This document shows positions 1 through 51,731 of a stretch of DNA of 51,731 nt, piece after piece. The stretch is from Deltaproteobacteria bacterium HGW-Deltaproteobacteria-22. GTDB taxonomy: Bacteria > Myxococcota_A > Polyangia > HGW-17. The position numbers were made by a program, and so were the translations under genes. The notes under the pieces were generated by a model. The model did no database searches, was not told where the DNA came from, and worked only from the letters and a program-made list of their open reading frames with translations. The stretch covers positions 1 to 51,731 of the forward strand of contig PHAZ01000002.1 of the NCBI GenBank assembly GCA_002841825.1, written 5' to 3'. Numbering within the stretch: position 1 is the first letter of the stretch; the number at the start of each line of letters is the position of its first letter.

Positions 1-144
1 ACCATGTAAATTCCCGGATGATAAAACCAATGGGCCGGGGAGTGTGGCCAGTGTTGTTCCGGACATGGCTGATACTTGGGTGACATGTCGTTATTGTCGG
101 GGGATTTTTCCGGAAGTTGCCGGAAAACAGCGGTGCCCAGCAAT

Positions 145-176
145 GAGAAGAAAAGAGAAGAAAAGAAAAGAGAAGA
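145..176 (+). repeat. Homopurine tract
   Basis: A 32-nt run of only A and G (pattern GAGAAGAAAAGAGAAG and variants) lies between the left window edge and the repeat array. No gene is visible on either strand in 1-180. Such tracts can arise by slippage and can form triplex or bent DNA; no function is claimed. Confidence 0.7.
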
Positions 177-181
177 TGCGG

Positions 182-367
182 CCCCAAGTGGCCGCAGTCC
201 CAGAGTGGGAGGGGACCGCTCTCTCCGTTTTAGAAGTGCGGCCACTCTCTTTGGAGTGCGGCCACAGCTTTGGAGTGCGGGCACAGTTTTGGAGTGCGGC
301 CACTCACTATGGAGTGCGGCCACTCGGGGCCGCATCTTCTCCTTTCCTCTCCCAGAGTGGCAGGCGG
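182..367 (+). repeat. Dispersed repeat cassette, left copy (about 20-bp tandem units)
   Basis: Five tandem units of the form TTTGGAGTGCGGCCAC plus 3-5 variable bases start near 231, 251, 270, 289 and 310 (19-21 bp period). The array ends in CTCGGGGCCGCA followed by a C/T-rich piece with CTCCCAGAGTGG. Upstream, 182-215 carries the same terminal module in reverse orientation (AGTCCCAGAGTGGGAGGGG). The cassette ends 40 bp before the recombinase start codon. The same architecture occurs inverted at 7210-7335. Confidence 0.85.
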
Positions 368-406
368 GAATTTGCGTCGCGCGGCGCCGTGGTGCACAAT
401 GCGCCC

Positions 407-1312
407 ATGCGCACGCTGGCCTCCTACATCCCGGAGTTTCTGGCCGATCAGGCCCGTCAGGGGCACGACTCGGCCAACACCCAGCGGGCCTACGCCCAGG
501 ACCTGAACGCCTTCGTGGACCACACCCGCACCCTGCTGGAACGTGAGCCCGCGGTCGCCGACTTCACGCGTAACCGGGTGAGGCGTCATCTGGGCGATCA
601 CTTCGGCTCCCTGTCGCCGCGCAGCCTCACCCGGCGCATCTCCGCCCTGCACAGTTTCGCCCGCTTTCTGGCGGGGCTGGGACTCCTCGATGCGGCCCCG
701 ATCCTGCGGGTGAAGAACCTCACCCTGCCGCGGCTGCTGCCCCATCCCCTGCCCGTCGAGGAGGTGTTCGGCCTCCTCGACGCGCCCGACGCGCTGTCGC
801 CCGACGGGCTGCGCGACCGCGCCATCCTCGAGGTGCTCTACGGCGCCGGCCTGCGCCGCTCCGAGGTCGTGGCCCTGGACCTGCCCAACGTTCGCACCAC
901 AGATCAGGGCGTGATCCTGCACGTGGAGCACGGCAAGGGCAAGAAGCAGCGCATGGTCCCCGCGGGGATGCCGGCCCGGCGCGCCATCGAGGCGTATCTG
1001 GCCGTGCGCGGCACCTTCGGCAAGCGCCAGGATCCCGACGCGCTGTTTCTGAACCACAGCGGGCGGCGCCTGTCGGATCGCTCCCTGGGCAACCTGCTGG
1101 TCCGCGTGCGCCGGGCCTGCGGCCTGGGTGAGGGCACCACCTGCCACAGCCTGCGCCACTCGTTCGCGACCCACATGCTCGACTCGGGCGCGGACATCCG
1201 CATGATCCAGGAGATGCTGGGCCACGAGAGCCTCTCCACCACGCAGATCTACACCGAGGTCAGCCTCTCCCACCTGATGGAAGTCTACGACCGCACCCAT
1301 CCCCTGGCGTGA
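407..1312 (+). CDS. Tyrosine recombinase, XerC/XerD type
   Basis: A 301-aa site-specific recombinase, the usual length for XerC/XerD. An N-terminal SAM-like core-binding domain (residues about 1-100) precedes the catalytic domain. All expected catalytic residues can be seen: R150 in GAGLRRSEV, a Lys in the beta hairpin HGKGKKQRM, H247 and R250 in CHSLRHSFATHM, H273 in MLGHESLSTTQIYT and the nucleophile Y282. The family recombines short inverted-arm sites, for chromosome dimer resolution or for mobile elements. The ORF track begins at 44, but the Xer homology begins at ATG 407; the upstream part only translates the repeat array. Whether this is the housekeeping Xer or an element-encoded copy cannot be decided. 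The neighbouring repeats and IS remnants favour an accessory role. Confidence 0.9.
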   Translation: MRTLASYIPEFLADQARQGHDSANTQRAYAQDLNAFVDHTRTLLEREPAVADFTRNRVRRHLGDHFGSLSPRSLTRRISALHSFARFLAGLGLLDAAPILRVKNLTLPRLLPHPLPVEEVFGLLDAPDALSPDGLRDRAILEVLYGAGLRRSEVVALDLPNVRTTDQGVILHVEHGKGKKQRMVPAGMPARRAIEAYLAVRGTFGKRQDPDALFLNHSGRRLSDRSLGNLLVRVRRACGLGEGTTCHSLRHSFATHMLDSGADIRMIQEMLGHESLSTTQIYTEVSLSHLMEVYDRTHPLA

Positions 1313-1322
1313 AAAAAACCGC

Positions 1323-1351
1323 TTGACAACCGTTTTCAACTTTTTTATTTC
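1323..1351 (+). promoter_or_regulatory. Possible sigma-70 promoter for the 1437 gene
   Basis: TTGACA at 1323-1328 is a perfect -35 hexamer. The 17-nt-spaced -10 is the weak TATTTC inside a T-rich stretch. It lies in the only gap between the recombinase and the next gene. Confidence 0.4.
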
Positions 1352-1436
1352 TCGGGAAACCATGATGCATGGATGCATCACATCAACGATGGCCAGGAGC
1401 GGCCGAACACAACCTTGTGACCACAGGAGAAGGAAC

Positions 1437-2150
1437 ATGCACAAGCTCGAGGAACTGACCAGCGAAGACTTTGTTGATATCGGCCGCAACGTGGGAAGCG
1501 ATCCCATTCACCGGGAAAGCCAGGACGCCATCGGGCAGTGGGAGCGCGACCTCGATGAACTGGAGAAGTACGGGTTCACCCGTGAGGAGCTGGCCCAGTT
1601 CAAGGAGCAGTTCCGGGTCCATCATGATCTGATGATCCGGCGTTCCGAGTCGGTGGCCCGCAAGAAGGGCGCCGTCGAGCAGCGGGATCAGATCATCCAC
1701 GCCGCGTGGACGTGGGTCGAGCAGGTACTCTCCATCATCGGGCGCCGGGTCGCCGGCAACCCCGAGCTGGTCCAGCGCTTCAACGAGGTGTATCCGGCCA
1801 ATGACGCGGGCCTGTGGCGCGCCATCGAGCCCATCGCGACCCTGCTGCGCGAGCACCAGGGCGCCTTCCCGGCGGCCGTGCCCGTGCAGGCGCTCCTCGA
1901 CGAGGCGCCCGTGCTGCGCGAGCGCATGTCGGAGATCTTCGGCAGGACCGACCTGGTCAAGGCCGAGCCGATCCAGGACACCCGCGAGATCGACGAGCTC
2001 GACGGGCGCCTGTACGTGACCATCCGCGAGCTCAACGCCGCGGGCCGTCGCGCCATCCGGGCAGGCCGCCTGACCCGCCAGCCGCCGTATTATCGCTTCA
2101 ACCACCTCCGCAAGGCGCCCCGTCCCACCCCGACCCCCGCCGAAGGGTGA
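1437..2150 (+). CDS. Hypothetical helical protein
   Basis: A 237-aa protein that I do not recognise. It is predicted to be soluble: no signal peptide or membrane segment is seen. The first 100 residues are strongly charged and helical (QWERDLDELEKYGF, EELAQFKEQF), the centre holds a hydrophobic helix near AWTWVEQVLSII, and the C-terminus is basic and proline-rich. The ORF track starts at 1323, but ATG 1437 has a good ribosome site (AGGAGAAGGA) 2-3 nt upstream and begins the charged helical protein, so I chose it. It sits 124 bp after the recombinase on the same strand, with a perfect -35 hexamer between them, so it is probably separately transcribed. Confidence 0.7.
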   Translation: MHKLEELTSEDFVDIGRNVGSDPIHRESQDAIGQWERDLDELEKYGFTREELAQFKEQFRVHHDLMIRRSESVARKKGAVEQRDQIIHAAWTWVEQVLSIIGRRVAGNPELVQRFNEVYPANDAGLWRAIEPIATLLREHQGAFPAAVPVQALLDEAPVLRERMSEIFGRTDLVKAEPIQDTREIDELDGRLYVTIRELNAAGRRAIRAGRLTRQPPYYRFNHLRKAPRPTPTPAEG

Positions 2151-2240
2151 TTTTACGCAGCCGGGGTTTTTCCGCCGCCGCCGGGCGCCCGGCTTCGTCT
2201 GCTGGGATTTTTCCATGGGCCCTGATCTCCCTGGGCAGTG

Positions 2241-2336
2241 CTGCGGGGATTTTTTCTGTTCCTGCGGAGACTGCGCAGGCCCCTGCGGCGATCACTCAGG
2301 CTCTGCGGTGATCCCACGACGCCCTGCGGACTTTCC
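2241..2336. repeat. Phased CTGCGG repeats, about 21-bp period
   Basis: CTGCGG recurs at 2241, 2262, 2283, 2303 and 2324, i.e. spacings of 21, 21, 20 and 21 bp (two helical turns). The intervening sequence is only loosely conserved (GATCACTCAGG-like). It lies in the 862-bp gap 2151-3012, in which I find no convincing protein gene. 2337-2700 holds nothing else I can support; 2520-2740 is clearly AT-richer than the flanks. Confidence 0.6.
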
Positions 2337-2757
2337 TTCCAATGAAAAAGACATGAAAAATCGGTTGCGCGTATCCCGGACACGCTTGCGATAACACGGG
2401 CGAAGTTGCGGAACCCGTGAGGACTCCTGAGCGCATCTGCGAAGTCCTGCGCGGCGCCGCAAAGATGCTGCTGCGTTTCTCCGATGCGCTCGCCCTAGTA
2501 CCGGTGAAATTCTGGAATTCGGCAAACGAGTGTCGCTAACTATTGGATATCCTTGTGGAAATCAGAACGATGCGCACATCCTGAATTCGGGTTCCGGCAG
2601 AAATGGAAGATTCGCTATGGGCCGGCTCATGCGTTCGGAAAAAATATTCCTTTTTCGGACGCAGGATTTTTTGATTGTTGAAAAAACAATTCAAAAACAG
2701 CTTGTATGAATTGACAAATATTTGATATGGCATGTTTTAGCTATGTTTGCAGACGTG

Positions 2758-2788
2758 TTCTTCCCGACCGATGATCGTGCGGGAAGAA
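2758..2788. repeat. 9-bp perfect inverted repeat
   Basis: TTCTTCCCG (2758-2766) pairs perfectly with CGGGAAGAA (2780-2788) across a 13-nt loop. It is the first of three inverted repeats in 2758-2935 and could be a hairpin on either strand. Confidence 0.6.
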
Positions 2789-2847
2789 TCCGATCGGCGG
2801 ACCCGCTGTTTGGCGCAGGCGCGGAAAGGAGGTGACCGATGGACAGC

Positions 2848-2969
2848 AAAAAAAAAGGCCAGACTTAGTGACCTAAGCCTGGCCCGAAGTCGATCCGGTA
2901 AAGGAACGACCCGCAATCTCATCTTAGCCGGATCGATCGGGTTTACAAGAGAAGAATCGAATCAGGGGG
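2848..2969 (-). ncRNA. Candidate minus-strand small RNA with intrinsic terminator
   Basis: Read on the minus strand, a promoter-like pair TTGATT (3003-2998) and TAATGA (2980-2975), 17 nt apart, would start an RNA near 2969. The RNA would have a C/U-rich 5' end and a hairpin from CGATCCGG/CCGGATCG (2935-2928 with 2898-2891). It would end in a terminator made of a 12-bp stem with one mismatch (2884-2873 with 2868-2857, loop GTCA) followed at once by nine T. No minus-strand protein gene enters this region, so a terminator in this orientation has no other obvious client. The -35 element overlaps the ribosome site of the SBBP lipoprotein gene at 3013. Pattern-based; no family recognised. Confidence 0.45.
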
Positions 2970-3012
2970 GAGAATCATTATTGTCTAACTGTATTCAAAT
3001 CAAGGAGTTCAA

Positions 3013-4431
3013 ATGAAGACCCTTTTTTGTTGCATGAGTTTGTTTTTATTCCTGTTCACGTCCTGTGTTGACGATCAATCCATGCCCAACGACGTCGACC
3101 CGAACCTGGCCATGGCCCCCGCCCCTGGCATCGTCGAACCTTCACCGGAGTTTCGCCCGGACCAACTGCAGGCGGATCTCCCGGAGAATCTGGCGATGAT
3201 CGGCACTTTCGGTGAGAACATCGGCACGTCATCCTATGATGAAATGACTGATGCAGTGCGCGATTCCGACGGAAACATTTTTGTGACTGGATACACGTAT
3301 GGATCTTTGCCAGGCTATACCAATGCAGGGAACACGGACGCATTTGTTGCCAAATACAACTCGAGCATGGAACTCATTTGGGTCAGGCAGATCGGTACTA
3401 GTTCGAGTGATATTGGACGTGCAATAGCTTTGGATGATACGGAATCTTATCTATATATTGCGGGACACACGAATGGTTCACTGTACGGAACCAATGCTGG
3501 TGGGTCAGATATATTTTATTTGAAAATGACAATAAATAATTCAATTAGCGTAACAAGGCAATTTGGAACCAGCAGCAGTGAATACGTGACGGATGCATCT
3601 TATGGACTCTCTTCATCAACGCCTTCTGCATACATCTATACTTTTTTAATTACAGGCTATACCTATGGGGCATTTAGTGGGTACTCAAATGCCGGGTCAT
3701 ACGACGGATTTTGGGCAAAGTGTCAAGAAAATGTTGGGAAGACTTTCCCGCCGATGATCACTTACTCAACAACGGTTTATCAATTTGGTTCTACTGGAGC
3801 CGATTACCCGATGGCACTCTATTTTGATGGTTCTTCATACGTTTTCACTGGCGGCTATACTGGTGGGGCCCTGGAAGGTTCGAATGAGGGTGGATATGAC
3901 TCCTTCATGAGGAAAGCCGCCTACTCCAATGGAGCACAAAGTGCCATTAATCAATGGGGTACGGTCAGAAACGATTATCTAAAAACGATGACTGTAAATT
4001 CCGACGGAACTGCACTTTTCTTCTCCGGAAATGAAACTGGAAATGGCATTATAATGGGACAGTGTGCCATGTCCAATCTTTATACGACATGGGTTAATCA
4101 CGTTCCTTCAGCGACTTATTATAATGTTAGAGATATTACCACCAATGGTTTGTATTACTATATTACCGGAGAATACTTCGGAGGAACTTTCTTTTCACTG
4201 CCATATACCTCGGATAGAGATGTATTTGTCTTGGCGACGACAGGAGGAAGTCGGGTGGATGAGTGGTGCATTAGGTATTGGGATGGAGATAATGCAGCTG
4301 ACGACGCTGGAGTAAAAATATTTATTGACGGGACAGATTTCATTTCCGTTGTAAATTCCTATGGTGATGTGGGAGCAGATGAGAACAAAGGCAGTCTTGA
4401 TGGTTTTGTCCGGGAGTGGACGTTGTATTGA
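3013..4431 (+). CDS. SBBP-repeat (beta-propeller) lipoprotein
   Basis: A 472-aa exported protein. The signal peptide ends in a lipobox (LFLFTSC, Cys18), so it should be lipid-anchored to a membrane. From about residue 65 to the end it repeats a module of the type 'GTS..D......D..GN.FVTGYTYGSL.GYTNAG..DAFVAKY', seen at least six times with increasing decay. This is the SBBP beta-propeller repeat. Such proteins are surface or periplasmic and may bind partners, but the exact role is unknown. ATG 3013 follows AAGGAG at good spacing. The gene is much AT-richer (many AAT, ATA, TTT codons) than most of the window, which suggests recent acquisition. It lies beside IS66/IS21 remnants. Confidence 0.8.
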   Translation: MKTLFCCMSLFLFLFTSCVDDQSMPNDVDPNLAMAPAPGIVEPSPEFRPDQLQADLPENLAMIGTFGENIGTSSYDEMTDAVRDSDGNIFVTGYTYGSLPGYTNAGNTDAFVAKYNSSMELIWVRQIGTSSSDIGRAIALDDTESYLYIAGHTNGSLYGTNAGGSDIFYLKMTINNSISVTRQFGTSSSEYVTDASYGLSSSTPSAYIYTFLITGYTYGAFSGYSNAGSYDGFWAKCQENVGKTFPPMITYSTTVYQFGSTGADYPMALYFDGSSYVFTGGYTGGALEGSNEGGYDSFMRKAAYSNGAQSAINQWGTVRNDYLKTMTVNSDGTALFFSGNETGNGIIMGQCAMSNLYTTWVNHVPSATYYNVRDITTNGLYYYITGEYFGGTFFSLPYTSDRDVFVLATTGGSRVDEWCIRYWDGDNAADDAGVKIFIDGTDFISVVNSYGDVGADENKGSLDGFVREWTLY

Positions 4432-4454
4432 TTTAAAGATTAAAGAGTAATTTA

Positions 4455-4470
4455 ATGGTTTCGTAACCAT
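4455..4470 (+). terminator. Small hairpin after the SBBP gene
   Basis: ATGGTT-TCGT-AACCAT forms a perfect 6-bp hairpin 24 nt after the stop codon, followed by CCTTTC. It is a weak terminator candidate because there is no real T tract. Confidence 0.3.
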
Positions 4471-4559
4471 CCTTTCAATGTCCCTTGCTGGAGAGTCATT
4501 GGCTTAACAAATCAAGGGAATATGGCTGACCCCGTTTTTTCGGGATCACCGAAATTTGA

Positions 4560-4738
4560 TCAGGCGGCGGCGGTGAGGGGCTTATAGTTGTGTGGCCGCA
4601 GATACGCGATTTGTTCCGGCGTGGTTGCGTTGCTCACACGCACCAGCACTTCCTTGAGATAATCCTCCGGGTTCACGCCGTCTAGCTCGCACGTGGAGAC
4701 CAGCGTCATCAAGGTGTAGCATCTCTGGCCCGACTCCG
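4560..4738 (-). pseudogene. IS66-family transposase (TnpC), C-terminal remnant
   Basis: Minus-strand translation gives about 57 codons ending in TGA at 4560 and containing YTLMTLVSTCELDGVNPEDY and a tail RPHNYKP. This matches the C-terminal signature of IS66 TnpC (TC-L-GV-P--YL--VL-R, then a PH-W-P type end). The reading frame is cut upstream where the IS21-type terminal repeats begin (about 4750). No catalytic DDE domain remains, so it is inactive. It is too short for the ORF track. Confidence 0.75.
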
Positions 4739-4751
4739 GATTGTCTCCGCA

Positions 4752-4815
4752 TTACGGACATCGTGGACAGTCATTCCGGTCCATCGTAGACAGCGTTACG
4801 GTCCATCGTGGACAG
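4752..4815. repeat. IS21-type terminal multiple repeats
   Basis: Three copies of TTACGGTCCATCGTGGACAG-like sequence start at 4752, 4774 and 4796 (22-bp period). Multiple subterminal repeats are typical of IS21-family ends. They lie between the IS66 remnant and the istB remnant, where the right end of an IS21 element is expected. Confidence 0.7.
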
Positions 4816-4900
4816 ATTGGGCGCTCACTCGAGGCGATGCCTTTTTCATATTGAGAAATACTTCCTCATTGTCTAAAACAATTTATTCATCCAAATTCCT

Positions 4901-5203
4901 TTACTTCTTGCTGGGGCACATGGAGGCGCCCTTGAGGTCGAGGCGTTGCGATGTGTGGGTGAGCAGATCCTGGATAGAGTTAGCCAGCGTCGGATCACCG
5001 ACCAGTTCGTGCGAGTGCTCCATCTCCAGTTGGCTGGCGATGATCAGCGAGCGGCGCGCTTGGCGGTGCTCGACGAACTCAAACAGATCCGGTCGTTCCG
5101 TGTCGGTCAGCGGCGCAATGCAGAAGTTGTCGTGCACGAGCATGTAGGGCACCACAAGGCGGTCCATGGTCTTGGCATAGAAGCCGTCGGCGCGTGTCAC
5201 GTT
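4901..5203 (-). pseudogene. istB: IS21-family IstB ATPase, C-terminal remnant
   Basis: About 100 codons match the C-terminal half of IstB, the AAA+ helper ATPase of IS21 transposition: APLTDTERPDLFEFVEHRQA, RRSLIIASQLEMEHSHELVG, DPTLANSIQDLL and the end LKGASM. The Walker A half is missing. The Walker B region reads MLVHDNF instead of the usual hydrophobic-DD, so it is decayed. The gene is truncated at about 5203, 29 bp before the stop of the VWA gene. No istA is present in the window. Confidence 0.8.
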
Positions 5204-5231
5204 TAGGGAAAAGGATACCGAAATCAGCGGA

Positions 5232-7049
5232 CTACAGGCAGTCGGGGTCGGCCATGTCGATGTTGCCGTCGGAGTCGTTGTCGACGCCGTCGAAGCAGAG
5301 CTTCTCGGTCAGCGGCAGACCTGCGCAGGCGATCTTGGCCTTGGTGCCTACCGTGGCGGTCGTACGGCGGGAGATGATGATCTCGGCGCCGCGGGACGGG
5401 GCGTACCAGGGGCTGTTGGTGGGGTGGCAGCCCAGGGCAAGGGACGTCTCATCAGGACAGGGGACCGCGCAGTCGGCGTTGTAGGTGACGTGGTAGCACT
5501 TGGCCACCGGCAGGCTCTGGTCGAGCTTGGGGGGATGGCCGCCGAGGTAGGTGGCAGCGCACAGGGGGATCTCGGTGACGTTGCCGTCAATGTCGATGTC
5601 CTGGACCGAGCACAGGGGTTCGCAGACGGCGGCCTCGGCGTCGGGCAGGTCGGTCAACTTGGCCTCGCCGTTGGCAAAGGCCGGATCGGGGCAGCCGTTC
5701 AGCGGCGTGGTGATGCACTGGACCTCGACGAGACCTTTGATTTTGTTGCCCAGGCCCTCAAGGGCCACGGAGAAGTCGGTGGCGCAGATGGACGTGAAGG
5801 CCCACTGCATGTCTTCTTCTTCCTGAATGAACGAGGTGACCAGGGCCTTCAGGCGGACGGCCGGGTCAGCACCCTCGGTGGGGATGCCGCAGGAGGGCTG
5901 CAGTTTGGGGTTCTGGTTGTTGTCCAGGCCGACGGTGAGCTGGTTGGCGTAGGGGCCGGTGATGGCGCCCACGATGATCATGCTGGAGTCCTTCAACTGC
6001 GAGAGGTAGTTGGTGTACACGGAGATCGGGAACAGCATGTTCTTGGGATCGGTCGCTTCGCGGGGCTTGCAGTTGGTGTAGGTCAACTGGCCCTGGGGCA
6101 TCACGCGCTGCCATTCCTGGTCGCATTTCACACCGAACTCGGTGCAGCGGAAGGACGTCAGCGTGCCCAGGGTGTCGTTGATGTTGCCCGCGGGATTGAA
6201 CAACTCGGGCTGCTTGGCGGAGCAGTCGTCCTCGTCGGAGATGATGAAGATGGCCAGGTAGGCGTTGTCGCGCCAAAAGCCTGTGTTGGCGCCGGTCCGG
6301 GTCTCGAGGGCGCGCTTGACGGCCTCGAGGGGCTGCTCCATGCCGCAGCCGCTGGTTCCCACGGACGCCATGCATTTGAAGACAGCTTCGAGGGTCGGAA
6401 GCTCTCCAGTTTGTGGATCGATAACCGTATAGTTGATGCATCTCGGACAGTCGTTGGCGTCAGTAGTAAGGGCCAATCCGGCGGGCTCGGTGGGAATGCC
6501 GTCGAGGCCCGTGAAGGCCGCCACGTCGCAGTTGGCCTGGGAGCAGTCGTGGCTGATGCACTGGGTGGCCTGGCCCTCGACCACGTTCTTCTCGATGGTG
6601 CAGCCCCGGGGTTCCACGTCGACGACGTAGTTCTGGTTCACGGGGTTGGTGCAGGCGTTGCCGGCACCCTTCATGAACAGCCCGTTGTCGCCATTGGCCT
6701 CATCATTGCATCCGGGGATGTTGTAGGGCAGCGAGCCCAGATCCGGGGTGATGATGCCCAGGTGCAGGTTGGGCAGACCGCCGGAGATGTCCTTGAGGAC
6801 CTGCATGAGGTTGGCGAAGTTCCCCTGCAGGATGACCTGCTCGTCGGCCATGGACAGGGACGAGTCGACCAGGAAGATCAGATCGACGTCGCGGGTGGCG
6901 GCCTGGGCTGCGGAGAAGTCCGAGATCACGTTGGGCGCGGGATCGGCGACCTTCATGGGGCGCTCGATGCAGGCCCAGGAGAAGGCGACGGCCGCGATAA
7001 TCAAGGACAGTGAAGCGAAACGCAGGAACATTCTAGTGGGTGTCTTCAT
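5232..7049 (-). CDS. VWA-domain lipoprotein (paralogue 1)
   Basis: A 605-aa exported protein. The signal peptide ends near AFSWAC (lipobox-like). A von Willebrand factor A domain begins near residue 54, with a MIDAS motif DxSxS in LIFLVDSSLSMADEQ and later conserved ISDEDDCSAK. Many paired Cys suggest an extracytoplasmic disulfide-rich fold. The end carries a MopE-like Ca-binding motif, CFDGVDNDSDGNIDMADPDC. VWA domains bind metal and protein ligands; the partner is unknown. The closest relative is the next gene (7340-9127), which aligns along its whole length with very similar blocks. The start has GGAGG (ACGGAGGTAGATC-ATG). A promoter is seen at 7086-7114. Confidence 0.85.
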   Translation of the reverse strand: MKTPTRMFLRFASLSLIIAAVAFSWACIERPMKVADPAPNVISDFSAAQAATRDVDLIFLVDSSLSMADEQVILQGNFANLMQVLKDISGGLPNLHLGIITPDLGSLPYNIPGCNDEANGDNGLFMKGAGNACTNPVNQNYVVDVEPRGCTIEKNVVEGQATQCISHDCSQANCDVAAFTGLDGIPTEPAGLALTTDANDCPRCINYTVIDPQTGELPTLEAVFKCMASVGTSGCGMEQPLEAVKRALETRTGANTGFWRDNAYLAIFIISDEDDCSAKQPELFNPAGNINDTLGTLTSFRCTEFGVKCDQEWQRVMPQGQLTYTNCKPREATDPKNMLFPISVYTNYLSQLKDSSMIIVGAITGPYANQLTVGLDNNQNPKLQPSCGIPTEGADPAVRLKALVTSFIQEEEDMQWAFTSICATDFSVALEGLGNKIKGLVEVQCITTPLNGCPDPAFANGEAKLTDLPDAEAAVCEPLCSVQDIDIDGNVTEIPLCAATYLGGHPPKLDQSLPVAKCYHVTYNADCAVPCPDETSLALGCHPTNSPWYAPSRGAEIIISRRTTATVGTKAKIACAGLPLTEKLCFDGVDNDSDGNIDMADPDCL

Positions 7050-7085
7050 GATCTACCTCCGTGCGAAGAACCTTCAGGCACTGTA

Positions 7086-7114
7086 CTTATACCCGTAAAT
7101 GGGCAACCGGACAA
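7086..7114 (-). promoter_or_regulatory. Promoter for VWA paralogue 1
   Basis: On the minus strand TTGTCC (7114-7109), a 17-nt spacer and TATAAG (7091-7086) lie 37 bp upstream of the ATG at 7049. This is a good sigma-70-like match. Confidence 0.6.
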
Positions 7115-7209
7115 GCCACTATTTTGAGGAAAAAACTTTTTTATAAAGCACCAAATCACCCGACGTACGGACGTTTCTTTCATTTTGCATACAGACACGC
7201 TCCTCCGGT

Positions 7210-7335
7210 GCGATCACGGAGGCAGTCCCAGAGTGGGAGGGGCCGCAGTCCCAGAGTTGGAGGGGAATTGCGGCCCCGAGTGGCCGCACTCCAAAGAGAG
7301 TGGCTGCACTCCAAAGCTGTGGCCGCACTCCAAAT
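7210..7335 (-). repeat. Dispersed repeat cassette, right inverted copy
   Basis: On the minus strand this reads as three TTTGGAGTGCGGCCAC units (one with GCAGCC), followed by CTCGGGGCCGCA and then two copies of a CTCTGGGACTGC module. It is the same order of modules as in 182-367 but in opposite orientation. It fills most of the 290-bp gap between the two VWA genes and starts 5 bp after the stop of the upstream one. Confidence 0.85.
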
Positions 7336-7339
7336 AGCC

Positions 7340-9127
7340 TCACTGGCAGTCCGGGTCGTCGGCGTCGATGCGGCCGTCGACGTCGTCGTCGAGGCCGTTG
7401 AAGCAGAGTCTCTCGGTCAGGGGCACCGCCGGACACGAGACGGTCGGGGGGGGGCCCTGGTCCAGGTAGGGCCTTCGGGATATGACGATCTCGGCACCGC
7501 GCGAGGGTCCGTACCAGGGATGGGTGTCGGGTTCACACCCCTGGAACAGGGTATCCAGTGTGCAGGCGAGAGCACACTGCGGATTGTACTGGACGTGCCA
7601 GCATCGATAGAGCGGCAGGTCTGGATCCACGCGGGGCGGATGGCCGCCGGCATAATTTCCGGGACAGTGCTGCACCAAAACCTCCACCCCATTGGAATCG
7701 CGCTCCGAAACGGTGCAACCGGGCACGCAGCGCTCGGCGATCTCCGTCGGCAGGTCCGTTGTAGATCCCTCCCCGAACGCAAACGCGGGGTCCGGGCAGC
7801 CACGCAGGGGTTTGGAGAGGCAGGTGACGTCCTCGGCCAGCGTCCGCACGCGGTCAGCCAGACCCAGAAGGGCCGGGGTGAAATCCATCGCGCACAGGGA
7901 TGTGTACATCCAGAGGGTGTCTTCGGGTCGGTGCTCGAAAGACTCCACGAATGATTTCAGTCGCACCGCGGGCACGGCGCCCTGGCCGTCGTCGGGACTG
8001 ACGCTGCCGCAGGACGGCAGCAGCCTAGGGTTGTCATTGTCGTCGGTGCCGACGATCAGGGAATCTTCGTAAGGTCCGGCGATGGCGCCCACGATGATCA
8101 TGCTGGATTCCTTCAACTGGGACAAAGTGTTGGTGTACTCGGAGATCGGGTGCAGCATGTTCTTGGGATCGTTGGACTCGCGGGGGCGGCAGTGGGTGTA
8201 GGTCAGCTGGCCCTGGGGCATCACGCGCTGCCAGGGCTGGTCGCATTTCACACCGAACTCGGTGCAGCGGAAGGAGGTCAGCGGGCCCAGGGTGGAGTTG
8301 ATGTCGCCTTGGGGGTTGAACAGTTCAGCCTGCTTGGCGGAGCAGTCGTCCTCGTCGGAGAGGATGAAGATCGCCAGCATCGCGTCGTTGCGCATGAAGC
8401 CGCGATTTTCCGACGGGAGGCCGGTCAGCGCCTGCTTCAGTGCCTCCAGCGGCTGCTCCATGCCGCAGCCGTTGATGCCCGGCGCGGCCATGCACTGGAA
8501 GACTTCCTCGAGGGTCTGGTTGGTGTAGTTGCGGCAGCGCGGGCAGCCGCTTGGGTCGGTGGCGAACACCAGGTCGGCGGGCTCGGTGGCGACGCCGTCG
8601 AGGCCCGTGAAGGCGGCCACGTCGCAGTTGGCCTGTGTGCAGTCATGGCTGTCGCAGGTGGTGCCGGCATCTCCTGCGTTGGTCTTCCGGATCGTGCAGC
8701 CGCGGGGTTCCACGTCGACGACGTACTTCTGGTTGATCGGGTTCATACAGGAATCGTTGATGCCCTTCAGGAAGCGGCCGCCGTCGCCGCCGGGACGCTC
8801 GCAGCCCGGAATGTTGTAGGGCGAGGTGCCCAGATCCGGCGTGATGACGCCCATGTGCAAGTTGGGCAGGCCCCCGGAGATTTTGCGGAGGGCGCCAATC
8901 ATGGCAGGAAAATTGCGCTGCAGTTGGACCTGCTCGTCGGCCATGGACAGGGAGGTGTCGATCAAGAAGACGAGGTCGACGTTCCGCAGGAAGGGCCCCG
9001 GGATGGCACAGGCGTCCTCAATGGCATCCGGCGTTTCGTCCACGTGCACTAGCAGATCCGGTACGTTCATGCATCCGAACGCCAGCGCCGCGATCGCCAC
9101 TGCGAATGATAAATGTACGCCTTTCAT
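7340..9127 (-). CDS. VWA-domain lipoprotein (paralogue 2)
   Basis: A 595-aa protein with a signal peptide and lipobox (IAALAFGC), a VWA domain with MIDAS motif VFLIDTSLSMADEQ, the shared block ILSDEDDCSAKQAELFNPQG, and a C-terminal MopE-like motif CFNGLDDDVDGRIDADDPDC. It is a tandem paralogue of the gene at 5232-7049, with near-identical stretches such as SFRCTEFGVKCDQ. I moved the start from 9163 to ATG 9127, because GGAGGG lies 5 nt upstream and the signal peptide begins there. Likely role: surface-exposed, metal-dependent adhesion or protein binding; not proven. Confidence 0.85.
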   Translation of the reverse strand: MKGVHLSFAVAIAALAFGCMNVPDLLVHVDETPDAIEDACAIPGPFLRNVDLVFLIDTSLSMADEQVQLQRNFPAMIGALRKISGGLPNLHMGVITPDLGTSPYNIPGCERPGGDGGRFLKGINDSCMNPINQKYVVDVEPRGCTIRKTNAGDAGTTCDSHDCTQANCDVAAFTGLDGVATEPADLVFATDPSGCPRCRNYTNQTLEEVFQCMAAPGINGCGMEQPLEALKQALTGLPSENRGFMRNDAMLAIFILSDEDDCSAKQAELFNPQGDINSTLGPLTSFRCTEFGVKCDQPWQRVMPQGQLTYTHCRPRESNDPKNMLHPISEYTNTLSQLKESSMIIVGAIAGPYEDSLIVGTDDNDNPRLLPSCGSVSPDDGQGAVPAVRLKSFVESFEHRPEDTLWMYTSLCAMDFTPALLGLADRVRTLAEDVTCLSKPLRGCPDPAFAFGEGSTTDLPTEIAERCVPGCTVSERDSNGVEVLVQHCPGNYAGGHPPRVDPDLPLYRCWHVQYNPQCALACTLDTLFQGCEPDTHPWYGPSRGAEIVISRRPYLDQGPPPTVSCPAVPLTERLCFNGLDDDVDGRIDADDPDCQ

Positions 9128-9160
9128 GACCGCCCTCCGATTCTGGTGTTGAAACTGCGC

Positions 9161-9184
9161 CATCTTTCCGACCCTGGAAAGATG
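9161..9184 (-). promoter_or_regulatory. 5' UTR hairpin of VWA paralogue 2
   Basis: CATCTTTCC and GGAAAGATG pair perfectly (9 bp, 6-nt loop). The hairpin sits within about 6 nt of the transcription start predicted from the promoter at 9196-9223, so the mRNA would begin with a stable stem. Confidence 0.5.
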
Positions 9185-9195
9185 TGGCTATTGTT

Positions 9196-9223
9196 AATAT
9201 ACTGTAACCAACAACAAATTCAA
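9196..9223 (-). promoter_or_regulatory. Promoter for VWA paralogue 2
   Basis: TTGAAT (9223-9218), a 16-nt spacer and TATATT (9201-9196) on the minus strand are a near-consensus sigma-70 promoter in a locally AT-rich gap, about 70 bp upstream of ATG 9127. Confidence 0.65.
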
Positions 9224-9335
9224 GCCAGTGTTTTCATTTTTTTCTTCTCAACACCACCCAGGGTGCTACCCGGGGTGGTGGAGGTGGTGTATACTGAATC
9301 GTTCGCCCTGATGCACCGGCGGCAAGGAGGTTCTC

Positions 9336-11111
9336 ATGATGAGGAACTGGATAGGAACTGGACTGTTGGTTTTGATATTTATTTTTTCGACCGGTTGTGA
9401 CGAGAAGGCGAAGAAAAAATACACCTCCTGCGACCCGGCCGAGGCCGGCGCCTGTGGGGACACAGGTGCTTGCGTCGCCATCGAGGGCGGTAGCCACGTC
9501 TGCCTGGACATCTGTGATCCGGCCGTGGCCGGCGCCTGCGGCGAGGATCTGACGTGCCTGCCGGCCAAGGACACGTTCGTGTGCTATCCGGCCTGCGATC
9601 CGACCGACGCCGCGGCCTGCGGCGACGGGTGGACCTGCGTCGCCTACGCGACCGACGCGGGCAAGTGCCAGCAGGAATGCGACATGGAGGCGCCCGCCTG
9701 TGACCCGCCCGAGGCCGTGTGCGTGCCCTACGGGGACGGCGCGGTGTGCTCGGCGCCCTGCGATCCCGTGAACCAGGACGCGTGCCCGGCGGGCCTGACC
9801 TGCGAGCTGCGCACCGATGACCTGTACGCCTGCTATGAGCCGGTGTGGTTCGACGGCCGGGTGTCCGACGCCAGCGACGACGAGGACATCGAGGGCGCGC
9901 GCGTGCTGGCTGCCGATTCCACGGGCGCCGCGGCCACCTCGGTTGCCCTGTCCGGCATCGACGGCCGCTACAGCCTGCAGGTGCCCGTCAAGCGCAACGC
10001 CGACGGCACCCTGGCCGAGGGCGTCTTCACCCTGCGCGCCGCGGCCCAGGACTACCAGCAGTTCCCGGCCGGGATCCGGCCCTCGCTGCCCGTCGACGCC
10101 AGCGACGCCGTGCCGTCCGCCGATGGCTGGCACCTGGCCTCGGCGCTGACCAACATCACCCTGATCCCGCTGCCCGTCGAGGAGCAGGGGCTGTCCTCGG
10201 TGAGCGGCCGGGTCGTGATCACCACCGGCGAGGTCACCGGCGGCGGCGTGCTGCTGGTGCTCGAGACCGACGCCAACGCCGGCGAGGCGCCCTTCGGCTT
10301 CTCGGACCGCGAAGGCTGGTTCACCCTGTTCAACGTCCCCGACGACACCTATGTGTTGCGCGGCTACAAGGCCGACCTGCAGTTGAACTCGCTGGACGTG
10401 ACCATGGCCGCGGCCCCGGTCGTCGACCTGGAGGTCACCCAGAGCGACACGCCGCTCAGCTCGGTCAGCGGCTCGGTGCAGATCGTCAACGCGCCGGGCG
10501 GCTCGCTGACCACCGTGGTGCTGGTGCCCGAGTCCACCTTCAGTGACACGTTCGTCAAGGGCGAGGTGCCCGCGGGCCTGCGCGCGCCGAAACCCCCCGC
10601 AGCGCCCTCGATTGCGGGCGGGTTCACCATCACCGGCGTCCCCGATGGTCGCTACGTGGTGCTGGCCGCCTTCGAGAACGACGGGCTCGTGCGCGATCCC
10701 GATCCGAACATCGCCGGCACCCAGATCGTGCACATCGTGGTCGACGGCGCCACTGCCACCGAGGTGACCCTGGACGACTCCTTCAAGGTGACCGAGGCCC
10801 TCGAGATCATCTATCCGGGCGCGCTGGGCCCCGAGTTGGTGGACCCCGTGGGCCTGGAGTTCACCTGGGTTGACGACTCCTCCGAGGACGGCTACCACAT
10901 CGTGGTCTACAACGCCTACGGCGAGCTGGTCTGGGAGGACGACGCGGTGCCGAGCGTGTCGTCGGGCGACGTGGTCGTGCCCTATGCCGGTCCCGAGCTG
11001 GTGCCTGGCATGTACTACCAGTTCCGCGCCTGGTCGATGCGCAACGGCGGCGCGATCTCCACCACCGAGGACCTGCTCGGGGTGTTCTACACCGAGCCCC
11101 TGGTGCAGTAG
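9336..11111 (+). CDS. Cys-rich lipoprotein with carboxypeptidase-regulatory-like domains
   Basis: A 591-aa lipoprotein. The signal peptide ends in IFIFSTGC. Residues about 32-168 hold five Cys-rich repeats of about 28-32 aa built as CDP..AGACG..L.C......CYPACDP. Next come at least three beta-sandwich modules of the carboxypeptidase-regulatory (CarbopepD_reg-like) type: VSGRVVITTGEVTGGGVL, DREGWFTLFNVPDDTY, and VSGSVQIVN with GFTITGVPDGRYVV. The final 90 residues resemble a fibronectin-III fold (EFTWVDDSSEDGYHIVV). Likely an outer-surface structural or adhesive protein. ATG 9336 has an excellent site (AAGGAGG, 7-nt spacing). An immediate second ATG could also be used. Confidence 0.8.
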   Translation: MMRNWIGTGLLVLIFIFSTGCDEKAKKKYTSCDPAEAGACGDTGACVAIEGGSHVCLDICDPAVAGACGEDLTCLPAKDTFVCYPACDPTDAAACGDGWTCVAYATDAGKCQQECDMEAPACDPPEAVCVPYGDGAVCSAPCDPVNQDACPAGLTCELRTDDLYACYEPVWFDGRVSDASDDEDIEGARVLAADSTGAAATSVALSGIDGRYSLQVPVKRNADGTLAEGVFTLRAAAQDYQQFPAGIRPSLPVDASDAVPSADGWHLASALTNITLIPLPVEEQGLSSVSGRVVITTGEVTGGGVLLVLETDANAGEAPFGFSDREGWFTLFNVPDDTYVLRGYKADLQLNSLDVTMAAAPVVDLEVTQSDTPLSSVSGSVQIVNAPGGSLTTVVLVPESTFSDTFVKGEVPAGLRAPKPPAAPSIAGGFTITGVPDGRYVVLAAFENDGLVRDPDPNIAGTQIVHIVVDGATATEVTLDDSFKVTEALEIIYPGALGPELVDPVGLEFTWVDDSSEDGYHIVVYNAYGELVWEDDAVPSVSSGDVVVPYAGPELVPGMYYQFRAWSMRNGGAISTTEDLLGVFYTEPLVQ

Positions 11112-11135
11112 CCCTCTTCCGCGGTGCTTCTCTTT

Positions 11136-11696
11136 CTAGTCACAGGGGTACAGGACGTTGCGACGGACCGTCTCGACGACGTTGTCGCCCTGCAGCCGGG
11201 CCAGGATCGCCGCCGAGAACTCGAAGGCCGTGCCCGGCGCGCGGCTCGTGATCACCGGCCCCGACACCACCACGCGATCCTGCGAGTACTTGCGCGCCAA
11301 CCGGGCGTGGAAGCGCTCCTCCACCCCCGGATGGGAGGTGAACGCGGTCACGTCCTCGAGGATCCCGGCCTGTTCGAGCACCAGGGGTGCGGCGCAGATC
11401 GCGCAGACCCACGCGCCCTTCTCGTAGTGGCGCTTCACCAGCCTGAGCACCAGCTCGTTGCGCAGGAAGTGCTCCACGCCGGGCAGGCCGCCGGGCAGGA
11501 TCAGCGCATCGGCGGTCATGCTCTCGTCGAGGACCGCGTCGGGCTGCAGCACGATCGATCGCGCGCCGCGGATCATGCCCGGCGCGAGGCTGGCCAGGGT
11601 CACCTCCACACCGCCGCGGCGCAGCAGGTTCAGGGGGATGACGATCTCCATCTCTTCGGATCCATCGGCGCACAGGATCAGGGCTCTGGGTTTCAT
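11136..11696 (-). CDS. DJ-1/PfpI family protein (DJ-1/YajL type)
   Basis: A 186-aa protein of the class I glutamine amidotransferase-like superfamily. It shows the DJ-1 signatures SEEMEIVIPLNLLRRGG near the N-terminus (Glu17), LILPGGLPGVEHF, the nucleophile elbow with Cys101 in AICAAPLVL, and SRAPGTAFEFSAAI near the end. Members act in oxidative or glyoxal stress as chaperone-like or deglycase/glyoxalase enzymes; which applies here is unknown. The track start at 11903 is too long: ATG 11696 opens the conserved fold and has GGGAGG upstream. It lies 38 bp after the PilZ gene on the same strand and may be the last gene of that operon. Confidence 0.88.
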   Translation of the reverse strand: MKPRALILCADGSEEMEIVIPLNLLRRGGVEVTLASLAPGMIRGARSIVLQPDAVLDESMTADALILPGGLPGVEHFLRNELVLRLVKRHYEKGAWVCAICAAPLVLEQAGILEDVTAFTSHPGVEERFHARLARKYSQDRVVVSGPVITSRAPGTAFEFSAAILARLQGDNVVETVRRNVLYPCD

Positions 11697-11734
11697 GGCA
11701 GGACCTCCCTTTGGAAATGTGGTCAACAGAAGTA

Positions 11735-12097
11735 TTACCGCAGATTGGCGTCGGAGGACAGCTCCACGATCGCCTTGAGCATCCGGTCGGGCATGGAGAG
11801 GAATTTCAGGCCGCAGGCGGTGGCGTCGGTGTTGCGCGGCACGAACCAGCGGACCTCCACGGGGACCGGGGACGGCTCGACCCCCGGCAGGGAGAGCAGG
11901 CACTCGAACTGATCCCCGAGGCCGGCCTGCCCGGGAAACACCACGAACATGCCGCCGAGGCTGAGGTTGTGGATCTCCCCGGCGGTGTCGTTCCCGCCCG
12001 AGCGCACGACCACCGGCAGTTTCACGGCGAAGCGCTTGTGGGCGCGGCGGCTCTTCTGCAGAAAGGAAATCGCGTTGTCGAGTTCGCGCGTGCTCAT
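11735..12097 (-). CDS. PilZ-domain protein (c-di-GMP binding)
   Basis: A 120-aa single-domain protein. The RxxxR switch motif is in RRAHKRFAVKLPV and the (D/N)xSxxG motif is NLSLGG, followed by GGMFVVFPGQAGLGDQF. Both c-di-GMP contact motifs are present, so binding is likely. In this lineage such proteins control motility, exopolysaccharide or secretion. The start ATG 12097 overlaps the stop of the transglutaminase gene (ATGA), which implies translational coupling. The longer track start (12301) lies inside that gene in another frame and is rejected. Confidence 0.88.
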   Translation of the reverse strand: MSTRELDNAISFLQKSRRAHKRFAVKLPVVVRSGGNDTAGEIHNLSLGGMFVVFPGQAGLGDQFECLLSLPGVEPSPVPVEVRWFVPRNTDATACGLKFLSMPDRMLKAIVELSSDANLR

Positions 12098-13794
12098 TTG
12101 CGCACCTCTTTCTCCAGGACGGTGATCTTCAGGTTGCCCAGGCTCTCGAGCCATTCCATGTCGTCGGTGGCGCCCATCATCAGGTGGGTGACGTCGGCGG
12201 GCATCTGCTTCCAGGTCGGATCCACGTCGATCCAGCGCCCCACCCATACCTGGGTCCAGGCGTGGTAGCCCAGCCCCTCCAGGCAGGAGTCGGTGCCGCA
12301 CATGCGGACGTAGCCGACGCCGCCGACCTGGCGTGCGGGGAAGCCCAGGGCGCGGAACAGCGCCGTGGCCAGGATCGAGTGCTCGGTGCAGTCGCCCTTC
12401 CTGAGCTGGACCACCATCCGGGCGCTCTCCACGTCGGAGCGCAGCGTGTCCTCGACGTAGTCGCCCACGAACAGCGTGACCGCGCGCAGGATCTCCACCG
12501 GCGTTTTGGCGCCGCCGACGGCCTGCCCGGCCAGCTTGATCACGCCCGGGTCGTCGCTCTCGACGTTGGGCTCGGACTTCAGGTACTTCTTCACGTCCGC
12601 CGGGAGCGTCGCGGGATCGGGCTTCTGGAGGTTGTCGATGGTGTCCACGCTGAGGGTCAGTTTCTTCCCCTTGGCGGTGTCGAGTTGATAGCGGTGGGTG
12701 TTGAGGAAATCGGGATTGGGGAAGGGGCCGTTGAGCTCGAGGACCAGCTTGGTGATCGACGCAGCGGGCGTGCCTCCCAGCGGCAGCGGGATCACCGCGG
12801 ACAGGCCGGTGTCGATCTCCGCGCCCATGCCGGCGGCGGCCTTGTCCTTGTCCTCGCGGCGCATCTCGATGGCGCCGATCTTGCTCACCTCGATGAAGCC
12901 CAGCTCGTTGAACACGGAGACCACGCGGGACTTGGGGTTGTCGGAGACCGTCTCGACGACGGTGAAGGGACGGGTCTTGCCGTCGACCCTGCGCTCGGAG
13001 CGGCTCACGACGCGCCCGACCTCGTGGGCGACGGTGACCTCGGTGCTCATGAACTTGCGCGCCCGCCAGGAGCGGGTGGCGTTCCAGGTCTTCGGATCCC
13101 GCGAGATGGTCAGGGAGAAGGCCAGGTCGCTCTCGGACAGGCCGCCCAGGGGGCGGTCGGGGGTGTAGGTCTGCAGCGGCGCAGGGGTCTGGCCGGCCGC
13201 GACGCTCTCGACGGTGGCCTGGTGGGAACCATCGGGCTGGCGCCGCAGCGTGACCGTCCGCTTGACGTGATCGGCCGTCTGGAGGGTGACGTGCTCGAGG
13301 AGCGCGCCCTCGCCGGCACCGTCATAGGTGGAGGTGGTGCTGATGACCATGGTCTTTTTTCCGCCCAGCACGTTCATCTCCATGTGGAACTGCTGCACCT
13401 GGAGGACGCGGGGCCCTTCAGGCGTGTCCTTGACGGACCAGGCGTTGCTCATGTAGCCGACCTTCTGGTTCATCACGTAGACGCCGTACCAGGTCTCGGT
13501 GCCCAGGAGCGGAACGGCCGCCTTCACGTCGGCCACCGGGACGGCCAGCAGCGGGACCTCCGGGATCTTCGCGAAGTCCAGCGGTGCGGTTCCTTCGGGC
13601 AGGGCAGGCACGGGCAGGCCCTCGGCCGCATCCCCGCCCGGAGCTGGCGGCTGTGCGCCCATGTCCGGTGTCATCTCGGTGCCCATGGGGTTGGGCGTTT
13701 CACCCGCCGGATCCTTTTTGGTCCGGACCGGGCTGCAGTGGTTGAAGAGAATCAGGAGAAGGAACGTCAGCGGGAGGAGGCGGGGGGAGATCAT
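12094..13794 (-). CDS. Transglutaminase-like lipoprotein
   Basis: A 566-aa exported protein with signal peptide and lipobox-like LILFNHC. After a Pro/Gly-rich linker comes a beta-rich region, and a transglutaminase-like core occupies the last 110 residues: Cys469 in RKGDCTEHS, His511 in GYHAWTQVW and Asp525 in DVDPTW form the expected triad. Bacterial members are usually peptidases or peptide cross-linkers acting on the envelope. The gene overlaps by 4 nt both the upstream gene (stop/start at 13791-13794) and the downstream PilZ gene, so the three proteins are probably made together. Confidence 0.87.
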   Translation of the reverse strand: MISPRLLPLTFLLLILFNHCSPVRTKKDPAGETPNPMGTEMTPDMGAQPPAPGGDAAEGLPVPALPEGTAPLDFAKIPEVPLLAVPVADVKAAVPLLGTETWYGVYVMNQKVGYMSNAWSVKDTPEGPRVLQVQQFHMEMNVLGGKKTMVISTTSTYDGAGEGALLEHVTLQTADHVKRTVTLRRQPDGSHQATVESVAAGQTPAPLQTYTPDRPLGGLSESDLAFSLTISRDPKTWNATRSWRARKFMSTEVTVAHEVGRVVSRSERRVDGKTRPFTVVETVSDNPKSRVVSVFNELGFIEVSKIGAIEMRREDKDKAAAGMGAEIDTGLSAVIPLPLGGTPAASITKLVLELNGPFPNPDFLNTHRYQLDTAKGKKLTLSVDTIDNLQKPDPATLPADVKKYLKSEPNVESDDPGVIKLAGQAVGGAKTPVEILRAVTLFVGDYVEDTLRSDVESARMVVQLRKGDCTEHSILATALFRALGFPARQVGGVGYVRMCGTDSCLEGLGYHAWTQVWVGRWIDVDPTWKQMPADVTHLMMGATDDMEWLESLGNLKITVLEKEVRK

Positions 13795-15068
13795 TTTTTC
13801 GCCGCAATCGCGTTGAGCTGGGCTTCAAGATCCACATTGAAAGCCTTCTTGGCGGCTTCCAGCGAGGCCTTGAGCTCGGCCTGAACGGCGGAGACCTCGC
13901 CGGCCTTGCCCTGATCGTACAGTTCCAGGATCTTCCAGACCTTGGGCATCGCGTCGCACATGGCGCGACCGGCCTTCTCGGCGGCATCCAGGTATTCCTT
14001 CAGTTGCTTGGAGTCCTTGAACTCCTCGAGGTCGTCGTGCTTGTCGATCATCTCCTGCGCGATCTTGCGGAACTGCTCGGTCACGTCGGTGTTGCAGCCG
14101 GTGCCCCAGTCACGAAGCTCCTTGGACATGGCTTCGCCGAACCAGGCCGGCACCACGGCCTCGAACTTGCCGTACTGCTTGTTGCCGCCCTGGGGATCGG
14201 TCTGCGCCATCTTGGTGCCGTGCATCATGATGTGCGTGTCGCTGCTGCGCAGGCTGTACTGCTTGAAGCGTCCGTTGATGGCCTTGATGGGCTCGGGAGC
14301 CTTGCTCAGAAAACTCATGTAGATGAGGAAGACATCCTTGGCCTCGCCCCAGTTCTCGATGAGCGTCTCCGAGGTGGGGAAGGAGAAGTCCGTCAGGGCC
14401 TTCATCGACTGGCCCTCGATGGCGACCCTGCCGAAGTTGCGGGCGCTGCCGAACAGGCCGCCGCTCTGGAAGCGGGTCTCGAGCTTGATCTTCATGTCCG
14501 CCTTCGAGGCCAGGTCGACGATCTGCAGGGGGCACAGGTACCAGTCCTCGCCCGTGGTGGGGGAGCCCGAGCCGGGTTCGATCAGGGACTTCCAGTTGTC
14601 GCCCTTGAGCACGATCGAGGTCAGGAAGTTGTAACCGACCTCCTGGTAGGGTTTGCAGGTCTTCTGGAAGAAGTTCTCGGCCTTGGCGACCACCGCCTTG
14701 TTGAGGTTCTTCAGCGCGGGGACCAGCTTCGGGCTGATGCCGCCCTTGGTCTTGTCGTCGGCACCGCCGCCACCGCCGCCGCCGCGCCCGAACAGGAAGA
14801 AGGCGCCGCCGCCGAGCAACAAGAGGACCACCACGACGATGGCCACCGTGTGGTGGGTCTTCTTCACCGGAGCCGCCGCCGCCGCCTGGGCGCTCTGCAT
14901 CGCGGCGATGGTCGGGTCGACATAGACGTAGTCCTGGGGAAGCGCTTCGGGTTCAGGCGCCGGGGTTTCTTCGGGCTCGGGCAGGACGTGGAAGCAGAAC
15001 GGGCAGGTTTCGACCGCCCTGCGGTTTGCCTTCGAGACCAATTCGTAACAATGTGAGCAAGTAACCAT
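13791..15068 (-). CDS. Zinc-ribbon, single-TM membrane protein
   Basis: A 425-aa protein. It starts with a zinc ribbon (MVTCSHCYEL and later CPFC), then an acidic Pro/Glu linker. One membrane helix follows (VAIVVVVLLLLGGGAFFLF, about residues 85-105), then a Gly run and a 300-aa helical C-terminal domain that I do not recognise. By analogy with other zinc-ribbon/TM proteins of this lineage the ribbon is cytoplasmic and the large domain periplasmic. ATG 15068 was chosen over 15185 because it opens the ribbon and follows GGAGG (11 nt). First gene of the overlapping operon with the transglutaminase and PilZ genes. Confidence 0.72.
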   Translation of the reverse strand: MVTCSHCYELVSKANRRAVETCPFCFHVLPEPEETPAPEPEALPQDYVYVDPTIAAMQSAQAAAAAPVKKTHHTVAIVVVVLLLLGGGAFFLFGRGGGGGGGADDKTKGGISPKLVPALKNLNKAVVAKAENFFQKTCKPYQEVGYNFLTSIVLKGDNWKSLIEPGSGSPTTGEDWYLCPLQIVDLASKADMKIKLETRFQSGGLFGSARNFGRVAIEGQSMKALTDFSFPTSETLIENWGEAKDVFLIYMSFLSKAPEPIKAINGRFKQYSLRSSDTHIMMHGTKMAQTDPQGGNKQYGKFEAVVPAWFGEAMSKELRDWGTGCNTDVTEQFRKIAQEMIDKHDDLEEFKDSKQLKEYLDAAEKAGRAMCDAMPKVWKILELYDQGKAGEVSAVQAELKASLEAAKKAFNVDLEAQLNAIAAKK

Positions 15069-15097
15069 AGGACAAGACCTCCAGAAAGACGGCCACG

Positions 15098-15127
15098 TAT
15101 ATACCACAGGCGGGCCGCGACTTTCCA
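15098..15127 (-). promoter_or_regulatory. Possible promoter for the zinc-ribbon/transglutaminase/PilZ operon
   Basis: On the minus strand TGGAAA (15127-15122), an 18-nt spacer and TATATA (15103-15098) lie 30 bp upstream of ATG 15068. The -10 is strong, the -35 moderate. Confidence 0.4.
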
Positions 15128-15200
15128 GCAAAAACACAGGCTGCCGGGGATGGGCGATAATATGATTGATTTCAGTCACCTTCAAGAATTCGATCCCCCT

Positions 15201-15228
15201 TTGAAACGGGAATCAACTCTGCTATATA
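15201..15228 (+). promoter_or_regulatory. metK promoter
   Basis: TTGAAA (15201-15206), a 16-nt spacer and TATATA (15223-15228) form a near-consensus sigma-70 promoter. The predicted start near 15235 gives a leader of about 75 nt before ATG 15310. Confidence 0.65.
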
Positions 15229-15242
15229 TGCATCAGCTTGGC

Positions 15243-15303
15243 GCCGGGAATTTTGGTTGAACCCGGCTCTTAACCGCTTTTACCTTCTTTTCAACCAATG
15301 GAG
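15243..15303 (+). promoter_or_regulatory. Candidate H-type pseudoknot leader of metK (possible SAM-responsive element)
   Basis: GCCGGG (15243-15248) pairs with CCCGGC (15262-15267). The loop contains TTGGTTGAA (15253-15261), which is the exact complement of TTCAACCAA (15290-15298). That second strand ends one base before the GGAG ribosome site (15300-15303) of ATG 15310. The two helices (6 and 9 bp) form an H-type pseudoknot that would hide the ribosome site. Several SAM-binding riboswitch classes (SAM-II, SAM/SAH) are small pseudoknots before methionine-cycle genes. I could not match this one to a named consensus. Confidence 0.5.
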
Positions 15304-15309
15304 ATCCCG

Positions 15310-16476
15310 ATGAGTTCCTATCTGTTCACTTCCGAATCCGTCACCGAAGGACATCCCGACAAGGTGTGCGACGCCGTCTCCGATTCCATCCTGGATCATA
15401 TCCTGGAGAACGATCCGACGGCCCGCGTCGCCTGCGAGGCCATCACCAAGACCGGCGTGGTCTTCATCGCCGGTGAAATCACCACTTCCTGCTATGTGCA
15501 CTTCCCCGATCTCGTGCGCGAGACCGTGAAGAACATCGGTTACACCGACGCGAAGATGGGCTTCGACTACGAGACCTGCGCCGTGATCTCGGCCATCGAG
15601 CAGCAGAGCCCGGACATTGCCCAGGGTGTCGAGGGCCATGGAGCCTACGAGACCGACGACCAGGGCGCCGGCGACCAGGGCATGATGTTCGGCTACGCCT
15701 CCGACGAGACGCCCGAGCTGATGCCGCTGCCGATCATGACCGCCCACCATCTGGCCAAGCGCCTGGCCGAGGTCCGCAAGAGCGGCCTGCTGCCCTTCCT
15801 GCGTCCCGACGGCAAGACCCAGGTGTCGGTCAACTACGTGGACGACCGGCCCGTGGACATCGCCACCATCGTGGTGTCCTCCCAGCACGATCCCGACGTG
15901 TCGCACAAGCAGCTCGAGGAGGCCATCATCGAGGAGGTCGTCCGCAAGGTGATCCCGGCCGACCGGCTGGCCCGTGACGTGCGCTTCCTGATCAACCCGA
16001 CGGGCCGCTTCGTCATCGGCGGACCCATGGGCGATTCGGGCCTGACCGGCCGCAAGATCATCGTCGACACCTATGGCGGCATGGCCCGTCACGGCGGCGG
16101 CGCGTTCTCGGGCAAGGATCCGTCCAAGGTCGACCGTTCCGCCTGCTACTATGCCCGTTACATCGCCAAGAACCTCGTGGCCGCGGGCCTGGCCAGCCGC
16201 TGCGAGGTGCAGGTGGCGTACGCCATCGGCGTGGCGCACCCCGTGTCCCTGATGGTGCAGACCTTCGGCACCGGCCGCCTCCCCGACGAGAAGATCTCGC
16301 AGATCGTCGGCCAGGTCTTCGACTGCCGGCCCGCCGCCATCATCAAGCAGCTGGACCTGCTGAAGCCCCGCTACATGGCCACCTCCGCGTATGGTCACTT
16401 CGGCCGCAACGAGCCCTCCTTCACCTGGGAGAAGACCGACCGCGTCGAGGCGATCAAGGCCGCGGCCGGCCTGTAG
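15310..16476 (+). CDS. metK: S-adenosylmethionine synthetase
   Basis: A 388-aa cytoplasmic enzyme (ATP + Met gives SAM + PPi + Pi), full length for the family. Signatures seen: [16 protein letters not shown] at the N-terminus (His for ATP binding, Asp for Mg), [12 protein letters not shown], and the P-loop-like [16 protein letters not shown], with R-S-A-YYARY after it. The track start is ATG 15298, but GGAG overlaps that codon and is correctly spaced (6 nt) for ATG 15310, giving the usual [12 protein letters not shown] start. It has its own promoter and a structured leader. A TPR lipoprotein gene follows 7 nt downstream. Confidence 0.97.
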
Positions 16477-16483
16477 GAACGGG

Positions 16484-16993
16484 ATGCGCTTCCTGTCGCT
16501 GCTCGCGGCGCTGTGGATGCTGCAGTCCTGCGCAGGTTCCACGCCGCTTCAACAACGCTGCGCCGAGGGGCACAGGCACCTCGACGACCAGCAGTGGGAT
16601 CGCGCCGAGCGCTCCTATGATCGCGCCCTGAAGCTCTCACCCGGGTACGGACCCGCGCTGGTCGGCCGGGCCTCGGCCCGCATCGGGCTGAACCGCTATG
16701 CCGAAGCGCTGTCGGACGTCGACGCGGCGCTGGCGGGCTCTCCCGACCGGCTGGAGTGGCGGTCCCGCCGGGGCGTGCTGCTGCATGCCCTGGGACGGTA
16801 TGAGGAGGCCCTCGTGGAGCTCGACCGGGTGCTCGCCAGGTCGCCAAACCACGCCGCGTCCTTGACCGGCAGGGCCATGACCTATCTCCGGCTGAAGCGC
16901 TGTCCCGAGGCCATGCGCGACCTCAGGCGGGCCCGCCGGCTGGGGGTTCCCATTCCGGATTCCTGGCTGCAGACCTGCCCTGACCTGAAGTAA
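16484..16993 (+). CDS. TPR-repeat lipoprotein
   Basis: A 169-aa exported protein. The signal peptide ends in MLQSC (lipobox-like). Three to four tetratricopeptide repeats follow (GHRHLDDQQWDRAERSYDRA, ARIGLNRYAEALSDVDAALA, RYEEALVELDRVLARSP). TPRs mediate protein-protein contacts; the partner is unknown. The start was set at ATG 16484, 7 nt after the metK stop, because it opens the signal peptide. The gene is probably co-transcribed with metK. Confidence 0.75.
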   Translation: MRFLSLLAALWMLQSCAGSTPLQQRCAEGHRHLDDQQWDRAERSYDRALKLSPGYGPALVGRASARIGLNRYAEALSDVDAALAGSPDRLEWRSRRGVLLHALGRYEEALVELDRVLARSPNHAASLTGRAMTYLRLKRCPEAMRDLRRARRLGVPIPDSWLQTCPDLK

Positions 16994-17036
16994 CGAAACC
17001 GGATCCTGCAAGCCGGGATCCACTGGAGTTGTACCC

Positions 17037-17240
17037 ATGATCCACGTCGATTTGGAGCAGATCAAGTCCCGGGTGCTGGTGCGCGCGCTCGATGTCGTCA
17101 ACGATCCCCGCGTCATGAAGGTGCTCAGCCATCCCCGCGTGATGCAGGCCGTCTCCAAGGGCATCGAGCTCAAGGAGAAGGTCGACGCCACGATCCGCAT
17201 CTGGAAGGATGGCGCCGATTCCCAGGATCCCAACGAATAG
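17037..17240 (+). CDS. Small hypothetical protein
   Basis: A 67-aa soluble protein with GGAG upstream and no signal peptide. It contains a near-duplicated phrase (NDPRVMKVLS / SHPRVMQAVS) and ends in an acidic tail. I do not recognise the family. It follows the TPR lipoprotein by 43 nt and could be the last gene of the metK unit. Its stop codon abuts the stop of the convergent lipoprotein gene with no base between them. Confidence 0.65.
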   Translation: MIHVDLEQIKSRVLVRALDVVNDPRVMKVLSHPRVMQAVSKGIELKEKVDATIRIWKDGADSQDPNE

Positions 17241-18551
17241 TTATTTCCGAACGGCCAACTGAAGGTTCGAGCGGCCCGGCCAGACCTTGTAGCCGATGCC
17301 GAACGGCAGCGTGCGGATTTTCTTGCGTTCCGCATAGCGCCGGGCCAGCTCCGGCTGCGTGTACTTCAGGAACAACTGGATGGGGACGTCGTAGTGGCCG
17401 TAGAGCCTGAGGCTCCATTTCTTTTCGTCGAAATACTGCAGGGGGATGCCGGAGTCGTCCTGCAGGTACGAGGGCGAGTGCTCGAGGATGAAGCTGCGGA
17501 TCCAGTGGAAGTTGCCCTCGTGCATCAGGTACGAGGCCGCCTTGGTGTAGGTGGTGGAGATCTCGAGCTTGCCCAGGTACTTCTGCAGATCCGGTCGTGC
17601 CAGGATCCCGTCGACCTCGCGGTAGGTCTCGTTGGCGAGGTTGCACGAGAAATACGTCAGGGTGCGCGGCGTGGTCTCCCCGGGGGCCAGGTAGGTGTAT
17701 TTCAGCCCGGAGTAAGGTATCCATACCTTCTTCGGTTTTTTCTTGACTTTTCGCCCCGGTTTGGCAGGGGGTTCGGGCAGGTCTGGCAGCGGCGCGCCGG
17801 TCCACGGCACCACCTTGCCGTCCCAGTCCAGCTGGACGCGCCCGATGGAGGTCAACTTCTGTCCGGTGCGGGCCATCATGAACAGGATCGGGGGCAGCGT
17901 GCCATCGATCTCGGGGACCTCCTTGCCGAACAGATCATCCTTCATGCTCTTGGTGCGGAAGAACGAAAGGGTGAGGATGTGCGTCAGCGAGGCCTCCATC
18001 TTGGCGAAGAACTTCTCGGGCTTGTCCAGGATCTTCGAAAGCTCCGGCAGCGAGCCGGCCGGCTCGAGCCCGATCATGACGATGTCGCGGCAGCCCGGAA
18101 ACAGCAGGTGCACGTGCAGGAAGTCGGGACCGGAGAACGGATAGAACAGGGTCTTGCAGTCGCGGTTCTGGGTTTCGAGCTCGGTCTTGACCCATTTCTC
18201 GATGATGCTCTTCTTCTGCTCGACGGGCTTCCACATCTTCTCGATGCGCTCGGCATAGGTCTTGAAGGCCGGCAGGTCCCGCACGACGGAGAAGTTCTCC
18301 GGAAGATCGGTCGAGAAACCGCCCAGCACCCGGGCCAGGGAGTTCCAGTCGTCCCCGGTGGCCGGTTTCCGGACCGGCTCCACGGGCGGCGGATCGGGCT
18401 GCATCGCCGCCGGCGGGTCGGGCTGCATCGGCGGGGTCAGGGCCGGAGCGTCGGGCTGGTCGGGGACTGCCGGGGGTGTGTCGCCGGCTCCGCCTGCGCA
18501 GCCGGCAGCAACCATCGAAACCAGGATCATGAGGGAAATCAAAGTATTCAT
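17241..18551 (-). CDS. Lipoprotein of unknown function
   Basis: A 436-aa exported protein. Signal peptide with lipobox MVAAGC, then a 60-residue Pro/Asp linker (repeated QPDPP) and a mixed alpha/beta domain with no motif I can name. It is similar in style to a surface lipoprotein with a long tether. The ORF track starts at 19103; ATG 18551 is chosen because it opens the signal peptide and overlaps the GNAT stop by 4 nt (ATGA). Probably co-translated with the GNAT enzyme. Confidence 0.75.
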   Translation of the reverse strand: MNTLISLMILVSMVAAGCAGGAGDTPPAVPDQPDAPALTPPMQPDPPAAMQPDPPPVEPVRKPATGDDWNSLARVLGGFSTDLPENFSVVRDLPAFKTYAERIEKMWKPVEQKKSIIEKWVKTELETQNRDCKTLFYPFSGPDFLHVHLLFPGCRDIVMIGLEPAGSLPELSKILDKPEKFFAKMEASLTHILTLSFFRTKSMKDDLFGKEVPEIDGTLPPILFMMARTGQKLTSIGRVQLDWDGKVVPWTGAPLPDLPEPPAKPGRKVKKKPKKVWIPYSGLKYTYLAPGETTPRTLTYFSCNLANETYREVDGILARPDLQKYLGKLEISTTYTKAASYLMHEGNFHWIRSFILEHSPSYLQDDSGIPLQYFDEKKWSLRLYGHYDVPIQLFLKYTQPELARRYAERKKIRTLPFGIGYKVWPGRSNLQLAVRK

Positions 18552-19006
18552 GTAAGGTCCTCGCTGGGGCGGTCCCAGATCATTTTCAAATGGGGGATGT
18601 TGGCGTCCAGAAAGGGCTCGCCGGTCACATGGAAGCCGAACTTCTCGTAGATGCGCACGGCGTGCAGCTGGGCGCCGAGGGTGATCCGCGGGGTCCCCAG
18701 GGATTTGGCGCGCTCGAACAAAAACGAGAAGAGGCGCGTGCCCACACCGCGGTTCCGGTGCGCGGCCAGCACGCACAGGCGCCCGATCTTGCCCTCGGGC
18801 AGGACGCGGCCCGTGGCGACCGCCTCCCCGCCGCAGAGCACGACCGCGTGCAGCGACTCCGGGTCGCGGCCGTCCTCGTCCTCGAGGGCGTCGACGTTCT
18901 GCTCGAGGGTGAAGACCGTGTGCCGCACGCGCAGCAGCGCCTCGCGTTCGGTGCTCCAGTGGGCTTCCCGGATGGTGTAGTCGCCCTGGGAAAATGGATG
19001 GTCCAT
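18548..19006 (-). CDS. GNAT-family N-acetyltransferase
   Basis: A 152-aa enzyme of the GNAT fold, close in layout to the ElaA/YjcF type. The acetyl-CoA pyrophosphate loop is seen as AAHRNRGVGTRLFSFL (Q/RxxGxG/A). The early RVRHTVFTLEQNV and the late AVRIYEKFGFHVTGEPF are also typical. The acceptor substrate is unknown. It is first gene of a two-gene unit with the overlapping lipoprotein. Its promoter is visible at 19044-19070. Confidence 0.88.
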   Translation of the reverse strand: MDHPFSQGDYTIREAHWSTEREALLRVRHTVFTLEQNVDALEDEDGRDPESLHAVVLCGGEAVATGRVLPEGKIGRLCVLAAHRNRGVGTRLFSFLFERAKSLGTPRITLGAQLHAVRIYEKFGFHVTGEPFLDANIPHLKMIWDRPSEDLT

Positions 19007-19043
19007 GAAGTCCGGGCCTCCGTCGCCCGTGTTCGCCTTTGAA

Positions 19044-19070
19044 AGTATAGAAAATCACGGCGCTTTTCAA
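19044..19070 (-). promoter_or_regulatory. Promoter for the GNAT-lipoprotein unit
   Basis: TTGAAA (19070-19065), a 15-nt spacer and TATACT (19049-19044) on the minus strand, 38 bp before ATG 19006. The spacer is short but the hexamers are strong. Confidence 0.5.
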
Positions 19071-19197
19071 GCTGAGCGCCGGTGAAGGGCCGGAAACCGT
19101 CATTTTCTATCCTTGACCTTCTTCGGCAGGGCATGGTAACGAGGCGGGACACCGGGATCCAAGCGGACACCGGCACCCTGCCGCCAGGAGCCTTTTC

Positions 19198-19623
19198 ATG
19201 AAGTACGTCCTTTGCCTGCTGTTGTGCATCGGCTGCACCCGCCCCGGGCCCTCCTGCCGGGACACCCTGGCGCCGTCGGCCAATGGGGGCGTGCACCCGG
19301 TGGCCGGCCAACTGGCCGCGTACAACGATCGTCACATCGACCTGTTCGTCTCCTACTTCCATCCGGAGGTGGAACTGTTCGTCCACGGTGAGCCGGCGCC
19401 CTTCGTGAAGGGGTCGGCGGCGCTGCGCGAGAGTTATTCCAAAATGTTCAAGGCTTCCCCGCTGTTGCACTGCGAGCTGGAACGGCGGATCGCGGTCGGC
19501 GACTTCGTCATCGACGAGGAGCGCGTCTCCGGGCTGCGTGGCGGTCCGCCCGTGCACGCGGTGGCGATCTATGAGGTGAAGGGTGGAAAGATCGTGAAGG
19601 CCTGGTTCCTCCGGGGACGGTGA
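19198..19623 (+). CDS. SnoaL/NTF2-like lipoprotein
   Basis: A 141-aa protein with a short signal peptide (LLLCIGC lipobox). It has an NTF2-like cone fold of the SnoaL/DUF4440 kind: QLAAYNDRHIDLFVSYFHPE at the start, VELFVHGEPAPFVKG in the middle and VAIYEVKGGKIVKAWFLRG at the end. The family includes isomerases and many ligand-binding proteins without catalysis; a secreted binding role is the safer reading. Good ribosome site (AGGAG). A gene on the other strand ends 12 nt downstream. Confidence 0.75.
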   Translation: MKYVLCLLLCIGCTRPGPSCRDTLAPSANGGVHPVAGQLAAYNDRHIDLFVSYFHPEVELFVHGEPAPFVKGSAALRESYSKMFKASPLLHCELERRIAVGDFVIDEERVSGLRGGPPVHAVAIYEVKGGKIVKAWFLRGR

Positions 19624-19634
19624 CGGCCGCGCGG

Positions 19635-22250
19635 TCAGTGACGTCGTCTCGATAACAGCAGGAAAGCGGCAAGCAGCAGCAGCGGGAAGAGGACCGAACG
19701 TGTCCGGGGGGACCCGGTGACACAGCCGCAGCCGTTGCCCGTCGCCCTGGGCCCGGTGTCGTCGAGCACGCAGGCTCCGTCCTCGACGTGGGTGCCCTGC
19801 GGACAGCAGCCGGTGGCGGGAAGGCAGCCGCGCTCGCCGCACTCGAGGGGATCGACGGCGATGCAGATGCCCTGCTCCGGATCGCAGGACTCCAGGCCGT
19901 TGCAGCGGTCACCGTCGTCGCAATAATCGTTGTCCGGATCACACGAGACCGCGGTCTCACAGGCTCCGTCCTGCAGGGTCGTGCCCGTCGGGCAGCAGCC
20001 TGACTCCGGCAGGCAGCCGCGGCCGCCGCAGTCGGGGGGCGTCCCGGGCAGGCAGCCTCCGCCGTCGCAGGACTCCAGGCCGTTGCAGGCGTCGTCGTCG
20101 TCGCAGATCGCGACGGCGTCCTCGTCGACGGCGCCGTCGCAGTCGTCGTCCAGGCCGTCACAGGTCGCGTCGTCTTCGGCCACGGCCTCGCAGGTGGAGA
20201 TCGGGACGTTGCCGCCGAACCGGATGGTGGAAAAATACGGATAGGCGGCCCAGCCCGAGGCGTCGGTGAGGGCGGGGCCGGTGATCTCGGGGCCGAAGGC
20301 GTCACCGCTGGACAGGTGACAGCGCACGCCGTCGGCGCTGCGGCCGCAGAGATCGGCCAGCCCGTCGTGATTGAGATCCCCGAAGTGGATCGAGGTGTAC
20401 AGCCGGAAATCGTCCCAGCCGGAGGCCTCGTCCCAGGCGGGGCCGTCGACCTGGTTCCCCCAGGCGGCGCCGTCGAAGCGCCAGCAGCGGATCCCGGCGT
20501 TGGCCCGCGCGCACAGATCGAGATCCCCGTCGCCGTCGATGTCGGCGAACCGGATCGTCGAGGTGTTGTCCATGTCCTTCCATCCGGTGGCGTCTGAGAG
20601 CTGGGGGCCCGGGATCGCGGGTCCGAAGGCGTTGCCCCCGGCATAGCGGTAGCACTCGACGCCCGCGGAGGTCCGCGCGCACAACTCGGCCGCGCCGTCG
20701 GCGTCGATGTCCACCATGCGGATGGTGGTCCAGTACGCGACATCGTTGAACCCGGCCGCGTCGCTCCAGGCGGGTCCGGCGAACGTCGGCGAGAAGGCGG
20801 TGCCCGTGGACAGCGCGCACCACATGCCTGCGGCGCCGCGACCGCACATGTCGTGCAGGCCGTCGCCGTCGAGATCGCCGGTGCGGATGGTGCCGAAATA
20901 GTACGGCTGGTGCCAGCCGTTGGCGCCGATCCAGGCAGGTCCCGCGATGGAGGCGCCGATGCCCGAGCCCGTGGAGGGATAGCAGATCCAGCCCGCGGCG
21001 GCCAGCGCGCAGAAGTCGTCGAGGCCGTCGCCGTTGATGTCGGAGAGCCGGAAGGTGGAGGCGTGCTGCAGGGCGGCCCAGCCGCTGCCGTCGGTCCAGT
21101 TCGGTCCGGGGATGGCAGCCCCGAACGACGTGCCCGTGGAGGGCCAGCATCGGACACCCTCCGGGGAGCGGGCGCAGACGTCCATGAGGCCGTCTCCGTT
21201 GATGTCCCCGGTGCGGATGGTGGAGTAGGTCGGCTCCGTGTCGAAGCCGGCCGCGTCGGAGAGCTCGGCGATGATCCAGGGCTCGGTGGAGAAGCCGGTT
21301 CCCGTCGACAGGTAGCAGCGGAGGCCGGCCGCGCCGCGGGCGCAGAAGTCGGACTGGCCGTCGCCGTTGAGGTCAGTGCTCCGATCCTGGTTGAGCACGC
21401 CGGAGTCGACGATCAGTTCATCAATCCACAAATCGCAGGACCCCGGGGCGCCGGTGCCGTCGGCGAAGACCGCCCAGTGGTTGGATACGACGCGCTCGGA
21501 CCCGTCGGAGGGATCGTTGACCGTGCCGAGGCCAGCGACCGTCATCGCCGTGGAGCCGCCGCCGTCGAGGTTCATCGCCGTCCAGGCACCGAGGTTGACC
21601 ATGAGATCGGCCAGTTCGTCACAGGTCATGCCGCGGCTGGCCGTGGAACGACCATCGACGACCACCAGATACAGGTACTGCCGGTCCTTGGACAGGCCGA
21701 CGACCGTGCGTGGGTGACGCTCCGGACAGTGCGACGGGCTGGTGGCGCCGTACTGGGCCACACCGTCGCGCACCAGCGTGGGAAAGCCCCCCACGGCGTT
21801 GCGCATCCAACTGTCGAGGGTGGAGACCACGGCCTCGGTCGGGGAGAGGAAGAGGTGATCCGCGCCGGACACGAGAAACCCCATCGAGGAACTGTCGTCG
21901 TGCCACTTCGTGCCGTCGCCCACGGCCATTCCGATGGGAATGTAGCCGGTGTAGTTGAAAAAGTCGCCGTTGATCACCGCCTGGGCGCCGATGAGGTTTC
22001 GAAACGACGTCGGTGTACGCTGGCGCTCGTCCTCCCTGGTGGCCCGGTGGCTCACGCCGCGGGCGCAGGCGTCCACCTGCAGGGACCAGATCTGCAGCGG
22101 GTCCGAGGTCGTGCGATGCAGCAGGCGCAGCCCGGGGTGCGGTGTCGACCAGGTGTCGGCGGCAGAAGCCGGCGAGACGACGACCAGCGCGAGCGTAACG
22201 GCGATCAAGTTGAGGAAAAATCGCGTAAGCGGAACATGAAAATGCAACAT
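19635..22250 (-). CDS. Phosphodiester glycosidase domain protein with FG-GAP repeats and MYXO-CTERM
   Basis: An 871-aa exported protein with a classical signal peptide (cleavage near SPASAAD). An NAGPA-type phosphodiester glycosidase domain covers residues about 60-270: NGDFFNYTG, GFLVSG, PRTVVGLSKD, VVVDGRS and MNLDGGGSTAM are its hallmarks. Seven to eight FG-GAP/VCBS-like repeats follow (IRTGDINGDGLMDVCARSPEG) and should form a propeller with Ca-binding DxDGDGxxD loops. Then come Cys-rich MopE-like segments (CDGLDDDCDGAVDEDA). The tail GCGCVTG, hydrophobic helix, SRRRH is a MYXO-CTERM sorting signal. Likely a surface enzyme acting on sugar-phosphodiester polymers. Start moved to ATG 22250 (GGGAGG upstream). 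Confidence 0.85.
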   Translation of the reverse strand: MLHFHVPLTRFFLNLIAVTLALVVVSPASAADTWSTPHPGLRLLHRTTSDPLQIWSLQVDACARGVSHRATREDERQRTPTSFRNLIGAQAVINGDFFNYTGYIPIGMAVGDGTKWHDDSSSMGFLVSGADHLFLSPTEAVVSTLDSWMRNAVGGFPTLVRDGVAQYGATSPSHCPERHPRTVVGLSKDRQYLYLVVVDGRSTASRGMTCDELADLMVNLGAWTAMNLDGGGSTAMTVAGLGTVNDPSDGSERVVSNHWAVFADGTGAPGSCDLWIDELIVDSGVLNQDRSTDLNGDGQSDFCARGAAGLRCYLSTGTGFSTEPWIIAELSDAAGFDTEPTYSTIRTGDINGDGLMDVCARSPEGVRCWPSTGTSFGAAIPGPNWTDGSGWAALQHASTFRLSDINGDGLDDFCALAAAGWICYPSTGSGIGASIAGPAWIGANGWHQPYYFGTIRTGDLDGDGLHDMCGRGAAGMWCALSTGTAFSPTFAGPAWSDAAGFNDVAYWTTIRMVDIDADGAAELCARTSAGVECYRYAGGNAFGPAIPGPQLSDATGWKDMDNTSTIRFADIDGDGDLDLCARANAGIRCWRFDGAAWGNQVDGPAWDEASGWDDFRLYTSIHFGDLNHDGLADLCGRSADGVRCHLSSGDAFGPEITGPALTDASGWAAYPYFSTIRFGGNVPISTCEAVAEDDATCDGLDDDCDGAVDEDAVAICDDDDACNGLESCDGGGCLPGTPPDCGGRGCLPESGCCPTGTTLQDGACETAVSCDPDNDYCDDGDRCNGLESCDPEQGICIAVDPLECGERGCLPATGCCPQGTHVEDGACVLDDTGPRATGNGCGCVTGSPRTRSVLFPLLLLAAFLLLSRRRH

Positions 22251-22268
22251 GAACGTCCTCCCGGGAGA

Positions 22269-22304
22269 AGTCTGACACAGTCCGACCAGTCTGACCAGTC
22301 CGAC
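22269..22304. repeat. GTCYGAC short tandem repeats in a divergent promoter region
   Basis: AGTCTGACAC, AGTCCGACC, AGTCTGACC and AGTCCGAC follow each other with 9-10 bp periods (one helical turn). They lie between the glycosidase and ankyrin genes, so they could be an operator shared by both, or simple slippage. Confidence 0.45.
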
Positions 22305-22318
22305 TTCTTTTGGGACGC

Positions 22319-22347
22319 TTGACATTCAGGTGGTCCCGGGCCACTCT
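22319..22347 (+). promoter_or_regulatory. Possible promoter for the ankyrin gene
   Basis: A perfect TTGACA (22319-22324), a 17-nt spacer and a weak CACTCT -10 lie 35 bp before ATG 22382. Confidence 0.35.
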
Positions 22348-22381
22348 TGGTCCGGTCGCAATCATCACCGGGAGAGGAAAC

Positions 22382-25300
22382 ATGAAAACCATCGTCCTTT
22401 GCATCATCATGGCGCTGTTGGCGTCCTCCGCCTGCGGAAAGAAGGAAAAGAAGAAGGGCCCGGACAAGACCCCGGCGCCCGTCGCCGCGAAGGTCACCGT
22501 CGCGTCGCTGGCGCAGTTGATCACCGCCGGTCAGACCGCCGAGTTTGTGAAGCAACTGGAGCAGTTGACCGCCATACTGGTCAACGACCCCGTCGACGCA
22601 TCGGGCCTGACGCTCGCGATGCTGGCCGCGAAGAAGGGCGACCTCGAGGCCCTCAAGGCCCTCGTCGGGAAGGCGGCCCGGCTGGGTCTGGCGGACAAGT
22701 CCGGCGCGACGCTGCTGCACCACGGGGCCGCCCATCTGGCGGTGGTTGCGTTCCTGCTGGAGAAGAAGGTCGACCCGGACAAGGTCGATCTGGAGGGCCG
22801 CACGCCCGTGCACGCGGCCATCGCCTTGGGCCGTTGCGACGTGATGAATGCGCTGCTGGCCGCCGGCGCGAACAAGAACGCCCGCGACAAAAAGGGGTTC
22901 AGCCTCCTGCACCTGGCCGCCGTGCAGAATGACGCCGCCTGTCTGGAGGGCCTGCTCGAACGCAAGGCCAACGTCAACGCCGCCGACCAGGCAGGACTGA
23001 CGCCGGTGCTCTCGGCTGCCAGGGCGGGCAACCTCGCGGCCCTGGAACGCCTGGCGAAGGCAGGCTCCTCCTTGTTGAAGAAGACGAAGCGCGGTGATTC
23101 GGCGCTGCACCTGGCCGTCGAGGCGAAGACGCTCGACGTGCTGAAGTTCCTCGTCGAGAAGAAGAAGCAGTACCCCGACGCGAAGAACACGCAGGGACAG
23201 ACCCCGCTTCATGCAGCCGCCCTCGCCGGCGCCGGAGAGGCCGTGAATTACCTGCTGTCGAAGAAGGCCTATCCCGGCGCCAAGGACAAGGACGGCCGGA
23301 TCCCGCTGCACGCGGCGGCCGGGCGGGGCCAGCTGGCCGTCGTGAAGCTGCTGCTGGAGAAGAAGTCCTGGCTCGACAACACCGACTACAAGAAGCGCAC
23401 ACCGCTGTTTCTGGCCATCATGAACGGACGGATCGAGGTGGCCACGTTCCTCGTCGCCCAGGGCGCCTCCCTCACGCTGGCCGACTCGGAGGGCTTCTCG
23501 GCGCTGCATCATGCCATCATCGCCGGAAACGAGGCGCTGACCACCGCGATCATCGAGAAGTCGGGCAAGATCGACGTGCCCACGAAGAGCGGCTGGACGG
23601 CGCTTCACCTGGCGGCCTCGCGGGGCCAGGAGAAGATGGTGAAGCTGCTCGTGGACAAGGGCGCCAACATCAAGGCGAAGGACCGCAAGGGCAACCATCC
23701 CTACCATCTGGCGCTGGACGACACGCCGCCGATGTTCCCCACCGAGCTCGACGAACTCAAAGCCGGGCTGACGGTCCTGCCGGCGACCGAGGACGGATCA
23801 CACCTGAAGGCGGCCATCGCGTGGCTCGAGGAACAGAAGAAGGAGGACGAGGCCCTGCGAAGCGGCCGGATCCTCTGCGCGAAGCTGCTCCTCGAGAAGG
23901 ACAGCGACCTCACCGCGCGGGATCACTCGGGCCGCGATGCCCTGCAGTTGGCGGCGGCCTCGGGGATGAAGGAACTCTTCGACCTGCTCAAGGGCAAGGG
24001 GCTCAAGGGGGACAAGCCGGACTACCGCTCGCGCACGCTACTGTATCACGCGGCCATGGGTGGCAACCTCGAGATCGTGAAGACGGCCATGGACATGGGC
24101 TTTTCCGAGGTGGCCTTCAAGTACAATCGCGAGACGCCGCTGCACGTGGCGGCCCAGTTCAACCGCGTCGAGGTCATCCGTTTTCTCATCGGCCGTGGCG
24201 CCTTGGTGAAACAGAAGGCGACCAACGGGGACACCGTCCTGATGTACGCGGCCAGGAGCCTCGCGGTGCAGGCGGCGGCGGCCCTGTTCGAGGCCGGCGC
24301 CGAGGCTGTGGCACCCGCCCCCGGTGAGGCCACGGCCGACGGACCGCGCGTGCGCGACGCCGAGGAGGATTTCCGTCCGCCCTCGGGGGACGATGGGGAG
24401 TATGCTCCCGAGGACGAACCCCCGCCGGCGGAGGAACCGGAGGTGGCCGCCCCGGCGGAGGATGGCAAGAAGCCTTTCGACGGCACGAATTACTTCGAAA
24501 ACCACCTCAAGATGCTGTCGAAGATGGATGGCACCCCGCTCGCCGTCGTGTTCCTGGCGGCATTGGAGAATCAGCCCGGCCCCAAAGGCCGCTCCCCGCG
24601 CGCGACCGTGCTGCTGCGCCGCCAGTTGGCATTTCTGGAGCTGCTGTTCGGCAAGGGAACGCCCACCGAGGTGTTGGTGGAGGGCACGGCGCTGATGGTC
24701 AACGCGGTGCTTAGCGGACACCTGGAGGTGTGCCAACTGCTCTTGAAGCACAAGGACGCATGGAAGGTGGTCCGGCCGATGGACATGCCCCGGCTGGCCA
24801 TCGAGCAGATGCACTACGCGCTGGCGAAGTACCTGATGGATCAAGGTTTCCTGCCGGAAAAGGGCCCAGGAAACATGGTTCCGCTCAGGGCCATTCTCAA
24901 GGCGGATCCACTTTCAGAACGTGCGGCTGCGCTGGATGTCTTCACCCGGCTTCTGCCCCTGGTGCAGGACCTCGACGAGGCCGATGATGACGGAGATACC
25001 CTGCTGCACACTGCGGTGCAGAGCAGTGGCGCCGACTTCCTGCAGGCGCTGCTGAGCGCGAAGCCGTCGGTCTCCAAGACCAACAAGAACGGCGAGACGC
25101 CAGCGCATGTGGCTGTCCGTCAGGGACGGTTGAAGATGGTCGAACTGTTCCTGGGGCCGGGCACGACGAAGGTCCCCGAGGGCGAGCTGGCGCTGGTCCC
25201 GCTGGCCGCCGGAAGCGGCAGCGTTGAGGTGCTGCAGTGGCTGCTGAAGAACGGGTACAAGGATGTGGAGACCGCCAACGGCAAGGTCAGCGGCCTCTTC

Positions 25301-25636
25301 GCCGCGGCAAAGGCCGGGAACTACAACGCCTTCCAGTTGCTGGCCGCGGGCCGCGCCGACGCGCTCAAGGCGGTGGACGCCGAGGGGGCCACCATCGTCC
25401 ACTACGCGGCCACCGGCGGCAGCGAGAAGATCCTGAACGCCCTGCTCAAGGCGGGCATCCCGCTGGCCGTCGCGGACACGGCCAAGAACACCCCGCTGCA
25501 CCTGGCGGTGAAGGCCGGCAAGGAGGGCGCCGTCGCCTGGCTGCTCAAGAACGGCGCTGACGCCGCCGCCTTGGACGGCGCGGGAAAGAAGCCCGCCGAC
25601 TACGCCGACGAGGCGATCAAGGCGCTGCTTCCCTAG
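22382..25636 (+). CDS. Giant ankyrin-repeat lipoprotein
   Basis: A 1084-aa exported protein. Signal peptide with lipobox LLASSAC (ACGKKEKKK follows). Nearly all the rest is ankyrin repeats of about 33 aa, recognisable from TPLHAAALAGAGEAVNYLLS, IPLHAAAGRGQLAVVKLLLE, TALHLAASRGQEKMVKLLVD and TPLHLAVKAGKEGAVAWLLK; I count roughly 20-25. An acidic, Pro-rich linker (about residues 645-700) splits the array in two. Ankyrin arrays are protein-binding scaffolds; envelope-anchored ones are unusual. The start was moved from 22310 to ATG 22382, which opens the signal peptide after GAGAGGAAAC. Confidence 0.85.
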   Translation: MKTIVLCIIMALLASSACGKKEKKKGPDKTPAPVAAKVTVASLAQLITAGQTAEFVKQLEQLTAILVNDPVDASGLTLAMLAAKKGDLEALKALVGKAARLGLADKSGATLLHHGAAHLAVVAFLLEKKVDPDKVDLEGRTPVHAAIALGRCDVMNALLAAGANKNARDKKGFSLLHLAAVQNDAACLEGLLERKANVNAADQAGLTPVLSAARAGNLAALERLAKAGSSLLKKTKRGDSALHLAVEAKTLDVLKFLVEKKKQYPDAKNTQGQTPLHAAALAGAGEAVNYLLSKKAYPGAKDKDGRIPLHAAAGRGQLAVVKLLLEKKSWLDNTDYKKRTPLFLAIMNGRIEVATFLVAQGASLTLADSEGFSALHHAIIAGNEALTTAIIEKSGKIDVPTKSGWTALHLAASRGQEKMVKLLVDKGANIKAKDRKGNHPYHLALDDTPPMFPTELDELKAGLTVLPATEDGSHLKAAIAWLEEQKKEDEALRSGRILCAKLLLEKDSDLTARDHSGRDALQLAAASGMKELFDLLKGKGLKGDKPDYRSRTLLYHAAMGGNLEIVKTAMDMGFSEVAFKYNRETPLHVAAQFNRVEVIRFLIGRGALVKQKATNGDTVLMYAARSLAVQAAAALFEAGAEAVAPAPGEATADGPRVRDAEEDFRPPSGDDGEYAPEDEPPPAEEPEVAAPAEDGKKPFDGTNYFENHLKMLSKMDGTPLAVVFLAALENQPGPKGRSPRATVLLRRQLAFLELLFGKGTPTEVLVEGTALMVNAVLSGHLEVCQLLLKHKDAWKVVRPMDMPRLAIEQMHYALAKYLMDQGFLPEKGPGNMVPLRAILKADPLSERAAALDVFTRLLPLVQDLDEADDDGDTLLHTAVQSSGADFLQALLSAKPSVSKTNKNGETPAHVAVRQGRLKMVELFLGPGTTKVPEGELALVPLAAGSGSVEVLQWLLKNGYKDVETANGKVSGLFAAAKAGNYNAFQLLAAGRADALKAVDAEGATIVHYAATGGSEKILNALLKAGIPLAVADTAKNTPLHLAVKAGKEGAVAWLLKNGADAAALDGAGKKPADYADEAIKALLP

Positions 25637-25745
25637 GTGCCGGCCGGGGATTTCCTTTTGAAAATGACGGTCTTGACTTACCCGAAACTGCCGTGGTACC
25701 CAATGATCTTGAGGTTTGAACACCCCGATGGCGACCCACAAATGA

Positions 25746-28025
<2,280 letters not shown>

Positions 28026-28064
28026 CCTGATAGCACTCCGATTTCTTTTCGCCGCCCGGGCATC

Positions 28065-28093
28065 TTGACATCCACAACGACCGCATGGATACT
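28065..28093 (+). promoter_or_regulatory. Promoter for the MFS transporter gene
   Basis: TTGACA (28065-28070), a 17-nt spacer and GATACT (28088-28093) form a near-consensus sigma-70 promoter, 71 bp before ATG 28164. Confidence 0.65.
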
Positions 28094-28163
28094 CCGTCCG
28101 TAGTACCATTTCCCTTTCAACCGACCGGTCCCCCTCACCGTTCGACACAGCAAGGACACGACG

Positions 28164-29591
28164 ATGACTGAAAACGTACGAAAAATCCTGAGTGACTCGA
28201 AGGCGGCCCGCTGGACCGCGCTGCTGATCGTCTCGTTCACCATGTTCGCCGGCTATTATCTGGCCGACGTCATGGCGCCGCTGCAGGGCCTGGTCCAGAA
28301 CCAGCTCTCGTGGTCGGCCACCGAGTACGGCTTCTTCACCAGCGCCTACGGCTGGTTCAACGTGTTCCTGTTCCTGCTGATCATCGGCGGCATCATCCTC
28401 GACAAGTTCGGCATCCGCGTCACCGGTATTGGAGCGGCCCTCATCATGGTGGCCGGCACGTCCCTGAAGTACTACGCCATCTCCACGAGCAGCCTCGACG
28501 GCATCGACGTGACCCTGCCGATCCTGGGGACCTGGAAGGCACAGGTCATGCTGGCCGCCCTGGGCTATGCCATCTTCGGCGTCGGCGTCGAGATCACGGG
28601 CATCACGGCCTCCAAGGCCATCGTCAAGTGGTTCAAGGGCAGGGAGATGGCCCTGGCCATGGGCATGCAACTGTCCGTGGCCCGCCTGGGCACGGCGCTG
28701 GCGCTGTCCACGTCGCTGCCCATCGCCCGCATGTCGGGCCACGTCTCCACGCCGCTTTTGTTCTGCCTGATCATGCTGTGCATCGGCGTCCTGGCGTTCT
28801 CCGTCTACGCCATGATGGACCGCAAGCTCGACGCCTCCATCGTGGCGGCCCGCGCCCAGAGCGACGATCAGACCCCCGAAGACGAGAAGTTCAAGCTCAG
28901 CGACATCTTCAACATCCTGGGCAACCGCGGCTGGTGGTATATCGCCCTGCTGTGCGTCCTGTTCTACTCGGCGGTCTTCCCGTTCCTGAAGTACGCCACC
29001 GACCTGATGATCCAGAAGTTCGGCGTCAACGCCAACTGGGCGGGATCCCTTCCGGGCCTGCTGCCCTTCGGCACCATCTTCTTCACCCCGCTGTTCGGCG
29101 GCATCTATGACAAGATCGGCAAGGGCGCCACCATCATGATCATCGGTGCCACGATCATCACCGCGGTCCACCTGCTGTTCGCGGTGCCGCTGCTGAACCA
29201 CTGGTCCATCGCCATCGTGCTGATGATGCTGCTGGGCATCGGCTTCTCCCTGGTGCCGTCGGCGATGTGGCCGTCGGTGCCCAAGATCATCCCGGACCGC
29301 CAGCTCGGCACGGCGTTCTCGCTGATCTTCTGGGTCCAGAACTGGGGTCTGATGGGCGTGCCCGCGCTCATCGGCTGGGTCCTCGACAAGTACTGCATCA
29401 CCGGCACGAAGATCGTCGACGGCCAGCCGGTGCACACCTACAATTATACGATTCCGATGCTCATATTCATGAGCTTCGGCCTGCTGGCGATCGGGCTGGG
29501 CTTCCTGCTCAAGCTCGAGGACAAGAAGAAGGGCTACGGCCTGCAGTTGCCCAACATCAAGAAGGCTCCGACCGAAAATGCGCAAGCGTAA
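28164..29591 (+). CDS. MFS transporter
   Basis: A 475-aa inner-membrane protein with twelve predicted helices in two six-helix halves joined by a charged loop (DRKLDASIVAARAQSDDQTPEDEKF). The MFS loop signature is visible as GGIILDKFGIRVTG after helix 2 and again as GGIYDKIGKGATIMIIG in the second half. The layout resembles MFSD1-like bacterial carriers, but the substrate cannot be read from sequence. The 3' end overlaps the C39-like peptidase gene by 14 nt, so the two are translationally linked. Confidence 0.88.
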   Translation: MTENVRKILSDSKAARWTALLIVSFTMFAGYYLADVMAPLQGLVQNQLSWSATEYGFFTSAYGWFNVFLFLLIIGGIILDKFGIRVTGIGAALIMVAGTSLKYYAISTSSLDGIDVTLPILGTWKAQVMLAALGYAIFGVGVEITGITASKAIVKWFKGREMALAMGMQLSVARLGTALALSTSLPIARMSGHVSTPLLFCLIMLCIGVLAFSVYAMMDRKLDASIVAARAQSDDQTPEDEKFKLSDIFNILGNRGWWYIALLCVLFYSAVFPFLKYATDLMIQKFGVNANWAGSLPGLLPFGTIFFTPLFGGIYDKIGKGATIMIIGATIITAVHLLFAVPLLNHWSIAIVLMMLLGIGFSLVPSAMWPSVPKIIPDRQLGTAFSLIFWVQNWGLMGVPALIGWVLDKYCITGTKIVDGQPVHTYNYTIPMLIFMSFGLLAIGLGFLLKLEDKKKGYGLQLPNIKKAPTENAQA

Positions 29592-30348
29592 TCTTCTCCT
29601 GTTCCTGCTCCTGGCGGCCTTCGCCTGGGTGAGCGCCTGCGACGACGGCGGCGATCCGGCCAACAACGGAAACACGGACTGCACCACGCCCGAGGTGTAC
29701 TTCCCGGAGTACGGCTGCCTTTCCGATGGCTTCGCCGACAACGACCGGGAGTACGACTGGTACCTGACCCAGATGGGCACCGGACCCGCGGAGGGCTCCA
29801 ACTGCGGCCCCACCTCGGTGGCCATGGCGCTGCGCTGGTTCGACCAGGGACAGACCGTCAGCGTCGGGACGATCCGGGACACGATCACGCCGGGTGAGAC
29901 CGGCTGGTGGTACACGAACAACATCGAGGCCGCCCTGACCAACTGGGGCACGCCGTATGCCATGCGGGCCGCCTCGGAGCAGGCGGTCCTCGACGCGCTG
30001 GATCGCGGCAGCGTCCTGCTGATCTGCATCACCATGGGCGAAATCACGCAGGCGACGGATCCCCGCGAGACCCACTTCGACCGCTTCTACGGCTACGACT
30101 CGGGACACTTCCTGATCGTCAAGGGGCATATTGACAATGCGCGATGGTTGATCGTCCATGATCCGAACAACTGGCAGTTTGACTACTACGACGACGCCCT
30201 GACGCAGCCGCTGGGCGAGAGCCGCTATTACCGCACCTCCGAGGTGCTGACCTCCATGGGTGTCTGGTGGCCGTATTTCTTCGAGATCGGTGTATCCGAC
30301 GCCACCAAATCCCTGCGCAACGTGCCTGTGGGCCGCTCGGGTCCCTGA
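29578..30348 (+). CDS. C39-like peptidase lipoprotein
   Basis: A 256-aa exported protein with signal peptide and lipobox-like FAWVSAC, then Asp/Asn-rich linker. The papain-like peptidase_C39_2 core shows Cys in SNCGPTSVAMAL, His in GHFLIVKGHI and a following DPNNW (Asp). This triad fits a cysteine peptidase acting outside the cytoplasm. Its gene begins inside the end of the MFS gene, so the pair might couple peptide hydrolysis to uptake of the products; that link is inference. Confidence 0.82.
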   Translation: MRKRNLLLFLLLAAFAWVSACDDGGDPANNGNTDCTTPEVYFPEYGCLSDGFADNDREYDWYLTQMGTGPAEGSNCGPTSVAMALRWFDQGQTVSVGTIRDTITPGETGWWYTNNIEAALTNWGTPYAMRAASEQAVLDALDRGSVLLICITMGEITQATDPRETHFDRFYGYDSGHFLIVKGHIDNARWLIVHDPNNWQFDYYDDALTQPLGESRYYRTSEVLTSMGVWWPYFFEIGVSDATKSLRNVPVGRSGP

Positions 30349-30369
30349 GATAGTTTAGAAATACTGCAA

Positions 30370-32529
30370 CTACGATCGCGAGGGGCGGCCGAAGGCATGA
30401 AGGGCCGCGGGCAGGATCACCAGGTTCGCCAGCAGGGAGAAGAACGAGGCGAGCACCATCAGGGTGCCCAGCCCGGAGATGGCCCGGAACTGCGAGAACA
30501 TCAGGCCTGCGAAGCCGCCGGAGATGATCACCGACGACAGCAGCACGGAGACGCCGGCGGTGGACAGGGCCGTGCCGACCTGATCGGCGGCGGGCAGGCC
30601 CTCGCGGCGGGCCTGCATGATGCGGCCGAACAGGTGGATCGAGTTGTCCACGATCAGGCCCAGCGCGACCGAGAACACCAGCACCACCGAGGGCGTCAGG
30701 CGCCAGCCGAGACGTCCGGCCACGAACAGGCAGGCCAGCAGGGGCAGCAGGCTCGGGATCAGCAGCAGCAGGGACACGAGCGGTCGCCTGGAAACCAGCA
30801 GCAGCACAAGTAGAATCAGACCCAGCGCCAGGACCAGCGAGCGCCAGAAGCCCGAAGTGAACGCCGCGAACGAGCGGTTGGCCACCACCAGGGTGCCGGT
30901 GAGGGCCACCTCGAACGGGGGCGGATTTTTGGAGATCCACGTCTCCAGCACGCCAAGCAGCGCATCGGTGTGCCGGGTGCCCAGGTCGCCGGTGAACAGC
31001 AGCATCTGACCGGCCTTCGCGTCGACGTTGTGGAATCCGTCAAGGGCCTTCTTTCCCGTCTGCGTCTGCAGCAGCGGTTCCCAGTCCTCGACGGGCACCG
31101 GGATAGAAGCCTGCATCCGGGCGAGGATGTCCTCGGGACCGAGGACCTTCCGGATCCCGTCCCGGGTCACGGCGAACTTCGAAAAGGCGCGCATCCAGGC
31201 CCGCCCGGCGGGGGTATACAGCGACGCCCCTCCCGCCTTCATGACCAGGTTGATCTGGAACAGGCCGAAGCCCTTCTGATCGATGCCGCGCATCGATCGG
31301 GCGACGGGGTGATCCGTGTCGAGGTCGTCGACCATGTAGACGGTGGAGTCCATCGGGCGGTACATGACCGCGCCCAGAACCACGGCCGCCAGGGTGAGCG
31401 CGAGAATCCACCGGTGACGCCGGCGGGTGAACGTATGCAGACCGGTCATGGCTGCGATGGCGCAGGTGGCCGCGCGGGAGGTCCGGCCCGGAGGAGAGAA
31501 TGACAGCAGCACCGGGAAGAGGGTCATCGAGAAGCACCAGGTGATCAGGATGCCCGCGGCCGTGACCCACGCGAACTCCACGACGATCGGGATGCGCGTG
31601 ATCATCAGGCTGGCGAACCCCAGCGCCGTGGTCAGCGACGTCAGCAGGCACGGGAACCAAAGGCGCGAGAAGGTCGCAGCGATGGCAGGCCCGGGCTCGC
31701 CGTCAGTGCGGGTCAGGGGGGACAGCAGGTGGATCGAGTCGGACACCCCGACGATGACGAGGATCACCGGAAGGACGCTCAGCAGCGAGGATATTCGGAC
31801 GTCCAGCAGGGCCATGAGGCCCAGCGTGACGATCCAGGCAGGAAGCACCGACAGGAAAAACAGGATCGTCCCCGGAAGGGTCCCGGAGAGAAAGAAAAGC
31901 AGCAGGAACATCAGGCCCAGCGCCACCGGCAGGAACCGGAACTGGTCGCGCTCCATGGCTTCGAGGTAGCGCGCGGTGATCACGGGCGTGCCCGAGGCCT
32001 CGACGCGGCGTCCGTCGATCCGGTGTCTGGCGGCGACGCCGTCGAGCTTCCGTCCGAAGCCGCGTAAAAATGCGTGGTGATTGTCGGCAGGTGCGATCGA
32101 GCCCGCGATGACGAAGGTGTCGCGTGCGTGGTTCCACAGCAGCATCTCGAAGAGCGGATTCTCCGTCAGCAGGCGGGGAAGCTCGCCGGGTCGCCCGCAG
32201 TCGGCGCCGGGCACGACGGTGCCGTACCACAGGATGCGGGTCAGGCCGATGGACTCCAGGTCGCGCGCGATGGCCTCGAGGGCCAGGCACCCCGGTCCGT
32301 CAAGGCCGATGCCCTGGACGAACAGGCTCACCTGCTCGTCCTGCCGGGAAAAGGCGCCCTTGAAGAAGCGGTAGTCGCGTTGCGTGGCACCGGAGACGAC
32401 GTAGAAGCTCTCCAGCGAAAAGTCCGCCCGAAGCCGGGGCAGAAACGGGACAAAGAGCGCCATGACCAGGAGCGCGGCCAGCAGGACGGTTTTTCTGCGC
32501 GCCAGCAGCAGCGGGAACGGCGTGTTCAT
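30370..32529 (-). CDS. RND-superfamily (MMPL-type) exporter
   Basis: A 719-aa inner-membrane protein with the internally duplicated 1+5/1+5 helix pattern of the MMPL/RND family. Each half has one helix, a periplasmic loop of about 160 aa, then five helices. Conserved membrane segments LILVIVGVSDSIHLLSPLTRT and LGLIVDNSIHLFGRIMQARR carry the Asp residues used for proton coupling in this family. It is shorter than MmpL proteins and of the 'predicted exporter' type. Substrates of relatives are lipids, pigments or peptides. The start overlaps the radical SAM stop (ATGA, 32526-32529), so it is likely the export partner of that enzyme's product. Confidence 0.87.
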   Translation of the reverse strand: MNTPFPLLLARRKTVLLAALLVMALFVPFLPRLRADFSLESFYVVSGATQRDYRFFKGAFSRQDEQVSLFVQGIGLDGPGCLALEAIARDLESIGLTRILWYGTVVPGADCGRPGELPRLLTENPLFEMLLWNHARDTFVIAGSIAPADNHHAFLRGFGRKLDGVAARHRIDGRRVEASGTPVITARYLEAMERDQFRFLPVALGLMFLLLFFLSGTLPGTILFFLSVLPAWIVTLGLMALLDVRISSLLSVLPVILVIVGVSDSIHLLSPLTRTDGEPGPAIAATFSRLWFPCLLTSLTTALGFASLMITRIPIVVEFAWVTAAGILITWCFSMTLFPVLLSFSPPGRTSRAATCAIAAMTGLHTFTRRRHRWILALTLAAVVLGAVMYRPMDSTVYMVDDLDTDHPVARSMRGIDQKGFGLFQINLVMKAGGASLYTPAGRAWMRAFSKFAVTRDGIRKVLGPEDILARMQASIPVPVEDWEPLLQTQTGKKALDGFHNVDAKAGQMLLFTGDLGTRHTDALLGVLETWISKNPPPFEVALTGTLVVANRSFAAFTSGFWRSLVLALGLILLVLLLVSRRPLVSLLLLIPSLLPLLACLFVAGRLGWRLTPSVVLVFSVALGLIVDNSIHLFGRIMQARREGLPAADQVGTALSTAGVSVLLSSVIISGGFAGLMFSQFRAISGLGTLMVLASFFSLLANLVILPAALHAFGRPSRS

Positions 32530-33713
32530 CGGCGGCGTCCGGTCCCCAGGGCCTCGGTGAGCATCCGGTGCCCGGCGCAGACCTCGGCGTCGGGATCCTG
32601 CTGCATTTTGTCAATGATATTCGCAATATTCCCGTCACGGATGTTGCCGTAGGCCCGCTGCAGGAACGGACACCGGCGCACGTCCCCGGCGGGATCGACG
32701 TACAGGAAGCTGCGGCCGCCCTGGCATCCGCGGACCGCCTCCCAGAGGTCCGGCGTGTAGGCCAGCGGGCCGGGCACGGACGAGGCGTTGCACCGGTGGC
32801 ACAGGCGATCCAGGGTCCGGTGCTCGGCGATGGAGAAGGGCGCAAGCTCCGGCGGCAGGGACTGATCCTGCACCCGGGGCGCGTAGCAGTTCACGAACGA
32901 GGCCCCGAGTCCGCCCACCGTTTCGATGAAGCCGTAGAAGGCAGCCTCCTCAAGGAGCGGACGGCCAATCACGGCGTTGACGGCCACGAGGAGGCCGGCT
33001 TCACGGGCCTGGCGCATCGTGCACGCCGCGGTGTCCCAGGCGGTGTCGCCGCCCTTGACGCGGTTGACATGGGCGAGGTCGTGGGAGTCCATCGAGACCA
33101 TCACGCCCGAAAGGCCGGCACCGGCGAGGCGCGCGAGGTGTCCGGCCTCCAGCCCTGTCCCGGTGGTGAGCATCCAGAAGTGGCGCTCAGGCCGCACGCA
33201 GCGCCCAAGAAGTGCCACGAGATCGTCGGCGCGCAGGGCGGGTTCGCCCCCGGAGAAGTGGAAGGTGAAAACACCGGCGGTGGCCAGCCCTGCGATGGTC
33301 GCCTCGAGCAAATCGACGGAGGGCTCGGTCGCCTGGCGTCGGGTCGCGTCGACGTAGCAGTACGGACAGTGGTGGGGGCAGCGTCCGGTGATCGAGACGA
33401 TGGCCGTCACGGGGGCAGGGGTTCCGTGACCGGTCGCTGAGGCGACCTCACGCTCCATGCACTCGAGGAAGGCGACGGTGTCCAGCGGTGGAAGGTCGGG
33501 CACGGCCCAGACGTGACCCCGGTGCCGCACCAGCCGCCCGGGCATGGAGGCGGACAGGCGGCTCTCGCGAAGCCAGTAACGCCACAGGCGCACCGTGGCC
33601 GGACCGGCGCCCGCTCCACGCACGAGCCTGCGGGCCAGGCGGATCCAGAGGCCCACGGTGAACGCCGCCCGGCCGGGGCCCGTGAGATAGGAGGTCGAAA
33701 TGGGTGAATGCAA
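32526..33713 (-). CDS. Radical SAM/SPASM enzyme
   Basis: A 395-aa iron-sulfur enzyme. The radical SAM cluster motif CxxxCxxC is C112, C116, C119 in GRCPHHCPYCYVDATRR, followed by FHFSGGEPALR (GGE motif). The C-terminal region has SPASM-type Cys: CHRC, GCQGGRSFLYVDPAGDVRRC, GNIRDGNI and a final Cys, fit for auxiliary 4Fe-4S clusters. SPASM enzymes typically modify peptides (RiPPs, PQQ, mycofactocin) or proteins. The first 90 residues are Arg-rich and of unknown fold. The start is TTG 33713, with GGAG 6 nt upstream. A tiny ORF ends 3 nt before it in the same frame, and the exporter gene overlaps its end by 4 nt. Confidence 0.88.
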   Translation of the reverse strand: MHSPISTSYLTGPGRAAFTVGLWIRLARRLVRGAGAGPATVRLWRYWLRESRLSASMPGRLVRHRGHVWAVPDLPPLDTVAFLECMEREVASATGHGTPAPVTAIVSITGRCPHHCPYCYVDATRRQATEPSVDLLEATIAGLATAGVFTFHFSGGEPALRADDLVALLGRCVRPERHFWMLTTGTGLEAGHLARLAGAGLSGVMVSMDSHDLAHVNRVKGGDTAWDTAACTMRQAREAGLLVAVNAVIGRPLLEEAAFYGFIETVGGLGASFVNCYAPRVQDQSLPPELAPFSIAEHRTLDRLCHRCNASSVPGPLAYTPDLWEAVRGCQGGRSFLYVDPAGDVRRCPFLQRAYGNIRDGNIANIIDKMQQDPDAEVCAGHRMLTEALGTGRRR

Positions 33714-33716
33714 GGG

Positions 33717-33806
33717 TTACTCCGTGGGCATGGCCCGGCCTCCAGGGGGCCGGGCGGGATCCCAGCAGTATACACAATGGCGATCCGGGTGCATGCCTCC
33801 AAACAC
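33717..33806 (-). CDS. 29-codon peptide ORF upstream of the radical SAM gene (candidate precursor peptide)
   Basis: GTG at 33806 has a textbook ribosome site (AAGGAGGA, 7-nt spacing). The product is 29 aa with a CxxC and aromatic cluster (RHCVYCWDPARPPGG) and ends MPTE. A second start, ATG 33794, would give 25 aa. The TAA stop overlaps the GGAG of the radical SAM gene, whose TTG start is only 3 nt further, so translation is probably coupled. Tiny Cys/Trp/Tyr-bearing peptides beside SPASM enzymes and exporters are typical RiPP precursors. Caution: it is in frame with the enzyme gene, so a nonsense-split N-terminus is the main alternative. Too short for the ORF track. Confidence 0.5.
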   Translation of the reverse strand: MFGGMHPDRHCVYCWDPARPPGGRAMPTE

Positions 33807-33877
33807 CGTTTGTCCTCCTTTTCCGGGTGCTCGGCGCTCCGGACGGTTGATGTATGTATGTGAACTATGACAAGGAT

Positions 33878-35011
33878 TTAGTGACGGATGAGGCGGCGGC
33901 GGATCAGCACAAAGGTGAACAGCAACGGCAGCAGCAACGGCAGTCCGCCGGGATTCCGCCGGCCGCCGACGGTGCAGGAGCAGCCATCATCGGCCGTGGT
34001 GTCGCCGGGCTCGCCGGGATCGTCGGTGTTGCAGGTGTCGTCGGGCCAGGTGGTGCCCGGTGTGACGCAGCGCACGGCGCCGTCGAGGCAGGCCGAGACG
34101 CCCTCGCCGCACCGGTTGATGCAGGCGTAGCCCTCGCCCAGGGTCACGGTTGTGCCGTTATCAACCAGGCCGTCGCAGTCGTTGTCCTGTCCGTCGCAGA
34201 CCTCGGTGCCCGGGCTGTTGGGCGAGCACGTCAGCCAGCCGGCCACGCACAGTTGCCTCCCTTGTGCACAGACTCCCAGGGCGCCCTCGCCGACGGTGCA
34301 GTCGGCCGCCTCGCCTTCGGGATCGGACCCGTCGCATGCCGACCAGCCCGTCCACATGCAGCCGGTGCAGGAGCGGGTGCGGGTGCCGCAGTCGCCGCAG
34401 TTTTCGGACTCGGTGCTGCCCTCGTCGCACTCGCAGGTGGTGAGGTTGATCCGCCGGGCACCCGAGTACACCGAGGAGAATGTGCGGCTGTTGCGGACGA
34501 TGCCGTAGGAGCAGCCCTTGGCCTCGACGCAGTCGTGCTCGCCGAAGGCGTCCTCGGAGCCGATGACCAGGATGACGTGGCTGTCGCTGGCCACCGCGTC
34601 AGCCGGACGAAGGTCGTTCATGGGAACGACGTTCCAGTACTCGTTATCGGCCGTGAAGCTCGAGGCCACGTAGCGGGCGGTGTTGCAGGCGTTGGTGGCC
34701 AGGGGATCGGGCACCTGCCAGGCGCGGGACACGAAACCCGAGCAGTCGGCTCCGTAGGTGCCCGTGTGGGTGCACTCCGGGCAGCCTGTGGACCCATCGT
34801 TGGGCGTGCAGACGCCGGGGGCGCAGCCCACCAGATCCGGGGCGCAGCCGTTGGAACACCAACATTCCCCACCCCACCAATAGGAAAATCCGACGGCCGA
34901 CAGGCCGCGGCAGACGATGGCGTCGGGCGGCTCGGAGGGTGGCGCCGCCTGGGAAACACCAGACGGGAGCGCGATCAAGCAGAACATCAGGCACGCGAAG
35001 AGGTTTTTCAT
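33878..35011 (-). CDS. NlpC/P60- or CHAP-like Cys-rich surface protein with MYXO-CTERM
   Basis: A 377-aa exported protein with signal peptide (cleavage near GVSQAAP). Residues about 30-180 look like a papain-fold amidase: Cys in GTYGADCSGFVSRAWQV and His in ASDSHVILVIGSED, as in NlpC/P60 and CHAP wall hydrolases. Then come Cys-rich segments, one thrombospondin-like (CGDCGTRTRSCTGCMWTGW), a MopE-like motif CDGQDNDCDGLVDNG, and a MYXO-CTERM end (GCSC, hydrophobic helix, IRRR). Likely a surface-sorted hydrolase. The start was set to ATG 35011 (GGGAGG upstream), which overlaps the previous gene's stop by 4 nt. Confidence 0.8.
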   Translation of the reverse strand: MKNLFACLMFCLIALPSGVSQAAPPSEPPDAIVCRGLSAVGFSYWWGGECWCSNGCAPDLVGCAPGVCTPNDGSTGCPECTHTGTYGADCSGFVSRAWQVPDPLATNACNTARYVASSFTADNEYWNVVPMNDLRPADAVASDSHVILVIGSEDAFGEHDCVEAKGCSYGIVRNSRTFSSVYSGARRINLTTCECDEGSTESENCGDCGTRTRSCTGCMWTGWSACDGSDPEGEAADCTVGEGALGVCAQGRQLCVAGWLTCSPNSPGTEVCDGQDNDCDGLVDNGTTVTLGEGYACINRCGEGVSACLDGAVRCVTPGTTWPDDTCNTDDPGEPGDTTADDGCSCTVGGRRNPGGLPLLLPLLFTFVLIRRRLIRH

Positions 35012-35991
35012 GGCGTCCTCCCATCCCAGCGCACAACAAAGACGCCCTCCCAGGTGAAGAACATCTGCCATACCCCGCCGTCGGGGCCGAGGCGGACCTC
35101 CTGACGCTGGTCCAGCTCCGTGAGCACCCAGGGGCTGCGGGCCGACCAGAGCTCGGCGAAACGGTTGTCGAGGCGGATCAGGCGGTACCGCTCGTCGAGC
35201 ACTCCAAAGGGGGTCGTGCCCCCGAAGAGCGCCTCATGCACGACCGCCAGCACCCGTCCCTTCGCGTCGGCGTCGAGGGCGACGATGCGCCGGATCGGGA
35301 GCTCCCCCGGGATCGTGATGGTCGCGTCTGGCTTCGCGGCGTTGCGCGGGCCGATGGAGATCCTGGCACCGCCGGCGGGGCGGTCCAGCGTGCCGATCAG
35401 ACTCCTGCCGCCCTCGATGGGGCGTCCGAGGACGATGCGCCGCTCACAGGGCCCCATGGCCGCGTCGAGCACCCGCACGCTGTGGCGGTGGGAGACCTCG
35501 AGCCAGACGCCGTCGGTGCGGGCGAACATGGCCGTGATCAGGCCCGCGTGCTCGATGCCGTGTCCGACCAGGTCGAGCTCGGTGACGATGGAGCCGTCGA
35601 GGTCGTAGACCAGCAGGGTGCGCGTGACCAGGCGGTCCAGGGCCAGCACGAAGCGTCCGGCCGCCTCGCCCACGTCGTCGAAGGCGGGGCCCGGCAGCGC
35701 ATAGGCGGGCAGCTCCCGGCCCGCGGGGTCGAAGTCGAGGATGCGCAGGTTCACCTGGTCCAGGATCAGGAGGCCGCCGTCGGCCTTCGTTGCGAAGCTC
35801 TTGGGTCCCTCGCTGTCGGCCTCGTCACCCAGGAAGCGCCCGACGTCGGCGTCCCAGGCCAAAAACAAGAACGGCTCGGGCAGGTCATCGGCCGCCACCG
35901 CGTGGGAGATCCGGGGGAAACCGGCCAGGCCGAGCAGCAGCAGCAGGGGACACGCGACCAGCAGGGTTTTCCGGGTGTTTCGTGTGTTCAT
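35008..35991 (-). CDS. Secreted propeller-like protein of unknown function
   Basis: A 327-aa protein with signal peptide (cleavage near SHAVAADD). The rest is beta-rich with repeated blade-like phrases (GGLLILDQVNLRILDFDPAG, RTLLVYDLDGSIVTELDL, DGVWLEVSHRHSVRVLD), which suggests a six-bladed NHL/WD-like propeller. No catalytic motif is seen. Its stop overlaps the start of the NlpC/CHAP-like gene, so the two products may form one surface complex. Confidence 0.72.
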   Translation of the reverse strand: MNTRNTRKTLLVACPLLLLLGLAGFPRISHAVAADDLPEPFLFLAWDADVGRFLGDEADSEGPKSFATKADGGLLILDQVNLRILDFDPAGRELPAYALPGPAFDDVGEAAGRFVLALDRLVTRTLLVYDLDGSIVTELDLVGHGIEHAGLITAMFARTDGVWLEVSHRHSVRVLDAAMGPCERRIVLGRPIEGGRSLIGTLDRPAGGARISIGPRNAAKPDATITIPGELPIRRIVALDADAKGRVLAVVHEALFGGTTPFGVLDERYRLIRLDNRFAELWSARSPWVLTELDQRQEVRLGPDGGVWQMFFTWEGVFVVRWDGRTP

Positions 35992-36034
35992 GCGTCACCT
36001 CCCATTGCAAACCGACTTCACGCGGGTCGCCGGA

Positions 36035-37450
36035 TCACTGGTCTCCGAACAGGATCATCTCCGCGGGCGCGCCGCCCACGGTCGTGGTCAGTTCATACCG
36101 TACCCGCGTGCGGTCCGCACAAGCCTCGGACGTTCCGACGTAGATCTCCACCGTGTAGAGCCCGCCTGAAGCGGCGGAAAACGTGTACGACGGACAGGAC
36201 CACTGGGGCGGCGGGAACGTGCAGTCGAAGTCGTCGTCGGCCTCGTGCAGTTCGGTGCCGTCGGGGGCGCGAACGCGCAGGCGCAGGTCGGCCGCGGTCT
36301 GGGCATCCACGGTGTCGGTGGCCAGGAGCACCTCGGCTCCCGCGGGCGCGAAGAACGCGTAGCGGTCGATGAATCCGGTGTGGCTGCAGCCGAGCAGGTC
36401 GGCTGTGGCGGGGCTGTCGGCGGCCAGGCCCACGGTGAGCGTGGCAGCGCCCGAGGCAGTGTCCGCGCCATCGACGAACAGGTCGTAGAAGAGGCCATCG
36501 ATCGCGTCGAAGCGCATCCAGGAGGCGGGCGCGAACGGCCCGGCGCCGTCGTCGCAGGCGATCTCGGCCTCGGAGGAGGCGCAGAAGCTGGCACCGTCGG
36601 TGCCGCCTTCGCGCAGGTGCAGCAGCGTGTCGAAGGTCGTGGCCGGATGCGCGGTCGTGGCGATCCATTCAGCCGTGACCGGGGCGACGAAGGTCACACG
36701 GGCTTCTGCCGCCGCGCCGCCGCCGCAGGTGCCCGCCACCGATCCGGCGCCGCCGGTGGTGTCCAAGGCGAAGGTCTGGCCGGTCAGCAGCCGGGAAGTG
36801 AGGTCGGTGACGGTCCCGAGGCCGTCGCACACCCCGCGGTGCGAGAGCGACAGAGCGAACACATCGTCTTCCCCGCCCGCGGCGTCCCCGCCGCCGGTTT
36901 CCACCATCACCACGTAGGCGCGCAGGGCCTGCACCTGAACGGTCAGCGCGGTACCGCCGGACGCAGATGCGATGCAGCCGACCGGGCTGCCGTCGCAGGT
37001 GTCCTCGCGGACCTCGATGATCGTGGTGGTGTTGGTCGCCGGATGCAGCGTCGAGATGACCAGCTCGCCGGTGAAGTCGGGCGTGAAACTGACGTAGACC
37101 TCCCGGCCACTGGCAAAGGAGCCACATGAAGGCGAGTCTGCGTCCATGCCCAGAGCAGGGTAACCGTAGAACAGTTCACCCGAGGCGATGTTGGGTGAGA
37201 GATCGGTGGCCGTGCCGCATGCCACGAGGCAGTCCGCGGCGCAGCTCTCCCGCGTCTCGGCCGGGGCGGTGCACCAGCCGTCGCCGCAGGTGACGGGGCA
37301 GTCCACGGCGCAGTTGCCTGGATTTTCGCCGGACGCACAGGTGCCGTCGCCGCAGGTGGCTTCGCTCTTTTTCTCATCGTCGCAGGCGACCGCCTGCAAA
37401 AGCGTCAGGATCAGGAAGAGGCGGACAGGAACGATGAAAGAACGTGGCAT
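36035..37450 (-). CDS. Lipoprotein with CGDG-type Cys repeats and PPC-like domains
   Basis: A 471-aa exported protein. Signal peptide with lipobox LLQAVAC. Two copies of the motif CGDGxCxxGEN..CxxDC (CGDGTCASGENPGNCAVDC and CGDGWCTAPAETRESCAADC) follow. Three repeated beta-sandwich units of the bacterial pre-peptidase C-terminal (PPC) type come next (FTGELVISTLHPATNTTTII, VTAEWIATTAHPATTFDTLL, GGLYTVEIYVG). PPC domains occur in secreted proteins as accessory modules. No ribosome site is visible before ATG 37450. A promoter-like pair predicts transcription starting at the ATG itself, so translation may be leaderless. Confidence 0.8.
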   Translation of the reverse strand: MPRSFIVPVRLFLILTLLQAVACDDEKKSEATCGDGTCASGENPGNCAVDCPVTCGDGWCTAPAETRESCAADCLVACGTATDLSPNIASGELFYGYPALGMDADSPSCGSFASGREVYVSFTPDFTGELVISTLHPATNTTTIIEVREDTCDGSPVGCIASASGGTALTVQVQALRAYVVMVETGGGDAAGGEDDVFALSLSHRGVCDGLGTVTDLTSRLLTGQTFALDTTGGAGSVAGTCGGGAAAEARVTFVAPVTAEWIATTAHPATTFDTLLHLREGGTDGASFCASSEAEIACDDGAGPFAPASWMRFDAIDGLFYDLFVDGADTASGAATLTVGLAADSPATADLLGCSHTGFIDRYAFFAPAGAEVLLATDTVDAQTAADLRLRVRAPDGTELHEADDDFDCTFPPPQWSCPSYTFSAASGGLYTVEIYVGTSEACADRTRVRYELTTTVGGAPAEMILFGDQ

Positions 37451-37456
37451 GCACGA

Positions 37457-37485
37457 ACTGTCCCGCGAATAAGGATGACTGTCAA
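37457..37485 (-). promoter_or_regulatory. Promoter placing the transcription start on the ATG
   Basis: TTGACA (37485-37480), a 17-nt spacer and GACAGT (37462-37457) on the minus strand. The expected start, 7 nt further, coincides with the A of ATG 37450. The -35 is perfect, the -10 weak. Confidence 0.45.
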
Positions 37486-37547
37486 GCGGACCTCTTTGAT
37501 TTTTTGAACAGGACTATTTTGCTCGACCGAGCGGGGAATTCGCTTTT

Positions 37548-38990
37548 CTACGGCTTTTGGCCCTTGAAGAACTTGGCCAGGGAGACGACCAGCTCGTCCT
37601 GCAGGGTGCGGGCGCCCTTGAGGTCGCCGCCGATGCCGTCCTGCATGATCGCGAACAGGATGGTCCGGTTCCCCTTGCTGATGTAGCCGGCCAGGCAGGA
37701 GGCGTCCCCGAGGGTGCCGGTCTTTGCGTAGACCACATCCTCGGCGGCGGTGCCGGTGAAGCGCTTGTAGAGCGTGCCGTCGCGGCCCGGGCGCGGCAGG
37801 GAGTCGATCATCAGCGCCTGCAGCCAGGGCAGCGTGGCGTACTGTTCCATGGCTGAGGCCAGCGCCCGCGCCGAGATCTTCGAGTTGCCGAACAGGCCCG
37901 ACCCGTTGGCGAGCACGACCTGGTTGCGCTTCACTCCTGCGCGCGTGAGGAAGGCGTAGACCGCGTCGAGCCCCTTCTGGGTGGTGCCCGGCTGGCCGGT
38001 GATCTGGGCGCCCAGCGCCTTGAGCAGGTTCTCGGCGTAGAAGTTGTTGCTGTGGCGGTTGGTGGCGCGTACCAGCGCCGCGAGCGTGTCACTGGAGTGT
38101 GAGACGATCACGGGCACCTTGGCCGGGGTCGCGCCGCGGGCGAAGGTCTCGTCCACGGTGATCCCGTTCTCCTTGAGCACCTGCAGCAGGATGCCGTGGG
38201 CATAGCGGGAGGAGTCGAAGGATCGGACGCGGTTGACCACCTTGGGATCGGCCGCGGTGATGGTCCCCTTGGCCTTGATCTGGAGGACGTCGCCGCGGGT
38301 ATCGGTGGTGAAGCGGACGTCCTCCTTGGTGCCCACGGTCACCTCGCTGCTGCATGTGTGGTACGGGCTCGCAGGCAGGCAGGTGATGGCCACCTCGGCG
38401 TCCTTGATCTCCAGGGTGACGGTGATGGCGTTGCCCTCGACGGTGGTGGGCGTGGGCAGCGCCAGGAAGCCCTCGTTTCCTCGCGAGAACTGGAACCCCG
38501 CGGGCTTCTGGCGGTCGAAGTAGGTGTCGTCGATCACGACGCCCTTCGGGATCTTGCGGACGCCCTTGGCCTTGAGCTGGCGCACCAGGGCGGTGAGGTT
38601 GTCGAGGGTCATCGACGGATCGCCGTTGCCACGCCAGTACAGCGGGGTCGTGAGCGCGTCGCCCTTGATCTCCCCGAGCAGGCTGGAGGTGAACTTGTAG
38701 GAGGCACCCATGTGGCGCAGCACCACGCCCGTGGAGAGGATCTTCAGACAGGAGGCCGGCACCATGGGCTGGTCGAGGTTATGGCCGTAGATGCGCTTGT
38801 TCACGCCGCTCCAGCGTGCGTAGGCAGCCTTGCGCCCGGCGGTGCGGTCGTTTTTGATGAGGCGGTCCCATTTCTTCTTGAGTTCGGCCTCCTGCGCCCG
38901 TACGGGGCGGGGAACCGACAGAAGAAGGAGAATCGTGGCGGGGAAGATCCATGTCTTGACGATCCGGAGGCGATCCATTACTTTGCGCAT
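37548..38990 (-). CDS. dacB: D-alanyl-D-alanine carboxypeptidase/endopeptidase, PBP4 (S13) family
   Basis: A 480-aa periplasmic penicillin-binding protein with signal peptide (cleavage near RPVRAQE). The three active-site motifs are present: SxxK as VPASCLKIL, SxN as NRHSNNFYAEN, and KTG as YAKTGTLGDASC. The long insert between SxxK and SxN (about 230 aa) is typical for PBP4/DacB. It trims or cleaves peptidoglycan cross-links. The common PAS-x-TK is PASCLK here, an uncommon variant that keeps Ser and Lys. I chose ATG 38990 (AGGA 7 nt upstream) over the track start 39017. Divergent from the AICAR transformylase gene, 25 bp apart. Confidence 0.9.
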   Translation of the reverse strand: MRKVMDRLRIVKTWIFPATILLLLSVPRPVRAQEAELKKKWDRLIKNDRTAGRKAAYARWSGVNKRIYGHNLDQPMVPASCLKILSTGVVLRHMGASYKFTSSLLGEIKGDALTTPLYWRGNGDPSMTLDNLTALVRQLKAKGVRKIPKGVVIDDTYFDRQKPAGFQFSRGNEGFLALPTPTTVEGNAITVTLEIKDAEVAITCLPASPYHTCSSEVTVGTKEDVRFTTDTRGDVLQIKAKGTITAADPKVVNRVRSFDSSRYAHGILLQVLKENGITVDETFARGATPAKVPVIVSHSSDTLAALVRATNRHSNNFYAENLLKALGAQITGQPGTTQKGLDAVYAFLTRAGVKRNQVVLANGSGLFGNSKISARALASAMEQYATLPWLQALMIDSLPRPGRDGTLYKRFTGTAAEDVVYAKTGTLGDASCLAGYISKGNRTILFAIMQDGIGGDLKGARTLQDELVVSLAKFFKGQKP

Positions 38991-39015
38991 GATTTTTCCT
39001 GAAGGCGGTGTGTGC

Positions 39016-40296
39016 ATGTCATCAATCCGTAAAGCCTACAAAACCATCCTGAAGGACCCATTCCCGGAAGAACTGGTCCTCGAGATCCAGGGCCAGCGCC
39101 TGCGCTTCTCCAAGCGCCAGTGGACGCTGCCGGCCGAGGACGGCACGCCGCGGACCGAAGGTCTGCGTTACGGCGACAACCCGGACCAGCCCGCGGCGCT
39201 ATACCGATGGGATGCGGGCGACCTGACCGTCGGCGGAAACACACTGGCTCCGGGCGGCGCCCTGGTGACAGGACTCTCGGAGGCCCATTTTATTCAGTTC
39301 GGCAAGCACCCGGGCAAGACGAACCTCACAGATCTGGACGCGGGCATCCGCATCCTGACGCCGCTTTACGCCTCGCCCGCGGCGGTGATCATCAAGCACA
39401 ACAACCCGTGTGGCGTTGCGTGCGCGGACACTATACAACAGGCGTACGAAAATGCCTATTTTGCCGACCGGATCGCCGCCATGGGCGGATGCATCGTGCT
39501 CAACCGGACCCTGGACGTTGGTTGCGCGCGGGCCATCGCCGACCAGTACGCCGAGGTCGTGGCGGCGCCCGAATACGAGGAAGGCGCCGTGGAGATCCTG
39601 CGGGCCCGCGAGAACCTGCGCATCATCCGCCTGCCGGAGCTGGGAGACCTCGAGAGCCGTGGCCAGGACCTTCAGTTGCAGGTGTCCTCGACGTCCGACG
39701 GCGGGCTGGTCCTGCAGATGTCCCAGGTGTCGATGGTGCGGTCGGTCCAGGACTTCGTTCTGGCCCAGCACCTTCACAAGGGCACCACCCACCGCATCGA
39801 CCGCGCGCCCACGGCCGCAGAGCTCGAGGACCTGTACATGGCCTGGCACATCTGCGCCAACGTGACCTCCAACGCCATCGTCATGGTGCGGGACCGCGTC
39901 ACCACGGCCATCGGCACGGGCGAACAGGATCGCGTCGGCGCGGTCCGGCTCGCCATCGAGAAGGCCTTCACCAAGCGCGCTGACCAGCTGGCCTTCGAGG
40001 GGCACAAGATGTCCATCTTCGAACTGGAGCAGGCCGTCGCCAAGGGTAAGATCGAGGCCTCTGTGCTTTCTGACCTGCACAGGCAGGTGCGGGAAGAAAA
40101 AGGCGGCCTGGCCGGTTCGGTGATGGCATCCGACGGCTTTTTCCCGTTCCGCGACGCCGTGGACACGGCCTGCGCGCTGGGCGTGACGGCGTTTGCCGAG
40201 CCGGGAGGGGCCATGCGGGATCATGAGGTGATCGGCGCATGCAACGAGCACCGGGCCGCGCTGGTGTTCACCAATCAGAGAGTGTTCCGCCATTGA
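39016..40296 (+). CDS. AICAR transformylase, stand-alone (PurH C-terminal domain only)
   Basis: A 426-aa enzyme of purine synthesis that formylates AICAR to FAICAR using 10-formyl-THF. The key Lys-His motif KHNNPCG is present, with RYGDNPDQ, GKHPGKTNLTD, and later SNAIVMV and SDGFFPFRDAV, all from the transformylase domain of PurH. The N-terminal IMP cyclohydrolase domain of the usual 520-aa bifunctional PurH is absent, so another gene must supply that step. I started at ATG 39016; the upstream ORF extension runs antisense through dacB. Its stop overlaps the TTG start of fxsA. Confidence 0.9.
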   Translation: MSSIRKAYKTILKDPFPEELVLEIQGQRLRFSKRQWTLPAEDGTPRTEGLRYGDNPDQPAALYRWDAGDLTVGGNTLAPGGALVTGLSEAHFIQFGKHPGKTNLTDLDAGIRILTPLYASPAAVIIKHNNPCGVACADTIQQAYENAYFADRIAAMGGCIVLNRTLDVGCARAIADQYAEVVAAPEYEEGAVEILRARENLRIIRLPELGDLESRGQDLQLQVSSTSDGGLVLQMSQVSMVRSVQDFVLAQHLHKGTTHRIDRAPTAAELEDLYMAWHICANVTSNAIVMVRDRVTTAIGTGEQDRVGAVRLAIEKAFTKRADQLAFEGHKMSIFELEQAVAKGKIEASVLSDLHRQVREEKGGLAGSVMASDGFFPFRDAVDTACALGVTAFAEPGGAMRDHEVIGACNEHRAALVFTNQRVFRH

Positions 40297-40742
40297 TCTA
40301 CCTTCTGCTCTTCATCGGCATACCGATTGCCGAAATCTATCTGCTGGTGCAGGTGGCAGGCCGGATCGGCTTCGGTCTGACGCTGGGCCTCGTCATCCTC
40401 ACCGGCGTGGTGGGGATGGCCTGCGTCAGGCATCAGGGCGCGCGTGTGCTGTCGCGACTCAACCAGGACCTGCAGGGCGGCCGCATGCCCGCGGGGGCCC
40501 TCACCGAGGGGGTTCTGCTGCTGGCTGCGGGCCTGCTGCTGATCACGCCCGGTGTCATCACCGACGCGGTCGGTCTGCTGCTGCTGGTTCCGCCGATCCG
40601 GAAGGCTGTGGCGTGGGGGTTCGGAAAACACTTTGCGAAAAAGATCCGCTTTGTGCAATATCCGGGAGCACCGGATGCCTTTGGAGGCAGCGGTGATGGG
40701 GTGATCGAAGGTGACTGGGAAGAAGAAGACTCCGAAAAGTGA
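40293..40742 (+). CDS. fxsA: FxsA-family membrane protein
   Basis: A 149-aa inner-membrane protein with the FxsA layout: LLFIGIPIAEIYLLVQVAGR at the start, LTLGLVILTGVVGMACVRHQG, then LLLAAGLLLITPGVITDAVG and a short polar tail. FxsA proteins have been linked to phage exclusion in E. coli, but the core function is unknown. No ATG fits; TTG 40293 overlaps the transformylase stop (TTGA), which implies coupling. The acidic tail overlaps the start of rpoH by 32 nt in another frame. Confidence 0.82.
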   Translation: MIYLLLFIGIPIAEIYLLVQVAGRIGFGLTLGLVILTGVVGMACVRHQGARVLSRLNQDLQGGRMPAGALTEGVLLLAAGLLLITPGVITDAVGLLLLVPPIRKAVAWGFGKHFAKKIRFVQYPGAPDAFGGSGDGVIEGDWEEEDSEK

Positions 40743-41823
40743 AAAGCAAAAGGCCCCCCGGAAGGCTGAAAGCGCCTCCCTGGTGCCGGTGAGCGCTCCG
40801 CTGGAGATCGACGACCGGGAGGTCGAGTTCGAGGCGGAGGCCGAGACCGAGGAGGAGATCACCGTCAGTCCGGAGGACATCCTCTCGTCTGCACCGGAGA
40901 CCACCGAACTCGACGAGGTCGCGATCCTGCCCGCGGTGGACGATGACGAGGTCGCCGGCCTGGTCCGCTACGATCCGGTGCGCGCCTACATCCAGCAGAT
41001 CCGTCGCTACCCGCTGCTGACGCCCGACGAGGAGCACGACGTGGCCACGCGGTATGTCCGCACGCGTGACCCGCACCTGGGACGGCGCCTGGTGACGTCG
41101 AACCTTCGCCTGGTGGTCAAGATCGCCCACGAGTACAGCCGGGTGCACCAGAACCTGATGGATCTGGTCCAGGAGGGCAACATCGGCCTGATCCAGGCCG
41201 TTGAGAAGTTCGATCCCGAGCGTGGCGTCAAGTTGAGCACCTATTCGTCCTGGTGGATCCGCGCGTACATCCTCAAGTATCTGCTGAATTCATGGCGCCT
41301 GGTCAAGGTTGGGACCACGCAGGCGCAGCGCAAACTGTTCTTCAACCTGCACAAGCAGCAGGAGTTGTTGCGCGAGCGCGGCATCCTGCCCACGCCCCAG
41401 CTGCTGGCCGAGGCCCTGGACGTTTCCGAGCGCGAGGTCAGCGAGATGCAGAAGCGCATGGCGGCCTCCGATCTGAGCCTGTCGACGCCGCTGCGCTCCG
41501 ACGAGGACGACGGCCGCACCCTGATGGACACCATGAGCGACGGCCAGGGCATCCCTGACGAGGTCGTCGCGGCCGAAGAGCTGCGCGCCCTGGTCTCCGA
41601 GAAGCTGCATGCCTACGCGGCCCGCCTCAAGGGCCGGGACCTGGTCATCATGCGCGAGCGCCTGCTCTCCGACGAACCGATGACCCTCAAGGACATCGGC
41701 GACCGCTACGGCATCAGCCGGGAGCGCGCCCGTCAGCTGGAGAAGCGCCTGATGAACCAGTTGCGCGAGTATCTGACCACGGAGCTTGGCGACAACGTGG
41801 TCGTCGCATTGGGGTTCGAATGA
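40711..41823 (+). CDS. rpoH: RNA polymerase sigma-32 factor (heat shock)
   Basis: A 370-aa sigma factor. Region 2 is clear (RLVTSNLRLVVKIAHEYSRV, DLVQEGNIGLIQAVEKFDPE, and STYSSWWIRAYI) and the RpoH box is AQRKLFFNLHKQQ, which separates RpoH from RpoD. Region 4 has the helix-turn-helix TLKDIGDRYGISRERARQLE. It directs RNA polymerase to heat-shock promoters. The first 80 residues are a long, very acidic extension (EVEFEAEAETEEEITVSPED) not found in E. coli RpoH. The start is GTG 40711 inside fxsA; an internal start beyond the extension cannot be excluded. The stop overlaps the rsmI start (ATGA). Confidence 0.93.
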   Translation: MTGKKKTPKSEKQKAPRKAESASLVPVSAPLEIDDREVEFEAEAETEEEITVSPEDILSSAPETTELDEVAILPAVDDDEVAGLVRYDPVRAYIQQIRRYPLLTPDEEHDVATRYVRTRDPHLGRRLVTSNLRLVVKIAHEYSRVHQNLMDLVQEGNIGLIQAVEKFDPERGVKLSTYSSWWIRAYILKYLLNSWRLVKVGTTQAQRKLFFNLHKQQELLRERGILPTPQLLAEALDVSEREVSEMQKRMAASDLSLSTPLRSDEDDGRTLMDTMSDGQGIPDEVVAAEELRALVSEKLHAYAARLKGRDLVIMRERLLSDEPMTLKDIGDRYGISRERARQLEKRLMNQLREYLTTELGDNVVVALGFE

Positions 41824-42689
41824 AGTTCGTGCACGAACCCCATCCCGAGGGCGTCCTGTATGTGGTCGCCACGCCCCTCGGGAACCTCGACGACCTCTCG
41901 CCGCGGGCCCGCGCCGTGCTCGAGTGCGTGGACCTGATCGCCGCCGAGGACACCCGCGTGGCCCGTCACCTGCTCCAGGCCCTGGGCCTGCCCAAGGTGC
42001 CCGTCATCTCCTCCTTCGAGGGGAACGAGGCGCGCCGGGCCGAGGAGATCGCCCGCAGGCTCTCCGAGGGAGCCGCGGTGGCGCTGGTGACCGACGCGGG
42101 CACCCCGTGCATCTCCGACCCCGGGGACCGCACCGTGGCCGCGGCCCGCGAAGCCGGCGCCCATGTCATACCCATCCCGGGTCCGAGCGCGGTCACCTGT
42201 GCCCTCTCGGTCTCGGGTTTCCCCGGTTCGCGCTTCCACTTCGAGGGCTTCCTGCCGGTCAAGGGTCGCGACAGAAATAAACGTCTGACGGAAATTTCCA
42301 CCCTGGATGTAACGGTCGTGCTCTACGAGAGTCCCCACCGCATCCGTGAAACACTGCACGATCTGGCCCTGATTCTCGGAAACGACAGGGAATGCGTGCT
42401 CTGCCGGGAGATCACCAAAAAGTTTGAAACGATCACCCGGGGGACCCTCGGAGATCTGGATGCAAATTCCAGTGAGAGTGAAATCAGGGGTGAATTCACG
42501 TTGGTGCTCGGACCGGGTCGCCGCACCGGTGAAAAACCTGAATTTCCGGCTTTGGAAAACGAAATTACGCGGCTCCGGTCCCTGGATCTTCCGGTGAAAA
42601 CAGTCGCAACCATCCTGGCTCCATATGCAGGTATGTCGAAATCGGAAGTCTATGAAATCATTCTGAAATTCGAAAAAGAACACCCATAA
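41820..42689 (+). CDS. rsmI: 16S rRNA (cytidine-1402-2'-O)-methyltransferase
   Basis: A 289-aa SAM-dependent methylase that modifies C1402 of 16S rRNA in the decoding centre. Signatures: LYVVATPLGNLDDLSPRA, DLIAAEDTRVARHLL, LVTDAGTPCISDPG, IPGPSAVTCALSVSGF and YESPHRIRETL. Overlaps the rpoH stop by 4 nt (ATGA). From about codon 150 the gene becomes visibly AT-richer than its 5' half, without loss of the family motifs. The structured non-coding stretch follows. Confidence 0.95.
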   Translation: MKFVHEPHPEGVLYVVATPLGNLDDLSPRARAVLECVDLIAAEDTRVARHLLQALGLPKVPVISSFEGNEARRAEEIARRLSEGAAVALVTDAGTPCISDPGDRTVAAAREAGAHVIPIPGPSAVTCALSVSGFPGSRFHFEGFLPVKGRDRNKRLTEISTLDVTVVLYESPHRIRETLHDLALILGNDRECVLCREITKKFETITRGTLGDLDANSSESEIRGEFTLVLGPGRRTGEKPEFPALENEITRLRSLDLPVKTVATILAPYAGMSKSEVYEIILKFEKEHP

Positions 42690-42722
42690 TTACAGGGACA
42701 ATAAAATTTTTCGGAAAAATAC

Positions 42723-42751
42723 TTGACGGGGCGGTGGGACTGGACTATAAA
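42723..42751 (+). promoter_or_regulatory. Near-consensus promoter for the 42.8-kb structured RNA
   Basis: TTGACG (42723-42728), exactly 17 nt, TATAAA (42746-42751). It is one of the best sigma-70 matches in the window. Expected transcript start near 42758. Confidence 0.65.
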
Positions 42752-42757
42752 ACCATC

Positions 42758-42975
42758 ATTGGGAGCGAGAAAGAACCTCTTGGAGAAGAGGTTGCTACCA
42801 CGAGGCTGTTACTTCAGAGGAGATTTTGACATATCTCTGGGTTGCGTGAGCAACCTATCCCGAACTTACCCCGGCCCGGTTAGCCCTTTCCCGCCAACAT
42901 TCACATCACCGTTTCCACTCTCCTCTGAAGCGGTAAATTCTTTTGAAGGGCTGGGCCGGGGTTGCCTTTCTTTTA
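42758..42975 (+). ncRNA. Candidate structured RNA, about 215 nt, ending in T-rich DNA
   Basis: No ORF with support lies here. Paired elements: AACCTCTT-GGAG-AAGAGGTT hairpin (42774-42793); GGTTGC-GTGA-GCAACC hairpin (42840-42855); CCCCGGCCC and AGCCCTT (42869-42888) with AAGGGCT and GGGCCGGGG (42946-42961), followed by TTGCCTTTCTTTT, terminator-like; and TTCAGAGGAGA (42813-42823) with TCTCCTCTGAA (42919-42929). The last two helices cross, so they form a pseudoknot or two exclusive states. It could be a free sRNA (size fits 6S-like RNAs, but I cannot match one) or a leader/attenuator of the pseudouridine synthase gene downstream. A GGAG in a hairpin loop also resembles a CsrA site. Confidence 0.5.
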
Positions 42976-42979
42976 GACG

Positions 42980-43933
42980 GTGATGACGCAACAACGCTGC
43001 ATGGTGACCGAACCGATGGCCGGATGGCGGGTCGAAAAGATCTGTTCCGGTCTGTTTCCGGGTCGAACTCGTCCCCAATGGCAGATCCTGATCGACAATG
43101 GAATGGTCAAGGTGGACGGTCGTCGGGCCCGACGCGGCGACAGGCCTGCGGCCGGTGCGGTGCTCGAGATCCTCGAACTCCCGCCCGAGGCAGACGTCTG
43201 GACGCCCGCCTACACTGACCCGGAGATGATCCGGGTGATCCTGCGCACGCCGCGGGTCATGGTCGTGGACAAGCCGCCGCAGCTTCCCACGTTGCCGCTC
43301 ACCCCCGGGGATGCTCCCACCGTCGCCGGCGCGCTGTTGGCCGCCGAGCCCGGGATCATCGGGGCGCCGCCGCGGGAGGCCGGCATCGTCAACCGGCTCG
43401 ACAACGACACCTCCGGCCTGATCGTCGCGGGCATGGACCCGGGTGCACAGGAGCGGCTGCGGCAGCGGTTCGCCTCACACCGCATCGAGAAGACCTACCG
43501 GGCGCTGGTGCACGGATGTTTCCCGGAGAAACCCGTGTGGCTGACAGGCCGGGTCTTCACCCTGGGCACGCAGCGCGTGCGCTACGAGCCCGGCGAGGGT
43601 CACGACGGTCAGATGGCGATCTCACTGGCCACCCGCCTGTGGGAGGGCGGAGGTCTCTCGCTGGTGGAGGTCGTCACGCGATTCGGACGGCGGCACCAGG
43701 TTCGCGTCCAACTGGGGCACGCCGGTCATCCGATCCTCAACGACGGACTCTATTCGTCTGCACCGACTCTCCCGTTCGAAGGTCATTTTCTGTGGGCCTG
43801 CCGCATCGCCTTCGCCGATCCCGAGAACGACCTGCCCCAGGTTGTCGGGTCGCGTTTTCTGCCTGCGTCCTGGCTCGGGTTCGCCCAAACCATCGGCTGC
43901 GGCGACTTCTTTGAGGGTGTGGAAGCGTTTTAG
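42980..43933 (+). CDS. RluA-family pseudouridine synthase with S4 domain
   Basis: A 317-aa (or 310-aa) RNA-modifying enzyme. An N-terminal S4 RNA-binding domain (GMVKVDGRRARRGDRPAAG) precedes the catalytic domain, with the Asp motif NRLDNDTSGLIVAG and RIEKTYRALVHG. The end has GRRHQVRVQLGHAGHPILND, as in RluC/RluD. The exact uridine target in rRNA cannot be told. Start unclear: GTG 42980, ATG 42983 and ATG 43001 are all possible and none has a good ribosome site. The gene follows the structured RNA with almost no gap, so it may depend on it for expression. Confidence 0.88.
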   Translation: MMTQQRCMVTEPMAGWRVEKICSGLFPGRTRPQWQILIDNGMVKVDGRRARRGDRPAAGAVLEILELPPEADVWTPAYTDPEMIRVILRTPRVMVVDKPPQLPTLPLTPGDAPTVAGALLAAEPGIIGAPPREAGIVNRLDNDTSGLIVAGMDPGAQERLRQRFASHRIEKTYRALVHGCFPEKPVWLTGRVFTLGTQRVRYEPGEGHDGQMAISLATRLWEGGGLSLVEVVTRFGRRHQVRVQLGHAGHPILNDGLYSSAPTLPFEGHFLWACRIAFADPENDLPQVVGSRFLPASWLGFAQTIGCGDFFEGVEAF

Positions 43934-44026
43934 CGGCGACCTGGTTGGTCCGTTCGACCCTCTCTTTCATTTTTTACGCAACCCAAGCCGCGTGCCTCCG
44001 ATAATGATGGTCATCCGGAGGTTGTC

Positions 44027-44626
44027 ATGCGGAAACTCTTCATTTTCATTTTTTCGGTGCTCCACCTTCCCGCCTGCCGAGGGGCTCACGATAATCCCCA
44101 CACGGCCCGGCATGTGAGGCTCGGGGCCCAGGCCCTGCGGGAGCAGGAGCCCGAGCTCGCGCAGCGGCACTTCGAACTGGCGCTGCAGTATGACAACGGG
44201 GACCCCTCCGCCCTGGTGGGGATGGGGGTCGTGCATTATCTCGAAGGAGAATACCGGCAGGCACGATGGTTCTTCGAGGAGGCCATCCGTCAGAAGCCGG
44301 ACAACCCCGAGGCGCACGCGAACCTGGGTGCGCTGCTGTGGACTAAGGATCAGTTGGAGCCGGCCATGCGGCACCTGAAGACGGCGCTGTACCTGGATCC
44401 CGGCAACGACGCGGCGCGGTGGAACCTGGCCATGATCCTCATGCAGCGTCGGGAATATTCCGCCGCCGCCGTTCACCTGGGCTGGTACTGCGCCCGGAAG
44501 AACCATCCCCCCGAAGGGCTGCTGCAGTGGGCGCGTGCCCTGCGTGCGGCGGGGCAGACCGTGCGTGCCCGCCGGGTGCTGGCCATGCTGGAGGAAAACC
44601 GGAATCCTGTCACCCCGGGTCGGTAG
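44027..44626 (+). CDS. TPR lipoprotein
   Basis: A 199-aa exported protein with signal peptide ending in LHLPAC. Three to four TPR units follow (ELAQRHFELALQYDNGDPSA, GEYRQARWFFEEAIRQKPDN, DQLEPAMRHLKTALYLDPGN, REYSAAAVHLGWYCARKNH). The layout resembles PilF/PilW-type pilotins but is not diagnostic, and no pil gene lies near. CGGAGG ribosome site 6 nt before ATG. Confidence 0.78.
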   Translation: MRKLFIFIFSVLHLPACRGAHDNPHTARHVRLGAQALREQEPELAQRHFELALQYDNGDPSALVGMGVVHYLEGEYRQARWFFEEAIRQKPDNPEAHANLGALLWTKDQLEPAMRHLKTALYLDPGNDAARWNLAMILMQRREYSAAAVHLGWYCARKNHPPEGLLQWARALRAAGQTVRARRVLAMLEENRNPVTPGR

Positions 44627-44723
44627 CCGAATTTTCCTTTTTGTACGCTGGCTTTTTGTGGCATAGTGGCCTCACCGGAGAAAACGTGATTACCCCTGCA
44701 GTTTTTCCGGTCACCGGTGGTGC

Positions 44724-47700
44724 ATGGACGTTTTCTATTTCGCTTTGTGCGCGTGCTATGCGGCGTTCGTCGCGGTTCAACTGGAGCTGGACTCCACGTA
44801 TTTTTCCCCAGGTCACCGGAAGTTGTCGATCGGCCTCTCGTTCGGGGGCCTGATCTTCCTGGCCCATTCGATATTGTCGGTTCACTCGCAGGCGAATTTC
44901 GCGCTGCCCGGGATGGTCCTGGCCCTGATCCTGATGGCGGTCGCGCTGGGGTTCGGCGTCTTTACCGTGGTGCGCCCGGTCCACAGCGGAACCGCCGACG
45001 AGAGGCTGTTCGCCCTGCTGGCGCTGGCGACCGGCCTGATCCACTGGTTCCCGGTCGTGGCCTTCGCGGCGCTCGGGCTGTTTTCGGTCCTGTTCATCGG
45101 GCTGTTCCTGCGGAACCGTGCCCGCGTGCTCTCGCGGGAGGTCCGCAGACACTGGCTGTTTCCCCTTCTGGCGGTATTGGTCATCCTCATCCTGACCTCC
45201 CTGGCGGCCGTCTCGCAGCAGCGCGAGAAGGATCGGCAGATGCGCGAGGGCCTGTTGCTGCAGACACGCCTGGTGGCCAACGCGATCACACCCGCGGATT
45301 TCGATCGTCTCGAGTACACGCAGGCCGATGAGGGCAACGTCGTCTACCGGCGGATCTGCCGACAGATGGCCGCGTTCGCCCAGGTCATGGGGCACCGATC
45401 CATCTATTCCCAGGTGGTCCGCAACGGGCAGATCCTGTTCGGTCCCGAGAGTCTTGAACCCGCCGATCCGATGGCCTCCCGTCCGGGCACCGTCTACGAG
45501 CAGCCGACTTTCTCGAATTATCTGGTCTTCTGGACCGCCCAGCCGCTCACCGTGGGCCCGTACCGGGATGAATACGGGACGTTCGTCTCCGCGTTCGTTC
45601 CGGTGCTGGACCGGACCACGCGCAAGATCCGTTTCGTGATCGGCATGGACATCGAGACGCCGACCTGGGAGAAGACGCTGGGCTGGGCCAGGCTTCAGCC
45701 TCTGCTGTTCGGCTTCCTGGGCCTGCTGCTGGTCTTTTTCTCGCAGCGGGCGCTGTCACACGCCGCCCGGAGGGAGGGTCCGGGGCCGCTCTGGATACGC
45801 CATGCCCATGCCTTCTTTGCCTTCCTGCTGGGGGTGCTGTTGACGGTGTATCTGGCCCGGTCCGCCGTCATGGAGGAGGAACACACCCAGCGCGTGACCT
45901 TCTGGCAGCTGGCGCTTTCCCAGTCGACGCGGATCCAGGAGGCCTTCAACGGCATTGAGGAAAAGGAGCTGCAGTCGCTGGTCCGGTTCTTCGAGAGCAG
46001 CGAGTTGGTGAAACGGAGCGAGTTCGAGGACTTCACCCGCGAGATGAACCAGCTGCCCTACGTGCTGGCCTGGTCGTACGCGCCGCGGGTGCCGGTGGGC
46101 CAGTTGAACGCCCACCAGGCGAAGGTTCAGGCCATGGGGCGTCCGCACTACACCGTGTACCGGCTGCCCAGCCCGGCGGGGACCACGCTGTACCCGGTGA
46201 TGTATGTTGAACCGTTCCAGTCCAACATCGTGATGCAGGGGCTGGACCTCCTGTCCGAACCCGTGATCGCCGAGGCCATCCTTCACGCCGAGACCACAGG
46301 TCAGAGCGCCATCTCCGATTCCTTTCCTATCCTGCACGAGATGGGATCCGACCTCGGCGCCGCGATCGTGCACCCGATCATTTCACCGTCGACGATGGAT
46401 TCAGACCCTCCCGCCGGCATGGTTGCGGCCACGATCCGGTTTGACGTGTTCCTTCGGAGCATCGTGCACTGGATGAACCCGCTGGGCCATGCCCGGATGC
46501 AGGTTTTTTCCGTGGATCTCTACCAACTGAAGAGCGGGCAGAGTCCGACGTTCCTTTCCACGACACGCCGCGTCGAACCCCGTTTTTTCGAGCGCTTCTT
46601 CGGCCAGCAGGAAAAGATGACGGCCGCGGTGCCGATCTTCGTCCTGGGCAAGGCCTACCTGCTGGTGTTCCGTCCCAACCAGGTGTTCTCGCAGATCTAT
46701 CCTGAGCGGGCCGGCTGGCTGACGCTGCTGCTGGGGCTGATCCTGACGTTCGCGCTGACGCTGCTGATCGGAATCATTCTCTCCTGGCAGCGCAGGCTGC
46801 GACATGAGCTGGATCGGCAGAGCTCCGGAAGACGCCGCAGTGAGAAGAAGTTCCACACGCTCGTGGAGAAGGCGCCGGTGGCAGTGGTGGTGGTGATCAA
46901 CAACACGATCCAGTACGCGAACTCCGCCGCGCTCCAATTGCTGGAGTCTTCGGACACGGAGTCGATCCTGGGCCGGGATTTCTGCGACTTTCTCGCCGAC
47001 CAGAGCCGCCAGCGGGTCAGTGACCTGCTCGAGGACGTCGATACAGCAGCCTCGACGACGCTGGACGTGGTCATCCACGGTGCCGGAGGGGAGACACCCT
47101 GCGAGGTCAGCACGGTACGGATCACGGTGGAGGAGACCCGGGGTTTTCTTCTGTTCATCCGGAACCTGACGGCCCAGATCCTGGCTCAGGTGGAGAACGA
47201 AAGGCTTCAGTCCCAGCTGGCCCAGTCGCAGAAGATGGAGACGATCTCCCGCCTCGCCGGTGGCGTGGCCCATGATTTCAACAACATGCTGGGCGTCATC
47301 CTGGGCTCGGCCGACATCCTCATCGATCACATGGAGTCCCAGGATCCGAACCGCCGCGACGTGCTGGAGATCCAGGTGGCAGCCTCCCGTGCGTCGGACA
47401 TGATGAGACGGCTGCTGGCGTTTGCTCGGCGGCAGGAGAGCCAGCCGGTGATCATGGACCTCAACAAGCGGATCAAGGGGCAGTTGGGCAAACTGTCGAG
47501 CCTGATCGGGGAGCAGGTAGAGCTTCGGTGGGAGCCGGCCGAGACCCTGTGGCTCGTGAGCCTGGATCCTTCCCAGCTGGATCAGATGCTCTCGATCGCG
47601 CTTTCCAACGCCTCCGAGGCCGTGGAGGGCGGCGGGACGATCACCCTCAGGACGTTCAACATCGTTCGGTCGCGCCCGGAGACGGGGCAGACGAACGAAT

Positions 47701-48359
47701 ATGTCGTGATGTCGATCGCCGACACCGGTGCGGGCATGGACACGGCCACGCTGGGGCATCTGTTCGAGCCGTTTTTCTCCACCAAGCAGCCCGGAGAGCA
47801 CACCGGACTGGGGCTGGCCATGCTGCACGGCATTGTGAGCCAGAACGGAGGCTTCATCGAGGTGAGGAGCCGTCCTGGCGAGGGCTCCACGTTTGAGATC
47901 CACCTGCCCAAGGCCTTCTCCACCGGGCGCACGTCCCGTCCGATCAGCGTGGCGTCGCCGTCGGGCGGAGATCAGGCCCCGTCGCAGCCGAACGGCGTCG
48001 AATTGATCCTGTTTGTCGAGGACGAGGAGGCCAATCTGCGCATCGGACAGCGCATCCTGGAGCGTGCAGGCTACACGGTGCTGCCTGCCGCTGGCGCGTC
48101 TCAGGCGCTGGAGATCCTGGAGAAGACGGACCGGACCCTGCACGCGATGATCTGCGACGTGGCCCTCCAGAAAATGAGCGCCCGCGAGCTGGTCGAGGCT
48201 GTCCGGCGACGTTTCCCCGAGCTTGGCGTGCTGTACGTCTCCGGCTATCCGGAGGACATGGTGCTCGACCGCGGCTGGATCCAGGAAGGCCAGCGTTTCC
48301 TGTCCAAGCCCTTCACCGGCGCCCAGTTGCTTGAAGCTGTGCGGTCATTGCACAGGTAG
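44724..48359 (+). CDS. CHASE-domain hybrid histidine kinase
   Basis: A 1211-aa membrane sensor. The N-terminal 130 residues hold several membrane helices, and a further helix pair flanks a first periplasmic loop (about 155-330). A second loop (about 380-680), with WSYAPRVPVGQL, YPVMYVEPFQSN and AAIVHPIISPS, resembles a CHASE ligand domain. A PAS domain follows (about 720-830), then HisKA with His850 in GGVAHDFNNMLGVIL and an HATPase (SNASEAVEGGG, DTGAGMD, GLGLAMLHGI). The receiver domain (about 1091-1211) has DEE, Asp1145 in MICDVAL and Lys1195 in FLSKPF. All phosphorelay residues are intact. Its target regulator is not adjacent. The end overlaps the convergent exonuclease gene by 15 nt. Confidence 0.9.
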   Translation: MDVFYFALCACYAAFVAVQLELDSTYFSPGHRKLSIGLSFGGLIFLAHSILSVHSQANFALPGMVLALILMAVALGFGVFTVVRPVHSGTADERLFALLALATGLIHWFPVVAFAALGLFSVLFIGLFLRNRARVLSREVRRHWLFPLLAVLVILILTSLAAVSQQREKDRQMREGLLLQTRLVANAITPADFDRLEYTQADEGNVVYRRICRQMAAFAQVMGHRSIYSQVVRNGQILFGPESLEPADPMASRPGTVYEQPTFSNYLVFWTAQPLTVGPYRDEYGTFVSAFVPVLDRTTRKIRFVIGMDIETPTWEKTLGWARLQPLLFGFLGLLLVFFSQRALSHAARREGPGPLWIRHAHAFFAFLLGVLLTVYLARSAVMEEEHTQRVTFWQLALSQSTRIQEAFNGIEEKELQSLVRFFESSELVKRSEFEDFTREMNQLPYVLAWSYAPRVPVGQLNAHQAKVQAMGRPHYTVYRLPSPAGTTLYPVMYVEPFQSNIVMQGLDLLSEPVIAEAILHAETTGQSAISDSFPILHEMGSDLGAAIVHPIISPSTMDSDPPAGMVAATIRFDVFLRSIVHWMNPLGHARMQVFSVDLYQLKSGQSPTFLSTTRRVEPRFFERFFGQQEKMTAAVPIFVLGKAYLLVFRPNQVFSQIYPERAGWLTLLLGLILTFALTLLIGIILSWQRRLRHELDRQSSGRRRSEKKFHTLVEKAPVAVVVVINNTIQYANSAALQLLESSDTESILGRDFCDFLADQSRQRVSDLLEDVDTAASTTLDVVIHGAGGETPCEVSTVRITVEETRGFLLFIRNLTAQILAQVENERLQSQLAQSQKMETISRLAGGVAHDFNNMLGVILGSADILIDHMESQDPNRRDVLEIQVAASRASDMMRRLLAFARRQESQPVIMDLNKRIKGQLGKLSSLIGEQVELRWEPAETLWLVSLDPSQLDQMLSIALSNASEAVEGGGTITLRTFNIVRSRPETGQTNEYVVMSIADTGAGMDTATLGHLFEPFFSTKQPGEHTGLGLAMLHGIVSQNGGFIEVRSRPGEGSTFEIHLPKAFSTGRTSRPISVASPSGGDQAPSQPNGVELILFVEDEEANLRIGQRILERAGYTVLPAAGASQALEILEKTDRTLHAMICDVALQKMSARELVEAVRRRFPELGVLYVSGYPEDMVLDRGWIQEGQRFLSKPFTGAQLLEAVRSLHR

Positions 48360-49280
48360 AGGTCGCAGGGCGACGATGTGATCGATCCGGAGCGACCAGA
48401 TCCTCCCCCGCTGCCGGTGGTCCCGAAGTTCCACATAGTTGTGCTGGCCATGACGGTATCCGCACTCCAGCGTGCCCGGAAAGATCGAGGTGCGCCCGTC
48501 CTTGCGGTAATGGATCTCCACGTCGGAGTGCGACAGCAGCGCAGGACGCAGCAGGATCAGGTGTGGTGGCAGGCCCTGCAGGGGACGCGCAGAGGTTCCC
48601 ATCCGCGACAGGTTCGACACGCGGCAGAGGTCGCCGAAGCGTCCGGTGCCGGCGCGCCGCAGGCGCTCGACGAGCAGCAGGAACAGTTCAGCTGTCGACA
48701 GCACGTCGGACAGGGCCCGGTGGGCGCGCATCTGGGGAATATTCAGAATTTTGCAGAGCGCTTCGAGACTGTTGCTGTGCTGGGGCTCCAGCACCTGACG
48801 GGACAACTGGAGCGTGTCCAGGATGGGCAGCGGCGGGATCCACATGTTGCTGCGGGCCGCCTCGGTTGACAGGATGCTCTCGTCGTACACCGCCGAATGC
48901 GCGACCATCACGGCGTTCTCCCACTTCGCGAACAGGTCCGGCAGCACGCGCTCGGCGGTGGGTTGCTCCCTGACCATGGCGTCATTGATGCCGTGCACCT
49001 CCGTGGCGTCCGGCGGAATCGCGCATTTCGGAAAGACGAGCTGGTCGTACTGTGCCCCGATCCTGCCGCCCTTCACCTCGACCGTGGCCACCTCCACCAT
49101 GCGTGACATGGGTCTCGTTCCCAGGGTCTCCGTGTCGACGACCACGAAGCGGACGTCCTCGATGGGGGTGTCGTCCAAGGGCAGGGTTGGCAGGGTTTTC
49201 GGGGGCAGCACATAACGGTTCATGACAACATTTACCATAGCCGCAAACAGCCGGCGGCGCAATCGATCATCTTTTTTCAC
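48345..49280 (-). CDS. DnaQ-like 3'-5' exonuclease with WYL-like C-terminus
   Basis: A 311-aa protein. The DEDDh exonuclease core shows ExoI VVVDTETLG (DxE), ExoII VAHSAVYDESIL (H..F/Y D) and ExoIII HRALSDVLST (HxAxxD), as in the DNA polymerase III epsilon subunit and related proofreading or RNA-trimming enzymes. After residue about 235 the sequence VEIHYRKDGRTS, then VELRDHRQRGRIWSLRIDHI, looks like a WYL-type beta-sandwich, which in other proteins senses nucleic acid or nucleotide ligands. No clear ribosome site at 49280; ATG 49238 or 49223 are alternatives, and the core starts well after all three. Confidence 0.83.
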   Translation of the reverse strand: MKKDDRLRRRLFAAMVNVVMNRYVLPPKTLPTLPLDDTPIEDVRFVVVDTETLGTRPMSRMVEVATVEVKGGRIGAQYDQLVFPKCAIPPDATEVHGINDAMVREQPTAERVLPDLFAKWENAVMVAHSAVYDESILSTEAARSNMWIPPLPILDTLQLSRQVLEPQHSNSLEALCKILNIPQMRAHRALSDVLSTAELFLLLVERLRRAGTGRFGDLCRVSNLSRMGTSARPLQGLPPHLILLRPALLSHSDVEIHYRKDGRTSIFPGTLECGYRHGQHNYVELRDHRQRGRIWSLRIDHIVALRPLPVQ

Positions 49281-49307
49281 AAACTGTCAGCACCCACAGT
49301 TTGAGCC

Positions 49308-49336
49308 TTGCACCCGCCGGAATCATCCGGTAATGT
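49308..49336 (+). promoter_or_regulatory. Promoter for the Ser/Thr kinase gene
   Basis: TTGCAC (49308-49313), a 17-nt spacer and TAATGT (49331-49336), 35 bp before ATG 49372. The spacer contains the inverted repeat CCGGAATCATCCGG. Confidence 0.5.
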
Positions 49337-49371
49337 GTGGCCGGAGTATTGTATTAAGTGAAGGTACGCGT

Positions 49372-50883
49372 ATGACCACCTCCCGAGTAGATCCGCTGAT
49401 TGGAACCCGACTGGGTGAACGGATGACCCTCATCCAGGAAATCGGCCGGGGGGGCATGGGGACGGTCTACCGGGCCCGGCACGAGATTCTGGAGCGGGAT
49501 TTCGCGGTCAAGATCCTTCGATCGGACATGCGCCGTGACCCCGTGGTGGTGGAGCGGTTCAAGCGGGAAGCGCGCGCGGCCAGCCGGCTTGAGCACCCCA
49601 ATGTCGTGTTCATCTCCGACTTCGACCAGTTGCCCGATCGCCGGTTCTACATCGTCATGGAGTTCATCTCCGGAAAGAGCCTTCGCGACCTGCTCAACAC
49701 CGAGGGGCCGATGGCGGTCAACCGTGTGTGCCAGATTCTTACCCAGATTGCAGACGCGCTCGATTACGCCCATGAGCAGGGTGTCATCCACCGCGACCTC
49801 AAGAGCGAGAATATCATCCTGACCAACTCCCGGGGCCGGGAGGTCGCCAAGATCCTCGACTTTGGCCTGGCCAAGCTCGTCTCCGACGCCGTGGACATGC
49901 AGAGCATCACCAACCAGGGCCAGATCTTCGGCACTCCCGAGACCATGGCTCCCGAGCAGATCACCGGTGGACCCATCGACAACCGCGTGGACATCTATGC
50001 CATGGGGGTGCTCACCTACGAGCTGCTCGTCGGCAAGCCACCCTTCTCCGGCCATATGCTGCAAGTGCTCATGGCCCACAAGAAGCAGGCGCCCCCCAAG
50101 CCGTCGGCCGATCGCAAGGATGTTCCGCCGGAGCTCGACGATCTCGTGCTCAAATGCATGGCCAAGGAGCCCTCCGGCCGGTACTCCCGTGCCTCCGAGC
50201 TGGTGACGGTCTATCAGAACATCCTGCAACAGTCGGCGGTGGTGGCCAACAGGAAGACGTCTCCTCCGATGGCTCCCCTGCGTCAGGGGGTGTCCTCGGT
50301 GCGCATGGAGGCCGCCCTCGACGAGAAGGGCGTGCTTGAGCTTCGCCTGCACGAGAGCGTGCTCGAGGTGGCCGAGCACCTGCGCGACCGCAATCTCGGT
50401 TCTGCACGCATCACCCAGGTCCTGGCGACCATCCTCGAGCAGGAGGAGAAGTTGGTGGACCTGCGCAACCAGAAACACCTGCTCCAGACCCAGCTCGACT
50501 CCATCGAAGTCTCGGGCCGCGAACGGGCGGCGCGGCTTCGCCACGCCATCATCTCCCTCACCCTCGAGACCAAGGGCAAGATGGAGTCCGGGGAGGCTCC
50601 GGCCAAGCTGGCCGAGGATGTCCGGTACCAGATCGTGGAACTGGAGAGGCGTCTGTCCGAGGTCATCACGGATCAGGAACGCTCCGAGAAGGAGCTGGAG
50701 AAGCAGCTGGCCCGGCTGGTGCAGGAACTGCAGTCGATTGAGCACGAGATCCGGAAGAACCAGGACGCGCTGTTCGAGTTGATCCAGTCCGCTCGCGGTT
50801 CGATCGGCAACTCATCGACGCTGCGCAACGCCTTCGGACAGATCGATGAACTGAGACAGAAAATGGCCCGGTTCCCCAGTTAG
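49372..50883 (+). CDS. Ser/Thr protein kinase with C-terminal coiled coil
   Basis: A 503-aa eukaryotic-like (Hanks) kinase. Subdomains are intact: GRGGMGTVYRAR (Gly loop), FAVKILRSD (Lys), HRDLKSENIIL (catalytic loop), DFGLAKLV (Mg loop), GTPETMAPEQ (the common Y is M here, before the APE-like APEQ) and DIYAMGVLTYELLVGKPPF. The domain spans about residues 16-285. No membrane helix follows, unlike PknB. Residues about 360-503 are a long charged coiled coil (LEQEEKLVDLRNQKHLLQTQ), which suggests dimerisation or partner docking. Start at ATG 49372 rather than 49222: it opens the kinase fold and lies downstream of the promoter. Confidence 0.92.
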   Translation: MTTSRVDPLIGTRLGERMTLIQEIGRGGMGTVYRARHEILERDFAVKILRSDMRRDPVVVERFKREARAASRLEHPNVVFISDFDQLPDRRFYIVMEFISGKSLRDLLNTEGPMAVNRVCQILTQIADALDYAHEQGVIHRDLKSENIILTNSRGREVAKILDFGLAKLVSDAVDMQSITNQGQIFGTPETMAPEQITGGPIDNRVDIYAMGVLTYELLVGKPPFSGHMLQVLMAHKKQAPPKPSADRKDVPPELDDLVLKCMAKEPSGRYSRASELVTVYQNILQQSAVVANRKTSPPMAPLRQGVSSVRMEAALDEKGVLELRLHESVLEVAEHLRDRNLGSARITQVLATILEQEEKLVDLRNQKHLLQTQLDSIEVSGRERAARLRHAIISLTLETKGKMESGEAPAKLAEDVRYQIVELERRLSEVITDQERSEKELEKQLARLVQELQSIEHEIRKNQDALFELIQSARGSIGNSSTLRNAFGQIDELRQKMARFPS

Positions 50884-50904
50884 CGGACCGGATCGGGAGC
50901 CCAA

Positions 50905-51276
50905 ATGCGGTATTGGCGGATCGGCAGCCTGATTTTCTTGACTTTTTTCCTTTTCAGTTGCATGGGAGATCCCCGGCGAGAGGGGGCGTCCAAGGCGTCC
51001 GAACCCGTGGATCTGAACGTGCCGGCCCCCACGACCTATTGTGAGAAGACCTGGTCCTGCAGTTATGAGAATCTCGTGCAGGACGAGGCCCGGCGGGCGA
51101 TGGTGCAGAAGCGCAAGGCCTTCGTCACGGCCTGCGAAGATGCGCTGCGCCGGATGCCCGCTGATCTGGTGAAGAAGTACGAGGGCTGCACCCGCGTTTC
51201 CTGCGGGGATGAGCTGCGCAGTTGTCTGCTGCAGAAGGGGCCTGAGCAGGCGCCTGCTGCAGTGAAACCGGAATAA
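50905..51276 (+). CDS. Small Cys-rich lipoprotein
   Basis: A 123-aa exported protein with signal peptide and lipobox FFLFSC. The mature part has six Cys in two groups (TYCEKTWSCSYENL, and CEDALRR, GCTRVSCGDELRSC), so probably disulfide-bonded and extracytoplasmic. Family not recognised. It lies 21 nt after the kinase gene and may be co-transcribed with it. Confidence 0.75.
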   Translation: MRYWRIGSLIFLTFFLFSCMGDPRREGASKASEPVDLNVPAPTTYCEKTWSCSYENLVQDEARRAMVQKRKAFVTACEDALRRMPADLVKKYEGCTRVSCGDELRSCLLQKGPEQAPAAVKPE

Positions 51277-51296
51277 ACCCGAACGAGGATTGCTCC

Positions 51297-51731
51297 ATGC
51301 GGATTTCCACTCACGGCATCGTTTTCACGGCGGCGTGCGTGTGGCTTGCTCTGCTGCCGCTGACCGGCTGCAAGAAGAAGCACAAGCCCGATTACTCGAC
51401 GCCCCTGGGCATTGTCAAAAGCTACATCTGGGCCATCGATCACCACGACTGCCCGGTGCTTGAAAAGGTCGTGGCCGGCCGCTTCAAGAGACACCTCGAG
51501 AAGCGGGGCAAGGAAGGCTGCTACCGCATCATGAAGGCCTACGGCAAGAGTCGCGGGAAGACCAGGCTTTCGGACGTGCGGGTCGAGAAGGCCGGAGAGC
51601 CCACCATCTTCTTCGAGGAGGAGGGCCGCGTCATCGTGGCCATGCCGATTCATCGGCAGGACCGCGAGGAGACAGCCTATTTTGATCTGGAACGCACCGA
51701 TCGGGGCTGGCAGGGCGTGGGCGAGGATGCC
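51297..51731 (+). CDS. Lipoprotein, partial at the window end
   Basis: An open reading frame of 145 codons runs off the right edge without a stop. ATG 51297 follows GAGGA. The signal peptide ends in LLPLTGC with KKK after it. The mature part so far (YSTPLGIVKSYIWAIDHHDC..., VEKAGEPTIFFEEEGRVIVA) resembles small NTF2-like or DUF4878-type lipoproteins, but this is tentative. Not in the ORF track because it is truncated. Confidence 0.7.
   Translation, partial: MRISTHGIVFTAACVWLALLPLTGCKKKHKPDYSTPLGIVKSYIWAIDHHDCPVLEKVVAGRFKRHLEKRGKEGCYRIMKAYGKSRGKTRLSDVRVEKAGEPTIFFEEEGRVIVAMPIHRQDREETAYFDLERTDRGWQGVGEDA

Follow-up and report, generated by a model that had tools for sequence, protein, structure and literature searches.

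In the 51,731-nt stretch of DNA analysed here (the window), a radical SAM enzyme gene and a gene for an MMPL/RND exporter form a pair that is real and recurrent, and that is uncharacterised. The best way to understand the locus, and one that may well be correct, is as an operon of two genes whose products, a twitch-type radical SAM enzyme and the pump, together handle a small molecule or lipid-like product bound for export, with a 29-aa ORF ahead of them acting as a translational leader. The original prediction had read the same three ORFs as a radical SAM RiPP unit with the 29-aa peptide as precursor; the enzyme-exporter part of this stands, as the gene pair recurs in a second genus, and the precursor part is not supported.

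The three minus-strand ORFs lie in tandem, encoding 29, 395 and 719 aa, with a 3-nt gap followed by a 4-nt overlap; the coordinates of this packing, as originally given, are exact. The upstream ORF (33717-33806, minus strand) begins with GTG, encodes the peptide VFGGMHPDRHCVYCWDPARPPGGRAMPTE and ends in a TAA stop 3 nt before the enzyme start. The enzyme gene (32526-33713, minus strand) begins with TTG behind a weak GGAG Shine-Dalgarno (SD) sequence (-6.1 kcal/mol), in the same frame as the short ORF, whose start lies 93 nt away. The exporter gene (30370-32529, minus strand) begins with an ATG that lies in the enzyme stop (ATGA). No promoter was recognised ahead of the operon, and Rfam yielded no RNA family in the window. 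The gene upstream of the mini-ORF (33878-35071, minus strand) carries a weak MopE metal-binding motif and a MYXO-CTERM tail below threshold (16.7 vs 20 bits), hinting at a Myxococcota-like origin. Elsewhere in the window lie two large genes: one (19635-22325, minus strand) encodes a NAGPA phosphodiester glycosidase that carries FG-GAP repeats, the other (22310-25636, plus strand) a protein whose roughly 1100 aa consist largely of ankyrin repeats.

The enzyme was classified from Pfam, NCBIfam and an alignment of eight sequences. Pfam Radical_SAM matches it at 5.1e-18, and a CxxxCxxC motif is found at residues 112-119; the radical SAM half of the original assignment is sound, and its SPASM half fits less well. 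In a full SPASM motif, which holds two auxiliary clusters, CX9-15GX4C precedes CX2CX5CX3C, and one more cysteine comes last. The C-terminus of the enzyme has CX12GX4C (C330 and C348) and a further cysteine, C379, all three conserved in the eight-sequence alignment; CX2CX5CX3C is absent, leaving the SPASM cysteine set incomplete, and the Pfam SPASM match is sub-threshold (18.4 bits vs a cut-off of 21.5). The SPASM domain has seven or more cysteines (PMC5682303), and the twitch domain is a truncated SPASM domain that binds one auxiliary cluster (PMC9012708). Because CX2CX5CX3C is missing, and a twitch domain is just such a truncated, single-cluster version, the enzyme looks twitch-type, a better fit than full SPASM. 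C330, C348 and C379 are then candidate auxiliary-cluster cysteines, which would fit one cluster; a single-sequence AlphaFold model (pLDDT 37.5) was too poor to place them.

Set beside known SPASM/twitch enzymes (PqqE and MftC; the twitch enzymes MoaA and BtrN), the protein shares the CX3CX2C core and a C-terminal auxiliary-cluster region with CX12GX4C. It differs, apart from the missing cysteine motif, in falling far below the cut-offs of all NCBIfam models (the best, PqqE, gives 78.6 vs 381 bits), and in an N-terminal region of ~95 aa, common to the homologues, that matches no Pfam family. The best PDB match is also a PqqE (6c8v, 1.4e-16).

The exporter, classified from Pfam and NCBIfam, bears out the original call: Pfam MMPL (PF03176) matches in two stretches at 1.1e-23, with 84.2 bits vs a cut-off of 20.5, and there is a Sterol-sensing match at 5.3e-14 as well as Patched-like matches. 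The over-threshold MMPL and sterol-sensing domains are what it has in common with HAE3/MMPL RND exporters. HAE3 is its nearest subfamily, although the TIGR00921 score of 117 bits lies under that model's cut-off (351.9), and it is set apart further by its radical SAM partner. Close MMPL relatives within the same family (L063 in G007 and L067 in G005) keep different company: each lies directly downstream of a carrier-protein/thioester-reductase (NRPS-like) gene, the end of which overlaps the exporter start. Because these relatives adjoin such genes, association suggests that this MMPL group exports small molecules.

Homologues of the enzyme were sought in 318 genomes of the class, in 379 sampled from the phylum and in two further classes. 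Seven are full-length: L002 (G005), L041 (G238), L042 and L046 (both G477), L043 (G486), L044 (G327) and L045 (G350). A repeat of the phylum search, on the same genomes, added none. A search of genome contigs gave only three distant relatives, and a search of viral contigs none. The L002 enzyme, from another genus of the family to which the window genome belongs, is the sister of the window enzyme (support 0.992; 41% pairwise identity), and its exporter is 38% identical to that of the window. Among the seven homologues the enzyme-MMPL pairing is seen in L002 only; there, as in the window, the two genes overlap by 4 nt. A literature search combining radical SAM with MMPL found no papers.

The enzymes of L041-L045, from other genomes of the phylum, are 27-34% identical to the window enzyme and have a different partner: the gene immediately ahead of each, which overlaps or abuts the enzyme start, looks like another radical SAM enzyme, of SPASM type. 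Family scans confirmed this in L041, L042 and L044, and the upstream proteins of L043 and L045 are visibly similar; no MMPL exporter was recognised beside the enzyme. L042 and L044 also have B12-dependent HpnR/BchE-like radical SAM enzymes further upstream, so that these loci, to which L043 and L045 are related, are multi-radical-SAM clusters of B12-dependent HpnR/BchE-like, SPASM-type and window-enzyme-like members; no precursor gene was recognised in them, though they were not searched in detail for one. The L046 enzyme gene stands alone.

The ribosome site of the 29-aa ORF, AAGGAGGA-CAAACG-GTG, with its SD at 33813-33820 on the minus strand (defined by sequence and duplex energy), is as strong as first supposed: the anti-SD duplex of -11.6 kcal/mol is among the strongest in the window, where 14 of 4127 start codons reach that value. 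When the intergenic region (164 nt) was resampled under a Markov model, 3.1% of the sequences gave an SD of similar strength together with a start, and 0.05% gave one that also opened an ORF of 20 aa or more with its end close to the start of the enzyme; these criteria were chosen after the data had been inspected. Of the SDs found in the window, the strongest (-12.9 kcal/mol) belongs to another mini-ORF, nine codons long (MDSKKKGQT; 2839-2890, plus strand), which lies ~145 nt upstream of a gene at 3013 and runs into an inverted repeat, GGCCAGACTTAG...CTAAGCCTGGCC; it too is possibly a leader.

What the short ORF does is best approached through L002. There, a strong-SD start (-11.2 kcal/mol) lies 86 nt upstream of the enzyme, compared with 93 nt in the window. 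The ORF that it opens encodes 42 aa, MKKHWEWWSRWMNLCYAGRSRIREIQGERCPTMLLARSLPPV, is out of frame with the enzyme and runs 43 nt into the enzyme gene; the encoded peptide has no similarity to that of the window (828 of 1000 shuffles score as well). That is, the position of the start is kept between the two loci, and the peptide, the frame and the position of the stop are free, as is expected of a leader. A stretch common to the two leaders, TGCTGGGA-TCCCG, was set aside as too short to be meaningful (BLAST E about 3).

The window itself has the features of such an arrangement, namely a strong upstream ribosome site and a stop codon at the downstream start. In the mechanism we propose, ribosomes would load at the strong SD and translate the 29-aa ORF as a leader of unconstrained sequence, stop at the TAA 3 nt before the weak TTG, and probably re-initiate there on the enzyme; the 4-nt overlap would then couple translation of the pump to that of the enzyme. 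The enzyme would make or modify a small molecule, as the company kept by the exporter's relatives suggests, or a lipid-like compound, and the pump would move the product out of the cell. Against simple coupling of this kind stands L002 itself: there the ORF extends 43 nt past the enzyme start, and a good SD (-8.5 kcal/mol) precedes the enzyme itself, so that coupling in L002 would work differently. The conserved position of the start is a matter of two loci, the window and L002, and on these two a leader accounts best for the kept start, the free sequence and the weak TTG, an explanation to which we give roughly even weight.

The main rival, possible if somewhat doubtful, supposes that the short ORF is a functionless chance frame, the SD-like stretch being accidental or a standby site only, and that the enzyme and exporter genes are an ordinary two-gene operon. 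SD-like sites as strong do occur with start codons inside genes, at about 0.4% of starts, and other homologues of the enzyme do without such an ORF: L046 has no SD-led ORF close to the enzyme start (the nearest candidate begins 298 nt upstream), and in L041-L045 the place of the mini-ORF is taken by the other radical SAM gene. Codon usage leans the same way. A codon model built from 18 ORFs of the window gives the 29-aa ORF a score of -0.18 over the 28 codons that follow its start. Only 4 of the 669 in-frame gene windows score that low; of the 1995 off-frame windows, 1461 (about 73%) score as low or lower, and the first 28 codons of real genes go down to -0.17. The test puts the ORF at the bottom of the coding range, which suits a leader as well, and is suggestive and not decisive. 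Chance must nevertheless accommodate the roughly 3% probability of such an SD and start in the intergenic stretch, and the presence of a strong SD and start at the matching place in both MMPL-linked loci.

A further point against the leader reading, along with the lack of a recognised promoter, is that the RNA of the leader region folds no better than its shuffles (z of 0.26 and -0.11). Within the ORF there is an inverted repeat, GCCCGGCC-CCCTGGA-GGCCGGGC (33733-33755, minus strand; sequence and fold), which encodes the ARPPGGRA stretch of the peptide. This 8-bp repeat was considered as an attenuator and rejected: its fold is no better than that of shuffles, no T run follows it, and no terminator-like site was found there.

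A further possibility, raised originally and in our judgment very improbable, would make the peptide the enzyme's own N-terminus, set apart by the in-frame TAA through mutation, assembly error or readthrough. The shared frame is compatible with this, and the enzyme frame of L002 is open further upstream, where it encodes MDEPMLCWEVPNPGDSRRTMP. This matches HCVYCWDPARPPGGRAMP weakly, with a score equalled or bettered by 23 of 1000 shuffles; the resemblance, MLCWEVPNPGDSRRTMP vs VYCWDPARPPGGRAMP, is the only hint of a fused protein. The reading is unlikely because the homologues begin at about the TTG residue: all seven start within about 10 residues of that position, six of them with strong SDs, L002 has AAGGAGA-ACG-ATG at the very point matching the TTG, and in the five loci with the adjoining radical SAM gene a different gene ends there, hence no N-terminal extension.

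There remains the precursor reading, which we now regard as improbable: the 29-aa peptide, and with it the unrelated 42-aa peptide of L002, would be a fast-evolving RiPP precursor whose cysteine and aromatic residues the enzyme modifies and which the MMPL pump exports. That a short ORF opens behind a strong SD in each of the MMPL-linked loci, and at almost the same position, can be taken in this sense, as can the cysteine next to an aromatic residue in both peptides, and the enzyme's best families include RiPP enzymes (PqqE and mycofactocin MftC). The two peptides are nevertheless without sequence similarity although the enzymes are 41% identical, and the peptide search of 310 class genomes gave no credible match, only scattered weak ones (best E outside the window, 0.006). 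The peptide is thus not conserved upstream of orthologous enzymes, the outcome named beforehand as refuting, nor is the CVYCW run noted originally. The extension of the L002 ORF into the enzyme gene, the lack of a full SPASM motif in the enzyme and the low codon score of the 29-aa ORF weigh on the same side.

The accessory functions expected of a RiPP locus point the same way. In PqqD family searches for an RRE, neither the enzyme nor any of the scanned neighbours gave a match (a divergent RRE-like fold falls outside this test), and the one PqqD match that the genome yields lies on a different contig, C294. By itself, a missing RRE does not exclude a RiPP, because many radical SAM peptide enzymes function without leader or RRE (PMC5682303). 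No linked family was recognised as a dedicated precursor protease. A gene for a Peptidase_C39_2 family protein with a lipoprotein-like N-terminus (29578-30348, plus strand; 8.1e-10) converges on the exporter gene, with about 20 nt between the two ends, and is not clearly part of the operon; it was considered as a leader protease and set aside, as it is on the other strand, and comparison with L002 is limited by the 3.7-kb contig of that locus. Like PqqA-PqqD-PqqE, then, the window has a very short ORF adjoining a PqqE-like radical SAM enzyme; unlike it, the window lacks a conserved peptide, a PqqD near the operon and a linked recognised precursor protease family. A minimal three-gene system, made up of a diverging 29/42-aa precursor with no recognisable leader, a twitch-type enzyme with no RRE and an MMPL/RND pump in place of an ABC transporter, is accordingly a slim prospect. 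Should the peptide turn out to carry modifications after all, the locus would be a RiPP system of unusually small size whose exporter is unusual as well.

For the annotation of such loci the comparison carries a caution: because the start position recurs here without the peptide sequence, a mini-ORF with a strong SD just ahead of a radical SAM gene is insufficient ground for calling a RiPP precursor. If the enzyme and exporter of this operon do work together on a small molecule, the locus would add a subfamily of twitch-type radical SAM enzymes that is uncharacterised and linked to an exporter.
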